Source: a virus
IMG/VR virus record: IMGVR_UViG_3300045453_000085
Span: 1-39,335 of that record
Reading direction: 5' to 3' (one strand)
Length of the DNA: 39,335 nt
Shown: positions 1 to 39,335 of the stretch, one piece after another
How the letters are laid out: each line of letters opens with the position of its first letter
Position numbering within the stretch: position 1 is the first letter of the stretch
The notes under the pieces: model-generated
Told to the model about the DNA's origin: nothing
The model's input: the letters and a program-made list of their open reading frames with translations, nothing else
Database searches by the model: none
Translations under genes and position numbers: made by a program

Positions 1-375
1 TTACTCACGTTTTGCGCACTGCTCGACCTTCTCGCGGGCGATCCTTTCTGATCCCTCCTGGCCGCCGATAAGGGTCCGACGGCGCCAGGTGACGTTCGAA
101 CTGTTTTCGCCGACGGCGCGGATGTCGAAGGCGAACATGTTGATGACATAGCCTGGACCCGGCACGTTTAGGATCAGCTCAGTGCGCCGCTCCGCTGCGA
201 CCGGCAGGTCGTTGATGCCGAAGTTGTCGAGATAAGCAGCCTTCAGGCACGTCGACATCCGGTCCCAGGCAACCGGAACCGTGACGCTGAAGCGTGGCGG
301 CTCTGCCTGCAGCTCTTGAAGTGTCGGTCCACACCCGGCGACCAAGACGGCCGCGAGCAACGACGCCGGCCTCAT
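1..375 (-). CDS. Predicted lipoprotein next to the repressor
   Basis: This encodes a 124-residue protein with a lipoprotein signal peptide: a short basic start, a hydrophobic stretch, and the lipobox LVAGC with Cys15 as the lipidated residue. It is therefore expected to be membrane-anchored. The rest (about 110 residues) matches no family I recognise. The ATG at 375 is preferred because it overlaps the repressor stop by 4 bases (ATGA), so the two genes are probably translated together from the lysogenic transcript. Another ATG lies six codons upstream. A lipoprotein expressed with the repressor in a lysogen would fit a superinfection-exclusion or surface-altering role, but that is inference from position only. 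Confidence 0.7.
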   Translation of the reverse strand: MRPASLLAAVLVAGCGPTLQELQAEPPRFSVTVPVAWDRMSTCLKAAYLDNFGINDLPVAAERRTELILNVPGPGYVINMFAFDIRAVGENSSNVTWRRRTLIGGQEGSERIAREKVEQCAKRE

Positions 376-1115
376 ATCAAGCCTCCGGACCACACAACCT
401 TGCCGATGACCCGAAGATCGTCGGCTTCGTCGCGCGGGAATGTGATCGGCTCATAGGACGGGTTGTCGCTCTTCACCAGCAGCGAACCGTCAAGCCTGAG
501 CTCGACACGCTTCACTACTGCCTCATCGCCCGCCAGCATGACGTAGATCGCTGAACCGCGCACGCGATCCTCCGACAGATCGACGAGCATCACGTCGCCG
601 TCCGAGATCGTGGGGGTCATCGAGTCGCCGTAGGCCTCGATCACCGCCAGGTTGTCAGGATTGCGCCTCAGCTTCCGGCGAATCCACTCTTGCCGGAACG
701 CAAGGAAGCCGTCGAATTCTTCGCTCAGAACGGGCTGCCCGGCGCCAGCGCCGGCCCTCACGTTGTAGCGGGGGATGAAGACGTACTCGGCATTGAGCGC
801 AGGATCTCGCTCCCCTGCGAACATTGCGCCACGGCCGGTCGCGACCCAGTCGAGGCGCACGCCCTTCTCAAGTGCCATCTTCGCGACGTCGCCGAAGAAT
901 GGCATGCGGCCTTTGCGCCAGTTGTAGAGCGTCTCTGGAGCTCGGCCTATCGACGCCGCCGCGTCTTTCTGGGTCTCGTACATGTCCACGAGCTGCCCGA
1001 GGCGCTCGCCCAACCCTGGAAGGTTGGTTCCCACGCGCCGTTCGTCTCTCTCCGCCGCCGCCACGAGTGCCGGCAGACCGCGCTTCTTTTGAGCTTTAGC
1101 CATGGATTCGCGCAT
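372..1115 (-). CDS. Phage repressor, HTH plus S24 (LexA-like) peptidase domain
   Basis: This is the likely lysogeny repressor, functionally equivalent to Mu c or lambda CI. Residues about 35-95 look like a helix-turn-helix domain (QKDAAASIGRAPETLYNW). The C-terminal half is a LexA/CI-type S24 domain with the nucleophile in GDSM (Ser165) and the general-base lysine in VVKRVE (Lys202). Ala-Gly dipeptides around residues 121-126 could be the self-cleavage site. That architecture implies induction by RecA/DNA damage, whereas the Mu repressor itself lacks S24. It is divergent to the early operon across an AT-rich 91-bp region. A second Met at 1103 is an alternative start, and neither start has a clear Shine-Dalgarno sequence. 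Confidence 0.9.
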   Translation of the reverse strand: MRESMAKAQKKRGLPALVAAAERDERRVGTNLPGLGERLGQLVDMYETQKDAAASIGRAPETLYNWRKGRMPFFGDVAKMALEKGVRLDWVATGRGAMFAGERDPALNAEYVFIPRYNVRAGAGAGQPVLSEEFDGFLAFRQEWIRRKLRRNPDNLAVIEAYGDSMTPTISDGDVMLVDLSEDRVRGSAIYVMLAGDEAVVKRVELRLDGSLLVKSDNPSYEPITFPRDEADDLRVIGKVVWSGGLI

Positions 1116-1206
1116 GAAATCCGCGCAGCTTGCACATGACGGCGATTTATGTTTCTAATTATGAAACGAAAACGACGTATGTAATCAAACGCGGACATCA
1201 CCTCCC
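1116..1206. promoter_or_regulatory. Divergent operator/promoter region between repressor and Ner-like gene
   Basis: This 91-bp spacer is strikingly AT-rich for the window. It contains the dyad GTTTC-TAATTAT-GAAAC at 1151-1167, whose centre is itself near-palindromic, a plausible operator. A TATGTAAT stretch at 1178-1185 could serve as a -10 element for the rightward early promoter. By position it should hold both the repressor promoter and the early promoter, as in Mu. Exact promoter elements are inferred. Confidence 0.6.
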
Positions 1207-1512
1207 TTGCCCGAGAAAAAGAACAAGCATCCGGAAGACCTGAAAGCGGCGATCCGCAAGAGCGGCACGACCCTAACCGGTCTCTCCGTCGAGCTGGGCT
1301 ATTCGGCTCCTGCCGTCGGCATGGCCCTTGGCCGCCGGTGGCACGAGGTCCGCGTCGGAATCGCGAGACGCCTCGGGGTTTCGCTCTACTCGCTATGGCC
1401 CGAAGACTACTTCGCCGACGACACGCCGCGAGCCCATCGCCCGCGCCAGAAAGCTAGCCGGAATCACCGGAACCGTCGCCGTCAAAAGGCGCCTGAAGGA
1501 TTGGTAGCATGA
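1207..1512 (+). CDS. ner: Ner-like DNA-binding regulator
   Basis: This 101-residue protein resembles the Ner/Nlp family of winged or lambda-repressor-like regulators. It has a helix-turn-helix around residues 14-50 (TLTGLSVELGYSAPAVG), then LGVSLYSLWPEDYF, matching the Ner pattern of an LG..P..IWP.RY tail. The C terminus is a basic, probably disordered extension. In Mu, Ner damps both the repressor and early promoters after infection. It starts at a TTG (1207) directly downstream of the divergent operator region and overlaps the ParB-like gene by ATGA. The TTG start is the only reasonable one in frame. Confidence 0.8.
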   Translation: MPEKKNKHPEDLKAAIRKSGTTLTGLSVELGYSAPAVGMALGRRWHEVRVGIARRLGVSLYSLWPEDYFADDTPRAHRPRQKASRNHRNRRRQKAPEGLVA

Positions 1513-2354
1513 GCCGGGCGCTAGACATCGCCGACATCGTCGTGCCCGACGATCGGCTGCGCCCGCTCGACCAGGCCCACGTCGACATGCTCGTGAAGAG
1601 CATCAAGCGCCAGCAGAAGGCTGGTTTGCCGCCCCTGATCGCGCCGATCGAGGTAAGCCGCTCGGGCGACAAGTACCTTCTGACCGACGGTTGGCACCGA
1701 CTGGCGGCAATTCAGCAGGTCGGCCTTGCGAAGATCGAAGCGGAGATTGTCGACGCCGCTGTCGACGAGAGGCGCCTCCGCGAGATCGAGGCGAATTACA
1801 GCCGGCACGATCTCAACCCGCTCGATCGAGCCTTCTTCACGCATGAGCTCTGCCGGCTTGTCGGCGGTCTTAGTTCGCCAAAAACTAAGTCCAATGACCT
1901 GAAAAACCTTGCAGATCAAAGCAGTACGATCATCGGACTCCCACCCGAGGTCGCCCAGCGCGTCGGGCTCAGCCGGAGCATGATCTACGACGATCTGAAG
2001 ATCGCGCGCCAACTGAAGCCGGTCCGACGTGCTCTAGCCACTCTGTCTGCGCCACTGGAGCGGAAGCACCTCCTTGCGCTGGCAAAAAAGGGGCCCGGCA
2101 AGGAGCGCGACGGCATCATCGACAAGCTGAAGGCGGGCAAGACCTACGCTGAGGCAACGGCGACGAAAGCCAGTGCGGCCATCAAGAAGGGCAAGGGCGG
2201 CGCACTCGCGGCGGCGTGGAAAAAGGCCAGTGCCGCCGAGCAAGACGCATTCCTTCACGGGGCGATCAAGAGCCTCACCGAGAAGCGCCGAAACGACCTG
2301 TGCGAGTGGATCGTGAAAAGCGGGCTCATGACGAAATTGCCGAGGCGCCAATGA
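1509..2354 (+). CDS. ParB/RepB/Spo0J-type N-terminal domain protein
   Basis: This is a 281-residue protein. Residues about 5-105 form a ParB/Srx-like nucleotide-binding domain: PLIAPIEVSRSG, then DGWHRLAAIQQVG in the place of the ParB DGxHR motif, then EIEANYSRHDLNPLDRA resembling the ENxxRxdLsPiE motif. A helix-turn-helix follows near residues 145-170 (VAQRVGLSRSMIYDDL). The C-terminal third is lysine/alanine-rich. ParB proteins are CTPases that bind parS sites, and phage relatives act as regulators or nucleases. It is the second gene of the early operon, ahead of the transposase, coupled by ATGA on both sides. No ParA partner is seen, so classical partition is unlikely. Confidence 0.8.
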   Translation: MSRALDIADIVVPDDRLRPLDQAHVDMLVKSIKRQQKAGLPPLIAPIEVSRSGDKYLLTDGWHRLAAIQQVGLAKIEAEIVDAAVDERRLREIEANYSRHDLNPLDRAFFTHELCRLVGGLSSPKTKSNDLKNLADQSSTIIGLPPEVAQRVGLSRSMIYDDLKIARQLKPVRRALATLSAPLERKHLLALAKKGPGKERDGIIDKLKAGKTYAEATATKASAAIKKGKGGALAAAWKKASAAEQDAFLHGAIKSLTEKRRNDLCEWIVKSGLMTKLPRRQ

Positions 2355-2614
2355 ACGATCTCCCGCCCCGTTCGGCTGCTGCTCAAGCGCTACACGACGC
2401 TTTGACCAAGATCTACGAGTCCGGCGCTGCTCTTCTCGGCCACGACGATGATTTGCTCCGGAAAAACTGCGCCATGGCCTGGACAATTTTGGGCTTGGAG
2501 AAACTCGAGCCCAAAGAGCGGCATGGGGTTCTCCAGCTCGCGATTCTGCAATCAACGCCCGAGGACAGAGCGGCCTTCATCAGGTGGATGGTGGCAGAGG
2601 GCTTCATTCGATGA
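2351..2614 (+). CDS. Small early-operon protein, unknown
   Basis: This encodes 87 residues starting at the ATG that overlaps the ParB-like stop (ATGA). It is predicted to be mostly helical and acidic/amphipathic, with no membrane segment and no motif I recognise. A longer in-frame reading back to 2216 would lie inside the ParB-like gene and is rejected. Coupling on both sides places it firmly in the early operon. Function unknown. Confidence 0.6.
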   Translation: MNDLPPRSAAAQALHDALTKIYESGAALLGHDDDLLRKNCAMAWTILGLEKLEPKERHGVLQLAILQSTPEDRAAFIRWMVAEGFIR

Positions 2615-2718
2615 CCATGCGCGCGCTCCCGACGCCCCCTCGTCCTGGTCGTAGCGCGCCGCCGGCAGCGGCGGGTGGAAGCGCCGCTGCCGGCACCCCA
2701 CGCCGGAGGCGCCGGTGA
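2611..2718 (+). CDS. Possible 35-residue translationally coupled peptide
   Basis: A short frame fills the apparent 100-base gap between two early genes. It starts at an ATG overlapping the upstream stop (ATGA) and ends in a TGA overlapping the next gene's GTG (GTGA). The product is proline-, alanine- and arginine-rich with a highly basic C terminus. The double overlap copies the operon's pattern and argues for translation. The low-complexity composition argues that it may only be a coupling bridge. Confidence 0.35.
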   Translation: MTMRALPTPPRPGRSAPPAAAGGSAAAGTPRRRRR

Positions 2719-3176
2719 GCCGCCGCATCCGCGATCCCCACACCAGGGACCTGCTGAGCTGGAGGCCGCCCGAGCCGGTCGTGCGCTTCTCGCCGGACCA
2801 GGTGCGCGCCGCCACCTTCGACCAGGCTCTCTGCAAGGCGATGAAGGTCGCGCTGGCCGAGTGCGGCCTGTCGCGCGAGATCGTGGCCGAGCGCATGTCT
2901 GCCTACCTGGGCGAGCGCGTCAGCGTCTCGATGCTCAACGCCTACGTGAGCCCGGCCCGCGGCACGCACCAGATCAGCACCGTGCGCTTCATGGCGCTGG
3001 TGCACGTCACCAAGGATCGCCGCCTCCTCGAGCTGCTCGCCGATCCGTTCGGCTGGGCGGTCGTCGACGAGCGATATGCCGACGCTATCGCCGAGGTCGA
3101 GCTCGCCGAGAAGCGCGAGGAGATCGAGCGGCAACTGCAGCTCACACGGATGAAGCGACGGGCGGGGGCACGTTGA
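2715..3176 (+). CDS. Predicted HTH DNA-binding protein upstream of transposase
   Basis: This is a 153-residue, GTG-initiated protein. The middle (about residues 40-85) reads as a helix-turn-helix: MKVALAECGLSREIVAERM, followed by SVSMLNAYVSPARG. Its C terminus is a charged helix ending in basic residues. Similar small HTH proteins precede the transposase in several Mu-like phages, possibly regulating it, but I cannot name the family. It overlaps the transposase start by one base (TGATG), implying coupled expression. Confidence 0.6.
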   Translation: MSRRIRDPHTRDLLSWRPPEPVVRFSPDQVRAATFDQALCKAMKVALAECGLSREIVAERMSAYLGERVSVSMLNAYVSPARGTHQISTVRFMALVHVTKDRRLLELLADPFGWAVVDERYADAIAEVELAEKREEIERQLQLTRMKRRAGAR

Positions 3177-5188
3177 TGTCGAAGTGGTTCACGCTTCGCG
3201 AGCTCGCCTCGCTTGCCCTGCCCGGCCTGCCGAACACGGAGCGCGGCATGCAGCTCCGGGCCCGCCGCGAAGGTTGGGCCGACCCTGCGCGCCAGTGGCC
3301 GCTCGACGAGCGCGGCACCTGGCGCCGGCGTCGCGGTCGCGGCGGCGGGATCGAGTTCAGCCCGGCCGTGCTGCCGCCGGAGGCGCGTCTTCGCCTCGAG
3401 ATGGCGCCGGCGATCGCCGCCATCACGGGAGGGCAAGCAGTCGGCTCGGCTCATGAGCCTGCGGTCGGTGCGGAACCTGTCGGCATCGACCCGCCCTCTC
3501 CCGAGCGCGCCGAGCTGTGGCGCCAGTTCGAGCGGCAGCCGCAGCACCGGAAGGACGAGGCGAAGAAGCGCATGGAGCTGCTGCTGGCCGTCGAGCGCCT
3601 GGCCGATCACGGCACGGCGCGCTGCACGGCCTTCACGATGGTGGCGGCCGAGTCGGGTGTCGCCGAGCGCACGCTCCGCCTGTGGCGCAACAAGGTCGAC
3701 GGCGTGGAGCGCAGCGACTGGACCGTTTACCTGGTGCCGCGCCACGTCGGCAGCCGCGGGCGCGAGAAGCCGATCGACGGCGATGCCTGGGACTTCATCC
3801 GTACCGATTACCTTCGCGTCGAGCAGCCTCCTTTCGAGAGCTGCTGGCGCCGTCTCGAGCGCGTCGCGACCGAGAAGGGCTGGACGCTGCCGTCGAAGAA
3901 GACCATGGAGCGCCGCCTGCAGGCGCTGCCGCTCAGCGTCCGGATCGCCGGGCGCCAGGGCATGGAGGCGCTGAAGCGCCTCTACCCGGCGCAGCAGCGC
4001 GACCGCTCGATCTTCCATGCGCTCGAGGCGGTCAATGCCGACGGCCATAAGTGGGACGTCATGGTGCGCTGGCCGGACGGCACGATCGGCCGACCCCTGA
4101 TGGTCGCGTTCCAGGATCTGTTCAGCGGCAAGGTGCTGAGCTGGCGCATCGACCGCACCGAGAACAACGAGACGGTGAGGCTGGCGCTCGGCGATCTCGT
4201 CTCGACCTACGGCGTGCCCGACAAGGTGTGGCTCGACAACGGCCGCGGCTTCGCCTCGAAGATGCTGACCGGCGGGACGCCGACCCGCTTCCGGTTCAAG
4301 GTCCGCGAGGAGGACCCGGCGGGCATCCTGACGACGCTCGGCATCGAGGTTCACTGGACGACGCCGTACTCGGGGCAGAGCAAGCCGATCGAGCGCGCCT
4401 TCCGCGATTTTTGCAGCGACATCGCCAAGGACCCGCGCTTCGCCGGCGCCTGGACCGGCAACACGCCGATGGCGAAGCCCGAGAACTACGGCTCGACGGC
4501 GGTGCCGATCGACAGGTTCGTCGCCGTGGTCGCCGAGGGCATCACTCTGCACAACGCCCGCGCCGGCCGTCGCACGGACGTCTGCAACGGCCGCTCCTTC
4601 GACGAAGCCTTCCACGAGTCCTACCGCGCTGCGCCGATCCGCCGGGCCACCGAGGAGCAGCGCCGTCTGTGGCTGCTCGCCGCCGAGGGCGTGCGCTCGC
4701 GTCGCGACGGCTCGATCGAGCTCCTGGGCAACCGCTATTGGTCCGAGCAGCTCGTCGACCACGCCCAGCAGAAGCTGATCGTGCGGTTCGACCCACAGCT
4801 CCTGCACGGCGAGATCCACGCCTACCGGCTGGATGGCTCGTTCATCGCCAGCGCCCCGGTCATCGAGGCCGTGGGCTTCGCCGACGTCGAGAAGGCCCGC
4901 CTGCACGCCCACAAGCGCAGCGCCTGGCTGCGCGCACAGCGCGAGATGCTGGAGGCCGAGCGCGTCATCGGAATCGACCAGGTCGCCGCGCTGCTGCCTC
5001 GCGTCGACGACGCGCCGGTGCCCGAGCCCACCGTTCTGCGCCCGATGTTCGGTGCCGGCGGGACCGCGTTGGCCATGCAGCCGACAGCCTTCGAACAGAA
5101 CGATCCGGAACAACGCGGCCAGACCGGCATCAGGAACTTCCTGAAGCTGGTGCGCGCCGAACAGGAAAACGGCGCCGACGAGATCTAG
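3176..5188 (+). CDS. MuA-like DDE transposase
   Basis: This 670-residue protein is close to MuA's 663. The N terminus (WFTLRELASLALPGLPNT) matches the Mu DNA-binding winged-helix domain that recognises the enhancer. The catalytic RNase H-like core has Asp289 (NADGHKWD), Asp354 (WLDNGRG) and Glu406 (KPIERAFRD). The 65- and 52-residue spacings resemble those of MuA D269/D336/E392. The segment after the core fits the MuA beta-barrel and C-terminal ATPase-contact region. It cuts and joins phage ends for integration and replicative transposition, working with the downstream MuB-like ATPase. The ATG at 3176 is chosen because it overlaps the upstream stop and gives the expected N terminus. Confidence 0.96.
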   Translation: MSKWFTLRELASLALPGLPNTERGMQLRARREGWADPARQWPLDERGTWRRRRGRGGGIEFSPAVLPPEARLRLEMAPAIAAITGGQAVGSAHEPAVGAEPVGIDPPSPERAELWRQFERQPQHRKDEAKKRMELLLAVERLADHGTARCTAFTMVAAESGVAERTLRLWRNKVDGVERSDWTVYLVPRHVGSRGREKPIDGDAWDFIRTDYLRVEQPPFESCWRRLERVATEKGWTLPSKKTMERRLQALPLSVRIAGRQGMEALKRLYPAQQRDRSIFHALEAVNADGHKWDVMVRWPDGTIGRPLMVAFQDLFSGKVLSWRIDRTENNETVRLALGDLVSTYGVPDKVWLDNGRGFASKMLTGGTPTRFRFKVREEDPAGILTTLGIEVHWTTPYSGQSKPIERAFRDFCSDIAKDPRFAGAWTGNTPMAKPENYGSTAVPIDRFVAVVAEGITLHNARAGRRTDVCNGRSFDEAFHESYRAAPIRRATEEQRRLWLLAAEGVRSRRDGSIELLGNRYWSEQLVDHAQQKLIVRFDPQLLHGEIHAYRLDGSFIASAPVIEAVGFADVEKARLHAHKRSAWLRAQREMLEAERVIGIDQVAALLPRVDDAPVPEPTVLRPMFGAGGTALAMQPTAFEQNDPEQRGQTGIRNFLKLVRAEQENGADEI

Positions 5189-5201
5189 TCGTCGGCGCCG
5201 T
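5169..5201 (+). terminator. 13-bp perfect inverted repeat at the transposase stop codon
   Basis: The arms ACGGCGCCGACGA (5169-5181) and its exact complement (5189-5201) enclose a 7-base loop that contains the TAG stop of the transposase. No U-tract follows, so it is not a canonical intrinsic terminator. A hairpin here could reduce read-through into the MuB-like gene, protect the transposase message, or be a DNA site. Role inferred. Confidence 0.5.
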
Positions 5202-5247
5202 AACGACGGGCCTCAAGCCCACCGCAGCACTGGAGGAGTTAGCATAC

Positions 5248-6216
5248 ATGAACGACGCACATAACGAAACGACGCTGGACGATGCCGCGATCGCGCGCAT
5301 CCGCAGCGACGCCAACAGCGTCATCGGCGGCGAGAAGATGACCCAGCGAGCCGCGGCCGATGAGGCGAACATCCCGGCCGGCACCTTCAACGCCTTCATC
5401 AACGGCAGCTACGCCGGCGACAATGCCCGCGTCGCGGCCGAGGTCGCGAAGTGGCTGGAAGCGCGGCGCAACCGGAAGAGCATCAAGGCCATCGTCCCGA
5501 TCGCTCCCGCCTTCCTGCAGACCAAGACGGCCCAGCAGATCGTCGAGCTGCTGACCTGGGCGCAAACGCTCTCGGACTTCGGCGTCATCGTCGGCTCCCC
5601 GGGCACCGGCAAGACCTGCGCGCTCGAGTACTACCGTGCGGCCAATCCCGCGGTGTTCGTGGCCACCATGGAGCCGGCGAAATCGAGCGTGCACCATCTG
5701 CTGTCCGAGCTGGCCAGCACGGTGAAGGCCTCCGAGCGTAGCGCCGTGGCGATCGCCGATGCCGTCGTGCGCCGCCTCAAGGACCGCCAGGCGCTGCTGA
5801 TCGTCGACGAGGCCCAGCACCTGCAGAGTGCCGCGATCGACCAGCTCCGCACCGTGCACGACAAGGCGCGCTGCGGCGTCGTCCTGGTGGGGAACGAGAG
5901 CATCGTCGCCAAGCTGGGCGATCCCGAGCGCACGCCGCAGCTCGCCCAGCTCTATAGTCGCATCGGCCTGCGGCTGAATCTGGCGCGCGCCGCCAATGCG
6001 GACGTCGACGCGCTGCTCAAGGCCTGGTCCGTCGAGGACAAGGAAGAGCGGCAGTTCATGAAGCTCGTCGCCTCCAAGCCCGGTGCGCTGCGCGCCCTCA
6101 CGAAGACGATGATCGCGGCGACGGCGATGGCCGCCGGCAACAAGGAGCCGCGCACGATCGCCCACATGCGCGATGCCTGGAGCCGCGTCGGCGCCGGGCC
6201 GATCGGCAACAGTTGA
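5248..6216 (+). CDS. MuB-like AAA+ ATPase, transposition target selector
   Basis: This 322-residue protein is close to MuB's 312. The N-terminal ~70 residues form a helix-turn-helix (MTQRAAADEANIPAGTFNAF), as in MuB. The ATPase core has Walker A GSPGTGKT (116-123) and Walker B LLIVDEAQ (Asp187, Glu188). The C-terminal part after about residue 250 fits the MuB helical DNA-binding domain. MuB forms ATP-dependent filaments on target DNA, delivers the target to the transpososome and gives target immunity. The ATG at 5248 follows a GGAGGAG Shine-Dalgarno at 5232. Unlike most genes of this operon it is separated from its upstream neighbour, by 59 bases that follow a strong hairpin. Confidence 0.94.
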   Translation: MNDAHNETTLDDAAIARIRSDANSVIGGEKMTQRAAADEANIPAGTFNAFINGSYAGDNARVAAEVAKWLEARRNRKSIKAIVPIAPAFLQTKTAQQIVELLTWAQTLSDFGVIVGSPGTGKTCALEYYRAANPAVFVATMEPAKSSVHHLLSELASTVKASERSAVAIADAVVRRLKDRQALLIVDEAQHLQSAAIDQLRTVHDKARCGVVLVGNESIVAKLGDPERTPQLAQLYSRIGLRLNLARAANADVDALLKAWSVEDKEERQFMKLVASKPGALRALTKTMIAATAMAAGNKEPRTIAHMRDAWSRVGAGPIGNS

Positions 6217-6224
6217 GGACGGCC

Positions 6225-6542
6225 ATGGACGAGCGCCTCAGCGATATGGTCGACGCCGCGCTGCGCTGGCACTCCCAGCGCGAGCGGCCCACGGCCAAGG
6301 ACATCGAGCGTTGCTGGCCGGCGCTCGCCGAGCTCCTGCAGGAGGTCGGCATCTTCGCCCGCGACATGGAGCGCACCGAGGAGCTCCACGCCGACGAGCC
6401 GGCACGCCAGGCGATCGAGCGTGCGCAGGCCGGTGTCCGCCTTTATGGCCGCCTGGTCGATCCGCCGCACGGTGACAACGTCGTGCAGATCAACAAGCCC
6501 GGCATCGCGCGCTTCGCGATGCTGGAGACGAGGCGTTCGTGA
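6225..6542 (+). CDS. Small early-operon protein, unknown
   Basis: This encodes 105 residues of predicted helical, charged protein with no membrane segment and no motif I recognise. The ATG at 6225 follows a GAGGA ribosome site overlapping the end of the MuB-like gene. A TTG at 6213 is possible but weaker. The end overlaps the next gene by GTGA. Its place between the MuB-like and DnaA-like genes suggests a role in replication or its control. Function unknown. Confidence 0.6.
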   Translation: MDERLSDMVDAALRWHSQRERPTAKDIERCWPALAELLQEVGIFARDMERTEELHADEPARQAIERAQAGVRLYGRLVDPPHGDNVVQINKPGIARFAMLETRRS

Positions 6543-7099
6543 CGCGTGCCGGTCCTCCCATCTCGCCGGCGGCCATGGCTTCCAAGGCCGCCTTGGTGGC
6601 GCAGATCATTGACGTGGTCGCCGAGCACTACGGCGTGACCGCGACCCAGATCCGCGGCCGGCGGCAGAACGCCGTCGATATCTGGGCGCGCCACGTCACC
6701 CTGTCGCTTGCCGTCGAATTCACGACCGAGGCGAACTCGACGATCGGCCGACTCTTCGAGGTCGATCCGACCACGGTCCGGCATGCGCGGCTCCGTGTAG
6801 CCGAGCAGATCGCCAGCAATCCGAAAGTGGCGTCGGACCTGGCCACGCTCCGCTCAAGGATCGAAGCGGTCGCACCGCAGACGAAGAACAGGCACGAGAC
6901 CGCCCTCGAACGCTATCAGCGCGGCATTCGCGAGGTCGGCGCCGAGAACCTCACCGATCCCGAGCGCCAGCTCGACCTCATGCTTCGCGACCTCCGGCGC
7001 CGTCTCCTGGCGGCACTACGGCTCGATCCGGTCGCGGTCCTTGCCGCGCTGAAGGGTGTCGCGATCGATCTCAGTTCCAAGGAGGACCCCCATGGCTGA
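6539..7099 (+). CDS. Protein with DnaA domain IV-like HTH
   Basis: This is a 186-residue, GTG-started protein. Residues about 20-95 resemble the C-terminal DNA-binding domain of DnaA. A helix leads into VVAEHYGVTATQIRGRRQN, an arginine-containing region (ARHVTLSLAVEFTT), and then STIGRLFEVDPTTVRHARLRV in place of DnaA's IG..FGgRDHtTV..A motif. The ATPase domain is absent. Stand-alone DnaA-IV proteins occur in Mu-like early operons, where they may bind DnaA boxes or regulate. The remainder is helical. Overlap on both sides ties it to the operon. Confidence 0.7.
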   Translation: MTRAGPPISPAAMASKAALVAQIIDVVAEHYGVTATQIRGRRQNAVDIWARHVTLSLAVEFTTEANSTIGRLFEVDPTTVRHARLRVAEQIASNPKVASDLATLRSRIEAVAPQTKNRHETALERYQRGIREVGAENLTDPERQLDLMLRDLRRRLLAALRLDPVAVLAALKGVAIDLSSKEDPHG

Positions 7100-7289
7100 T
7101 GTCATGTCTCACCCGCGCGAGCGCGAACGTCTGCTCGCGGCCGTGCGCGATGTTGACCCCCGCCAGGACGCCCTGCCGTCGCGAGACTGGCGCGGCATCA
7201 GTGCCGCCGATCGGGCGGCTCCCATGACCGAGCTCGGCCGCCGGCTGCTCGGCATCCACCTCGTCAACACCACACCGAAGGACAAGTGA
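7092..7289 (+). CDS. Small early-operon protein, unknown
   Basis: This 65-residue, hydrophilic protein begins at an ATG with a strong AAGGAGG site (7078-7084) inside the preceding gene, which it overlaps by 8 bases. It overlaps Gam's GTG by GTGA. It has no recognisable domain. Its position directly before gam suggests co-translation with Gam. Confidence 0.55.
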   Translation: MADVMSHPRERERLLAAVRDVDPRQDALPSRDWRGISAADRAAPMTELGRRLLGIHLVNTTPKDK

Positions 7290-7852
7290 CCATGCCCGAC
7301 ACCATCACCCGTCAGACCGACATCGAGGTCGCGCAGATCGAGGAGCGGATGACGAGCCTTGGCGAAGCTCGCGTCACGCTTGAGACGGAGCTGCAGCGCG
7401 CGGAGGCCAAGCTCGCCACGGTGCGCGACCAGCACGCCGAGAAGCTGAAGGCCGCCGCCGCGAGGGTGCAACTGCTGGAGACCGAGCTGATTTCTCTCGT
7501 CCACCGCGTTCCCCATCTGTTCAAGAAGCCGCAGAGCCTCGAGATCAACGGCGTGCGCGCGGGCTGGCGCAAGGGCAAGGGCCGGCTGGAGCTGCCCGAC
7601 GCCGACAAGCTGATCAAGCGCATCGGCGAGGTCCTTTCCCGCGCCCAGCAGCAGTCGGTCGTAAAGGTGAAGGTTACCGTGCTGAAGGGGCAGCTCGCGC
7701 GCCTGCCGGGCGAGATCCTGAAGAAGCTCGGCGTCAACCTCACCGCGGCAGGGCAAGAGCCCTTCATCAGCTATCCGAAGTCCGATCTCGAGAAGCAGGT
7801 CGACTGGTGGCTGAAGCCGATAGCCGCGCCGGCTGCGGGTGACGACGAATGA
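7286..7852 (+). CDS. gam: Host-nuclease inhibitor Gam
   Basis: This 188-residue protein resembles Mu Gam (174 residues) and the bacterial Ku-like family. It has a long N-terminal coiled coil (about residues 10-75), then a compact domain with WRKGKGRLELPDADKLIKRI and KKLGVNLTAAGQEPFISYP, typical of the family. Gam binds double-stranded DNA ends and blocks RecBCD/AddAB-type exonucleases, protecting infecting phage DNA. The GTG at 7286 overlaps the upstream stop. The ATG two codons in (7292) is equally possible. Confidence 0.9.
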   Translation: MTMPDTITRQTDIEVAQIEERMTSLGEARVTLETELQRAEAKLATVRDQHAEKLKAAAARVQLLETELISLVHRVPHLFKKPQSLEINGVRAGWRKGKGRLELPDADKLIKRIGEVLSRAQQQSVVKVKVTVLKGQLARLPGEILKKLGVNLTAAGQEPFISYPKSDLEKQVDWWLKPIAAPAAGDDE

Positions 7853-8379
7853 ATGCCGCCGGCGCACTTCGCGAGCTCGCCCGGCGCTGGGCGATGATGC
7901 ACGGCCTGCAGCCCAGCGCGCTCTTGGGCGGCGGTCGCCGCATCGATCGAGAGGCGCGCATCCGCAACCAGCTCTGCTTCGTGGCGCGTCATCTCACCGG
8001 TGCGGGCTACGAGCTGCTCGGCGAGGCATTCGACATGCCGGCTCGCGGCGTGATGTCCGCCAGCGGGACGCACGACCTGAGGGCGCACCGATATCCGATG
8101 GTTGAGGTCCTCACGAACGGCCTCGTGCGCAATGTCGCGCGAGACGAGACGTTTCTCGACCAGCTCTGCAGCCTTGTTGCGGCTCACGAAGCCGAGCGGC
8201 GACTCATTGCCAACCGGGCGCGTGCCGATGGGCTGACAGTGGCCAGCCGGAAGCCCGGCTTCGAGATCGGCCGTCGTGCAGCCCTGGAACGCTTCTTCGC
8301 GGAAGGCGGCCGGGCCGAGCTCGCCGAGCGCAACCGCAAGCGTGCCCTCCCCAATCCCGACAGCGTCGCGTCCGCGTAA
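7849..8379 (+). CDS. Early-operon protein, possibly HTH-containing, unknown
   Basis: This 176-residue protein is coupled to gam by ATGA. Residues about 25-65 (RIDREARIRNQLCFVARHLTG, then YELLGEAFDMPARGV) loosely recall a DnaA-domain-IV or other HTH fold, and the C terminus is basic and helical. The similarity is weak and I do not assign a function. Confidence 0.55.
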   Translation: MNAAGALRELARRWAMMHGLQPSALLGGGRRIDREARIRNQLCFVARHLTGAGYELLGEAFDMPARGVMSASGTHDLRAHRYPMVEVLTNGLVRNVARDETFLDQLCSLVAAHEAERRLIANRARADGLTVASRKPGFEIGRRAALERFFAEGGRAELAERNRKRALPNPDSVASA

Positions 8380-8407
8380 CCGCGTTCAACCCCTCGATCA
8401 GGAGCTA

Positions 8408-8866
8408 ATGATGAGCTGGCAAAAGTACACGCCGACAGTGAAGGCCCGGCCCGATGTCCCCGTCTCGATTTCCGTGCCGGAAAGCGAGAGCCGAGGCACG
8501 CCGTTCCTGCTGATCGACGACAAGACGATGAAGGAGCTGGGCTGGAAGGCCGGCGCTCGCGTCATGCTATCGATCGGACACAACGAGCACGACGGGAAGA
8601 TCAGGCTCGAGCCGGCCGCCGGCGAGCCGCTGCAGGTGTTGGCGCCGTCGCCCAAGAGCAAAACCAGGCGGCACCGCATCAGCGTCGGCCGGTTGCCCTG
8701 CCTCGGGTCCGACCAGGTCCGCAGCGCGTGTCGCTTCGAAGTCGAGAAGAGCGCGGGGGGGGGCGCCGTTTTGGTCGTCACTCTTCCCGACGCCGCGCGA
8801 GCGCACCGGCTGCCGCCCGGGACGGCCGCTGCGGTCGCCACAGCTAGCGGCAGGAGCGTGAAATGA
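8408..8866 (+). CDS. Early-operon protein, unknown, contains a run of nine G
   Basis: This is a 152-residue protein starting at one of two adjacent ATGs after an AGGAG site (8399-8403). It is rich in beta-type residues and charged turns, and the middle (MLSIGHNEHDGKIRLEPAAG) suggests a small beta-barrel. No family is recognised. An unbroken run of nine G (8755-8763) encodes glycines near residue 117. Slippage there would change the frame and truncate or extend the product. Confidence 0.55.
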   Translation: MMSWQKYTPTVKARPDVPVSISVPESESRGTPFLLIDDKTMKELGWKAGARVMLSIGHNEHDGKIRLEPAAGEPLQVLAPSPKSKTRRHRISVGRLPCLGSDQVRSACRFEVEKSAGGGAVLVVTLPDAARAHRLPPGTAAAVATASGRSVK

Positions 8867-9303
8867 ACGAGCAGGTCGTCCACGACCGCCCGGCGCTCCC
8901 GCCGGGCACCTACTACATCAGCGCGCTGCTGGTCGGCAGCGACAAGATCTACGGCCAGTCGCTGCGCATGCAGTGGCACCAGCCCATGTCGCCCGAGCAG
9001 CTCGGCTTCGTGGCCGGCGCCAATGCCTCCGGGCTCGTCGCCGACGATCTCGCCGGCGTGTCGCCCGGCATGTGGTGGCTCTTCCAGGTGCTCGTCTTCG
9101 ACGCCTGGGGCCGCTCGGCGACGATGTCCCAGCAGGTGGCCGTCGATCGCAGCCTGACCAAGGAAGAGCTGCCGGCCGAGATGGCCAGGATCTCGCCCGA
9201 TGCGGTGGTCGGCTGCGGCGAGTCCATCGTGAAGCTCCTCACGTCGCTCGCGCCGCGCCGGCCGCGCGAGGGCGCCTGGCCATCGTCGCTGGCGACTCAC
9301 TAG
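8863..9303 (+). CDS. Early-operon protein, unknown
   Basis: This encodes 146 residues, coupled to the upstream gene by ATGA. The first half is compact and aromatic (GTYYISALLVGSDKIYG, MWWLFQVLVFDAWG), followed by an acidic segment. It has no signal peptide and no domain I can name. Conserved early position suggests host takeover or replication support, without direct evidence. Confidence 0.55.
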   Translation: MNEQVVHDRPALPPGTYYISALLVGSDKIYGQSLRMQWHQPMSPEQLGFVAGANASGLVADDLAGVSPGMWWLFQVLVFDAWGRSATMSQQVAVDRSLTKEELPAEMARISPDAVVGCGESIVKLLTSLAPRRPREGAWPSSLATH

Positions 9304-9312
9304 GAGGCGATC

Positions 9313-9633
9313 ATGCAGACGAGGATCACCGACCAGCCGCAGCTCAGGGACGCCTTGCGCGACCTGTGCTGCATCATCGCCGACAACCCGCTGCTGCGGG
9401 ACGGCGTCTTCCGGGCACGCGCCTCCGATCTCGCCAGGCGTCTGGACGCCGGCGCCGCGGCCGAGATCACCGGCGCCGACCTGCAGCTCGCCGTCGACAT
9501 GGCCGAGGCCGTCGTGACGGCGGTCGTCGGCGGGAGGCAGATCGCCAGCCCGATGGCGACAATGCGGATCTGCGAGCGCGTGGTGAATCCGATCACCGAC
9601 GCGTTGGGATACCCGGGCGATGTCCGAGGCTGA
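9313..9633 (+). CDS. Small early-operon protein, unknown
   Basis: This is a 106-residue helical protein preceded by a good AGGAGG site (9303-9308). It contains a CC pair in its first helix (DLCCIIADNP) and ends by overlapping the next gene by 14 bases. No family is recognised. Confidence 0.55.
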   Translation: MQTRITDQPQLRDALRDLCCIIADNPLLRDGVFRARASDLARRLDAGAAAEITGADLQLAVDMAEAVVTAVVGGRQIASPMATMRICERVVNPITDALGYPGDVRG

Positions 9634-9964
9634 CGCGGCCCCCGCGGCCGAGCCGACATCCGGCTCGCGCCTGTTCGAGAGCATGCCGCTTCTCGGCATG
9701 CTGCTCGCCTTCGACACGCGCTGGCGCGCGTTCCGGATCGGCCATCGTCGCAACGACGAGGTCGCCCAGTTGCACGAGCTCTTCCGGCCGATGGCGGCCG
9801 AGATCCATCGCCTCGGCATGGTCGAGCAGTTCACCGGCCGCTTCAGCTTCTCGGGCGACGCGAAGGAGACCTTCACGAGGTGCGTCGAAGCCGCCCGCAA
9901 GGCGGGTCTCGAATGGCCCGACCTGGTCGAGATCGTGAACAAGGCCGGGGAGGACGGCAAATGA
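9620..9964 (+). CDS. Last gene of the early operon, unknown
   Basis: This 114-residue protein starts inside the previous gene. The central part (LLGMLLAFDTRWRAFRIG) is amphipathic and the remainder is helical and charged. No family is recognised. It is the last clear coding sequence before the non-coding, structured segment at 9965-10220, so it marks the end of the early transcription block. Confidence 0.55.
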   Translation: MSEADAAPAAEPTSGSRLFESMPLLGMLLAFDTRWRAFRIGHRRNDEVAQLHELFRPMAAEIHRLGMVEQFTGRFSFSGDAKETFTRCVEAARKAGLEWPDLVEIVNKAGEDGK

Positions 9965-10036
9965 TAGCCGCCTTGACTTCCTCCAGAGCTGCGCGCACCG
10001 TTTGGCTGGGCCTGAACAGCCTAATCGTGAGCGGTC

Positions 10037-10059
10037 GGTCGCCCGTAGCGGCCATTTTT
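10037..10059 (+). terminator. Intrinsic terminator or attenuator
   Basis: The stem GGTCGC (10037-10042) pairs with GCGGCC (10048-10053, including one G-U pair) around the loop CCGTA and is followed by ATTTTT (10054-10059). This is the clearest rho-independent terminator shape in the window. It lies about 75 bases after the last early gene and just upstream of the structured leader, so it could end the early operon or attenuate transcription into the RAMP-like locus. Confidence 0.6.
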
Positions 10060-10087
10060 GTTGCCCACGCCGGTGGAGGCGCGGGGT

Positions 10088-10210
10088 CCATCGGTGCATG
10101 TCCAGGGCGCGAGCCTAAAGACCGATGGGGTCGCCTTACGACGACTGTTCAGCCCCGCGCTGCGTCCGTTGAACCCGGACGCGACGCGCCCTTGAACGCA
10201 AATCGTAAGG
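10088..10210 (+). ncRNA. Two-domain structured leader RNA that pairs the ribosome site
   Basis: Two consecutive folds are visible. Domain 1: CCATCGGT (10088-10095) pairs perfectly with ACCGATGG (10121-10128) and encloses a small GGGC-GCGA-GCCT hairpin (10105-10116) with a GNRA tetraloop. Domain 2: CCTTACGA (10134-10141) pairs perfectly with TCGTAAGG (10203-10210). Nested inside it are GTTCA/TGAAC (10147-10151/10193-10197) and a 13-nt arm pair with a two-base internal mismatch (10156-10168/10176-10188) around the loop TTGAACC. The last arm contains AAGGA (10207-10211), the ribosome site for the gene starting at 10221. It is therefore either a cis-acting switch or a discrete RNA. The pairing is seen directly and the function is inferred. 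Confidence 0.55.
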
Positions 10211-10220
10211 ATCAACCTAC

Positions 10221-10406
10221 ATGTTCATCATCGATCCGCGGCACCCGTGGCCGCTCGAACAGCGTCTTGCCGTCGGCGGGGTACTCGATCTCGCCCGAGC
10301 GGCCCTCATCCATCCCGAACTCTTCACTGCTAACGCCCGCAGCGCCGCTGCCAGCCTGCTCCGCTCCGTTGAGCGGTGGCTCGCCGAGAAGGAACCCAAA
10401 GCATGA
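10221..10406 (+). CDS. Small protein ahead of the RAMP-like gene, unknown
   Basis: This encodes 61 residues with a helical core (RLAVGGVLDLARAALIHPEL) and no recognisable family. Its ribosome site AAGGA (10207-10211) is in the 3' arm of the long leader stem, so translation may depend on that stem opening. It overlaps the RAMP-like gene by ATGA, so the two are probably made together. It may be a partner or a leader protein for it. Confidence 0.6.
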   Translation: MFIIDPRHPWPLEQRLAVGGVLDLARAALIHPELFTANARSAAASLLRSVERWLAEKEPKA

Positions 10407-10975
10407 TGATCGCCGTCGAAATCTCTTCACTCTCGCCGCTACTGATGTCGCGGTTTCACGAAGCGGCGGAGGCGAGCGTCAACGGTACCTCGTCGCCGGT
10501 GATGAACGGCCGGCGCCTACCGCCGCGCGAGGCGGCCGAGCGCTCCGCCTATCGCACCGACAAGGGCGACCTCTACCTACCGGCGGCGAATCTCCTAAGC
10601 GCCATCGTTCAGGCGGGCCAGTTCACGAAGGTCGGCCGCAAGCAGCTAACCACGGCAAAGTCGTCGATCGTGCCGGCAGCCGTCGGGCTCTCGCCGCCCG
10701 AGCTGATGTTCGGGACCAGAACCTTCGAGGTGGACAGCCGGCCTGTCGTAATGGCGGCAGCCGGCGGCGCGCGGGTGATGCGTCACCGGGCCAGGCTCGA
10801 CGAGTGGAAGTTGCGCTTCGACTTGTTGTTGGACGAGACGATGATCGCGCCCGAGGCGGCGCGGCAACTGGTGGACGATGCCGGCCGCAAGATCGGCATC
10901 GGGGATTTCAGGCCGGCTCGGCGGGGCCCCTTCGGGCGCTTCGTCGTGACGGGTTGGAAGGAGCGGAGAGCCTAG
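10403..10975 (+). CDS. RAMP/Cas7-like phage protein
   Basis: This 190-residue protein belongs to a phage-associated family I recognise by pattern rather than by name. Features are an N-terminal strand ending SPLLMSRF (residues 11-18), PREAAERSAYR (41-51), LYLPAANLLSAIVQAG (57-72), VDSRPVV (110-116), and near the C terminus the glycine-rich GIGDFRP (165-171) and GPFGRF (175-180). A ferredoxin-like strand pattern plus a C-terminal glycine-rich loop recalls the RAMP superfamily (Cas7, Cas5, Cas6), which binds RNA. This assignment is inference. It is followed within 24 bases by a strict pentanucleotide array and a perfect hairpin, and preceded by a structured leader. No Cas nuclease or CRISPR array is present. 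Confidence 0.6.
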   Translation: MMIAVEISSLSPLLMSRFHEAAEASVNGTSSPVMNGRRLPPREAAERSAYRTDKGDLYLPAANLLSAIVQAGQFTKVGRKQLTTAKSSIVPAAVGLSPPELMFGTRTFEVDSRPVVMAAAGGARVMRHRARLDEWKLRFDLLLDETMIAPEAARQLVDDAGRKIGIGDFRPARRGPFGRFVVTGWKERRA

Positions 10976-10998
10976 GCTTCCGCTTCTCGGCGCCGCTT

Positions 10999-11058
10999 GG
11001 CCAGGCAAGGTCGGGCATGGCTCGGCTCGGCCGGGCGAGGTGCGGCAAGGCACGGGGC
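10999..11058 (+). repeat. Degenerate pentanucleotide array, GGYNN with exact 5-nt period
   Basis: GG occurs at exactly every fifth base twelve times in a row: 10999, 11004, 11009, 11014, 11019, 11024, 11029, 11034, 11039, 11044, 11049 and 11054. The third base of each unit is C (nine times), T (twice) and G in the last. The last two bases vary freely: CA, AA, CG, AT, TC, TC, CG, GA, GC, AA, AC, GC. A weaker unit starts at 10989. The array begins 24 bases after the stop of the RAMP-like gene and runs straight into an 11-bp hairpin. It has no ribosome site or start codon, so it is probably non-coding. Periodicity 5 rather than 3 also argues against codon selection. Confidence 0.85.
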
Positions 11059-11083
11059 CCGGTGTGCGCCAACACACCGGGCC
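11056..11083 (+). other. Perfect 11-bp hairpin capping the pentamer array
   Basis: The arms GGCCCGGTGTG (11056-11066) and CACACCGGGCC (11073-11083) are fully complementary around the six-base loop CGCCAA. No U-tract follows, so it is not a normal intrinsic terminator. It starts within the last array unit and ends 19 bases before the gemA start. It could be the 3' stabilising or processing element of an array RNA, or regulate gemA translation. Confidence 0.7.
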
Positions 11084-11102
11084 GTCGCCGCCGGGTGGCG
11101 CC

Positions 11103-11783
11103 ATGATGCCGAAGGCACCCGACTATGGTACGCGCCGCCGCCTGCTGGCGCGCGTGCACGCGATGGCTAAAGAGCTGGCGCTGTCGGAGGAATCGTACCG
11201 CGACCTCCTCGAACGAATCGGCGGCGAGCGTTCGGCGGCTCTCCTGGACGACAAGAAGCTCCATGCCGTCGTACAGGAACTCGACCGGCTCGGTGCGGGT
11301 CGCGCCAGGCGCCGTGACGAGCGACCGATGGCGAGCCGGCTTCGCGCCTTGTGGATCACCGCGTGGAACCTCGATGCCATCGACGATCCGTCGGAGGTCG
11401 GTCTTCAACTCTTCGTGCAGCGCCAGACGGGGCGAGAGCGCCTGCAGTTCTGCTCGGCCGACCAGCTCGCATTGGCGATCGAGGGGGTCAAGGCGATCTG
11501 TGCTCGCGCGGGCTTCGAGAGCCCCGCGGGCCTCGGATCTTTGGAGACCAAGCGCCGGCTCGTGCGCGAGCAGTGGGCGCGCCTGCACAAGGCCGGGTGG
11601 GCGCGCGTCGCCGGCGACAACGGCCTCACCGGCTACGCGCACAGCACCTGGTGCGTGCCGAACGCCCGCTCGATCGACCAGATGGAGGCCGGGCATCTAG
11701 ACCAGCTCGCGACCCGCCTCGGCAAGCTGGTGCGCGACAACAGGCTCGGCCGCCGGCGCTCGACCGAAGGCTACGCCGACTGA
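11103..11783 (+). CDS. gemA: GemA-like regulatory protein (Mu gp16 family, DUF1018)
   Basis: This 226-residue protein matches the Mu GemA/gp16 family. The N terminus (LLARVHAMAKELALSEESYRDLLERI) carries the typical opening helices, followed by MASRLRALWITAWNLD and, at the C terminus, CVPNARSIDQMEAGHLDQL. In Mu, GemA modulates host gene expression and DNA topology and is encoded just before mor. The two adjacent ATGs at 11103 and 11106 are both possible starts, and the ribosome site is weak. A strong hairpin ends 19 bases upstream. Confidence 0.85.
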   Translation: MMPKAPDYGTRRRLLARVHAMAKELALSEESYRDLLERIGGERSAALLDDKKLHAVVQELDRLGAGRARRRDERPMASRLRALWITAWNLDAIDDPSEVGLQLFVQRQTGRERLQFCSADQLALAIEGVKAICARAGFESPAGLGSLETKRRLVREQWARLHKAGWARVAGDNGLTGYAHSTWCVPNARSIDQMEAGHLDQLATRLGKLVRDNRLGRRRSTEGYAD

Positions 11784-11784
11784 A

Positions 11785-12246
11785 ATGCCGAAGCCCCGGA
11801 CCGCTCACGATCCGAGGATCGAGCTGCTGCCCGGCCAGCTACGGCCGGTGGCGCTGCTCGCCGGCGTCGATGGCGTCGAGCTGCTCGTCGAGCACTTCGG
11901 CGGGCAGCGGCTCTACGTGCCGCGCGTCGTGCCGTCCGCCGCCGTGGCCCACAAGTGCGGCGAGGCCGTCGCCCGTGCCCTGCACGAGTGCTACGGCGGC
12001 GATTACATCGTCGTTCCGCTGGCGCGGGTCCTGGCCACCGCGCGGAAGCATGCCGCCATCCGGGCCGACGGGCGCGCCGCCGGCGAGATCGCCCGCGAGT
12101 GGAAGATGTCGGTCAACAGCGTCCACCGCATCAGGGGCGATCGGCCCGCCGAGGATGCCAAACCCGCGAAGCCTGTGGCAAAGTCCCGGCGAGACGATCG
12201 CGTCGTCGACATCGAGGAGATGATCGACCGCGCCCACAGGCGCTAG
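11785..12246 (+). CDS. mor: Mor-family middle/late transcription activator
   Basis: This 153-residue protein fits the Mor/C family (Mu Mor is 129). The N-terminal dimerisation part ends in strands such as GQRLYVPRVVP. The C-terminal helix-turn-helix is RADGRAAGEIAREWKMSVNSVHRI (the recognition helix lies within its last ten residues). A charged tail follows. Mor and C bind dyads at weak promoters and recruit RNA polymerase. Only one such gene is present, so it probably activates the lysis and head genes directly. It starts one base after the gemA stop. Confidence 0.85.
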   Translation: MPKPRTAHDPRIELLPGQLRPVALLAGVDGVELLVEHFGGQRLYVPRVVPSAAVAHKCGEAVARALHECYGGDYIVVPLARVLATARKHAAIRADGRAAGEIAREWKMSVNSVHRIRGDRPAEDAKPAKPVAKSRRDDRVVDIEEMIDRAHRR

Positions 12247-12324
12247 GCTCCGCCAAACCCGTGTTGGTCTGACGACGAAGTCGAAGAGCCAATAGCGTCG
12301 CCGGCATCCCAAGAGGACGCCGCG
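12247..12324 (+). promoter_or_regulatory. Candidate Mor-dependent middle/late promoter region
   Basis: This 78-base spacer separates the activator gene from the lysis block, where a Mor/C-dependent promoter would be expected. A short dyad CCAA-N7-TTGG (12253-12267) is visible. No convincing -35 is seen, as is usual for activator-dependent promoters. An AAGAGGA ribosome site (12311-12317) serves the next gene. The assignment rests mainly on position. Confidence 0.3.
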
Positions 12325-12465
12325 ATGCACTTCCCGCCCGCCTTCACCGACCGCTCCACGGCGCCACGGATTGCGTCCGAGGGCCTGGCCTCCGTGCTGC
12401 TGCTCGCGATCGCGCTGCCGTCGGCGCTGATCCTGCTGCTGGGCGTCGCCCAGGCGGTGCGCTGA
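12325..12465 (+). CDS. Small single-pass membrane protein ahead of the endolysin
   Basis: This encodes 46 residues: a hydrophilic N terminus, then one hydrophobic segment from about residue 22 to 43 (LASVLLLAIALPSALILLLG), then a short basic end. The ATG has a good AAGAGGA ribosome site and the stop overlaps the endolysin start (TGATG). Position and topology fit a small holin, antiholin or other lysis accessory, but a 3TM holin candidate also follows, so the role is unsure. Confidence 0.65.
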   Translation: MHFPPAFTDRSTAPRIASEGLASVLLLAIALPSALILLLGVAQAVR

Positions 12466-13190
12466 TGGCACAGTTCTCGAGCGTCGCCGAAACCCTGATC
12501 TCGCGCGTCATCGAGCGCGAGGGCGGCTACGTCAACCACCCGAGCGACCGCGGCGGCCCCACGAAGTACGGCATCACCCAGGGCACGCTGGGCGACTGGC
12601 GGAGGCGACCGGTAACGGCCGCGGAGGTCGAGGCCCTGACCGTGGCGGAAGCGCGGGCGATCTATCGCGAGAGGTATCTACGCGGCCTCGAATCCATCAC
12701 CGACCCGAAGGTCCTGGAGTTCCTGTTCGACTACTCGGCGCATTCCGGACCCGGCCGGGCCGTCAAGGCGGTCATGGTCGTTCTGGGAGGCAAGACGCTG
12801 GGCTCGGTCGACCAGGCGAGCCTGTTCTGGCCGCTGGTGTGCGAGCGGCTGGACAACTTCCTGCGCATCGTCGGCCGCGATCGCTCACAGGCGGTCTTCG
12901 CCGAAGGCTGGGCGAACCGCATCACCGAGTGGTGGCGACCGGCCGGCACGCCGGTGGCCGCGCACGCCCAGCTCACGCCGGCCGAGGCCGACGGCATTCT
13001 CGTCAAGGGCGAGAGCGGCGCGTCGGTCCGCAGGCTCCAGGCCGCGCTGGGAGTGGCGGCCGACGGCAGCTTCGGGGCCGGCACCGAGGCGGCCGTCATC
13101 GCCTTCCAGAAGTCGAAGGGCCTGCCGGCCGATGGGGTCGCCGGCCCCCTGACGCTGAAGGCTCTCGGCGTCACGTTGGAGGTTGCCTGA
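12465..13190 (+). CDS. Endolysin: GH108 muramidase plus peptidoglycan-binding domain
   Basis: This is a 241-residue endolysin. The N-terminal GH108 domain carries the EGGY motif with catalytic Glu19, then VNHPSDRGGPTKYGIT, diagnostic of this ZliS-type family. It cleaves the glycan strands of peptidoglycan. Residues about 180-240 form a PG_binding_1 repeat (GESGASVRRLQAALGV, then TEAAVIAFQKSKGLPADGVAG). There is no signal peptide, so export should depend on a holin. It overlaps the genes on both sides, in a lysis cassette. Confidence 0.93.
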   Translation: MAQFSSVAETLISRVIEREGGYVNHPSDRGGPTKYGITQGTLGDWRRRPVTAAEVEALTVAEARAIYRERYLRGLESITDPKVLEFLFDYSAHSGPGRAVKAVMVVLGGKTLGSVDQASLFWPLVCERLDNFLRIVGRDRSQAVFAEGWANRITEWWRPAGTPVAAHAQLTPAEADGILVKGESGASVRRLQAALGVAADGSFGAGTEAAVIAFQKSKGLPADGVAGPLTLKALGVTLEVA

Positions 13191-13741
13191 TGGCCCTGCC
13201 GCTCATTCCCCTGCTGCTCGGCCTCGCGCCGACCGTCGCCTCCTGGGTGATGGGCGACAAGACCGGGTCCGCCGTCTCGAAGGTGACCGGCATCGCCCGC
13301 GACATCCTGGGCACCGACGATCCCAACGAGATCGAGGCCGCCATCGCCCGCGATCCCGACGCAGCGCTGCGCTACAAGATGGCGCTCGTCCAGGCCGAGG
13401 CCGACGCCCGGCGCGGCGAGCGCGAGGAGACGCTGGCGCTGCTGCACGACGTGCAGAGCGCCCGCGACCAGACGGTGCGCCTGGCCGAGGCGAAGTCGCC
13501 GATCGCCTACGGCGCGGTCGTGGTGAGCCTGCTCGTGCTGGCGGGTTTCGGCATCATGCTGGCGCTCCTGTTCACGCGCACGGTGCCGCCCGAGCAGAAG
13601 GACATCGCGTTCATGCTGCTGGGCTCGCTATCAGGCATGGCCTCGGCGGTGGTGTCGTACTGGGTCGGCAGCTCGCGCGGCTCGGACGCCAAGAACGCGA
13701 TGCTGGCCCAGCAGCTCGGCGGCTCGAAGGCGGGACGCTGA
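13190..13741 (+). CDS. Holin, 3TM type
   Basis: This is a 183-residue protein. It has a hydrophobic N terminus (ALPLIPLLLGLAPTVASWVMG), a charged helical middle (about residues 45-100), then two hydrophobic segments near 105-130 (YGAVVVSLLVLAGFGIMLALL) and 140-160 (FMLLGSLSGMASAVVSYWVG) followed by GSS. This matches the GTA/3TM holin family found next to lysozymes in alphaproteobacterial phages. It would form the membrane lesions that release the endolysin. The ATG overlaps the endolysin stop. Confidence 0.8.
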   Translation: MALPLIPLLLGLAPTVASWVMGDKTGSAVSKVTGIARDILGTDDPNEIEAAIARDPDAALRYKMALVQAEADARRGEREETLALLHDVQSARDQTVRLAEAKSPIAYGAVVVSLLVLAGFGIMLALLFTRTVPPEQKDIAFMLLGSLSGMASAVVSYWVGSSRGSDAKNAMLAQQLGGSKAGR

Positions 13742-13746
13742 CGGCG

Positions 13747-14070
13747 ATGGACCTCGAGACGGCGGTCAAGCTCGGCCAGCTCGGCTTCATGGTCGCGCAG
13801 GCGATCGTCCTGCTCATCATGTTCCTGATGCGCTCCAGCTTCGCCAGCAAGAAGGAGCTCGCCGAGGCCAGGCAGCGCGCCGACTCGGCCCACCATCGCC
13901 AGGACCTCCTCGACGAGCGGCTGAAGGGCTTCCCCGGCTACGACGTCACGAACGAGCTGCGCGACGACTTCGCGGATATGGGTCGTGCCCAGGCGGAGGT
14001 GGCGACCGAGCTGCGCCTGGTGCGCGAGCAGCTGCAGCGCATGGACGATTTTCTGAGGAACCACAGGTGA
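13747..14070 (+). CDS. DUF2730-like membrane-anchored coiled-coil protein
   Basis: This 107-residue protein has one N-terminal membrane segment (FMVAQAIVLLIMFLM) and a long charged helix/coiled coil to the end. It resembles the DUF2730 family of Mu-like phages, found between lysis genes and terminase. That topology resembles an i-spanin, but no separate outer-membrane partner is recognised. It overlaps the next gene by GTGA. Confidence 0.7.
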   Translation: MDLETAVKLGQLGFMVAQAIVLLIMFLMRSSFASKKELAEARQRADSAHHRQDLLDERLKGFPGYDVTNELRDDFADMGRAQAEVATELRLVREQLQRMDDFLRNHR

Positions 14071-14369
14071 GTCCCTACGCCGATCATCTGCGCCGGCACC
14101 GGCGCATCACGATCCTGCGCACGCTCGACGCCGCGCCGCAGTACTGCGCGAACGAGAGCCTGCTGCACGACGTGCTCGACCAGGTGCGCGTCGTCAGCAC
14201 GCGCGACCAGGTGAGGACCGAGCTGCTCTGGCTCGAGGAGCAGGGCTTCGTGAGGACCGAGACCGTGTTCGAGCTGATGACCGCGACCATCACCGAGGCC
14301 GGGTCGGAGATCGCGAACGGCCGCCGCGTCCATCCGGACGTCGAGAAACCCTCGCCGAAGAGGCGCTGA
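14067..14369 (+). CDS. Winged-helix-like small phage protein (VpaChn25_0724-like)
   Basis: This is a 100-residue, GTG-started protein with a winged-helix pattern: HRRITILRTLDAAP, a middle helix with VSTRDQVRTELLWLEEQGFV, and a wing VRTETVFELMTATITEAG. It resembles the ArsR-like small proteins found next to the small terminase in Mu-like phages. It may regulate or accompany packaging genes. Coupled to its neighbours. Confidence 0.7.
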   Translation: MSPYADHLRRHRRITILRTLDAAPQYCANESLLHDVLDQVRVVSTRDQVRTELLWLEEQGFVRTETVFELMTATITEAGSEIANGRRVHPDVEKPSPKRR

Positions 14370-14372
14370 GCC

Positions 14373-15005
14373 GTGGCCGACGACACGCCCCAGGACGGCG
14401 CCGGCGACGACGGCAAGATCGTCGAGCTGCGGCCTGGCGAGCGTCCGGGCAAGAACAAGCGGCGGCGGCTGAGCACGATCGACTACCTGCCGGCCGACGT
14501 GCGCGCCGGCCTCAACGGGATGATCGCCGACGGCCGCGCCTCGGTCGACGATCTGCGCGCCTTCATCGTCGACAAGGGCGGCGACGTCAGCCGCTCGGCG
14601 GTGGGTCGCTACAAGGTCCGTGCCGAGCGCACCATGGACGAGTATCGCCGCGCCCAGCAGATGGCCGAGGTGTGGAAGAAGGACCGCGACAAGGACCCCG
14701 ACGGCGCGCTGTCGATGCTGCTGAACGAGCTGGTGAAGACCGCGGCCTTCCAGCGCCTCATGGCGATGAGCCCGGAGCAGGCCGAGAAGACCGACCCCAA
14801 GGACCTGGTGTTCCTGTCGAGCGCCATCAAGAACATCAGCCAGTCCGACAAGATCGGCGCCGAGCGCGAAAACCTGATCCGCAAGCGGGTGACCGCCGAG
14901 CTGCAGCGCAAGCAGGCCGCCGCGCTCGCCAGTGCCGAAAAGAGGGGCGACATGGACAAGGAGGCGGCACAGAAGGCGCGCCGCATCCTCGGCTTCGCGG
15001 AATAG
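14373..15005 (+). CDS. Small terminase subunit (DUF3486, Mu gp27-like)
   Basis: This 210-residue, GTG-started protein has a basic N terminus (NKRRRLSTIDYLPADVR), a helix-turn-helix (GDVSRSAVGRYKVRAER) and a long helical C terminus ending in ARRILGFAE, typical of the DUF3486/Mu gp27 family. In Mu it recognises the pac end and hands DNA to the large terminase, encoded two bases downstream. Confidence 0.9.
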   Translation: MADDTPQDGAGDDGKIVELRPGERPGKNKRRRLSTIDYLPADVRAGLNGMIADGRASVDDLRAFIVDKGGDVSRSAVGRYKVRAERTMDEYRRAQQMAEVWKKDRDKDPDGALSMLLNELVKTAAFQRLMAMSPEQAEKTDPKDLVFLSSAIKNISQSDKIGAERENLIRKRVTAELQRKQAAALASAEKRGDMDKEAAQKARRILGFAE

Positions 15006-15007
15006 TT

Positions 15008-16480
15008 ATGAGCGCGCCGTTCCTCGGGCGTGGGCTGGACCCGGTCATCACGTTCCACGACTACCAGCGTGCCTGGCTCGCCGATAAGGCCCGCTTCAAG
15101 GCCGGCATGTTCGCGCGCCAGACCGGCAAGACCTTCACCACCTCGAGCGAGATCGTCGACGACTGCATCGAGAACATGATCGAGGAACGCCGCACGCGCT
15201 GGGTGATCCTGTCGCGCGGCGAGCGCCAGGCCAAGGAGGCGCTCGACGAAGCGATCAAGCCGCTGACCAAGGCCTACTACGCGATCTACAACGAAATCCG
15301 CAGCCGCTTCGACGAACCGCGCGAGGAGGAAGGCGTCTTCCGCGTCCAGGGCGAGACCCGGGATCTCGACGCCGACTACAAGACCTTCGAGGTGATCTTC
15401 CCGCACGGCAGCCGCATCACCGCCGTGCCGGCGAGTCCGGACACTGCGCGCGGCTTCAGCGCCAACATGTTCCTGGACGAGTTCGCCTTCCACGCGCAGT
15501 CGAAGGCGATCTGGGGAGCGGCCTTCCCGATCATCTCGAAGACCGGCCTGAAGCTCCGCGTGACGTCGACGCCGAACGGCAAGGGCAACAAGTTCTACGA
15601 GATCATGACCGGCGAGGACCCGATCTGGTCGCGTCACACCGTCACCATCCAGCAGGCCGTCGCCGGCGGCCTGGACCGCAACGTCGAGGAGCTGCGCCGC
15701 GGCCTGGGCGACGAGGACATCTGGGCCCAGGAGTACGAGCTCAAGTTCCTGGAGGACGGCGGCACGGTGCTGCCGATGGAGCTCGTCACCGCCTGCGAAC
15801 ATGCCGATGCCGGCAGGCCCGAGCTCTACCAGGGCGGCCTCTGCATCGCCGGCAACGACATCGCCGCGCGCGGCGACCTCTGGGTGTTCTGGGTGCTCGA
15901 GATCGTCGGCGACGTGCTGTGGTGCCGCGAGCTGGTGGTGAAGCGCAAGATCACCTTCCTCGAGCAGGCGTCGATCGTGGCCGAGATGATGCGCAAGTAT
16001 CGCATCACGCATCTCGGCGTCGATCAGACCGGAATGGGCGAGCAGCCGGTCGAAGAGATGGGACGCCTCTATGGCGCCGATCGCGTGCACGGCGTGCTGA
16101 TGAATCCGGCGATCAAGCTCGATCTGGCCAACGGCGCGCGTCGGCGATTCGAGGAGCGGCGCATCCGCATCCCGCAGGGAAGCGACGAGCTGCGCGCCGA
16201 CCTCACCAAGACCAAGCGGCTGGTCGGACCGACTGGCATCGCTCGCCTCCTCACCGAGCGGGACGAAGGCGGCCATGCGGACCGCTTCTGGGCCCTGTGC
16301 CTGGCGATCGGCGGCGCGACGGCGGACCAGTGGATGGCGGCCTACACGCCGGTGAACACCCACGGCCGCGATCGCTACACCGGCGCCGGCGATCAACGCG
16401 CCCTGGATTGGCTGCGCGACCAGGAGAGCGCCGACTTCGAACGGTTCCGCCGCGGACTGCGCCGCGGCAAGTATCACTGA
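15008..16480 (+). CDS. Large terminase (TerL, Mu gp28-like)
   Basis: This 490-residue protein has an N-terminal ATPase with Walker A ARQTGKT (36-42, Lys41), Walker B MFLDEFA (Asp157-Glu158) and coupling motif TSTPNG. The C-terminal RNase H-like nuclease has acidic residues in AGNDIAARGD and LGVDQTGMG, and later in GGHADRFWAL. It packages DNA by cutting host-joined Mu-type ends by headful. The ATG at 15008 follows the small terminase stop closely, and the upstream in-frame region belongs to that gene. Confidence 0.95.
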   Translation: MSAPFLGRGLDPVITFHDYQRAWLADKARFKAGMFARQTGKTFTTSSEIVDDCIENMIEERRTRWVILSRGERQAKEALDEAIKPLTKAYYAIYNEIRSRFDEPREEEGVFRVQGETRDLDADYKTFEVIFPHGSRITAVPASPDTARGFSANMFLDEFAFHAQSKAIWGAAFPIISKTGLKLRVTSTPNGKGNKFYEIMTGEDPIWSRHTVTIQQAVAGGLDRNVEELRRGLGDEDIWAQEYELKFLEDGGTVLPMELVTACEHADAGRPELYQGGLCIAGNDIAARGDLWVFWVLEIVGDVLWCRELVVKRKITFLEQASIVAEMMRKYRITHLGVDQTGMGEQPVEEMGRLYGADRVHGVLMNPAIKLDLANGARRRFEERRIRIPQGSDELRADLTKTKRLVGPTGIARLLTERDEGGHADRFWALCLAIGGATADQWMAAYTPVNTHGRDRYTGAGDQRALDWLRDQESADFERFRRGLRRGKYH

Positions 16481-16487
16481 GGCACCA

Positions 16488-18104
16488 ATGGCACCGCGCC
16501 CCTCCAGCATCATCGATCCCTCGACCGGCAAGCCCTTCCTGCTCGAGTCCTTCGACCGCGAGATCTCCGGCCCCACGGTGAGCGGCGTCCGCCGTCATCC
16601 GTCGGTCGAGCTCTATCGCGGGATCACGCCGCAGCGGCTGGCGTCGATCCTGCTCGAGGTGAAGGGCGGCTCGTCGGCGGCGTTCTTCGAGCTCGCCGAG
16701 GAGATGGAGGAGCGCGATCCGCACTATGCGTCGGTGCTGGGCACCCGGAAACGCGCCGTCTCGCAGCTCGCGGTGAAGGTCACTGCGGCCTCCGAGAGGG
16801 CGCGCGACAAGGAGATCGCCGACGCGCTGCGCAAGTGGACGCAGCGCAAGCGCCTGCAGGCCGAGCTGTTCGACCTGATGGACGCGGTGGGCAAGGGCAT
16901 CAGCATCTCGGAGATCGTCTGGGACCGGCGCGCCACGCCCTGGATGCCGGCGCGGCTCTGCTGGCGGCCGATGAGCTGGTTCCGCCAGGACCCGATCGAC
17001 CGTGACCTGTTCCGGCTGCGCGTCGACGGCAACACCGTGCACGGCGAGGACCTGCAGCCCGGCAAGTGGATCGTGCATCGCCATCCGGCGAAGACCGGCC
17101 TCAGCGTGCGCAGCGGCATCGCCTACATCATCGCCTACTCGGTGATGTTCACGACCTTCACCGTCGCCGACTGGATGGCCTTCGCCGACACCTACGGCCA
17201 GCCCTTCCGGCTCGGCAAGTATCCGCCGGGCACCGACGAGCGCGCACAGGCGCTGCTGCACGACGCGGTCTCGATGATGGGTGCCGACGCGGCGGCCACG
17301 GTGCCGAGCAGCATGACGATCGACATCGTCCAGGCGGCCAAGAGCGACGGCGCCATGTTCGGCGCGCTCGCCTCCTACTTCAACCGGCTGAAGTCGAAAC
17401 TGGTGCTCGGCCAGGAGGCGACCACCGAGGCGATCTCAGGCGGCCACGCCGTCAGCAAGGAGCAGAACGAGGTGCGCGGCGATATCCGCGACGCCGATGC
17501 GGTGCTGGTGGCCGACACGCTGCAGGAGCAGCTCGTCGATGTCTGGACGGCCATCAACTACGGGCCCGACGTCGACCCGCCGATCCTCTCGCTCGACTTC
17601 GAGGAGAACGAGGACGTCAAGGCGGTGCTCGACGGCGCCTTCGGCATCGCCGATCGCGGCGGCAAGGTCCAGGTGAAGCAGCTCCGCGACAAGCTCGGCC
17701 TGGTCGAGCCGGCGGCCGGCGACGAGCTGCTCGGCCGCAGCGGCGGGCGGATCTCGGAGACGCCACCCGGAGAGGTCGGCGAGGTGCCGCCGGCATTGCG
17801 TCGGCCGCGGCTCGCGGCGAGCAACGGCAAGCAGGTCGCGATCGCCGCCAATGCCGCAGCGGCGGCGAAGCGCGAAGCCGAGGTCCAGGACCGCCTGCTC
17901 GCCGCGCTGGAGGATGCTGGCCAGCCCGTGATCGACGGCTGGCTGGACCGGATCAGGGAGGCGCTGAATGCCGCGTCGTCTCTCGAGGATCTCGGCGTTC
18001 GACTGCTGGAGCTCTATCCCGAGCTGGAGACCGACGATCTCACGACCCTGATCGGCCAGGCGCTGGCTCTGTCGAACGTCAGCGGCCGGGATCTCGACGC
18101 TTGA
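16488..18104 (+). CDS. Portal protein (DUF935, Mu gp29-like)
   Basis: This 538-residue protein matches the DUF935 portal family of Mu-like phages: SSAAFFELAEEMEERDPHYASVLGTRK near residues 61-88, FRLGKYPPGTD in the mid region, and KLVLGQEATTE followed by HAVSKEQNEVR near 303-330. The portal forms the dodecameric DNA entry channel at the head vertex and docks terminase and tail. The C-terminal ~120 residues are more variable and helical. Confidence 0.94.
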   Translation: MAPRPSSIIDPSTGKPFLLESFDREISGPTVSGVRRHPSVELYRGITPQRLASILLEVKGGSSAAFFELAEEMEERDPHYASVLGTRKRAVSQLAVKVTAASERARDKEIADALRKWTQRKRLQAELFDLMDAVGKGISISEIVWDRRATPWMPARLCWRPMSWFRQDPIDRDLFRLRVDGNTVHGEDLQPGKWIVHRHPAKTGLSVRSGIAYIIAYSVMFTTFTVADWMAFADTYGQPFRLGKYPPGTDERAQALLHDAVSMMGADAAATVPSSMTIDIVQAAKSDGAMFGALASYFNRLKSKLVLGQEATTEAISGGHAVSKEQNEVRGDIRDADAVLVADTLQEQLVDVWTAINYGPDVDPPILSLDFEENEDVKAVLDGAFGIADRGGKVQVKQLRDKLGLVEPAAGDELLGRSGGRISETPPGEVGEVPPALRRPRLAASNGKQVAIAANAAAAAKREAEVQDRLLAALEDAGQPVIDGWLDRIREALNAASSLEDLGVRLLELYPELETDDLTTLIGQALALSNVSGRDLDA

Positions 18105-18325
18105 AGATCCGCTTCCATTCCGACGAGGCGCCACGGATGGGGCAGTACTTCAAGACCGACGGCGGCCGGAACGCCTACCACATCGTCGGCGTGAGGCAGG
18201 GCCGCACCGGACTCGGCGGCGTGACCGTCTTCCACTGCGACGTCGAGAAGGTCGTCGCGGCGAAGCTGCCGGCGGATGCCGACATCATTTCCTTCCGCTG
18301 GTTCGCGCGTGGCCGAAAGACCTGA
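18101..18325 (+). CDS. Small protein between portal and minor head genes, unknown
   Basis: This is a 74-residue protein starting at a TTG that overlaps the portal stop (TTGA). An ATG at 18137 would shorten it to 62. Alternating strand-like residues (GGVTVFHCDVEKVVAAKLP) suggest a compact beta fold. It overlaps the next gene by 17 bases. No family is recognised. The coding call rests on frame integrity and tight packing. Confidence 0.55.
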   Translation: MKIRFHSDEAPRMGQYFKTDGGRNAYHIVGVRQGRTGLGGVTVFHCDVEKVVAAKLPADADIISFRWFARGRKT

Positions 18326-19565
18326 GATCAAGCCCGGCGGCGTGCCGTTCGAGGAGGCCGCGCGCTTCTTCCGCGACAAGGTGCGGCTGCCCACGAAGAA
18401 GTGGACCGACATCCGCGAAGGCATGCACGCCCGCGCCTTCGTCGTCGCCGGCGCCGCCAAGGACGAGCTGCTGAAGGACCTGCAGGGCGCGATCCAGAAG
18501 GCGATCGACGACGGCACCGGCCTCAGGCAGTTCCGCAAGGAGTTCGACCAGATCGTCGCGCGCCACGGCTGGACGGGCTGGACCGGCGAGGGCTCGCGCA
18601 AGGGCCGCGCCTGGCGCACGAGGGTGATCTTCGAGACCAACCTCTCGACGGCGCGCGCCGCCGGACGCTGGGAGCAGATCCAGCGCGTGAAGGGCCGGCG
18701 ACCCTGGCTGCGCTATGTCGCGATCCTGGACGACCATGTGCGGCCCGATCATCGGCGCTGGCACGGGACGGTGCTGCCGGTCGACGACGAATGGTGGAAG
18801 ACGCACTACCCGCCCAACGGCTGGAACTGCCGCTGCACGGTGATGAGCCTGTCGAAGATGCAGCTCGACGATTTCGGCTACGAGCCCTCGAAGGCGCCGC
18901 CGAGGGAAGAGCTGGTGCGCAAGCCCGATCCCTTCCGCGGCGGCACGCTCGCGCTCGACCGCGGCATCGACCCGGGCTTCAACTACAACGTCGGCGAGGC
19001 GCATGTCGGGCTCGAGCGCGAGATCCCCGAGGGCTGGGACAGGACGCGATCGGAATGGAAGCCGGTCGAGGGAGCGGCTTACCGCGCCTTCCGGCCGAAG
19101 GACTACGAGGCCGGCCCGCTGACACCGCGGCCGGCGCCTGCGCTCGGCGCGCCGGCGACGAACCGCGAGGAGACGATCGACGCCATCCGGCGCGAGCTCG
19201 GCGGCGATCGCGTGACGCTCGCCACGCCCGACGGCGCGCCGGTGTCGATCGACGCCGAGATCCTCGGCCGGCACATCCAGCCGCAACGGACCGTCTGGCT
19301 GCCCGTGCTGCGCGACCTGGTGGAGAAGCCCGACGAGGTGTGGCTGCTGTTCGAGCGGAACGAGCGCACCGGGCAGATAGCCCTGCGCCGCCGCCACCTG
19401 GCGCTCTACGACCTGCCGGAGTTCGACCGGCCCCTGCTGCTCGTGCTCCAGGCGATCCGCGGCATGTTCGAGGCCTGGACCTTCGTGCCGGTCGAACGGC
19501 CGGCCTACCTGGAGCGCCAGCGCCGCGGCGTCAGGCTCTGGCCGGTGGGGAAGCCGATTCGCTGA
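18309..19565 (+). CDS. Minor head protein (SPP1 gp7/Mu gp30 family) fused to PBECR2-like nuclease domain
   Basis: This is a 418-residue protein. Residues about 50-200 are the phage Mu F-like/SPP1 gp7 head domain, including RAWRTRVIFETNLSTARAAG and the Cys/His-containing HYPPNGWNCRCTVMSLS. Residues about 315-410 resemble the PBECR2 domain, a barnase/EndoU/colicin/RelE-like RNase fold: VWLPVLRDLVEKPDEVWLLF, GQIALRRRHLALYDL, and FEAWTFVPVERPAYL near the end. Such fusions occur in gp30 homologues and may be ejected with the DNA. A GTG (18309) inside the previous gene is the best start. Confidence 0.85.
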   Translation: MAERPEIKPGGVPFEEAARFFRDKVRLPTKKWTDIREGMHARAFVVAGAAKDELLKDLQGAIQKAIDDGTGLRQFRKEFDQIVARHGWTGWTGEGSRKGRAWRTRVIFETNLSTARAAGRWEQIQRVKGRRPWLRYVAILDDHVRPDHRRWHGTVLPVDDEWWKTHYPPNGWNCRCTVMSLSKMQLDDFGYEPSKAPPREELVRKPDPFRGGTLALDRGIDPGFNYNVGEAHVGLEREIPEGWDRTRSEWKPVEGAAYRAFRPKDYEAGPLTPRPAPALGAPATNREETIDAIRRELGGDRVTLATPDGAPVSIDAEILGRHIQPQRTVWLPVLRDLVEKPDEVWLLFERNERTGQIALRRRHLALYDLPEFDRPLLLVLQAIRGMFEAWTFVPVERPAYLERQRRGVRLWPVGKPIR

Positions 19566-19769
19566 GGGAGATGACGGGCCTCGGAGTTCACCCGGGCCCT
19601 TACCCGGCAAGGGGATAAGCCGTGACTGGCAACCCTCGCCTTCGCTGCGGCGAATATAGTCCCGGGCCTCCCGATTCGGAACCCCTGGCGACGGGCCGGA
19701 AAAGGCCCCCTCAGCGCCCCGGGACGCCCAGACCCCCACGACGGCCGGCCGAGGGGCCGCTTACGTGAA

Positions 19770-19783
19770 TTATTCCGGATTAA
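19770..19783. promoter_or_regulatory. AT-rich imperfect palindrome, possible operator
   Basis: The 14-mer TTATTCCGGATTAA reads the same on both strands at 12 of 14 positions and is centred on CCGG. It lies in the only AT-rich patch (19761-19784) of this GC-rich spacer, about 170 bases before the protease start. It is a reasonable binding site for a dimeric regulator; the protein is unknown. Confidence 0.4.
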
Positions 19784-19859
19784 ACGGCCCCTGAATGCGG
19801 GGGCGAGACCCGCCTCGGCGGGCGGCTCGGCGGCGGGAGCGCTTCAGGGTGTCGGACGC

Positions 19860-19896
19860 CCGGGTCTCAGGCCGGGTCTCAGGGGCCGGGTCTCAG
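19860..19896 (+). repeat. Three direct repeats of CCGGGTCTCAG
   Basis: Identical 11-mers begin at 19860, 19872 and 19886, with spacings of 12 and 14 bases. They end about 55 bases before the preferred start of the protease gene. Short iterated sites like this often bind a regulator or form alternative RNA pairings. Function unknown. Confidence 0.7.
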
Positions 19897-19950
19897 CCCA
19901 TCCCGGGATAGTCTGACGGCCGACTCCGGGTGGCCATAGGGTCGCCCACG

Positions 19951-21261
19951 ATGCGATCCGAACGCAACACGATTCCAACAGAGAGCGCCGCCGGCGGTTC
20001 CCGAGCCTTCGCTAGCAGGGCAAGGGTGTCGCCGGCGGCAACGACTTTCCTGGCTTCCGTCGATGGCATCGGCCTGGCGCTCAACCGCGCCGAGGACGAA
20101 CTGCCGGCTGGCGTCGAACTCGCGCTGTGCTTCGTCGGCCTGCCGGCGGAAGTGCCGGAATGGATCGAGCTCGTGCCGGCCGGCGCCGTCGCCGGCGCCG
20201 ACGGCCGCGCCTTCGTGAACGACCGGCCGCAGGACTTCATCGCTCAGTCGCTGAAGCTCCAGCGCATCAAGGGCGCCTGGGCCGTCGACTTCGACCACCA
20301 GATCCAGCTCGCCACCAATCCGATGGCGGGCGGCCGGGCGCCGGCAGCCGGCTGGATCGCCGAGCTCCAGGCTCGGGACGGGTCGATCTGGGGGAAGGTC
20401 GAATGGACCGACCTCGGTCTCGAGGCCATCCAGAAGAAGCACTATCGCGGCATCTCGCCGGTCTTCGCCTTCGAGAAGAAGTCGAAGCGTGCGCTGGGCC
20501 TGCTGACTGCCGCCCTCACCAACAACCCCAACCTCGACCTGGTGGCGCTCAACGCCCACGGACGGTCGAGCCAACCGTCCAACCAGGAGACGAACTCGAT
20601 GGACTGGATCAAGAAGCTCCTCGGCCTCGCCGAGGATGCGAGCGACGATGCGGTGAAGGCCGCGCTCAATTCCTTCATCGCCCTCACGGGCGCCCTGGCC
20701 GCGGCTCTGGGTATGGACGCCAAGGCGGCCCTGGCGCTCAACGCCGAGACGCTCGGCGCCTCGCTGAAGCAGAAGTTCGGCGCTTCGGGCAAGGAGGGCG
20801 ACGTGCTGGTGGCGCTCTGCGCCAAGGCCGGCGTCAAGGCCGACGCCGGCGTCGACGCCATCCTGGCGGCGCTGCGCACCACGGCCGAGCCCGACCCGAC
20901 CAAGTACGTGCCGATCGAGGCGCATGCCGCGCTGAAGATCGAGCTCGACAAGCTCACCTTGGGCGAAGCCGACAAGGTCGTCGACCTGGCGCTGCAGCAC
21001 AAGAAGCTCTTCCCCTCCCAGGAGAAGTGGGCGCGCGAGTACGCCAAGCGTGACCTCGAGGGCTTCAAGAAGTTCGCCGGCGTCACGCCCGAGCTGCTCG
21101 CGGAGAGCGCGAAGCCCTCGACCGTCGACAAGGCCCTCAACGCTTCCGACGCCAAGGCGGTCGCCGCCAACGCGCAGAAGTACATCGTCGAGCAGGCTGC
21201 GCTCGGCATCACGGTGAGCGCGGCCCAGGCCGTGGCGCACGTCACCAAGAAGGGGAGCTGA
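19951..21261 (+). CDS. Mu gpI-like prohead protease with C-terminal scaffold
   Basis: This 436-residue protein is like Mu gpI. The N-terminal ~215 residues are the protease part: an N-terminal strand with LASVDGIGLALNRAEDELPA, DFDHQIQLATNPMAGGRAPAAG in the middle with a conserved D-H pair, and HYRGISPVFAFEKKSK. The C-terminal part is helical scaffold with its own in-frame start. The protease matures the prohead by cutting scaffold and possibly capsid. The ATG at 19951 follows AGGG at 19938; an upstream GTG at 19930 is possible. Confidence 0.88.
   Translation: MRSERNTIPTESAAGGSRAFASRARVSPAATTFLASVDGIGLALNRAEDELPAGVELALCFVGLPAEVPEWIELVPAGAVAGADGRAFVNDRPQDFIAQSLKLQRIKGAWAVDFDHQIQLATNPMAGGRAPAAGWIAELQARDGSIWGKVEWTDLGLEAIQKKHYRGISPVFAFEKKSKRALGLLTAALTNNPNLDLVALNAHGRSSQPSNQETNSMDWIKKLLGLAEDASDDAVKAALNSFIALTGALAAALGMDAKAALALNAETLGASLKQKFGASGKEGDVLVALCAKAGVKADAGVDAILAALRTTAEPDPTKYVPIEAHAALKIELDKLTLGEADKVVDLALQHKKLFPSQEKWAREYAKRDLEGFKKFAGVTPELLAESAKPSTVDKALNASDAKAVAANAQKYIVEQAALGITVSAAQAVAHVTKKGS
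20599..21261 (+). CDS. In-frame internal scaffold protein (Mu gpZ-like)
   Basis: An ATG at 20599 within the protease gene is preceded by AGGAG (20585-20589) at nine-base spacing, giving a separate 220-residue product (MDWIKKLLGLAEDASDDAV at its start). It is alanine-rich and almost entirely helical. In Mu the scaffold Z is made in exactly this way from the 3' half of gene I. The strong internal ribosome site between the protease and helical parts is the main evidence. Confidence 0.7.
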   Translation: MDWIKKLLGLAEDASDDAVKAALNSFIALTGALAAALGMDAKAALALNAETLGASLKQKFGASGKEGDVLVALCAKAGVKADAGVDAILAALRTTAEPDPTKYVPIEAHAALKIELDKLTLGEADKVVDLALQHKKLFPSQEKWAREYAKRDLEGFKKFAGVTPELLAESAKPSTVDKALNASDAKAVAANAQKYIVEQAALGITVSAAQAVAHVTKKGS

Positions 21262-21264
21262 TCC

Positions 21265-21963
21265 TTGACCCAGATGGTCCTGAACACAAACGGCGTCGCC
21301 GGTGCGGCTGTCGAGCCGTTCCGCATCGTCAAGCTCTCCAACGCGGACGGCAAGTACGTCCAGTCGGCTGCGGCGTCAGACCTGCACGCCGGCGTGAGCG
21401 AATCGCTGGCCGCCGCCGAAGGCGAGCGGATCGACGTCTGCCGCATCGGCATCGCCGCGGTGCGTTATGGCGCCACCGTCGTGCGCGGCCAGAAGCTCAC
21501 CTCCGACGCGAACGGCAAGGCCGTTCCCGTCACCAAGGACGGCGACCAGGTCATCGGCATCGCCGAGATGTCCGGCGTGGCGGACGACATCGGCGCCGTG
21601 CTGATCCTGCCGGCCTCCACGGGCCGCCGCACGGTGCTCACCGTCGACATCGCCGACCTGTCGGCCGATGCCGCCTACCACGTCGTTTCGCCGGTTGCCG
21701 GCACCGTCGCCAAGCTGTGGTCCGTGATCGACGGCGCGGTGTCGACGGCGGACGTCACGATCACGCCGTCGATCGCCGGCGTCGACATCACCGACGGCGC
21801 GCTCACGATCGCCACCGCCGGCTCGGGCGCGGGCGACGTCGACACGGCCACGCCGAGCGCGGCGAACGTCGTCGCTGCCGGGCAGGCCCTCAAGCTCACG
21901 GTCGCCGGCGGCGGCTCGGGCGGCTCGCCGCGCGGTCACGTCACCATCGTGATCGAAAACTGA
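21265..21963 (+). CDS. Capsid decoration protein (DUF2190-like)
   Basis: This is a 232-residue, TTG-started protein. Residues 1-115 match the DUF2190 pattern: VEPFRIVKLSNADGKYVQSA, GERIDVCRIGIAAVRYGATV, and QVIGIAEMSG. It then continues with a beta-rich C-terminal domain containing DITDGALTIATAGSGAG and a GGGSGG linker before the last strand. Such proteins decorate phage heads and sit just before the major capsid gene. The C-terminal extension is about as long as the core and may form an extra surface domain. Confidence 0.8.
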   Translation: MTQMVLNTNGVAGAAVEPFRIVKLSNADGKYVQSAAASDLHAGVSESLAAAEGERIDVCRIGIAAVRYGATVVRGQKLTSDANGKAVPVTKDGDQVIGIAEMSGVADDIGAVLILPASTGRRTVLTVDIADLSADAAYHVVSPVAGTVAKLWSVIDGAVSTADVTITPSIAGVDITDGALTIATAGSGAGDVDTATPSAANVVAAGQALKLTVAGGGSGGSPRGHVTIVIEN

Positions 21964-21982
21964 ACCTGAGGAGAGAAAGTCA

Positions 21983-22921
21983 ATGGCGACCAAGCCGTTT
22001 CCCGTCAGCGCCCGCCTCACCGCGATCGCGCTGGCCTATCGCAACCCCGACATCGCGCTCATCGCCGACCTGGTGCTGCCGCGCACGCCGACCGCGGAGG
22101 AGTTCCGCTGGCTGAAGTACGACCTCGCCCAGGGCTTCACGGTTCCCGACACGCGCGTCGGCCGCAAGAGCATGCCCAACCAGGTCGACTTCGCCGCCAC
22201 CGAGCAGACCTCGAAGGTCGAGGATCACGGCCTGGACGACTGGGTGCCCAACCGCGACATCGAGGTCGCCGCCGCTCAGGGCGAGGGCATCGACCCCGAG
22301 GGCATGGCGACCGAGTACCTCACCAACCTGGTGATGCTCGCGCGTGAGCAGCGCGCCGCCGGCCTGGTGTTCAGCGCCGACACCTACCCGGGCGCGCAGG
22401 TCTCGACCCTGTCGGGCACCTCGCAGTGGAGCCATGCCGACTCCGATCCGGTGAAGGCGATCGGCGACGCGCTCGACGTGCCGGTGATGCGGCCGAACAT
22501 CGCCGTGATCGGCCAGCAGGCATGGACCGTGCTGCGCCGTCATCCGAAGCTCGTGCAGGCGGTCAAGGGCACCGCCCAGGGCGCAGGCATCGTTAGCCGC
22601 CGCGAGGTGGCCGATCTCTTCGAGCTGCAGGACATCCATGTCGGCGCCTCGTTCGTGAACTCGGCGAAGCGCGGCCAGACCGCGTCGCTGGCCCGCGTGT
22701 GGGGCAAGCACATGTCGCTGATCTACCGCGACCGCGCGGCGGGCCCGCAGGCCGGCGTCACGTTCGGCTTCACGGCGCAGTTCGGCGACAAGATCGCCGG
22801 CTCCCTGGCGGACGAGCGCGTGGGCCTCACCGGCGCGACGCTGGTGCGGTCGGGCGAGCGGGTGAAGGAGATCGTCTGCGCGGCGGACGTCGGCTTCTTC
22901 TTCCAGAACTGCGTGGCCTGA
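21983..22921 (+). CDS. Major capsid protein
   Basis: This is a 312-residue protein with the length and order expected for an HK97-fold Mu-like capsid: APTAEEFRWLKYDLAQGF-like segments in the first quarter, VMRPNIAVIGQQAWTVLRRHP in the P-domain, and IVSRREVADLFELQDIHVG after it. It assembles with the scaffold encoded 720 bases upstream. The strong GAGGAGAG ribosome site (21969-21976) fits high expression. The exact family name is not certain. Confidence 0.88.
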   Translation: MATKPFPVSARLTAIALAYRNPDIALIADLVLPRTPTAEEFRWLKYDLAQGFTVPDTRVGRKSMPNQVDFAATEQTSKVEDHGLDDWVPNRDIEVAAAQGEGIDPEGMATEYLTNLVMLAREQRAAGLVFSADTYPGAQVSTLSGTSQWSHADSDPVKAIGDALDVPVMRPNIAVIGQQAWTVLRRHPKLVQAVKGTAQGAGIVSRREVADLFELQDIHVGASFVNSAKRGQTASLARVWGKHMSLIYRDRAAGPQAGVTFGFTAQFGDKIAGSLADERVGLTGATLVRSGERVKEIVCAADVGFFFQNCVA

Positions 22922-22935
22922 GGGAGACGAAGAAC

Positions 22936-23115
22936 ATGGCGAAGAAGCCCAGCAACGGCACCTACACCGTCCGCCGCTCGCCCGTCACCCATGACGGCAA
23001 GACCTATCAGCCCGGCGAGCAGATCAAGCTCGGCGAGGCCGATGCCGAGGCCCTCATCGCGGTCGACGCGATCGAGGGAGCCGAGGCCGCGGACGAGGAG
23101 CAGCCGCAGACCTGA
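22936..23115 (+). CDS. Small head-tail region protein
   Basis: This 59-residue protein has a basic N terminus, a strand-rich core (GTYTVRRSPVTHDGKTYQPG) and an acidic tail. Small proteins of this pattern are common after capsid genes in siphoviruses and may be head-completion or decoration parts. It has a GGGAGA ribosome site. Function not assigned. Confidence 0.6.
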   Translation: MAKKPSNGTYTVRRSPVTHDGKTYQPGEQIKLGEADAEALIAVDAIEGAEAADEEQPQT

Positions 23116-23181
23116 GATTGACCGGGTGCGCATACCGCACTCAGGGCGGCGGTTAGCCAACGGCGCCGCCGCCCGCTCCGC

Positions 23182-23207
23182 AAGCCCCGCGCCTGACGCG
23201 AGGCTTT
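23182..23207 (+). terminator. Possible terminator between small head genes
   Basis: The arms AAGCC-C-CGCG (23182-23191) and CGCG-A-GGCTT (23197-23206) pair with a single mismatch around the loop CCTGA and are followed by only a short T run. It lies in the 112-base gap before the gene at 23228. It could be a weak terminator or processing site below the highly expressed capsid genes. Confidence 0.4.
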
Positions 23208-23227
23208 CGAAGCGCAACGGAGAGACC

Positions 23228-23533
23228 ATGAAGCCCAGCATCGGCCGCATCGTGCACTATCGTCTCGACGAGCGGGACGCCGGCGAGATCAACGCGCGCC
23301 GAGGCGGATCTGCGATCCACTCCGGCAATCGGGTCGAGGAAGGCGACACCTTCCCCGCGATGATCGTCCGCACCTGGGGCAACGATCCGGGCAGCGCCGT
23401 GCAGCTCCAGGTGTTCCTGGACGGCAACGACCAGCATTGGGTGACCAGCGTCGTGCCCGGCACGGGCCCGCGCACCTACTCCTGGCCGCAGGCCGTGCAG
23501 CCGGTCGGCGTTGCCTACGGCGACCGCATCTAG
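23228..23533 (+). CDS. Conserved phage hypothetical protein
   Basis: This encodes 101 residues, starting IGRIVHYRL and ending PQAVQPVGVAYGDRI. I recognise it as a small hypothetical protein type frequent in phages (opening GRIVHY, with a middle W..D.. segment) but know of no assigned function. It is predicted to be a small beta-rich fold. A GGAGAG ribosome site is present. The gap before it holds a possible terminator. Confidence 0.65.
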   Translation: MKPSIGRIVHYRLDERDAGEINARRGGSAIHSGNRVEEGDTFPAMIVRTWGNDPGSAVQLQVFLDGNDQHWVTSVVPGTGPRTYSWPQAVQPVGVAYGDRI

Positions 23534-23543
23534 GCCAGCCGCG

Positions 23544-23639
23544 ATGCACGATCGCGTCTCCATGGCTCCTGTGCGGGCTCTCGGCGCCGATTACGGCGCC
23601 TGCCGCCCGCCGCCGCTCATGTGCGCGGGTCGCACATGA
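23544..23639 (+). CDS. Possible 31-residue peptide bridging to the next gene
   Basis: A short frame starts at ATG 23544 and its TGA overlaps the ATG of the DUF1320-like gene (ATGA). Its 3' half is made of hairpin sequence. It has no good ribosome site. Its layout and its CRPP residues parallel the small frame at 26927-27040. It may be translated to open the start-codon hairpin rather than to make a useful peptide. Confidence 0.3.
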   Translation: MHDRVSMAPVRALGADYGACRPPPLMCAGRT

Positions 23640-23642
23640 GCG
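23614..23642 (+). promoter_or_regulatory. 12-bp perfect hairpin that buries a start codon
   Basis: The arms CGCTCATGTGCG (23614-23625) and CGCACATGAGCG (23631-23642) pair perfectly around CGGGT. The 3' arm contains the ATG (23636-23638) of the DUF1320-like gene. A second stem, GGCGCC-GATTAC-GGCGCC (23583-23600), lies just upstream. Such a stem should limit independent initiation and favour translation coupled from upstream. Confidence 0.7.
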
Positions 23643-24064
23643 CGTACTGCACCCAGGCCGATCTCATCGCCCGCTTCGGCGAGGAGGAGCTGCTTGCCAA
23701 CGCCGATCGCGACGGTGACCAGGAGATCGACTCCGCCGTCGTGACGGCCGCGATCGACGCGGCCTCGAGCATCATCGACAGCTACATCGGCGCCCGCTAC
23801 GCGCTACCGCTCGCGACGGCGCCGGCGACGCTGAAGTCGATCTGCGAGGATCTCGCGCGACACGCGCTCTACACCGTCGAGCCGATGAAGATCGTGGTCG
23901 ACAACCGCGATGCCGCGCTCGCCCGGCTGAAGGACATCTCGAAGGGCGTCGCCATCCTGGACGTGCCGGCGCCGGCACCGGCGGAAGCGTCGGGGGTCGT
24001 CGATCGCATCCGCTACGAGCCCGGCGATCGCCGCGTCTCGCGCGCCGAGCTGAGGAAGCTGTAA
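23636..24064 (+). CDS. DUF1320 head-tail connector (Mu gp36-like)
   Basis: This 142-residue protein has the DUF1320 pattern: CTQADLIARFGEEELLANAD, then AAIDAASSIIDSYIGARYALPL, then LKSICEDLARHALYTVEP and a C-terminal LKDISKGVAIL. These are head-tail connectors. The start codon is inside a perfect hairpin, and there is no good ribosome site of its own. Its end overlaps the next start. Confidence 0.88.
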   Translation: MSAYCTQADLIARFGEEELLANADRDGDQEIDSAVVTAAIDAASSIIDSYIGARYALPLATAPATLKSICEDLARHALYTVEPMKIVVDNRDAALARLKDISKGVAILDVPAPAPAEASGVVDRIRYEPGDRRVSRAELRKL

Positions 24065-24579
24065 TGAGCGGCGTCGAGATGCGCTTCACGCTCGACGACG
24101 CTGCGATCGAGCGCCAGCTCGACGAGCTGCTCGCGCGCGGCACGAACCTGCGGGAGCCGCTCGACGACATCGGCCAGGACATGGTGTCGGTGACGACCCG
24201 CGCGTTCGAGAAGAGCCAGTCTCCGCAGGGCGCCGCCTGGCAGCCTTCGGCCGCTGCCAGGGCCGAGGGACGGCGGACGCTGATCGACCGCGGGCTGCGC
24301 GGTGGCCTCATGGGCTCGTTCTCCTACATCGTCGGGCCCGACAGCGTCGTCTACGGCACCAATGTCGTGCACGCCGCCATCCATCAATTCGGCGGCTCCA
24401 TCGAGCACGCCGGCCGTCGCGGATCGGCGGATGCCGGCACCGGCTTCGGCGCCCAGCTCGCGCAATCGCTCGTCACCTTCCCGGCGCGGCCCTTCGTCGG
24501 ACACTCCGACGCCGACCTCCGGCGCTGGGAAGCCACGTTGCGCGACCACCTGGTCGACGCAGGCGGAGGCGCCGCGTGA
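24064..24579 (+). CDS. Virion morphogenesis protein (Mu gpG-like)
   Basis: This 171-residue protein is of the phage virion morphogenesis family. It shows DIGQDMVSVTTRAFEKSQSPQG, then WQPSAAARAEG, TLIDRGLRGGLMGSFSYIV, YGTNVVHAAIHQFGG, and PARPFVGHSDADLRRW near the end. In Mu, gpG acts in head-tail joining or tail-completion. Here it lies after DUF1320 rather than after gp30, an order seen in siphovirus-type Mu-like phages. Confidence 0.9.
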   Translation: MSGVEMRFTLDDAAIERQLDELLARGTNLREPLDDIGQDMVSVTTRAFEKSQSPQGAAWQPSAAARAEGRRTLIDRGLRGGLMGSFSYIVGPDSVVYGTNVVHAAIHQFGGSIEHAGRRGSADAGTGFGAQLAQSLVTFPARPFVGHSDADLRRWEATLRDHLVDAGGGAA

Positions 24580-25010
24580 TCGACGCGACCATCACCCGGC
24601 TCGCCCAGGAATGCCCGGCGCTGAAGAGCGTCGCCGGCGCCGTGGATCTGGCCGACATCATGGAACAGCAGTTCGCCGTGCCACCGGCCAAGCGGCCGGC
24701 CGCCTTCGTCATGCTGGCCGGCGAGCAGGCCGGCGCCAACCAGGCCGCCAGCGGGCACACCGCGCAGATCGTGACCGAGAGCATCGCGATCGCCATCGCC
24801 GTCGGCAGCGGCGAGCAGGTCGGAAAGGCCGTTGCGCGCGACGCCGTGAAGGGCACGCGCGACGCGGTGATCGACTGCCTGCTCGGCTGGGCGCCCGAGG
24901 ACGGACTGGGCGTCCTCACCTACGGCGGCCTGGCGATGCTCGCCCTTCGGCCGCGCGTCGTGTGGTTCCAGATGTTGTTTTCGAGGCAGCTCGGCTTGAG
25001 CTCGTCGTGA
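24576..25010 (+). CDS. Tail terminator-like protein (Mu gp37-like position)
   Basis: This 144-residue, GTG-started protein begins IDATITRLAQECPALKSVAG, with KRPAAFVMLAGEQAG and a strand ITESIAIAIAV-like segment, as in phage tail terminators of the gp37/lambda U type. It would cap the tail tube when it reaches full length. It overlaps gpG by GTGA. Confidence 0.7.
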   Translation: MIDATITRLAQECPALKSVAGAVDLADIMEQQFAVPPAKRPAAFVMLAGEQAGANQAASGHTAQIVTESIAIAIAVGSGEQVGKAVARDAVKGTRDAVIDCLLGWAPEDGLGVLTYGGLAMLALRPRVVWFQMLFSRQLGLSSS

Positions 25011-25020
25011 AGGAGTAGTC

Positions 25021-25224
25021 ATGGCCAAGAGAACGGGTTCGACCAACCAGGACATCGAAGCCGCCCCGCCGGCGGCGGCCCTGCCGACGACGGGCGGCGC
25101 GTTCCGCCGTCTCGCGAGCGGCGAGCTCGAGCCGATCGAGGAATCGGCCGAGCGGGCGCGTCTCGCCCAGGAGCAGCCGGATGCCGAGGCGCCGCCGGCG
25201 CCGCAGCCCACCACCGAGGAGTAG
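25021..25224 (+). CDS. Small acidic, proline-rich protein, unknown
   Basis: This 67-residue protein is largely disordered and is rich in Ala, Pro and Glu. It has an AAGGAG ribosome site and sits between the tail terminator and tail tube genes, where short accessory proteins are usual. No function assigned. Confidence 0.6.
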   Translation: MAKRTGSTNQDIEAAPPAAALPTTGGAFRRLASGELEPIEESAERARLAQEQPDAEAPPAPQPTTEE

Positions 25225-25227
25225 GAC

Positions 25228-26154
25228 ATGGGACTTCGTTTCGAGAGGATGGCGGTGCTCGCGGCCGTCGAATCGGTCTACGGCACCGACCCGACGCCGA
25301 CCGCGGCGACGCAGCTCAAGGACGTGACGATCGACGACATTGCCGGCGACCTGGTTTCGCTCGACACGATCCGCACCGGCATGGGCGCGGTCGTGAAGGC
25401 GCTGCACGGCAGGCGGGTGTCGCTCAAGGGCAAGACCTATCTGGCCTCGTCCGGCGCCGCCGGCACGGCGCCGGCCTGGGACTGGCTGGCACGCTGCTCG
25501 GCGCATGCCAAGACCGTCACCGAGGACACGAAGGTCGAGTACTCGCCGATCGACTCCGCGCAGGAGTCGGCCGCCGTCTACTTCAACCTCGAGGCCAACC
25601 GCACCCGCATCCTGGGCCTGCGCGGCAACGTGATCTTCCGCTGGGTCGTGGGGCAGTTCCCCGAGATCGAGTTCGACCTGGTCGGGCTGTTCGACGCCAA
25701 CGCCAACGCGGCCTTTCCGGCATCCCCCGACTTCTCGGCCTGGAAGATCCCGAAGCTGGTCGGCAAGGACACGGTCAACCCCTTCACGATCGCCACGATC
25801 GCCGAGGTGATGCAGAGCCTCGAGGTCAACGCCGGCGTGAAGGCCGAGTACATCGAGCGGGTGAACCGCCGCGACGTCGAGATCGACGACCGGCGCGCCA
25901 GCGTGCAGGCAGTGATCGAGGAGCCGGCCTTCTCGGCCCGCATCCATCAGAGCGCCATCGGCGTGCCCGGCACCTACAAGGCGATCGCCATGACCCACGG
26001 CACCGCCGCCGGCTCGAAGGTGAAGCTCACCGTCACGAACTGGCAGATGCAGACGCTGCAGCGACAGAAGCTCGGACCCAATGCCGGCCTTCAGCTCGGT
26101 GGCGAGATCGTGTCGGTCGCTGGCACGCCCGATTACGTGATCAGCGCGGAGTAA
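25228..26154 (+). CDS. Major tail tube protein
   Basis: This 308-residue protein starts FERMAVLAAVESVYGTDPTP and has a tandem beta-rich layout: KDVTIDDIAGDLVSLDTIRT, VSLKGKTYLASSG, YFNLEANRTRILGLRGNV, and QFPEIEFDLVGLF. This is the pattern of siphovirus tail tube proteins found in front of the chaperones and tape measure. No sheath gene accompanies it, so the tail is non-contractile. A GAGGAG-type site precedes the ATG. Confidence 0.82.
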   Translation: MGLRFERMAVLAAVESVYGTDPTPTAATQLKDVTIDDIAGDLVSLDTIRTGMGAVVKALHGRRVSLKGKTYLASSGAAGTAPAWDWLARCSAHAKTVTEDTKVEYSPIDSAQESAAVYFNLEANRTRILGLRGNVIFRWVVGQFPEIEFDLVGLFDANANAAFPASPDFSAWKIPKLVGKDTVNPFTIATIAEVMQSLEVNAGVKAEYIERVNRRDVEIDDRRASVQAVIEEPAFSARIHQSAIGVPGTYKAIAMTHGTAAGSKVKLTVTNWQMQTLQRQKLGPNAGLQLGGEIVSVAGTPDYVISAE

Positions 26155-26213
26155 GGGGCTGCAGCGTAGCGAAGCCCCGGCGAGCGGCAGGCGCTGCAGC
26201 GAAGCGAAGCGCC
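26155..26213 (+). repeat. Two tandem hairpin repeats with compensating stem change
   Basis: Copy 1: GGGGCT (26155-26160) and AGCCCC (26173-26178) around the loop GCAGCGTAGCGA. Copy 2: GGCGCT (26190-26195) and AGCGCC (26208-26213) around GCAGCGAAGCGA. The copies are 35 bases apart. Between them the third stem pair changes from G-C to C-G, keeping the stem. The first copy starts immediately after the tail tube stop codon. They belong to a family with a third, inverted copy at 26981-27004. Confidence 0.8.
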
Positions 26214-26247
26214 GGGAGCTCGGGCAGAGACTTTGAAAGGGAAAGAC

Positions 26248-26559
26248 ATGTTCGTCTTCAGGAAGATCACGACGTTCTGGGCGCCGGTGAAGATCACGCT
26301 GCCGGGCGGCGAGGTCCAGGAGTGCGAGTGCGAGTTCGTCTACCTCGACGACGCGCAGTGGGAAGAGAAGTCGAAGCTCTCGACCTTCGATTTCCTCAAG
26401 CAGCACTGGAAGGGCTGGCGCGGCATCGTCGACGAGAACGAGCAGGAAGTGCCGTTCAGCGACGCCCAGCTCGAGGCCTTCCTGGCACACGCCTACATCG
26501 CGACCGGTGCGCTCGCGGGCTACTCCGGCGCGCGCGCGGGCCTTCGCGCAAAAAACTAG
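26248..26559 (+). CDS. Tail assembly chaperone (lambda gpG-like, short form)
   Basis: This 103-residue protein is the unshifted product: ITTFWAPVKITLPGGEVQE, then EFVYLDDAQWEEKSKL, typical of short tail chaperones. The ATG at 26248 follows AAAGGGAAAG. It ends AKN-stop directly on a slippery A AAA AAC. It coats the tape measure during tail assembly. Placed between tail tube and tape measure, as in lambda. Confidence 0.82.
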   Translation: MFVFRKITTFWAPVKITLPGGEVQECECEFVYLDDAQWEEKSKLSTFDFLKQHWKGWRGIVDENEQEVPFSDAQLEAFLAHAYIATGALAGYSGARAGLRAKN

Positions 26560-26927
26560 AGCGGGCGGCGCGGGCGTGGGCGACAGGCGTCTCGCCCGCG
26601 GCGCCCGACGAGACGATCGACCAGCTCAGGGCGCTCGGTGCGTCCGAAGCGGAGAGTGCAAGGTGGCGAAGCGAGCTTACCGAACAGTCGGCCGCCGAGA
26701 CGGTGGAGCTGCCCGAGGACTGCCGTGCTGCAGTCGAGACGTTCCTCGCGGTCGACACGCAGTGGCGATGCGTGTTCGCGGGCTCACGCATGATCTTCAT
26801 CGGCCTGGACTATGCCGGCGTCCGGTCGGCTCTCGGCCTGCGCCGCACCAGGCTCACGCCGGCCGGCTTCGCAGACCTGCAGCTCATGGAGCGGGCGGCG
26901 CTGCGCGCCATGGCGGAACGGCGGTGA
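26248..26927 (+). CDS. Frameshifted tail chaperone (lambda gpGT-like, long form)
   Basis: A -1 shift at the A AAA AAC heptamer (26550-26556) continues the chaperone frame into LERAARAWATG and on for about 123 residues to the TGA at 26925-26927, giving about 226 residues. The downstream part has no start codon or ribosome site of its own near the junction, yet reads as a real protein (ELPEDCRAAVETFLAVDTQW, FIGLDYAGVRSALGL). In lambda-like tails the T extension recruits the tape-measure complex to the tube protein. Confidence 0.8.
26550..26606 (+). promoter_or_regulatory. Programmed -1 ribosomal frameshift signal
   Basis: The slippery heptamer A AAA AAC (26550-26556) is in the correct phase (zero-frame codons AAA AAC, then TAG). 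After a six-base spacer, GGGCGGCGCGGGCG (26563-26576) pairs with CGCCCGCGGCGCCC (26593-26606), 13 of 14 pairs, around a 16-base loop. Heptamer, spacing and stem all match known -1 frameshift stimulators. Confidence 0.88.
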
Positions 26928-27040
26928 TGGCCTTCGCGACTAGAACCGCGTGGGTCGGCGTTGTTTACAGCGCCTTACTCGCGCCTTCGCTTCGCTGCAG
27001 GCGCTGCCGCCCACCTGTTGCCATCAGGCGGGGCGCCTGA
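26927..27040 (+). CDS. Possible 37-residue peptide bridging to the tape measure gene
   Basis: A short frame starts at an ATG overlapping the long-chaperone stop (TGATG) and its own TGA overlaps the tape-measure ATG. The first half (AFATRTAWVGVVYSALLAP) could be a short hydrophobic segment. The second half is encoded by two hairpin repeats and is arginine/proline-rich (CRPPVAIRRGA). Both overlaps suggest coupling of translation across the strong hairpin. Confidence 0.4.
   Translation: MAFATRTAWVGVVYSALLAPSLRCRRCRPPVAIRRGA
26981..27004 (-). repeat. Third, inverted member of the GCAGCGAAGCGA-loop hairpin family
   Basis: Read on the minus strand, the stem GCGCCT/AGGCGC encloses the same 12-base loop GCAGCGAAGCGA as the copy at 26190-26213, but with a different six-base stem. 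Its flank on the minus strand (GGGCGGCAG) also resembles the flank of the second forward copy (GAGCGGCAG). This makes it a true repeat family rather than a chance hairpin. Confidence 0.75.
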
Positions 27041-27047
27041 TGGCAAC
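27017..27047 (+). promoter_or_regulatory. 14-bp perfect hairpin that buries the tape-measure start codon
   Basis: The arms GTTGCCATCAGGCG (27017-27030) and CGCCTGATGGCAAC (27034-27047) pair perfectly around GGG. The ATG of the tape measure gene (27040-27042) is in the 3' arm. The element TGCCGCCC lies four bases upstream, as at the other start-codon hairpin (23614-23642). Independent initiation should be poor, so coupling from the upstream frame is likely. Confidence 0.75.
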
Positions 27048-30000
27048 TGCCTTCAAGGTCCAGGGCGAGCTCACGCTCCGCAACGAAGGCTTCGTCGGGC
27101 CCGGCCGGCAGTCGAAGGCCGTGGTCGACGAGCTCGCCAAGTCCACGCGCGAGGCGACGGCGGCGAACAATGCCGCCGTCGTGTCGATCGACAACCTGAC
27201 GGCCGCCCAGAAGCGGCGCCAGCAAACGGAGACGACGGCCTCGCAGGCATCGGCCGCGACGCTCGTCAGTGCCAAGGCGCAGGCCGATGGCTTCGCTCGC
27301 CTGGCCGAGCAGCAGGCCATGGACGCGGCGAAGAAGCAGTCGGCTGCGACCATGCTCTCCGTCTCGCAGTCGACCGAGAGCCTGAAGGCACTCTACGGCG
27401 AGGCATCGACCGCGGCGCGGGCGTCGGCGGCCGAGACGGAGAAGGTCTCCGCGGCGGGCCGGACCTACGAGCAGGTCCAGCGCCGCATGAAAGCAGCGAA
27501 CGACGACGTCGCGCAGTCGCTGGGCAATGTGGCGGGGCGTCTGAACCTCTACCAGCGCACGCAGCTCGGGTTCCAGCTCAACGACGTCTTCGTGCAGCTC
27601 GCCAGCGGCCAGGGTGCTGTCCGCACGCTGGTACAGCAGGGTCCGCAGATCACCCAGATCTTCGGCGGCGTGCGCAACACGCTGGCGGCGGTGCCCTGGG
27701 CTGCCGCGGGCTACGTCGCCGCGATCGGCGCGGTCGTCGGGATCACGCTCTCGGCGATCAACCAGCTCAACGAGTACAACGCGCGCCAGCGCCAGACCGA
27801 GATCCAGCTCCAGGCGACCGGCCGCGCGGCGCAAATCTCCGCAGCCGATCTCGAGACGGTCATCCGCGCCGAGGCCCGCCGCCCCGGCGCCAACCGCACC
27901 GAAACCGCCCAGGCCGCGCAGACCCTGCTGACCAACAGCGCGATGGTCGGCGACTCGGTCGGCCGCACGCTGGCGCTGTCGCGCGACCTCGCCCGCGTCA
28001 CCGGCGGCGATCTCGCCGAGGCGACGGCATTCCTCTCGTCGGGACTCGACGGCACCGTCGCCGGCGCGCGCAAGCTCGACGCCGTCTTCAACGCGCTGAC
28101 GCCGGCGGAGCTCGAGCAGATCCGGAACCTCGAGCAGCTCGGGCAGAAGAGCCAGGCGGTCGGCGTGGTGCTGACGGCGCTCGAGCGCAACCTCGCCGGC
28201 GCCAACGAGAAGGGCGTGAGCCCGCTGCAGCGGAGCACCGCGAACCTCCGCTCGGCGTGGGACACCCTGCTCGATTCGCTCGCCAAGACCGGCGCCATCA
28301 ACCTGGCCGCCGGCGCGCTCCGCACCATGACCGCGCCGCTGGTCGCCGCGGCATGGGCCGTCGAGCAGATCAACAAGTACTCGGCCGGCGGCGCGGCCGG
28401 CGACGGGCCCGACGCGAAGGACCTGGCCGACGCGCGCAAGTCGGTGCAGGTCGAGGCGCTGAACCTCCAGCAGCTCAAGGAGGAGCGCGACAAGGCCCGC
28501 AAGGAAGGCCGCGGCGACGAACTCTACCAGTTCGACCAGGCCATCATGGCGAGCGAGCGCCGTCTGAAGGAAGGCATGGCGAACCTCGGCCAGCTCGAGG
28601 CGCGCGCCAGCACGGTCGCCCAGAAGGCCGAGCAGGAATTGCTGAAGGGCCAGACCACCCAGGCCGAGCGCACGGTCAAGGACGAGCTCGCCCGGCTCGA
28701 CCAGCAGGTCACGATCGCCGGCCGGCGTGCCGACCTCGAGACCCAGCGCCAGCGCGCCGAGGCCGCGATCAGTTCCGGGCTGCTCGATCCCTCGCAGCTC
28801 GCACGCTTCCAGGAGCGGCTGCAGCAGATCCGCGGCGAGCTGCTCGCGCTGCGCACGCCGGCCGAGGAAGTACAGCGCGGCCTCGATCTCGAATCGACGC
28901 TGGCCAAGCTGCCGCCGCACGTGGCCGCGGCCGAGCGCGCCTTCCTCGAGACGAAGCGCCAGATGCTGGAGCTCGGCCGGACCGAGGCCGAGGCGACAGC
29001 AGCCGCCAACCAGGCCCGATCGAACGCCTTGCAGCAGCAGGCGACGGCGACCGGCCAGCAGATCCAGCTCCTCTCGGCCGAGGCGGCGGCGGCGCTCAAG
29101 GTCGCCGAGGCCTACGGCACGTCGCGGACCAGTGCGCTGCGCCTGGCGGCCGAGCTCAAGGCGCTCTCGGCCGAGCAGCAGGGTCAGATCGCCGGCGGCA
29201 GCGCGGGTGAGTTCGCCCAGCGCACGCTCGAGGAGGCGGCGGCGACGGCGATCGCCACCGCGGCCGAGAAGAACGAGGCCTATGCCCGCGAGATCTCCGC
29301 GCTCGATCGGCTCGTGCTGGCCGAGAGCCGGTCGTCGGCCGCGGCGCGCGAGACCGAGCGCGCCAACAAGGTCGCGGCCTATGCCGAGGAACTCAGGGCG
29401 CAGGCCGCCGCCACCAGCAGCGCGACCATCGTGGCCGCGGCCGAACGCCAGATCGCGAAGTACGACGAGCTCTCGCGCCGCGAGCTGCAGGCCCAAGTGC
29501 GGCGCGACGCCAACCAGCTCAACCGGCAGTACGATCCGCAGGTCGCCTACGAGCAGGACTCGGAGCGCCTTCGGGAGCTGCAGGCGACCGGCCTGCTCAC
29601 GGCACGCACCGTCGAGGAGGCCACCCGGGAGAGCGAGCAGCGCCGCCTCGAGGCGAGCCGCGATGCCACCGACGGCATGATCGCGGGCCTGCGTCGCTAC
29701 GCCGACGAAGCGATGAACGCCGGCCAGGCCGCGGCCCAGGGGATGATGTCGGGCCTGCGCTCCGTCGAGGACATGCTCGTCCAGATCGCGCTGACGGGGC
29801 AGATCACCTGGTCGAACATGGTCAACTCGATGGCCGCCGACCTGCTGCGCCTCACGATGCGCAACAACGTCACCGGCCCGATCGCCAAGTGGCTGGGCGG
29901 CATCAACTGGGGAAGCATCTTCGGCGGCGGCGGCGGTGGCGGCGACGGCGTCGGACCAGGCACCGGCTACACCTATCACGAGGGCGGCATCGTCGGCCGC

Positions 30001-30393
30001 GATGGCGGCACTGCGCGCGCAATGCCGGCCTGGATGCTGGCGACGGCGCCGCGCCTGCATGGCGGCGGCATGCTGGCGCCGAACGAACGCGCCGCCGTTC
30101 TTCTCGCCGACGAGGAAGTGCTGACGCGCGACGACCCGAGGCATCGCTGGAACCTCGGTCGCCTCATGGCGGGCGGCGGCGGCGCCGATCGGCGCGTGGA
30201 AATCCACGTCCATCCTCCGGAGGGGCATCGCGAGCGGGTGCAGGAGACCGACCTGGGCGGCGGCAACAACCGGGTCGACATCTTCTTCGAGCAGCTCAAG
30301 GACGGCATCGCCGACGACATCGTCGGCCAGCGCGGCGGCGTATTCAGCGCGATCGCCGGGACGTTCGGTCTCGAGGCACGGGGGCGCTCGTGA
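27040..30393 (+). CDS. Tail tape measure protein
   Basis: This 1117-residue protein is by far the longest here. It is almost wholly helical coiled coil, with a hydrophobic stretch at about residues 217-240 (PWAAAGYVAAIGAVVGITLS) and lambda-H-like repeats of Ala, Gln and Glu. The C-terminal domain includes QGMMSGLRSVEDMLVQIALTG, a run of glycines, then YHEGGIVGRDGG and LLADEEVLTRDDPRHR, as in lambda-type tape measures. It sets tail length and is ejected into the host envelope. Its start codon lies in a strong hairpin. Confidence 0.93.
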   Translation: MATAFKVQGELTLRNEGFVGPGRQSKAVVDELAKSTREATAANNAAVVSIDNLTAAQKRRQQTETTASQASAATLVSAKAQADGFARLAEQQAMDAAKKQSAATMLSVSQSTESLKALYGEASTAARASAAETEKVSAAGRTYEQVQRRMKAANDDVAQSLGNVAGRLNLYQRTQLGFQLNDVFVQLASGQGAVRTLVQQGPQITQIFGGVRNTLAAVPWAAAGYVAAIGAVVGITLSAINQLNEYNARQRQTEIQLQATGRAAQISAADLETVIRAEARRPGANRTETAQAAQTLLTNSAMVGDSVGRTLALSRDLARVTGGDLAEATAFLSSGLDGTVAGARKLDAVFNALTPAELEQIRNLEQLGQKSQAVGVVLTALERNLAGANEKGVSPLQRSTANLRSAWDTLLDSLAKTGAINLAAGALRTMTAPLVAAAWAVEQINKYSAGGAAGDGPDAKDLADARKSVQVEALNLQQLKEERDKARKEGRGDELYQFDQAIMASERRLKEGMANLGQLEARASTVAQKAEQELLKGQTTQAERTVKDELARLDQQVTIAGRRADLETQRQRAEAAISSGLLDPSQLARFQERLQQIRGELLALRTPAEEVQRGLDLESTLAKLPPHVAAAERAFLETKRQMLELGRTEAEATAAANQARSNALQQQATATGQQIQLLSAEAAAALKVAEAYGTSRTSALRLAAELKALSAEQQGQIAGGSAGEFAQRTLEEAAATAIATAAEKNEAYAREISALDRLVLAESRSSAAARETERANKVAAYAEELRAQAAATSSATIVAAAERQIAKYDELSRRELQAQVRRDANQLNRQYDPQVAYEQDSERLRELQATGLLTARTVEEATRESEQRRLEASRDATDGMIAGLRRYADEAMNAGQAAAQGMMSGLRSVEDMLVQIALTGQITWSNMVNSMAADLLRLTMRNNVTGPIAKWLGGINWGSIFGGGGGGGDGVGPGTGYTYHEGGIVGRDGGTARAMPAWMLATAPRLHGGGMLAPNERAAVLLADEEVLTRDDPRHRWNLGRLMAGGGGADRRVEIHVHPPEGHRERVQETDLGGGNNRVDIFFEQLKDGIADDIVGQRGGVFSAIAGTFGLEARGRS

Positions 30394-30884
30394 CGACGTC
30401 GATCAACTTTCCGACGTCGCGGCTGACGCTGCCGACGATCTCCGGCTACGGCATCGAGCCGCAGGAGGGCGTGGCGCGCACCGACATGGACTCGGGGCCG
30501 GCGCGCCACCGGAGGCGCTGGACCAGGACGCCGACCAACTTCCCGGTCGTCTGGAAGTTCACGCGCTACCAGCTCGCGATCTTCGAGGGCTGGTACTACA
30601 ACGACGCCGCCGAGGGCGCCGCCTTCTTCAACATTCCGCTGCTCTCGGGGCTCGGCCTGGTCACGCACGAGGCGCGCTTCCGCGGCCCCTACAAGTCCAG
30701 CCCCTGGAACGGCAGCGCCGACGCCAATGCCGAATGGTGGCGCATCTCCGCCACGCTCGAGATCCGCGACCGGCCCGTCCTCGATGCCGGCGCCACCGCC
30801 ATCGTCATCGACAGCGACATCTCCCTGCTGTTCGCGACGATCGACGCCTTCACCCACCTGGTCGAACACGAGATGCCGACATGA
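30390..30884 (+). CDS. Minor tail protein
   Basis: This 164-residue, GTG-started protein has INFPTSRLTLPTISGYGIEP, then RRRWTRTPTNFPVVWKFTRY, FEGWYYNDAAEGAAFFNIPL and WWRISATLEIRDRPVL. This layout (a fixed W..E..Y..F strand pattern) fits small distal tail proteins after the tape measure in lambda-like and RcapMu-like phages. It probably forms part of the tail tip ring. Overlaps both neighbours. Confidence 0.72.
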   Translation: MTTSINFPTSRLTLPTISGYGIEPQEGVARTDMDSGPARHRRRWTRTPTNFPVVWKFTRYQLAIFEGWYYNDAAEGAAFFNIPLLSGLGLVTHEARFRGPYKSSPWNGSADANAEWWRISATLEIRDRPVLDAGATAIVIDSDISLLFATIDAFTHLVEHEMPT

Positions 30885-32143
30885 GCCTCCAGACAGATCT
30901 CGCCGCCGCCGTCGCGCTGACGCAGGGCAATGCCGCCAAGGTGGACCAGTTCGTCAACGGCCCGGCCGCCGGCGACGACTCGCTGATCGACACCGAAGCC
31001 GGGCCGGTCAAGACGCTGGCGCGCATCACGGCCGAGGCTGCGGCGGCGGCTGGTGCCGGCGTCGTGCCGTTCTCGCCGCCGGTGGCCTGGGCGACCGGGC
31101 TCAACTGCGTGGTCGGTCCGCCGGCGACGGCCGTCACGTTCGCCGGCGAGAGCTACTACTGCAACACGCCGCACGTCGCCGGCGCAACCTTTGCGGCCGA
31201 CGCGGCGAAGTGGACGAAGTTCGCGGCGAAGGGCGCTGATGCGACGGCGCCTGTCACCACGAAGGGTGATCAAGTTGGCCATGACGGTACAGCCGCCACT
31301 CGGATTCCGGTCGGGGCAGATGGTTCGGTGCTGATGGCTCGATCGGCAGCGACTCTGGGCTCTCAATACGTGTCCCCATTCACCGGCACGATCTTCGGCT
31401 TGACCTATCAGAACAACGGGACCGATCCGACCAACGACATCGACGTTGCCGCCGGCGGCTGCATGTCAGACGACGGAACCGAGTGGATCGCGATCGCCGC
31501 CACCACGAAGCAGCTCGACGTCGTCTGGGCCCCAGACAACGGCGCAACGCCCTCCGGCATGCTCGGTCCTGCGGCGGCGATCGGCAACCACGACTATCTG
31601 ATGTACGCCATCAAGAACCCTACGAGCGGTGCCACCGCCGTAATTGCTGAGAAGGCCGACACCGCTCTCGTCCTTCCGACGGGCTACACGAAGAAGCGGG
31701 CCATCGGTTTCATCCAGCGCACGGCCGGCGCGATCGCGGCGTTCACGACTTACGAAACCGCTGGCGGCGGGCTCGAGCTCTGGTGGGCGACGCCGGTCAT
31801 CGACTTTTTCCATGCGAACACCCTCACCACTACCCGCCGCACCGATGCGATCCGCGTGCCGAAGGTATTTTCGGTTCTGGCCCATGTCACGGTGCAGACC
31901 TATGACGCCACGACAGGCACGAATGTCCGCATCACGCGGGTTGGTGAAACCGACATAGCCGTCACGACGGACGCATCGAACGGCGGCTCGGCAAACATGG
32001 GCCACTATCCCGGCGTTCTCGTCGCGATGGCTCACATCAGCCTGAGGACGAGCAGCGACGGAAAGATCGCGGCCCGCGCGCAATCGACCGTCGTCGATCA
32101 ATACAATTGCGTGACCAACGGCTTCACCTGGTCGCGGAGGTAG
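30881..32143 (+). CDS. Tail fibre/receptor-binding protein
   Basis: This is a 420-residue protein. The N-terminal ~115 residues (LQTDLAAAVALTQGNAAKVD) have the base composition of their neighbours and likely anchor to the tip. The C-terminal ~300 residues are beta-rich and Thr/Gly/Ala-rich, and by eye the DNA from about 31250 to 32110 is clearly less GC-rich. This is typical of an exchanged receptor-binding module. No catalytic motif is seen. The following small gene may be its assembly partner. Confidence 0.65.
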   Translation: MSLQTDLAAAVALTQGNAAKVDQFVNGPAAGDDSLIDTEAGPVKTLARITAEAAAAAGAGVVPFSPPVAWATGLNCVVGPPATAVTFAGESYYCNTPHVAGATFAADAAKWTKFAAKGADATAPVTTKGDQVGHDGTAATRIPVGADGSVLMARSAATLGSQYVSPFTGTIFGLTYQNNGTDPTNDIDVAAGGCMSDDGTEWIAIAATTKQLDVVWAPDNGATPSGMLGPAAAIGNHDYLMYAIKNPTSGATAVIAEKADTALVLPTGYTKKRAIGFIQRTAGAIAAFTTYETAGGGLELWWATPVIDFFHANTLTTTRRTDAIRVPKVFSVLAHVTVQTYDATTGTNVRITRVGETDIAVTTDASNGGSANMGHYPGVLVAMAHISLRTSSDGKIAARAQSTVVDQYNCVTNGFTWSRR

Positions 32144-32145
32144 CC

Positions 32146-32568
32146 ATGCTCACCGATCAAGAGATCATCGACGCCACCAAGCCGGTCCTGTTCGTCGTCA
32201 GGAACGAGGACGGCTCGATCCGCAGCCACGGCGGTACTCGGCCCGACGAGGCCTGTGAGGCGTACTACGCCGACGATCCCGGCGTCGTCGCAGAGCTGTC
32301 GAAACCCCGCGTCCCGCCCTCGATCGCCAACTGGAAGGCACACGCCATCCTGAAGATCGACCAGAAGCACCAGGTCGTGCTCGACGTGATCGCGGCGATC
32401 GCCGATCCAGTGAAGCGCGAACTGGTCATGACGGCCTTCGAGCGCCTCGACCCGCTGCCCCGCGCCAGCGCCACGCTGGTCGAGCTGCTGACCGCTGCCG
32501 GCTACGACGAGGCCGGCATCGACCAACTCTTCATCCGCGGCAACGCCATCCAGATCGATCCGGACTGA
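32146..32568 (+). CDS. Small protein after the fibre gene, possible fibre accessory
   Basis: This 140-residue protein starts at ATG 32146 after a GGAGG site inside the end of the fibre gene. It begins LTDQEIIDATKPVLFVVRNE and has a helical C-terminal half (LVMTAFERLDPLPRASATLVE). Position suggests a fibre assembly or host-range accessory protein, but no family is recognised. Confidence 0.55.
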   Translation: MLTDQEIIDATKPVLFVVRNEDGSIRSHGGTRPDEACEAYYADDPGVVAELSKPRVPPSIANWKAHAILKIDQKHQVVLDVIAAIADPVKRELVMTAFERLDPLPRASATLVELLTAAGYDEAGIDQLFIRGNAIQIDPD

Positions 32569-32570
32569 CG

Positions 32571-33122
32571 ATGAGCGATCCCGAGATCGACGAGGCCCTG
32601 AAGGAGGCCTACGCCTCGGCGCCGACCGGCGACGACGACATCGTCGTGCACACGATCGAGATCAGGCATCCGACCTTCATCGACGAGGACGAGGAACCGA
32701 CGTCGATCTTCATCGTGCACGACCACCAGGACTTCACGGCGACGCTCGAGGACGAGGCACCGGTCAAGGGCGGCGAGGTGGTGACCTTCGCCTCGCTCGC
32801 CTTCTCGTTCGCGCTGGCACCGATCGAGACCTCGCCCAGGCCCCAGATCCAGATCGAGATCGACAATGTCGGCCGCGACATCACCGACCAGCTCGACGCC
32901 GCCGTCGCCGACGGGCGCAAGATCGAGATCTGCTACAGGGCCTACCGCAACGGCGATCGCAGCGGGCCCAAGACGCTGGTGCCGCCGGTCTACACCCTGG
33001 CCGACGTCAAGGTCGGCGTGTTCCGCGTGACCGCCCGCGCGAATACCGGCGCCGACCTGGCCGTCGCCTTCCCGCGCGAGCTCTACAAGGCCGCGAAGTT
33101 CGCGGGGCTGATCGGGCTATGA
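32571..33122 (+). CDS. DUF1833 distal tail protein
   Basis: This 183-residue protein matches DUF1833, a distal tail family. It has DPEIDEALKEAYASAPTGD at the start, TIEIRHPTFIDEDEEPTSIF, a strand run FASLAFSFALAPIETS and, near the end, YTLADVKVGVFRVTARAN. It lies directly ahead of the NlpC/P60 and tip genes, the usual order. Overlaps the next gene by ATGA. Confidence 0.85.
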   Translation: MSDPEIDEALKEAYASAPTGDDDIVVHTIEIRHPTFIDEDEEPTSIFIVHDHQDFTATLEDEAPVKGGEVVTFASLAFSFALAPIETSPRPQIQIEIDNVGRDITDQLDAAVADGRKIEICYRAYRNGDRSGPKTLVPPVYTLADVKVGVFRVTARANTGADLAVAFPRELYKAAKFAGLIGL

Positions 33123-33646
33123 GCGAGCGACGCGAGCTCAGGCGGGCGGCAGCGCCTTCAGAGGCGCGAGAGCCCGCGCGGCTGCCGCCTTCGAAGGACC
33201 CGCACTGGACCGAGCGCTTCCTCGATGTCGCCTATGAGCGCGACGGCGAGGGCCCTCGCGCCTTCAACTGCTGGACCTACTTCCGGCACGTGCAGCTCGA
33301 GCAGTTCGGCCGCTGGATCGAGGCGATCGACCGGCCCGACGGCCGAATCGCGCGCCTGAAGCTGTTCCGCGACCGGCCGGATTCCTTCGGCTGGCGGAAG
33401 GTCGCGGCCGATCTTCACGGCGCACGCCGCGAGGCGCGGAGCGGCGACCCGGTGCTGATGACCTGCAAGACCCACCCGCACCATATCGGCATCTGGGTCG
33501 ACGATGTCGGCGGCGGGTCGGTGCTGCACTGCTGCGAGGGCGCCGGCGCCGCGCTGCAGTCGCCGCTGCATCTCGAGATGGGCGACTGGCGGATCACCGG
33601 CGTCTACCGGCCGATCGAGGACCTTGCTGGCGAGGAGCGGACCTGA
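33119..33646 (+). CDS. NlpC/P60-like tail peptidase (lambda K-like)
   Basis: This 175-residue protein is of the NlpC/P60 cysteine peptidase type. Cys51 lies in FNCWTYFRHVQ, as in the family's (D/N)Cxx motif, and His121-His122 in HHIGIW takes the place of the catalytic HxGI. A later HCCEG may hold the third polar residue. Tail-tip peptidases of this kind cut peptide stems of peptidoglycan during DNA entry and assist tail-tip assembly. Coupled to the tip gene, as in lambda K/I/J. Confidence 0.85.
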   Translation: MSERRELRRAAAPSEAREPARLPPSKDPHWTERFLDVAYERDGEGPRAFNCWTYFRHVQLEQFGRWIEAIDRPDGRIARLKLFRDRPDSFGWRKVAADLHGARREARSGDPVLMTCKTHPHHIGIWVDDVGGGSVLHCCEGAGAALQSPLHLEMGDWRITGVYRPIEDLAGEERT

Positions 33647-36012
33647 TGGGCGTCGTGCTGCATCTCCACAATCCCTTCGAGTGGCGCGATCGCGCGGTCC
33701 ACCAGGTGCGGCGCCCGATGACCATCCGGCGCTTCGTGAGCCGCCGGCGCGAGCTCAGGCAGCACACCTCGGTGCGGCTGGCGGCCGGACGGCGCGCCCG
33801 CGACTTCGTCCAGCCGACCGTGTGCTTCCACAACGGCAGGCCGGTGCTGCGGCGGAACTGGTCGAAGACCGTGATCCGGGAGGGCGACGTCGTCACCTTC
33901 CACGCGCTGCCGGCCGGCGGCGGCAATTCCAACCCGCTGGGGGTCGTGCTGGCCATCGCGATCGCCGTCGCGGTGCCGGTGCTGGGGCCGATGCTCGGAA
34001 CGGCTCTTGGATTTGCTGCGGGCTCCGCGTTGGGGGCAGCAGTCGGCGGCGCGATCGTCGGCCTCGCGCTCAGCGCAGTGGCCTACGGGATCATGTCGCT
34101 GTTCGTGCAGCCGCCGACGCCGACCAGCCAGATGACGGGCGGCAGCTTCGGCGGCACTTCGGCCCAGGCGAGCCCGACCTACAGCCTGCAGGCCCAGGGC
34201 AACACGGCGCGGCTCGGCCAGCCCATTCCGGAGCTGTTCGGCCGCCACCGCATCTACCCAGACTTCGCGCACGAGCCCTACCAGACCTTCAGCGGCAACG
34301 AGCAGTATCTCCACTACCTGCTGACGCTGACGCAGGGCGAGCTCGAGCTCGAGCAGGTCAATATCGGCGAGACGCCGGCGGGCAACTACGAGGAGATCGA
34401 CTGGGAGCTCGTGCCCCCGGGCGGCACGGTGCCGACGGCACTGGTCGACCCGATGATGCTTGTGAGCAAGGACATCGCCCAGGTGGAGCTCACCGGCAGC
34501 GAAGCCGGCTCGCCCTGGCGCGGACCCTTCATCGTCAACCCGGCGACCACCGAGATCGAGCATCTCCAGGTCGACTATGTGGCGCCCGAGGGCCTCTACT
34601 ACGCCAACAACTCAGGCGGCCTCGACGCGCGCGGCTTCACGCTGCAGCTCGAGGTCCGGGAGATCGACGACGAGGGCGACCCGGTCGGCGCCGGCACCTG
34701 GACGCTGCTCGACACCATCGTCGAGAGCATGGCGACGCGCACGCCCCAGCGCTGGACCCGCAGCTACGACCTCGCGACCACCGGGCGCTACGAGGCCCGC
34801 ATGCGCCGCACCGATGCCAAGGACACGGACGCGCGCGCCGGCAACGCCGTGCAGTGGTTCGGCCTGCGCGGCCGTCAGCCCGGCACCCGCACCTTCGAGG
34901 GCGTGTCGCTGCTCGCCTTCAAGGCGCGGGCGACCGGCAACCTGTCGGGCCAGTCGAGCAAGCAGGTGAACGTCATCGGCACCCGCAAGCTGCCGACCTG
35001 GGACGAGGAAGAAGGCGCGATGACGGAGGCGCTCGTGGCGACGCGCAGCCCCTGCGATGCCGCGGCCTATGTCTGCCTGGCGCAGAACGGCGCGCGTCTC
35101 GCCGAGCGTCAGGTCGACCTCGCCGGCATCTACGCCCACAAGGCGGACTACGAGGAGAAGGGCTGGACCTTCGACGCCGTCTTCGACACGACGAGCACGT
35201 GCTGGGAAGCGCTCTCGAAGATCGGCCGCTGTGTCGTCGCCCAGCCGATCATCCAGGGGCCGAAGGTGCGCCTGGTGCGCGACCTGCCGTCGACGGCGCC
35301 GGCGATGATGTTCACGCCGCGCAACATCCGGAAGTCGACCTTCGAGCTGGCCTACAAGTTCCCCGACGAGAAGACAGCCGACGCCGTCGACGTCGAGTAC
35401 ATCGACCGGCGGAGCTGGAAGCAGGCCACGGTCTCCGTCGCGCTCGAGGGCAGCACGGCCGAGAACCCGTCCTCGCTCCAGCTCTTCGGCTGCACCAACC
35501 GCGGGCAGGCGCGCCACGTCGGCTACATGTTCATCCGAGCCAACCGCTACCGCCGGCGGGTCGTCAACTTCGGCACCGAGATGGAAGGGCTGCTGCTGCT
35601 CTACGGCGACCCGATCCGGCTCTCGCACGACATGCCGCGCTGGGGACAGGCCGCCGAGGCGATCGCCTTCGACGAGGGCACCCGGACGCTGGTGGTCTCG
35701 CATCCTTTCGATTTCAGCGAGCCCGGCACCAAGTACGTTGCCCTGCGCAAGCGCAACGGCGAGATCGCCGGCCCGTTCGAGGCGACGGCCGTGCCGGGCA
35801 ACCCCCATGCGATCGTCCTTGGTGCCGGCACGCTGCCGCCGCTCAGCCTGGGCGGCGATGCCGAGCGCACCCACGTCGCCTTCGGCGTCGGCGAGACCTA
35901 CGCCAAGCCGCTGAAGGTCATCGGCGTCAAGCCGCGCTCGATGCACGAGGCGGACATCATCGCCATCGACGACGACGAGCGCATGTACGACCCGATTCCG
36001 GAGGAGGAATGA
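33646..36012 (+). CDS. Tail tip attachment/host-specificity protein (lambda J-like)
   Basis: This 788-residue protein begins with a basic segment, then a glycine/alanine-rich hydrophobic stretch (about residues 100-160, LGVVLAIAIAVAVPVLGPML) recalling lambda gpI, then the J-like body: LGQPIPELFGRHRIYPDF, EQYLHYLLTLTQGELELEQV, and QTWDEEEGAMTEALVATRSP-like baseplate hub regions. It appears to combine the I-like and J-like parts in one chain. It forms the central tip that touches the host. A fibre gene lies upstream, so host range may be shared. Confidence 0.88.
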   Translation: MGVVLHLHNPFEWRDRAVHQVRRPMTIRRFVSRRRELRQHTSVRLAAGRRARDFVQPTVCFHNGRPVLRRNWSKTVIREGDVVTFHALPAGGGNSNPLGVVLAIAIAVAVPVLGPMLGTALGFAAGSALGAAVGGAIVGLALSAVAYGIMSLFVQPPTPTSQMTGGSFGGTSAQASPTYSLQAQGNTARLGQPIPELFGRHRIYPDFAHEPYQTFSGNEQYLHYLLTLTQGELELEQVNIGETPAGNYEEIDWELVPPGGTVPTALVDPMMLVSKDIAQVELTGSEAGSPWRGPFIVNPATTEIEHLQVDYVAPEGLYYANNSGGLDARGFTLQLEVREIDDEGDPVGAGTWTLLDTIVESMATRTPQRWTRSYDLATTGRYEARMRRTDAKDTDARAGNAVQWFGLRGRQPGTRTFEGVSLLAFKARATGNLSGQSSKQVNVIGTRKLPTWDEEEGAMTEALVATRSPCDAAAYVCLAQNGARLAERQVDLAGIYAHKADYEEKGWTFDAVFDTTSTCWEALSKIGRCVVAQPIIQGPKVRLVRDLPSTAPAMMFTPRNIRKSTFELAYKFPDEKTADAVDVEYIDRRSWKQATVSVALEGSTAENPSSLQLFGCTNRGQARHVGYMFIRANRYRRRVVNFGTEMEGLLLLYGDPIRLSHDMPRWGQAAEAIAFDEGTRTLVVSHPFDFSEPGTKYVALRKRNGEIAGPFEATAVPGNPHAIVLGAGTLPPLSLGGDAERTHVAFGVGETYAKPLKVIGVKPRSMHEADIIAIDDDERMYDPIPEEE

Positions 36013-36431
36013 TGGCCGCCGCCGTTCAGAGCGCCGCACCCTGGCGCGGGGAGATGACCGAGCTCGACCGGGCCTGCATCGTGGCGCTCCAGGCGGTGCG
36101 CTTCGGCCTGGTCAACCGCGCCGGCGAGATCTCGAGGGCGCTGCATCTGCGGATGACCAAGGGCCAGCCGATCACCATGCGCGAGCGACACGCCCTCTAC
36201 GCCATCGCCTTCCGGTTCCGCGCACAGCTTCCGGCCGGGCTGCTCGAGCAGGTCAACCTGGCACTGGCCGGCGCCGCCGCGGCCGTCGCCCTCGTTCGCA
36301 TGGAGAAGGCTAAAGACTACCCGCAGGCCCGCCCGCCGCGGCCGGTCGCCGTGCGCGCCGTGCGCAACTTCGGCAGCCGGCCGAAGGCGGCGGCAAATCC
36401 ACTCGACGATCTCTTTCCTGCAACGGCATGA
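36012..36431 (+). CDS. Small protein between tip and methyltransferase genes, unknown
   Basis: This 139-residue protein follows a GGAGG site (36003-36007). The ATGs at 36009 and 36012 are both possible. It is mostly helical, with LTELDRACIVALQAVRFG-like sequence and a basic C-terminal tail. It may be an additional late gene or a first accessory gene. It overlaps the methyltransferase by ATGA. Confidence 0.55.
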   Translation: MAAAVQSAAPWRGEMTELDRACIVALQAVRFGLVNRAGEISRALHLRMTKGQPITMRERHALYAIAFRFRAQLPAGLLEQVNLALAGAAAAVALVRMEKAKDYPQARPPRPVAVRAVRNFGSRPKAAANPLDDLFPATA

Positions 36432-37051
36432 ATGCCCCGGCCAAGCTCGCGGCGATCGCGCCGAAGGGCGGCTTCAAGGTCGTCTATGCCGACCCGGCCT
36501 GGCGATACGCCACGCGCGGCCGTCAGCCGGCGAAGGGATCGCGTTTACCCGATCGGCACTATCGGACGATGTCGATCGACCAGATCCGCGCCCTGCCTGT
36601 CGGCGACGTCGCCGCGCGCTCGAGCTGGCTGTTCATGTGGACGACCTGGCCGTTCCTCGAGATCGCGCTCGGCGTCCTGAAGGCCTGGGGTTTCGAGTAC
36701 TCCAGCATGGGCTTCACCTGGGTGAAGCTCCGCCGCAACCACAGCGGCCAGCTCATCACCAGGCGCAGCGTGCACATGACGACCGGCTACACGACGCGGA
36801 AGAACACCGAGCCCTGTCTCCTCGGTCGCCGCGGCAGCCCGAAGCGGCTGCACGCCGATGTCCAGGAGGCGATCTTCGCGCCGATCCGGGAGCATAGCCG
36901 GAAGCCCGACGAGGCGGCCGAGCGGATCGTGCGCTACGCGCCGGGGCCGCGGCTCGAGATGTTCGCGCGCGAGACCCGGCCTGGCTTCGTGCCTTGGGGC
37001 GACGAGATCGGCAAGTTCGACGCGGCGAGCCCAGCGAGACGATCGGCATGA
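36428..37051 (+). CDS. MT-A70 family adenine N6-methyltransferase
   Basis: This 207-residue protein has the MT-A70 catalytic motif as YADPAWRY (Asp22-Pro-Ala-Trp25, a DPPW variant), then SWLFMWTTWPFLEIAL, YSSMGFTWVKL, TTGYTTRKNTEPCLLGRRG and EHSRKPDEAAERI. The order fits a complete small member. It should methylate adenine in DNA using S-adenosylmethionine. In Mu-like phages such enzymes are thought to protect phage DNA from restriction, replacing Mu's mom. Coupled to the preceding late gene. Confidence 0.9.
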   Translation: MNAPAKLAAIAPKGGFKVVYADPAWRYATRGRQPAKGSRLPDRHYRTMSIDQIRALPVGDVAARSSWLFMWTTWPFLEIALGVLKAWGFEYSSMGFTWVKLRRNHSGQLITRRSVHMTTGYTTRKNTEPCLLGRRGSPKRLHADVQEAIFAPIREHSRKPDEAAERIVRYAPGPRLEMFARETRPGFVPWGDEIGKFDAASPARRSA

Positions 37052-37068
37052 CCGTCACTCGAGCTCCG

Positions 37069-37455
37069 CTAGCGTCCGGGCTGCGAGCTGTAGGGCTGGC
37101 CGTTCCAGTCGCGTGGCAGACGGATCTTCACGATGAAGCGCCGGAACAGCGTGGCGACAAGTGCGCCATCCGCCGGCGCCGCCGGCAGCCGCATCAGCTC
37201 GGCCTCGGGGTCGGTCGTCGTGTTGGCGAGGAAGACCATGAGACGCGCCGCCAGCAGCGCGCGCAGCGCTCGCGGCTCGGCTTCCAGCTTGAGCCCGACA
37301 TCGGTGGCGATCCGGCGGCAGAGATCGTCGACCAGCTTGTTGTGCGCGAAGTCCAGCACCTCGCCGTCGACGCCGTGCACGAGCTCGTACTTCCGGCGGC
37401 GGATGTATTCGTAGACCGCCTCACCGGCGCGCTGGGCATCGATCACGTAATCCAT
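37069..37455 (-). CDS. Accessory protein on the opposite strand, unknown
   Basis: This encodes 128 residues, mostly helical (YVIDAQRAGEAVYEYIRRRK, LRALLAARLMVFLANTTTD), with no signal peptide. The strand is opposite to the late genes, and it forms a minus-strand pair with the membrane protein at 37462. This suggests a separately expressed cargo gene such as superinfection exclusion or defence. No family is recognised. Confidence 0.6.
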   Translation of the reverse strand: MDYVIDAQRAGEAVYEYIRRRKYELVHGVDGEVLDFAHNKLVDDLCRRIATDVGLKLEAEPRALRALLAARLMVFLANTTTDPEAELMRLPAAPADGALVATLFRRFIVKIRLPRDWNGQPYSSQPGR

Positions 37456-37461
37456 TGTCGA

Positions 37462-38076
37462 TTAGCCCATCTCGGTGGCGAGTTCGGTGAGCCGATTCTT
37501 CTGGCGGCCGAGGATTCCCAGCAGCAGGCGAAATCGGTTGATCGCCTTGGCCAATTCACCTGCCGTCGCGGGATCGCGGCGTTCGGCCGGACCCAGCAGA
37601 TCGAGCAGCTCACGCAACGCAGTGAACGAGGCGGAGACGTCCCTGTAGAGATGCGCGCCAGTGAGGGTGTCGGATACATGCAGAGCTCCTTCGAGCTCGA
37701 GCATCGGCTTCAGTGCTGGGCGCCCTCTGATCAGGTCTTCGATTACCTCGCGATCGGACTTCTTTGCCTCAAGGTCGCGCGATTCGATGAGGTCCCAGAA
37801 GAGCCTTTCGACCGATTCTACGGCGGCGCGCAGATGGTTGACCGCACGGCGCGCATCCCGCTTGCCGGTCTCGCGCATCACTCGGAGCGTGGCCGCCGCC
37901 GCCAGAGCGGCACCCGCCGCGGGCCCGAGGATTGCGGCGACGAGCTTCACGCCAGCCGACTCGGGCGGGATAGCAGTGCACCACACGGCCAGCGCCCATC
38001 CGAAAGTCGTGCACCAAAGGAACCAGAACACTCCGGGGCCGAGGCGGCCCACGATCGCTTGCCAGAGCGACGCCAT
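37462..38076 (-). CDS. Membrane-anchored accessory protein, unknown
   Basis: This 204-residue protein has two N-terminal membrane segments (about residues 15-35, FWFLWCTTFGWALAVWC, and 43-65, LVAAILGPAAGAALAAAATL), then a long charged helical domain. It is followed six bases later by the other minus-strand gene, so both likely share a promoter in 38077-38219. Such a layout is common in phage exclusion proteins, but the role is inferred from context only. Confidence 0.6.
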   Translation of the reverse strand: MASLWQAIVGRLGPGVFWFLWCTTFGWALAVWCTAIPPESAGVKLVAAILGPAAGAALAAAATLRVMRETGKRDARRAVNHLRAAVESVERLFWDLIESRDLEAKKSDREVIEDLIRGRPALKPMLELEGALHVSDTLTGAHLYRDVSASFTALRELLDLLGPAERRDPATAGELAKAINRFRLLLGILGRQKNRLTELATEMG

Positions 38077-38219
38077 CTAAAAACTCCCCCGCTCATGACC
38101 GGGCGGGGGCAACGCGGCGCCAACCGCGTCAACCGCGGAAGTAGGACTCCGCACGACCACAGCCGGCCAGCCATGGCCATCCCGCCACCCCTGCAGGGGC
38201 GGGTCAAATCGAGAGCAAC
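38077..38219. promoter_or_regulatory. 143-base divergent spacer between cargo genes and Dam-like gene
   Basis: This gap should contain the promoter of the minus-strand pair and the start signals of the methyltransferase. It holds the terminator-like hairpin at 38086, a tandem AACCGCG pair, and the palindrome CCCCTGCAGGGG (38188-38199), which may be an operator. No clear promoter consensus is seen. Confidence 0.35.
38086..38109 (-). terminator. GC-rich hairpin with T-run, terminator-like on the minus strand
   Basis: CCCCCGC (38086-38092) pairs with GCGGGGG (38103-38109). Read on the minus strand the stem is followed by AGTTTTTAG, a good intrinsic terminator. It lies directly upstream of the minus-strand gene starting at 38076, so it may block leftward transcription entering from the right rather than end a gene inside the window. 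A second palindrome, CCCCTGCAGGGG, is at 38188-38199. Confidence 0.45.
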
Positions 38220-39032
38220 ATGGTCCGAGAGTCGAGTCTTATTCCTGCACGCCCGGCGCGCCCGGTGGCGCCCTGGATCGGCGGGAAGCGCAATCTCGCC
38301 GAGACGATCGTCAAGGCGATCGCCGCCATCCCACACGACCTCTACGGCGAGCCCTTCGTCGGTCAGGGCGGCGTCTTCCTCAGGCGGCCGTTCCGGGCGC
38401 GGGCGGAGGTCATCAACGACATCAACCAGGACGTGGTGACACTGTTCCGGGTGCTGCAGCGCCACTACGTGGCTTTCCTCGAGATGGTGAAATGGCAGCT
38501 CACCAGTCGGGCGGAGTTCGAGCGCCTGGTCCAAGTCGACCCGGACACTCTCACCGATCTCGAGCGCGCCGCCCGCTTCCTCTACCTGCAGCGCACGACG
38601 TTCGGCGGCCGGGTTATCGGCCAGACCTTCGGCGTCTCCTACGGTCCGGCGCGCTTCGACGTGACCAAGCTCGCGCCGATCCTGGAGGCGGTGCACGAAC
38701 GCCTCGCCGGTGTGACCATCGAGCGGCTGCCCTGGGCGGAATTCATCGACCGCTACGACCGGCCGGGCGCGCTGCTCTATTGCGACCCGCCGTATCACGG
38801 CAGCGAGGGCAGCTACGGCAAGGGCCTGTGGTCGGCCGAGGACTTCGGCCGCCTGGCCGATCGGCTGCGCGGCCTGAAGGGCCGCTTTCTGGTCAGCCTG
38901 AATGACACGCCGGAGATCCGGGCGGCCTTCAAGGGCTGCCGTCTCAAGCCGGTGGCCACGACGTACACGATCAGCAAGAACAGCAGCGGCGCCGGCGACG
39001 CCAGGGAGCTGCTAATCAGTGGACCCAAGTAA
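38220..39032 (+). CDS. Dam-like DNA adenine methyltransferase (D12 class)
   Basis: This 270-residue protein has the D12-class layout: PWIGGKRNLAE near residues 18-28, GEPFVGQGGVFL (S-adenosylmethionine site), then NDINQDVVTLFRVL, and the catalytic DPPY at 189-192 in YCDPPYHGSEG. The family methylates adenine N6, often at GATC. With the MT-A70 gene this makes two adenine methyltransferases in one prophage, fitting anti-restriction or regulation of phage genes by methylation. Confidence 0.93.
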   Translation: MVRESSLIPARPARPVAPWIGGKRNLAETIVKAIAAIPHDLYGEPFVGQGGVFLRRPFRARAEVINDINQDVVTLFRVLQRHYVAFLEMVKWQLTSRAEFERLVQVDPDTLTDLERAARFLYLQRTTFGGRVIGQTFGVSYGPARFDVTKLAPILEAVHERLAGVTIERLPWAEFIDRYDRPGALLYCDPPYHGSEGSYGKGLWSAEDFGRLADRLRGLKGRFLVSLNDTPEIRAAFKGCRLKPVATTYTISKNSSGAGDARELLISGPK

Positions 39033-39066
39033 GGTGGGCGCAGGATAGCCAGAGGGGCTATGAGCG

Positions 39067-39079
39067 GCCAATTATTGGC
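39067..39079. promoter_or_regulatory. 13-base palindrome before the last gene
   Basis: GCCAAT-T-ATTGGC is a perfect odd-centred palindrome at 39067-39079. A second short dyad, TAGCC/GGCTA, lies at 39046-39060. This relatively AT-rich gap after the Dam-like gene looks like an operator for the final small gene, or sequence near the phage's right end. Confidence 0.4.
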
Positions 39080-39131
39080 GCTTAACTGCCATCTGGCGGC
39101 GCATCTAGGCCGCGAATTAAGGGAGCTTCCA

Positions 39132-39335
39132 ATGGCTGACGACGGGTTCAATTTGGCAGATCGGCACTTCATCGTGGCCGCGATACTCACCGCGCCCCGG
39201 CTCGACAGCGGCGACGGGCCCGAAGGGGCTGTCGCTAAGTTCAATCAGACCCTAGCCGAGCTGGGAAAGAGCGGCAGTTACGACCTCTGGACCGAGGCCC
39301 GGAAGCAGGTCCATGCGGCGGCTAAGAAGCGCTGA
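39132..39335 (+). CDS. Small terminal protein, unknown
   Basis: This encodes 67 residues from the ATG at 39132, which has a good GGGAG site (39120-39124). A longer version from 39060 (91 residues) would read through the palindrome and is less likely. It is helical, with a charged C terminus (EARKQVHAAAKKR). No family is recognised. It is the last gene visible and is probably close to the right end of the prophage. Confidence 0.55.
   Translation: MADDGFNLADRHFIVAAILTAPRLDSGDGPEGAVAKFNQTLAELGKSGSYDLWTEARKQVHAAAKKR

What the first reader, a model, noticed from the sequence alone, without database searches (positions are those of the whole stretch)
10999..11083. Strict 5-nt-periodic GGYNN array ending in a perfect hairpin, directly behind a RAMP-like gene
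Twelve GG pairs sit at exactly 5-base spacing (10999 to 11054), with a near-constant third base (C or T in 11 of 12) and freely varying last two bases. The array starts 24 bases after the stop of the RAMP-like gene and runs into a perfect 11-bp stem (11056-11066/11073-11083). Period 5 excludes codon selection, and the varied dinucleotides exclude simple slippage of one unit. Cas7-type proteins bind RNA with a short fixed periodicity, so a pentamer-periodic RNA with a stable 3' hairpin beside such a protein suggests a dedicated ribonucleoprotein: the protein would coat the array, with GG as contact points and NN as variable content. This would be a new type of phage-borne RNA-protein system.
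Basis: partly seen in the sequence, partly recalled or inferred. Interest (0 to 1): 0.9.

Follow-up and report, generated by a model that had tools for sequence, protein, structure and literature searches.

The report
VIPR guide-RNA locus in transposable phage
The periodic GGYNN stretch is almost certainly the guide RNA of a VIPR system, a recently described phage weapon in which a small CRISPR-related protein uses such an RNA to find the DNA of rival phages; here it sits in a Mu-like transposable phage, so it is a real but not a new kind of system.

Summary
Twelve GG pairs sit at exact 5-nt spacing (10999-11055), eleven with C/T third, running into a perfect 11-bp hairpin (11056-11083), 23 nt behind the ORF 10403-10975. 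Chance does not give this.

It is a member of VIPR (Viral Interference Programmable Repeat), described in a 2026 preprint (PMC13142463): a ~20-kDa RAMP protein (Vipr) plus vrRNAs of 9-16 YNNGG repeats with a 3' tail, whose NN pairs read DNA with a 1-nt skip. The window protein belongs to the family of the experimentally studied SUSP1 Vipr (PDB 36pp, profile E 1.9e-43). Its model (pLDDT 89.7) has a Cas7/Csm3 fold (Z 13). Of 80 relatives found by protein alone, 75 have same-strand arrays within 1 kb, 0 on the opposite strand.

Additions here: a B3/Mu-like host phage, a single array with a perfect hairpin tail, no recognised accessory gene, no target found, and a close relative (L130) whose arrays read AGYNN instead of GGYNN.

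The parts
10403..10975 (+). vipr gene (RAMP/Cas7-like protein, 190 aa, P0001)
   Evidence: phrog_4652 E 1.2e-17; family profile matches SUSP1 Vipr at 142.8 bits and PDB 36pp at E 1.9e-43; model pLDDT 89.7 with Csm3/Cas7 fold, Z 13.1
10996..11055 (+). vrRNA repeat tract: 12 YNNGG units (GG at 10999-11055, period 5), NN = TT CA AA CG AT TC TC CG GA GC AA AC
   Evidence: same association in relatives
11056..11083 (+). 3' tail of the vrRNA: perfect 11-bp hairpin with a 6-nt loop, no T-run behind it
10221..10406 (+). 61-aa ORF whose stop overlaps the start of vipr; possible accessory gene, unproven
   Evidence: no Pfam or PHROG match; no relative in held VIPR loci

Best explanation
This is a minimal VIPR locus: one vipr gene followed by one vrRNA. 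The transcript from about 10996 to 11083 is a guide RNA. Vipr subunits line up along it, probably one per 5-nt repeat, holding GGY as scaffold and presenting each NN pair; the hairpin is the 3' tail. The complex looks in double-stranded DNA for a site reading xTTxCAxAAxCGxATxTCxTCxCGxGAxGCxAAxAC and blocks transcription there, most likely in a competing phage or prophage of the same host. Shown here: the array, the hairpin, the protein family and fold, the conserved and strand-specific gene-array association. Inferred from the homologous SUSP1 and P. fulva systems: expression of the RNA, formation of the RNP, the 1-nt skip rule, transcriptional repression. The one-subunit-per-repeat detail is inferred from Class 1 CRISPR backbones. 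Unknown: the target.
For: Array and hairpin. Homology to SUSP1 Vipr, itself shown to bind vrRNAs: 142.8 bits, PDB 36pp E 1.9e-43, same PHROG. Cas7/Csm3 fold. 90 of 120 loci found by the array pattern alone carry a homologue; 75 of 80 loci found by protein alone have a same-strand array, 0 of 80 opposite strand, 0 of 80 at periods 4, 6, 7. Among near-identical arrays differences fall 0, 0, 4, 19, 32 on columns G, G, Y, N, N (GG is fixed by selection of the arrays, so only Y against NN is informative). Unit number 11-12 lies in the published range 9-16.
Against: No target was found with the 1-nt skip rule, and the rule gave no excess in 1.7 Mb of held loci; the host is unknown, so these tests are weak. 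No recognisable vap gene. The tail hairpin is not shared with most relatives: 5 of 407 arrays have a perfect stem of 9 bp or more directly behind them, and the same stem occurs elsewhere as a terminator-like hairpin. The closest relative, L129, has a broken array. No expression data.
Confidence: 0.9

Rival explanations
1. The array is a cis-acting element: the protein binds it as the TRAP protein binds its (G/U)AG repeats, and array plus hairpin regulate the downstream phage genes (GemA position, Mor) by attenuation or translation control, without guiding to other DNA.
For: Array and hairpin lie 5' of the next genes in the same orientation; in relatives many arrays end just before a ribosome-binding site. 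TRAP also reads a repeat of about 5 nt (own knowledge).
Against: NN pairs are hypervariable while Y is kept; many relatives have several different arrays in a row, which regulation in cis does not need; the homologous SUSP1 system acts as a DNA-targeting guide complex; the fold is Cas7-like, not TRAP-like.
Confidence: 0.06
2. The array is a DNA element (recombination site or packaging signal) bound by the protein as DNA rather than transcribed.
For: Arrays lie in gaps between genes.
Against: Arrays are on the same strand as the gene in 75 of 80 relatives and never on the opposite one, as expected for a transcript; SUSP1 arrays are transcribed and co-purify with Vipr.
Confidence: 0.03
3. Chance or slippage repeat without function.
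For: Period-5 repeats can arise by slippage in GC-rich DNA.
Against: 12 units against a simulated maximum of 7; variable NN; the same strand-specific association in relatives.
Confidence: 0.01

Closest known systems
VIPR system of Escherichia phage SUSP1 (PMC13142463; Vipr at KT454805 28474-29061, PDB 36pp)
   Same: Homologous Vipr, YNNGG arrays on the same strand, structured 3' tail, phage-borne.
   Different: SUSP1 has four vrRNAs and a vap gene and a pseudoknotted tail; the window has one array, a simple hairpin and no recognised vap. The window protein lies in another clade. Transposable B3/Mu-like phage instead of an Ounavirinae phage.
Class 1 CRISPR backbone subunits (Csm3/Cas7 of types III-A and VII)
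   Same: Fold of the protein (Z about 13) and the principle of a backbone on a guide RNA.
   Different: About 12 % identity; period 5 instead of 6 nt (own knowledge of Cas7); no CRISPR array or other cas genes found here.
TRAP RNA-binding protein (own knowledge)
   Same: Protein oligomer on RNA triplets repeated about every 5 nt.
   Different: Different fold, no variable guide content, acts on its own operon.

Membership tests
VIPR system | Vipr protein: homologue of SUSP1 Vipr | tested here: met
   142.8 bits with the family profile; PDB 36pp E 1.9e-43; phrog_4652 shared
VIPR system | RAMP fold (RRM core, glycine-rich loop, thumb), about 20 kDa | tested here: met
   190 aa; model pLDDT 89.7; Csm3/Cas7 matches Z about 13; conserved GIGDFRP..GPFGRF motif. 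The thumb was not inspected separately.
VIPR system | vrRNA with 9-16 YNNGG repeats, GGY constant, NN variable | tested here: met
   11-12 units
VIPR system | Structured 3' tail after the repeats | tested here: met
   Perfect 11-bp hairpin directly behind the array; it is not the SUSP1-type tail
VIPR system | vap accessory gene beside vipr (typical, not universal for the minimal function) | tested here: inconclusive
   No match to SUSP1 vap family and no recurring neighbour; a 61-aa ORF overlaps the start of vipr
VIPR system | Array transcribed as a small RNA that co-purifies with Vipr | not testable with these tools
   No expression data
VIPR system | Target sites that match NN with a 1-nt skip | tested here: inconclusive
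   No match in viral or genome contigs with exact patterns; host unknown
CRISPR-Cas (Class 1) | Repeat-spacer array with other cas genes | tested here: not met
   No repeat-spacer array in the tandem-repeat list; neighbours annotated are phage genes, no cas genes

The most novel reading that the evidence does not exclude
The clade of this Vipr (window, L129, L130) includes a change of scaffold code: L130 has AGYNN arrays upstream and downstream of its vipr gene, the downstream one ending in a hairpin. Vipr proteins of one clade would then read different scaffold bases, giving guide systems that are blind to each other's RNAs, and the residues that differ between P0001, L129 and L130 would set that choice. 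The preprint mentions 'a related consensus' for some types, so part of this may already be known.
Probability: 0.45. Interest if true: 0.6.

Novelty: new member of a known kind. Interest (0 to 1): 0.5.

Why it matters
VIPR is the first reported RNA-guided DNA recognition with a noncontiguous code and is proposed to predate CRISPR. A member in a transposable phage with one gene and one guide in under 700 bases is a compact case for study, and its sibling with AG-based repeats offers a direct way to find the residues that read the scaffold. It also shows that a reader of raw sequence alone recognised the essence of this system.

Tried and rejected
Tandem Repeats Finder does not report the array, as the variable NN keep it under threshold. 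tblastn of P0001 in annotated phages found nothing credible and a single-sequence search of viral contigs found nothing; a profile was needed. Rfam: no match in the window. Target searches with the 1-nt skip rule: 10 NN in viral and genome contigs, 9 NN from either end, 8-NN core; the two 8-NN hits match none of the other four NN and are taken as chance. Self-targets in the window: nothing above shuffled controls for any skip, except the array itself at skip 3. All-against-all test of the skip rule in held loci: no excess. Host identification through the major head protein failed. The window's tail stem used as a probe found two unrelated hairpins, one of them terminator-like (L211, L212), so it is not specific to VIPR. 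Relatives cannot be drawn for a virus record, alignment A1 was too diverse as a search query, and the first array script failed on an index error and was rerun. Rejected readings: CRISPR array, coding repeat, chance.

Full report
OBSERVATION. The sequence is as described. From 10999 the dinucleotide GG recurs every 5 bases 12 times (last at 11054), the third base is C or T in 11 of 12, and the last two bases vary. The best period-5 GG run on the other strand has 4 units, and 300 Markov simulations of the window never exceeded 7. A scan for degenerate arrays found no other good one on either strand. The 11-bp perfect stem at 11056-11083 is real, though the window has four other perfect stems of 11 bp or more, so the hairpin alone is not extraordinary. 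No T-run follows it.

THE PROTEIN. The ORF 10403-10975 (190 aa, P0001) matches phrog_4652, unknown function, and no Pfam family. The 60-row family alignment shows invariant glycines and a C-terminal motif GIGDFRP..GPFGRF, which I read as the glycine-rich loop of RAMP proteins. The AlphaFold2 model has mean pLDDT 89.7; its best matches among solved structures are Cas7/Csm3 backbone subunits of type VII and type III-A CRISPR complexes (Foldseek E 5e-7; Z 13.1 over 162 residues). A profile search of PDB sequences gives one clear hit, entry 36pp 'SUSP1 Vipr protein', E 1.9e-43 over nearly the full length.

THE ARRAY IS A GENERAL PARTNER OF THIS PROTEIN FAMILY. Most arrays there have variable NN and often end just before a ribosome-binding site and start codon, or in a further array. 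90 of these 120 loci carry a homologue of P0001 by iterated profile search. The reverse test starts from the protein: of 80 loci found by protein patterns, 75 have a same-strand GG array of at least 7 units within 1 kb, none has one on the opposite strand, and none has such runs at periods 4, 6 or 7. These loci include near-identical contigs, so they are not 80 independent cases, but they spread over many subclades of the tree. In 19 pairs of near-identical arrays, differences fall 0, 0, 4, 19, 32 on the columns G, G, Y, N, N; arrays were selected by their GG, so only the contrast of Y with NN is free of selection.

WHAT IT IS. A literature search found the match: PMC13142463 (bioRxiv, April 2026) reports VIPR systems. 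A phage RAMP protein, Vipr, binds vrRNAs of 9-16 YNNGG repeats with a 3' tail; the NN pairs recognise double-stranded DNA with one skipped base between pairs; natural targets are satellites and prophages; the complex represses transcription and can be reprogrammed. A search for further papers on it found no other. The window locus meets the features that sequence can test: a Vipr homologue, an array of 11-12 YNNGG units beside it, and a structured tail. SUSP1 Vipr itself is matched by the family profile (142.8 bits) and belongs to the same PHROG.

SETTING. The window is a transposable siphophage of the Mu/B3 kind: repressor, Ner-like repressor, ParB-like protein, transposase, transposition protein and Mu Gam-like protein; Mor activator and endolysin; terminase, portal, head and lambda-type tail genes. 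The closest named relatives of its head protein are Pseudomonas phages Bise, Ps60 and JBD67, and of its transposase mainly phages of alphaproteobacteria. The VIPR locus lies in the early region between the Gam-like gene and Mor. There is one array only, and none of the neighbours recurs in other held VIPR loci or matches SUSP1 vap, so this looks like a one-gene, one-guide system. The preprint mentions systems with one vrRNA; its supplement could not be read to assign a type.

TARGET. The predicted site is xTTxCAxAAxCGxATxTCxTCxCGxGAxGCxAAxAC. No exact 10-NN match exists in viral contigs or in the species genomes, nor a 9-NN match from either end in viral contigs. The two 8-NN matches do not extend. 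The host is unknown (the head-protein search in genomes failed), so this is weak evidence against a target. A test of the skip rule with 279 arrays against 1.7 Mb of held loci was flat: too little sequence, and not the right competitors.

NEAREST RELATIVES AND A VARIANT. In the tree the window protein groups with L129 (52 % identity) and L130 with support 100/96, away from SUSP1. L129 has a shortened, interrupted GGY array. L130 has no GG array but AGYNN arrays upstream and downstream of its vipr gene, the downstream one followed by a hairpin. Within one clade the scaffold dinucleotide has therefore changed from GG to AG, while the period and the variable NN stay. The preprint says some types use 'a related consensus'; whether this is the same cannot be told from its main text.

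VERDICT. Shown here: array, hairpin, family, fold, association. Inferred by homology: expression, RNP, DNA recognition with a 1-nt skip, repression of rivals.

Noticed in passing
L130: about 3549-3613, about 3890-3975 and 4582-4646: Period-5 arrays with AGYNN instead of GGYNN around a Vipr homologue 44 % identical to the window's; the downstream one ends in the hairpin AGCCCTGGTACATAAAATACCAGGGCT.
   Followed up: partly
L024, L037, L113 (arrays at 2461 -, 9846 +, 652 -; strand-wise coordinates): Arrays followed at once by perfect 10-16 bp hairpins like the window's, but without a recognisable Vipr in the stretch held; possible orphan vrRNAs, a remote or very divergent Vipr, or chance arrays.
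   Followed up: partly
L211 769-795, L212 5862-5890: The window's tail stem GGCCCGGTGTG/CACACCGGGCC recurs in other viral contigs as a hairpin without an array, in L211 followed by a T-run like a terminator.
   Followed up: no
L070, L120, L208: Contigs with very many or very long arrays (11 arrays in L070, 10 in L120; a 47-unit array in L208), perhaps large guide repertoires.
   Followed up: no
window 9965-10220: Gap of about 250 bases with no likely gene just upstream of the 61-aa ORF and vipr; no GGYNN array and no Rfam match in it.
   Followed up: no
Pseudomonas phage LESphi2 (OQ594955) 4906-5466: A hypothetical protein that is a Vipr homologue of a known Pseudomonas aeruginosa prophage (31 % identity to the L129 protein, E 2e-14); arrays there were not looked at.
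   Followed up: no
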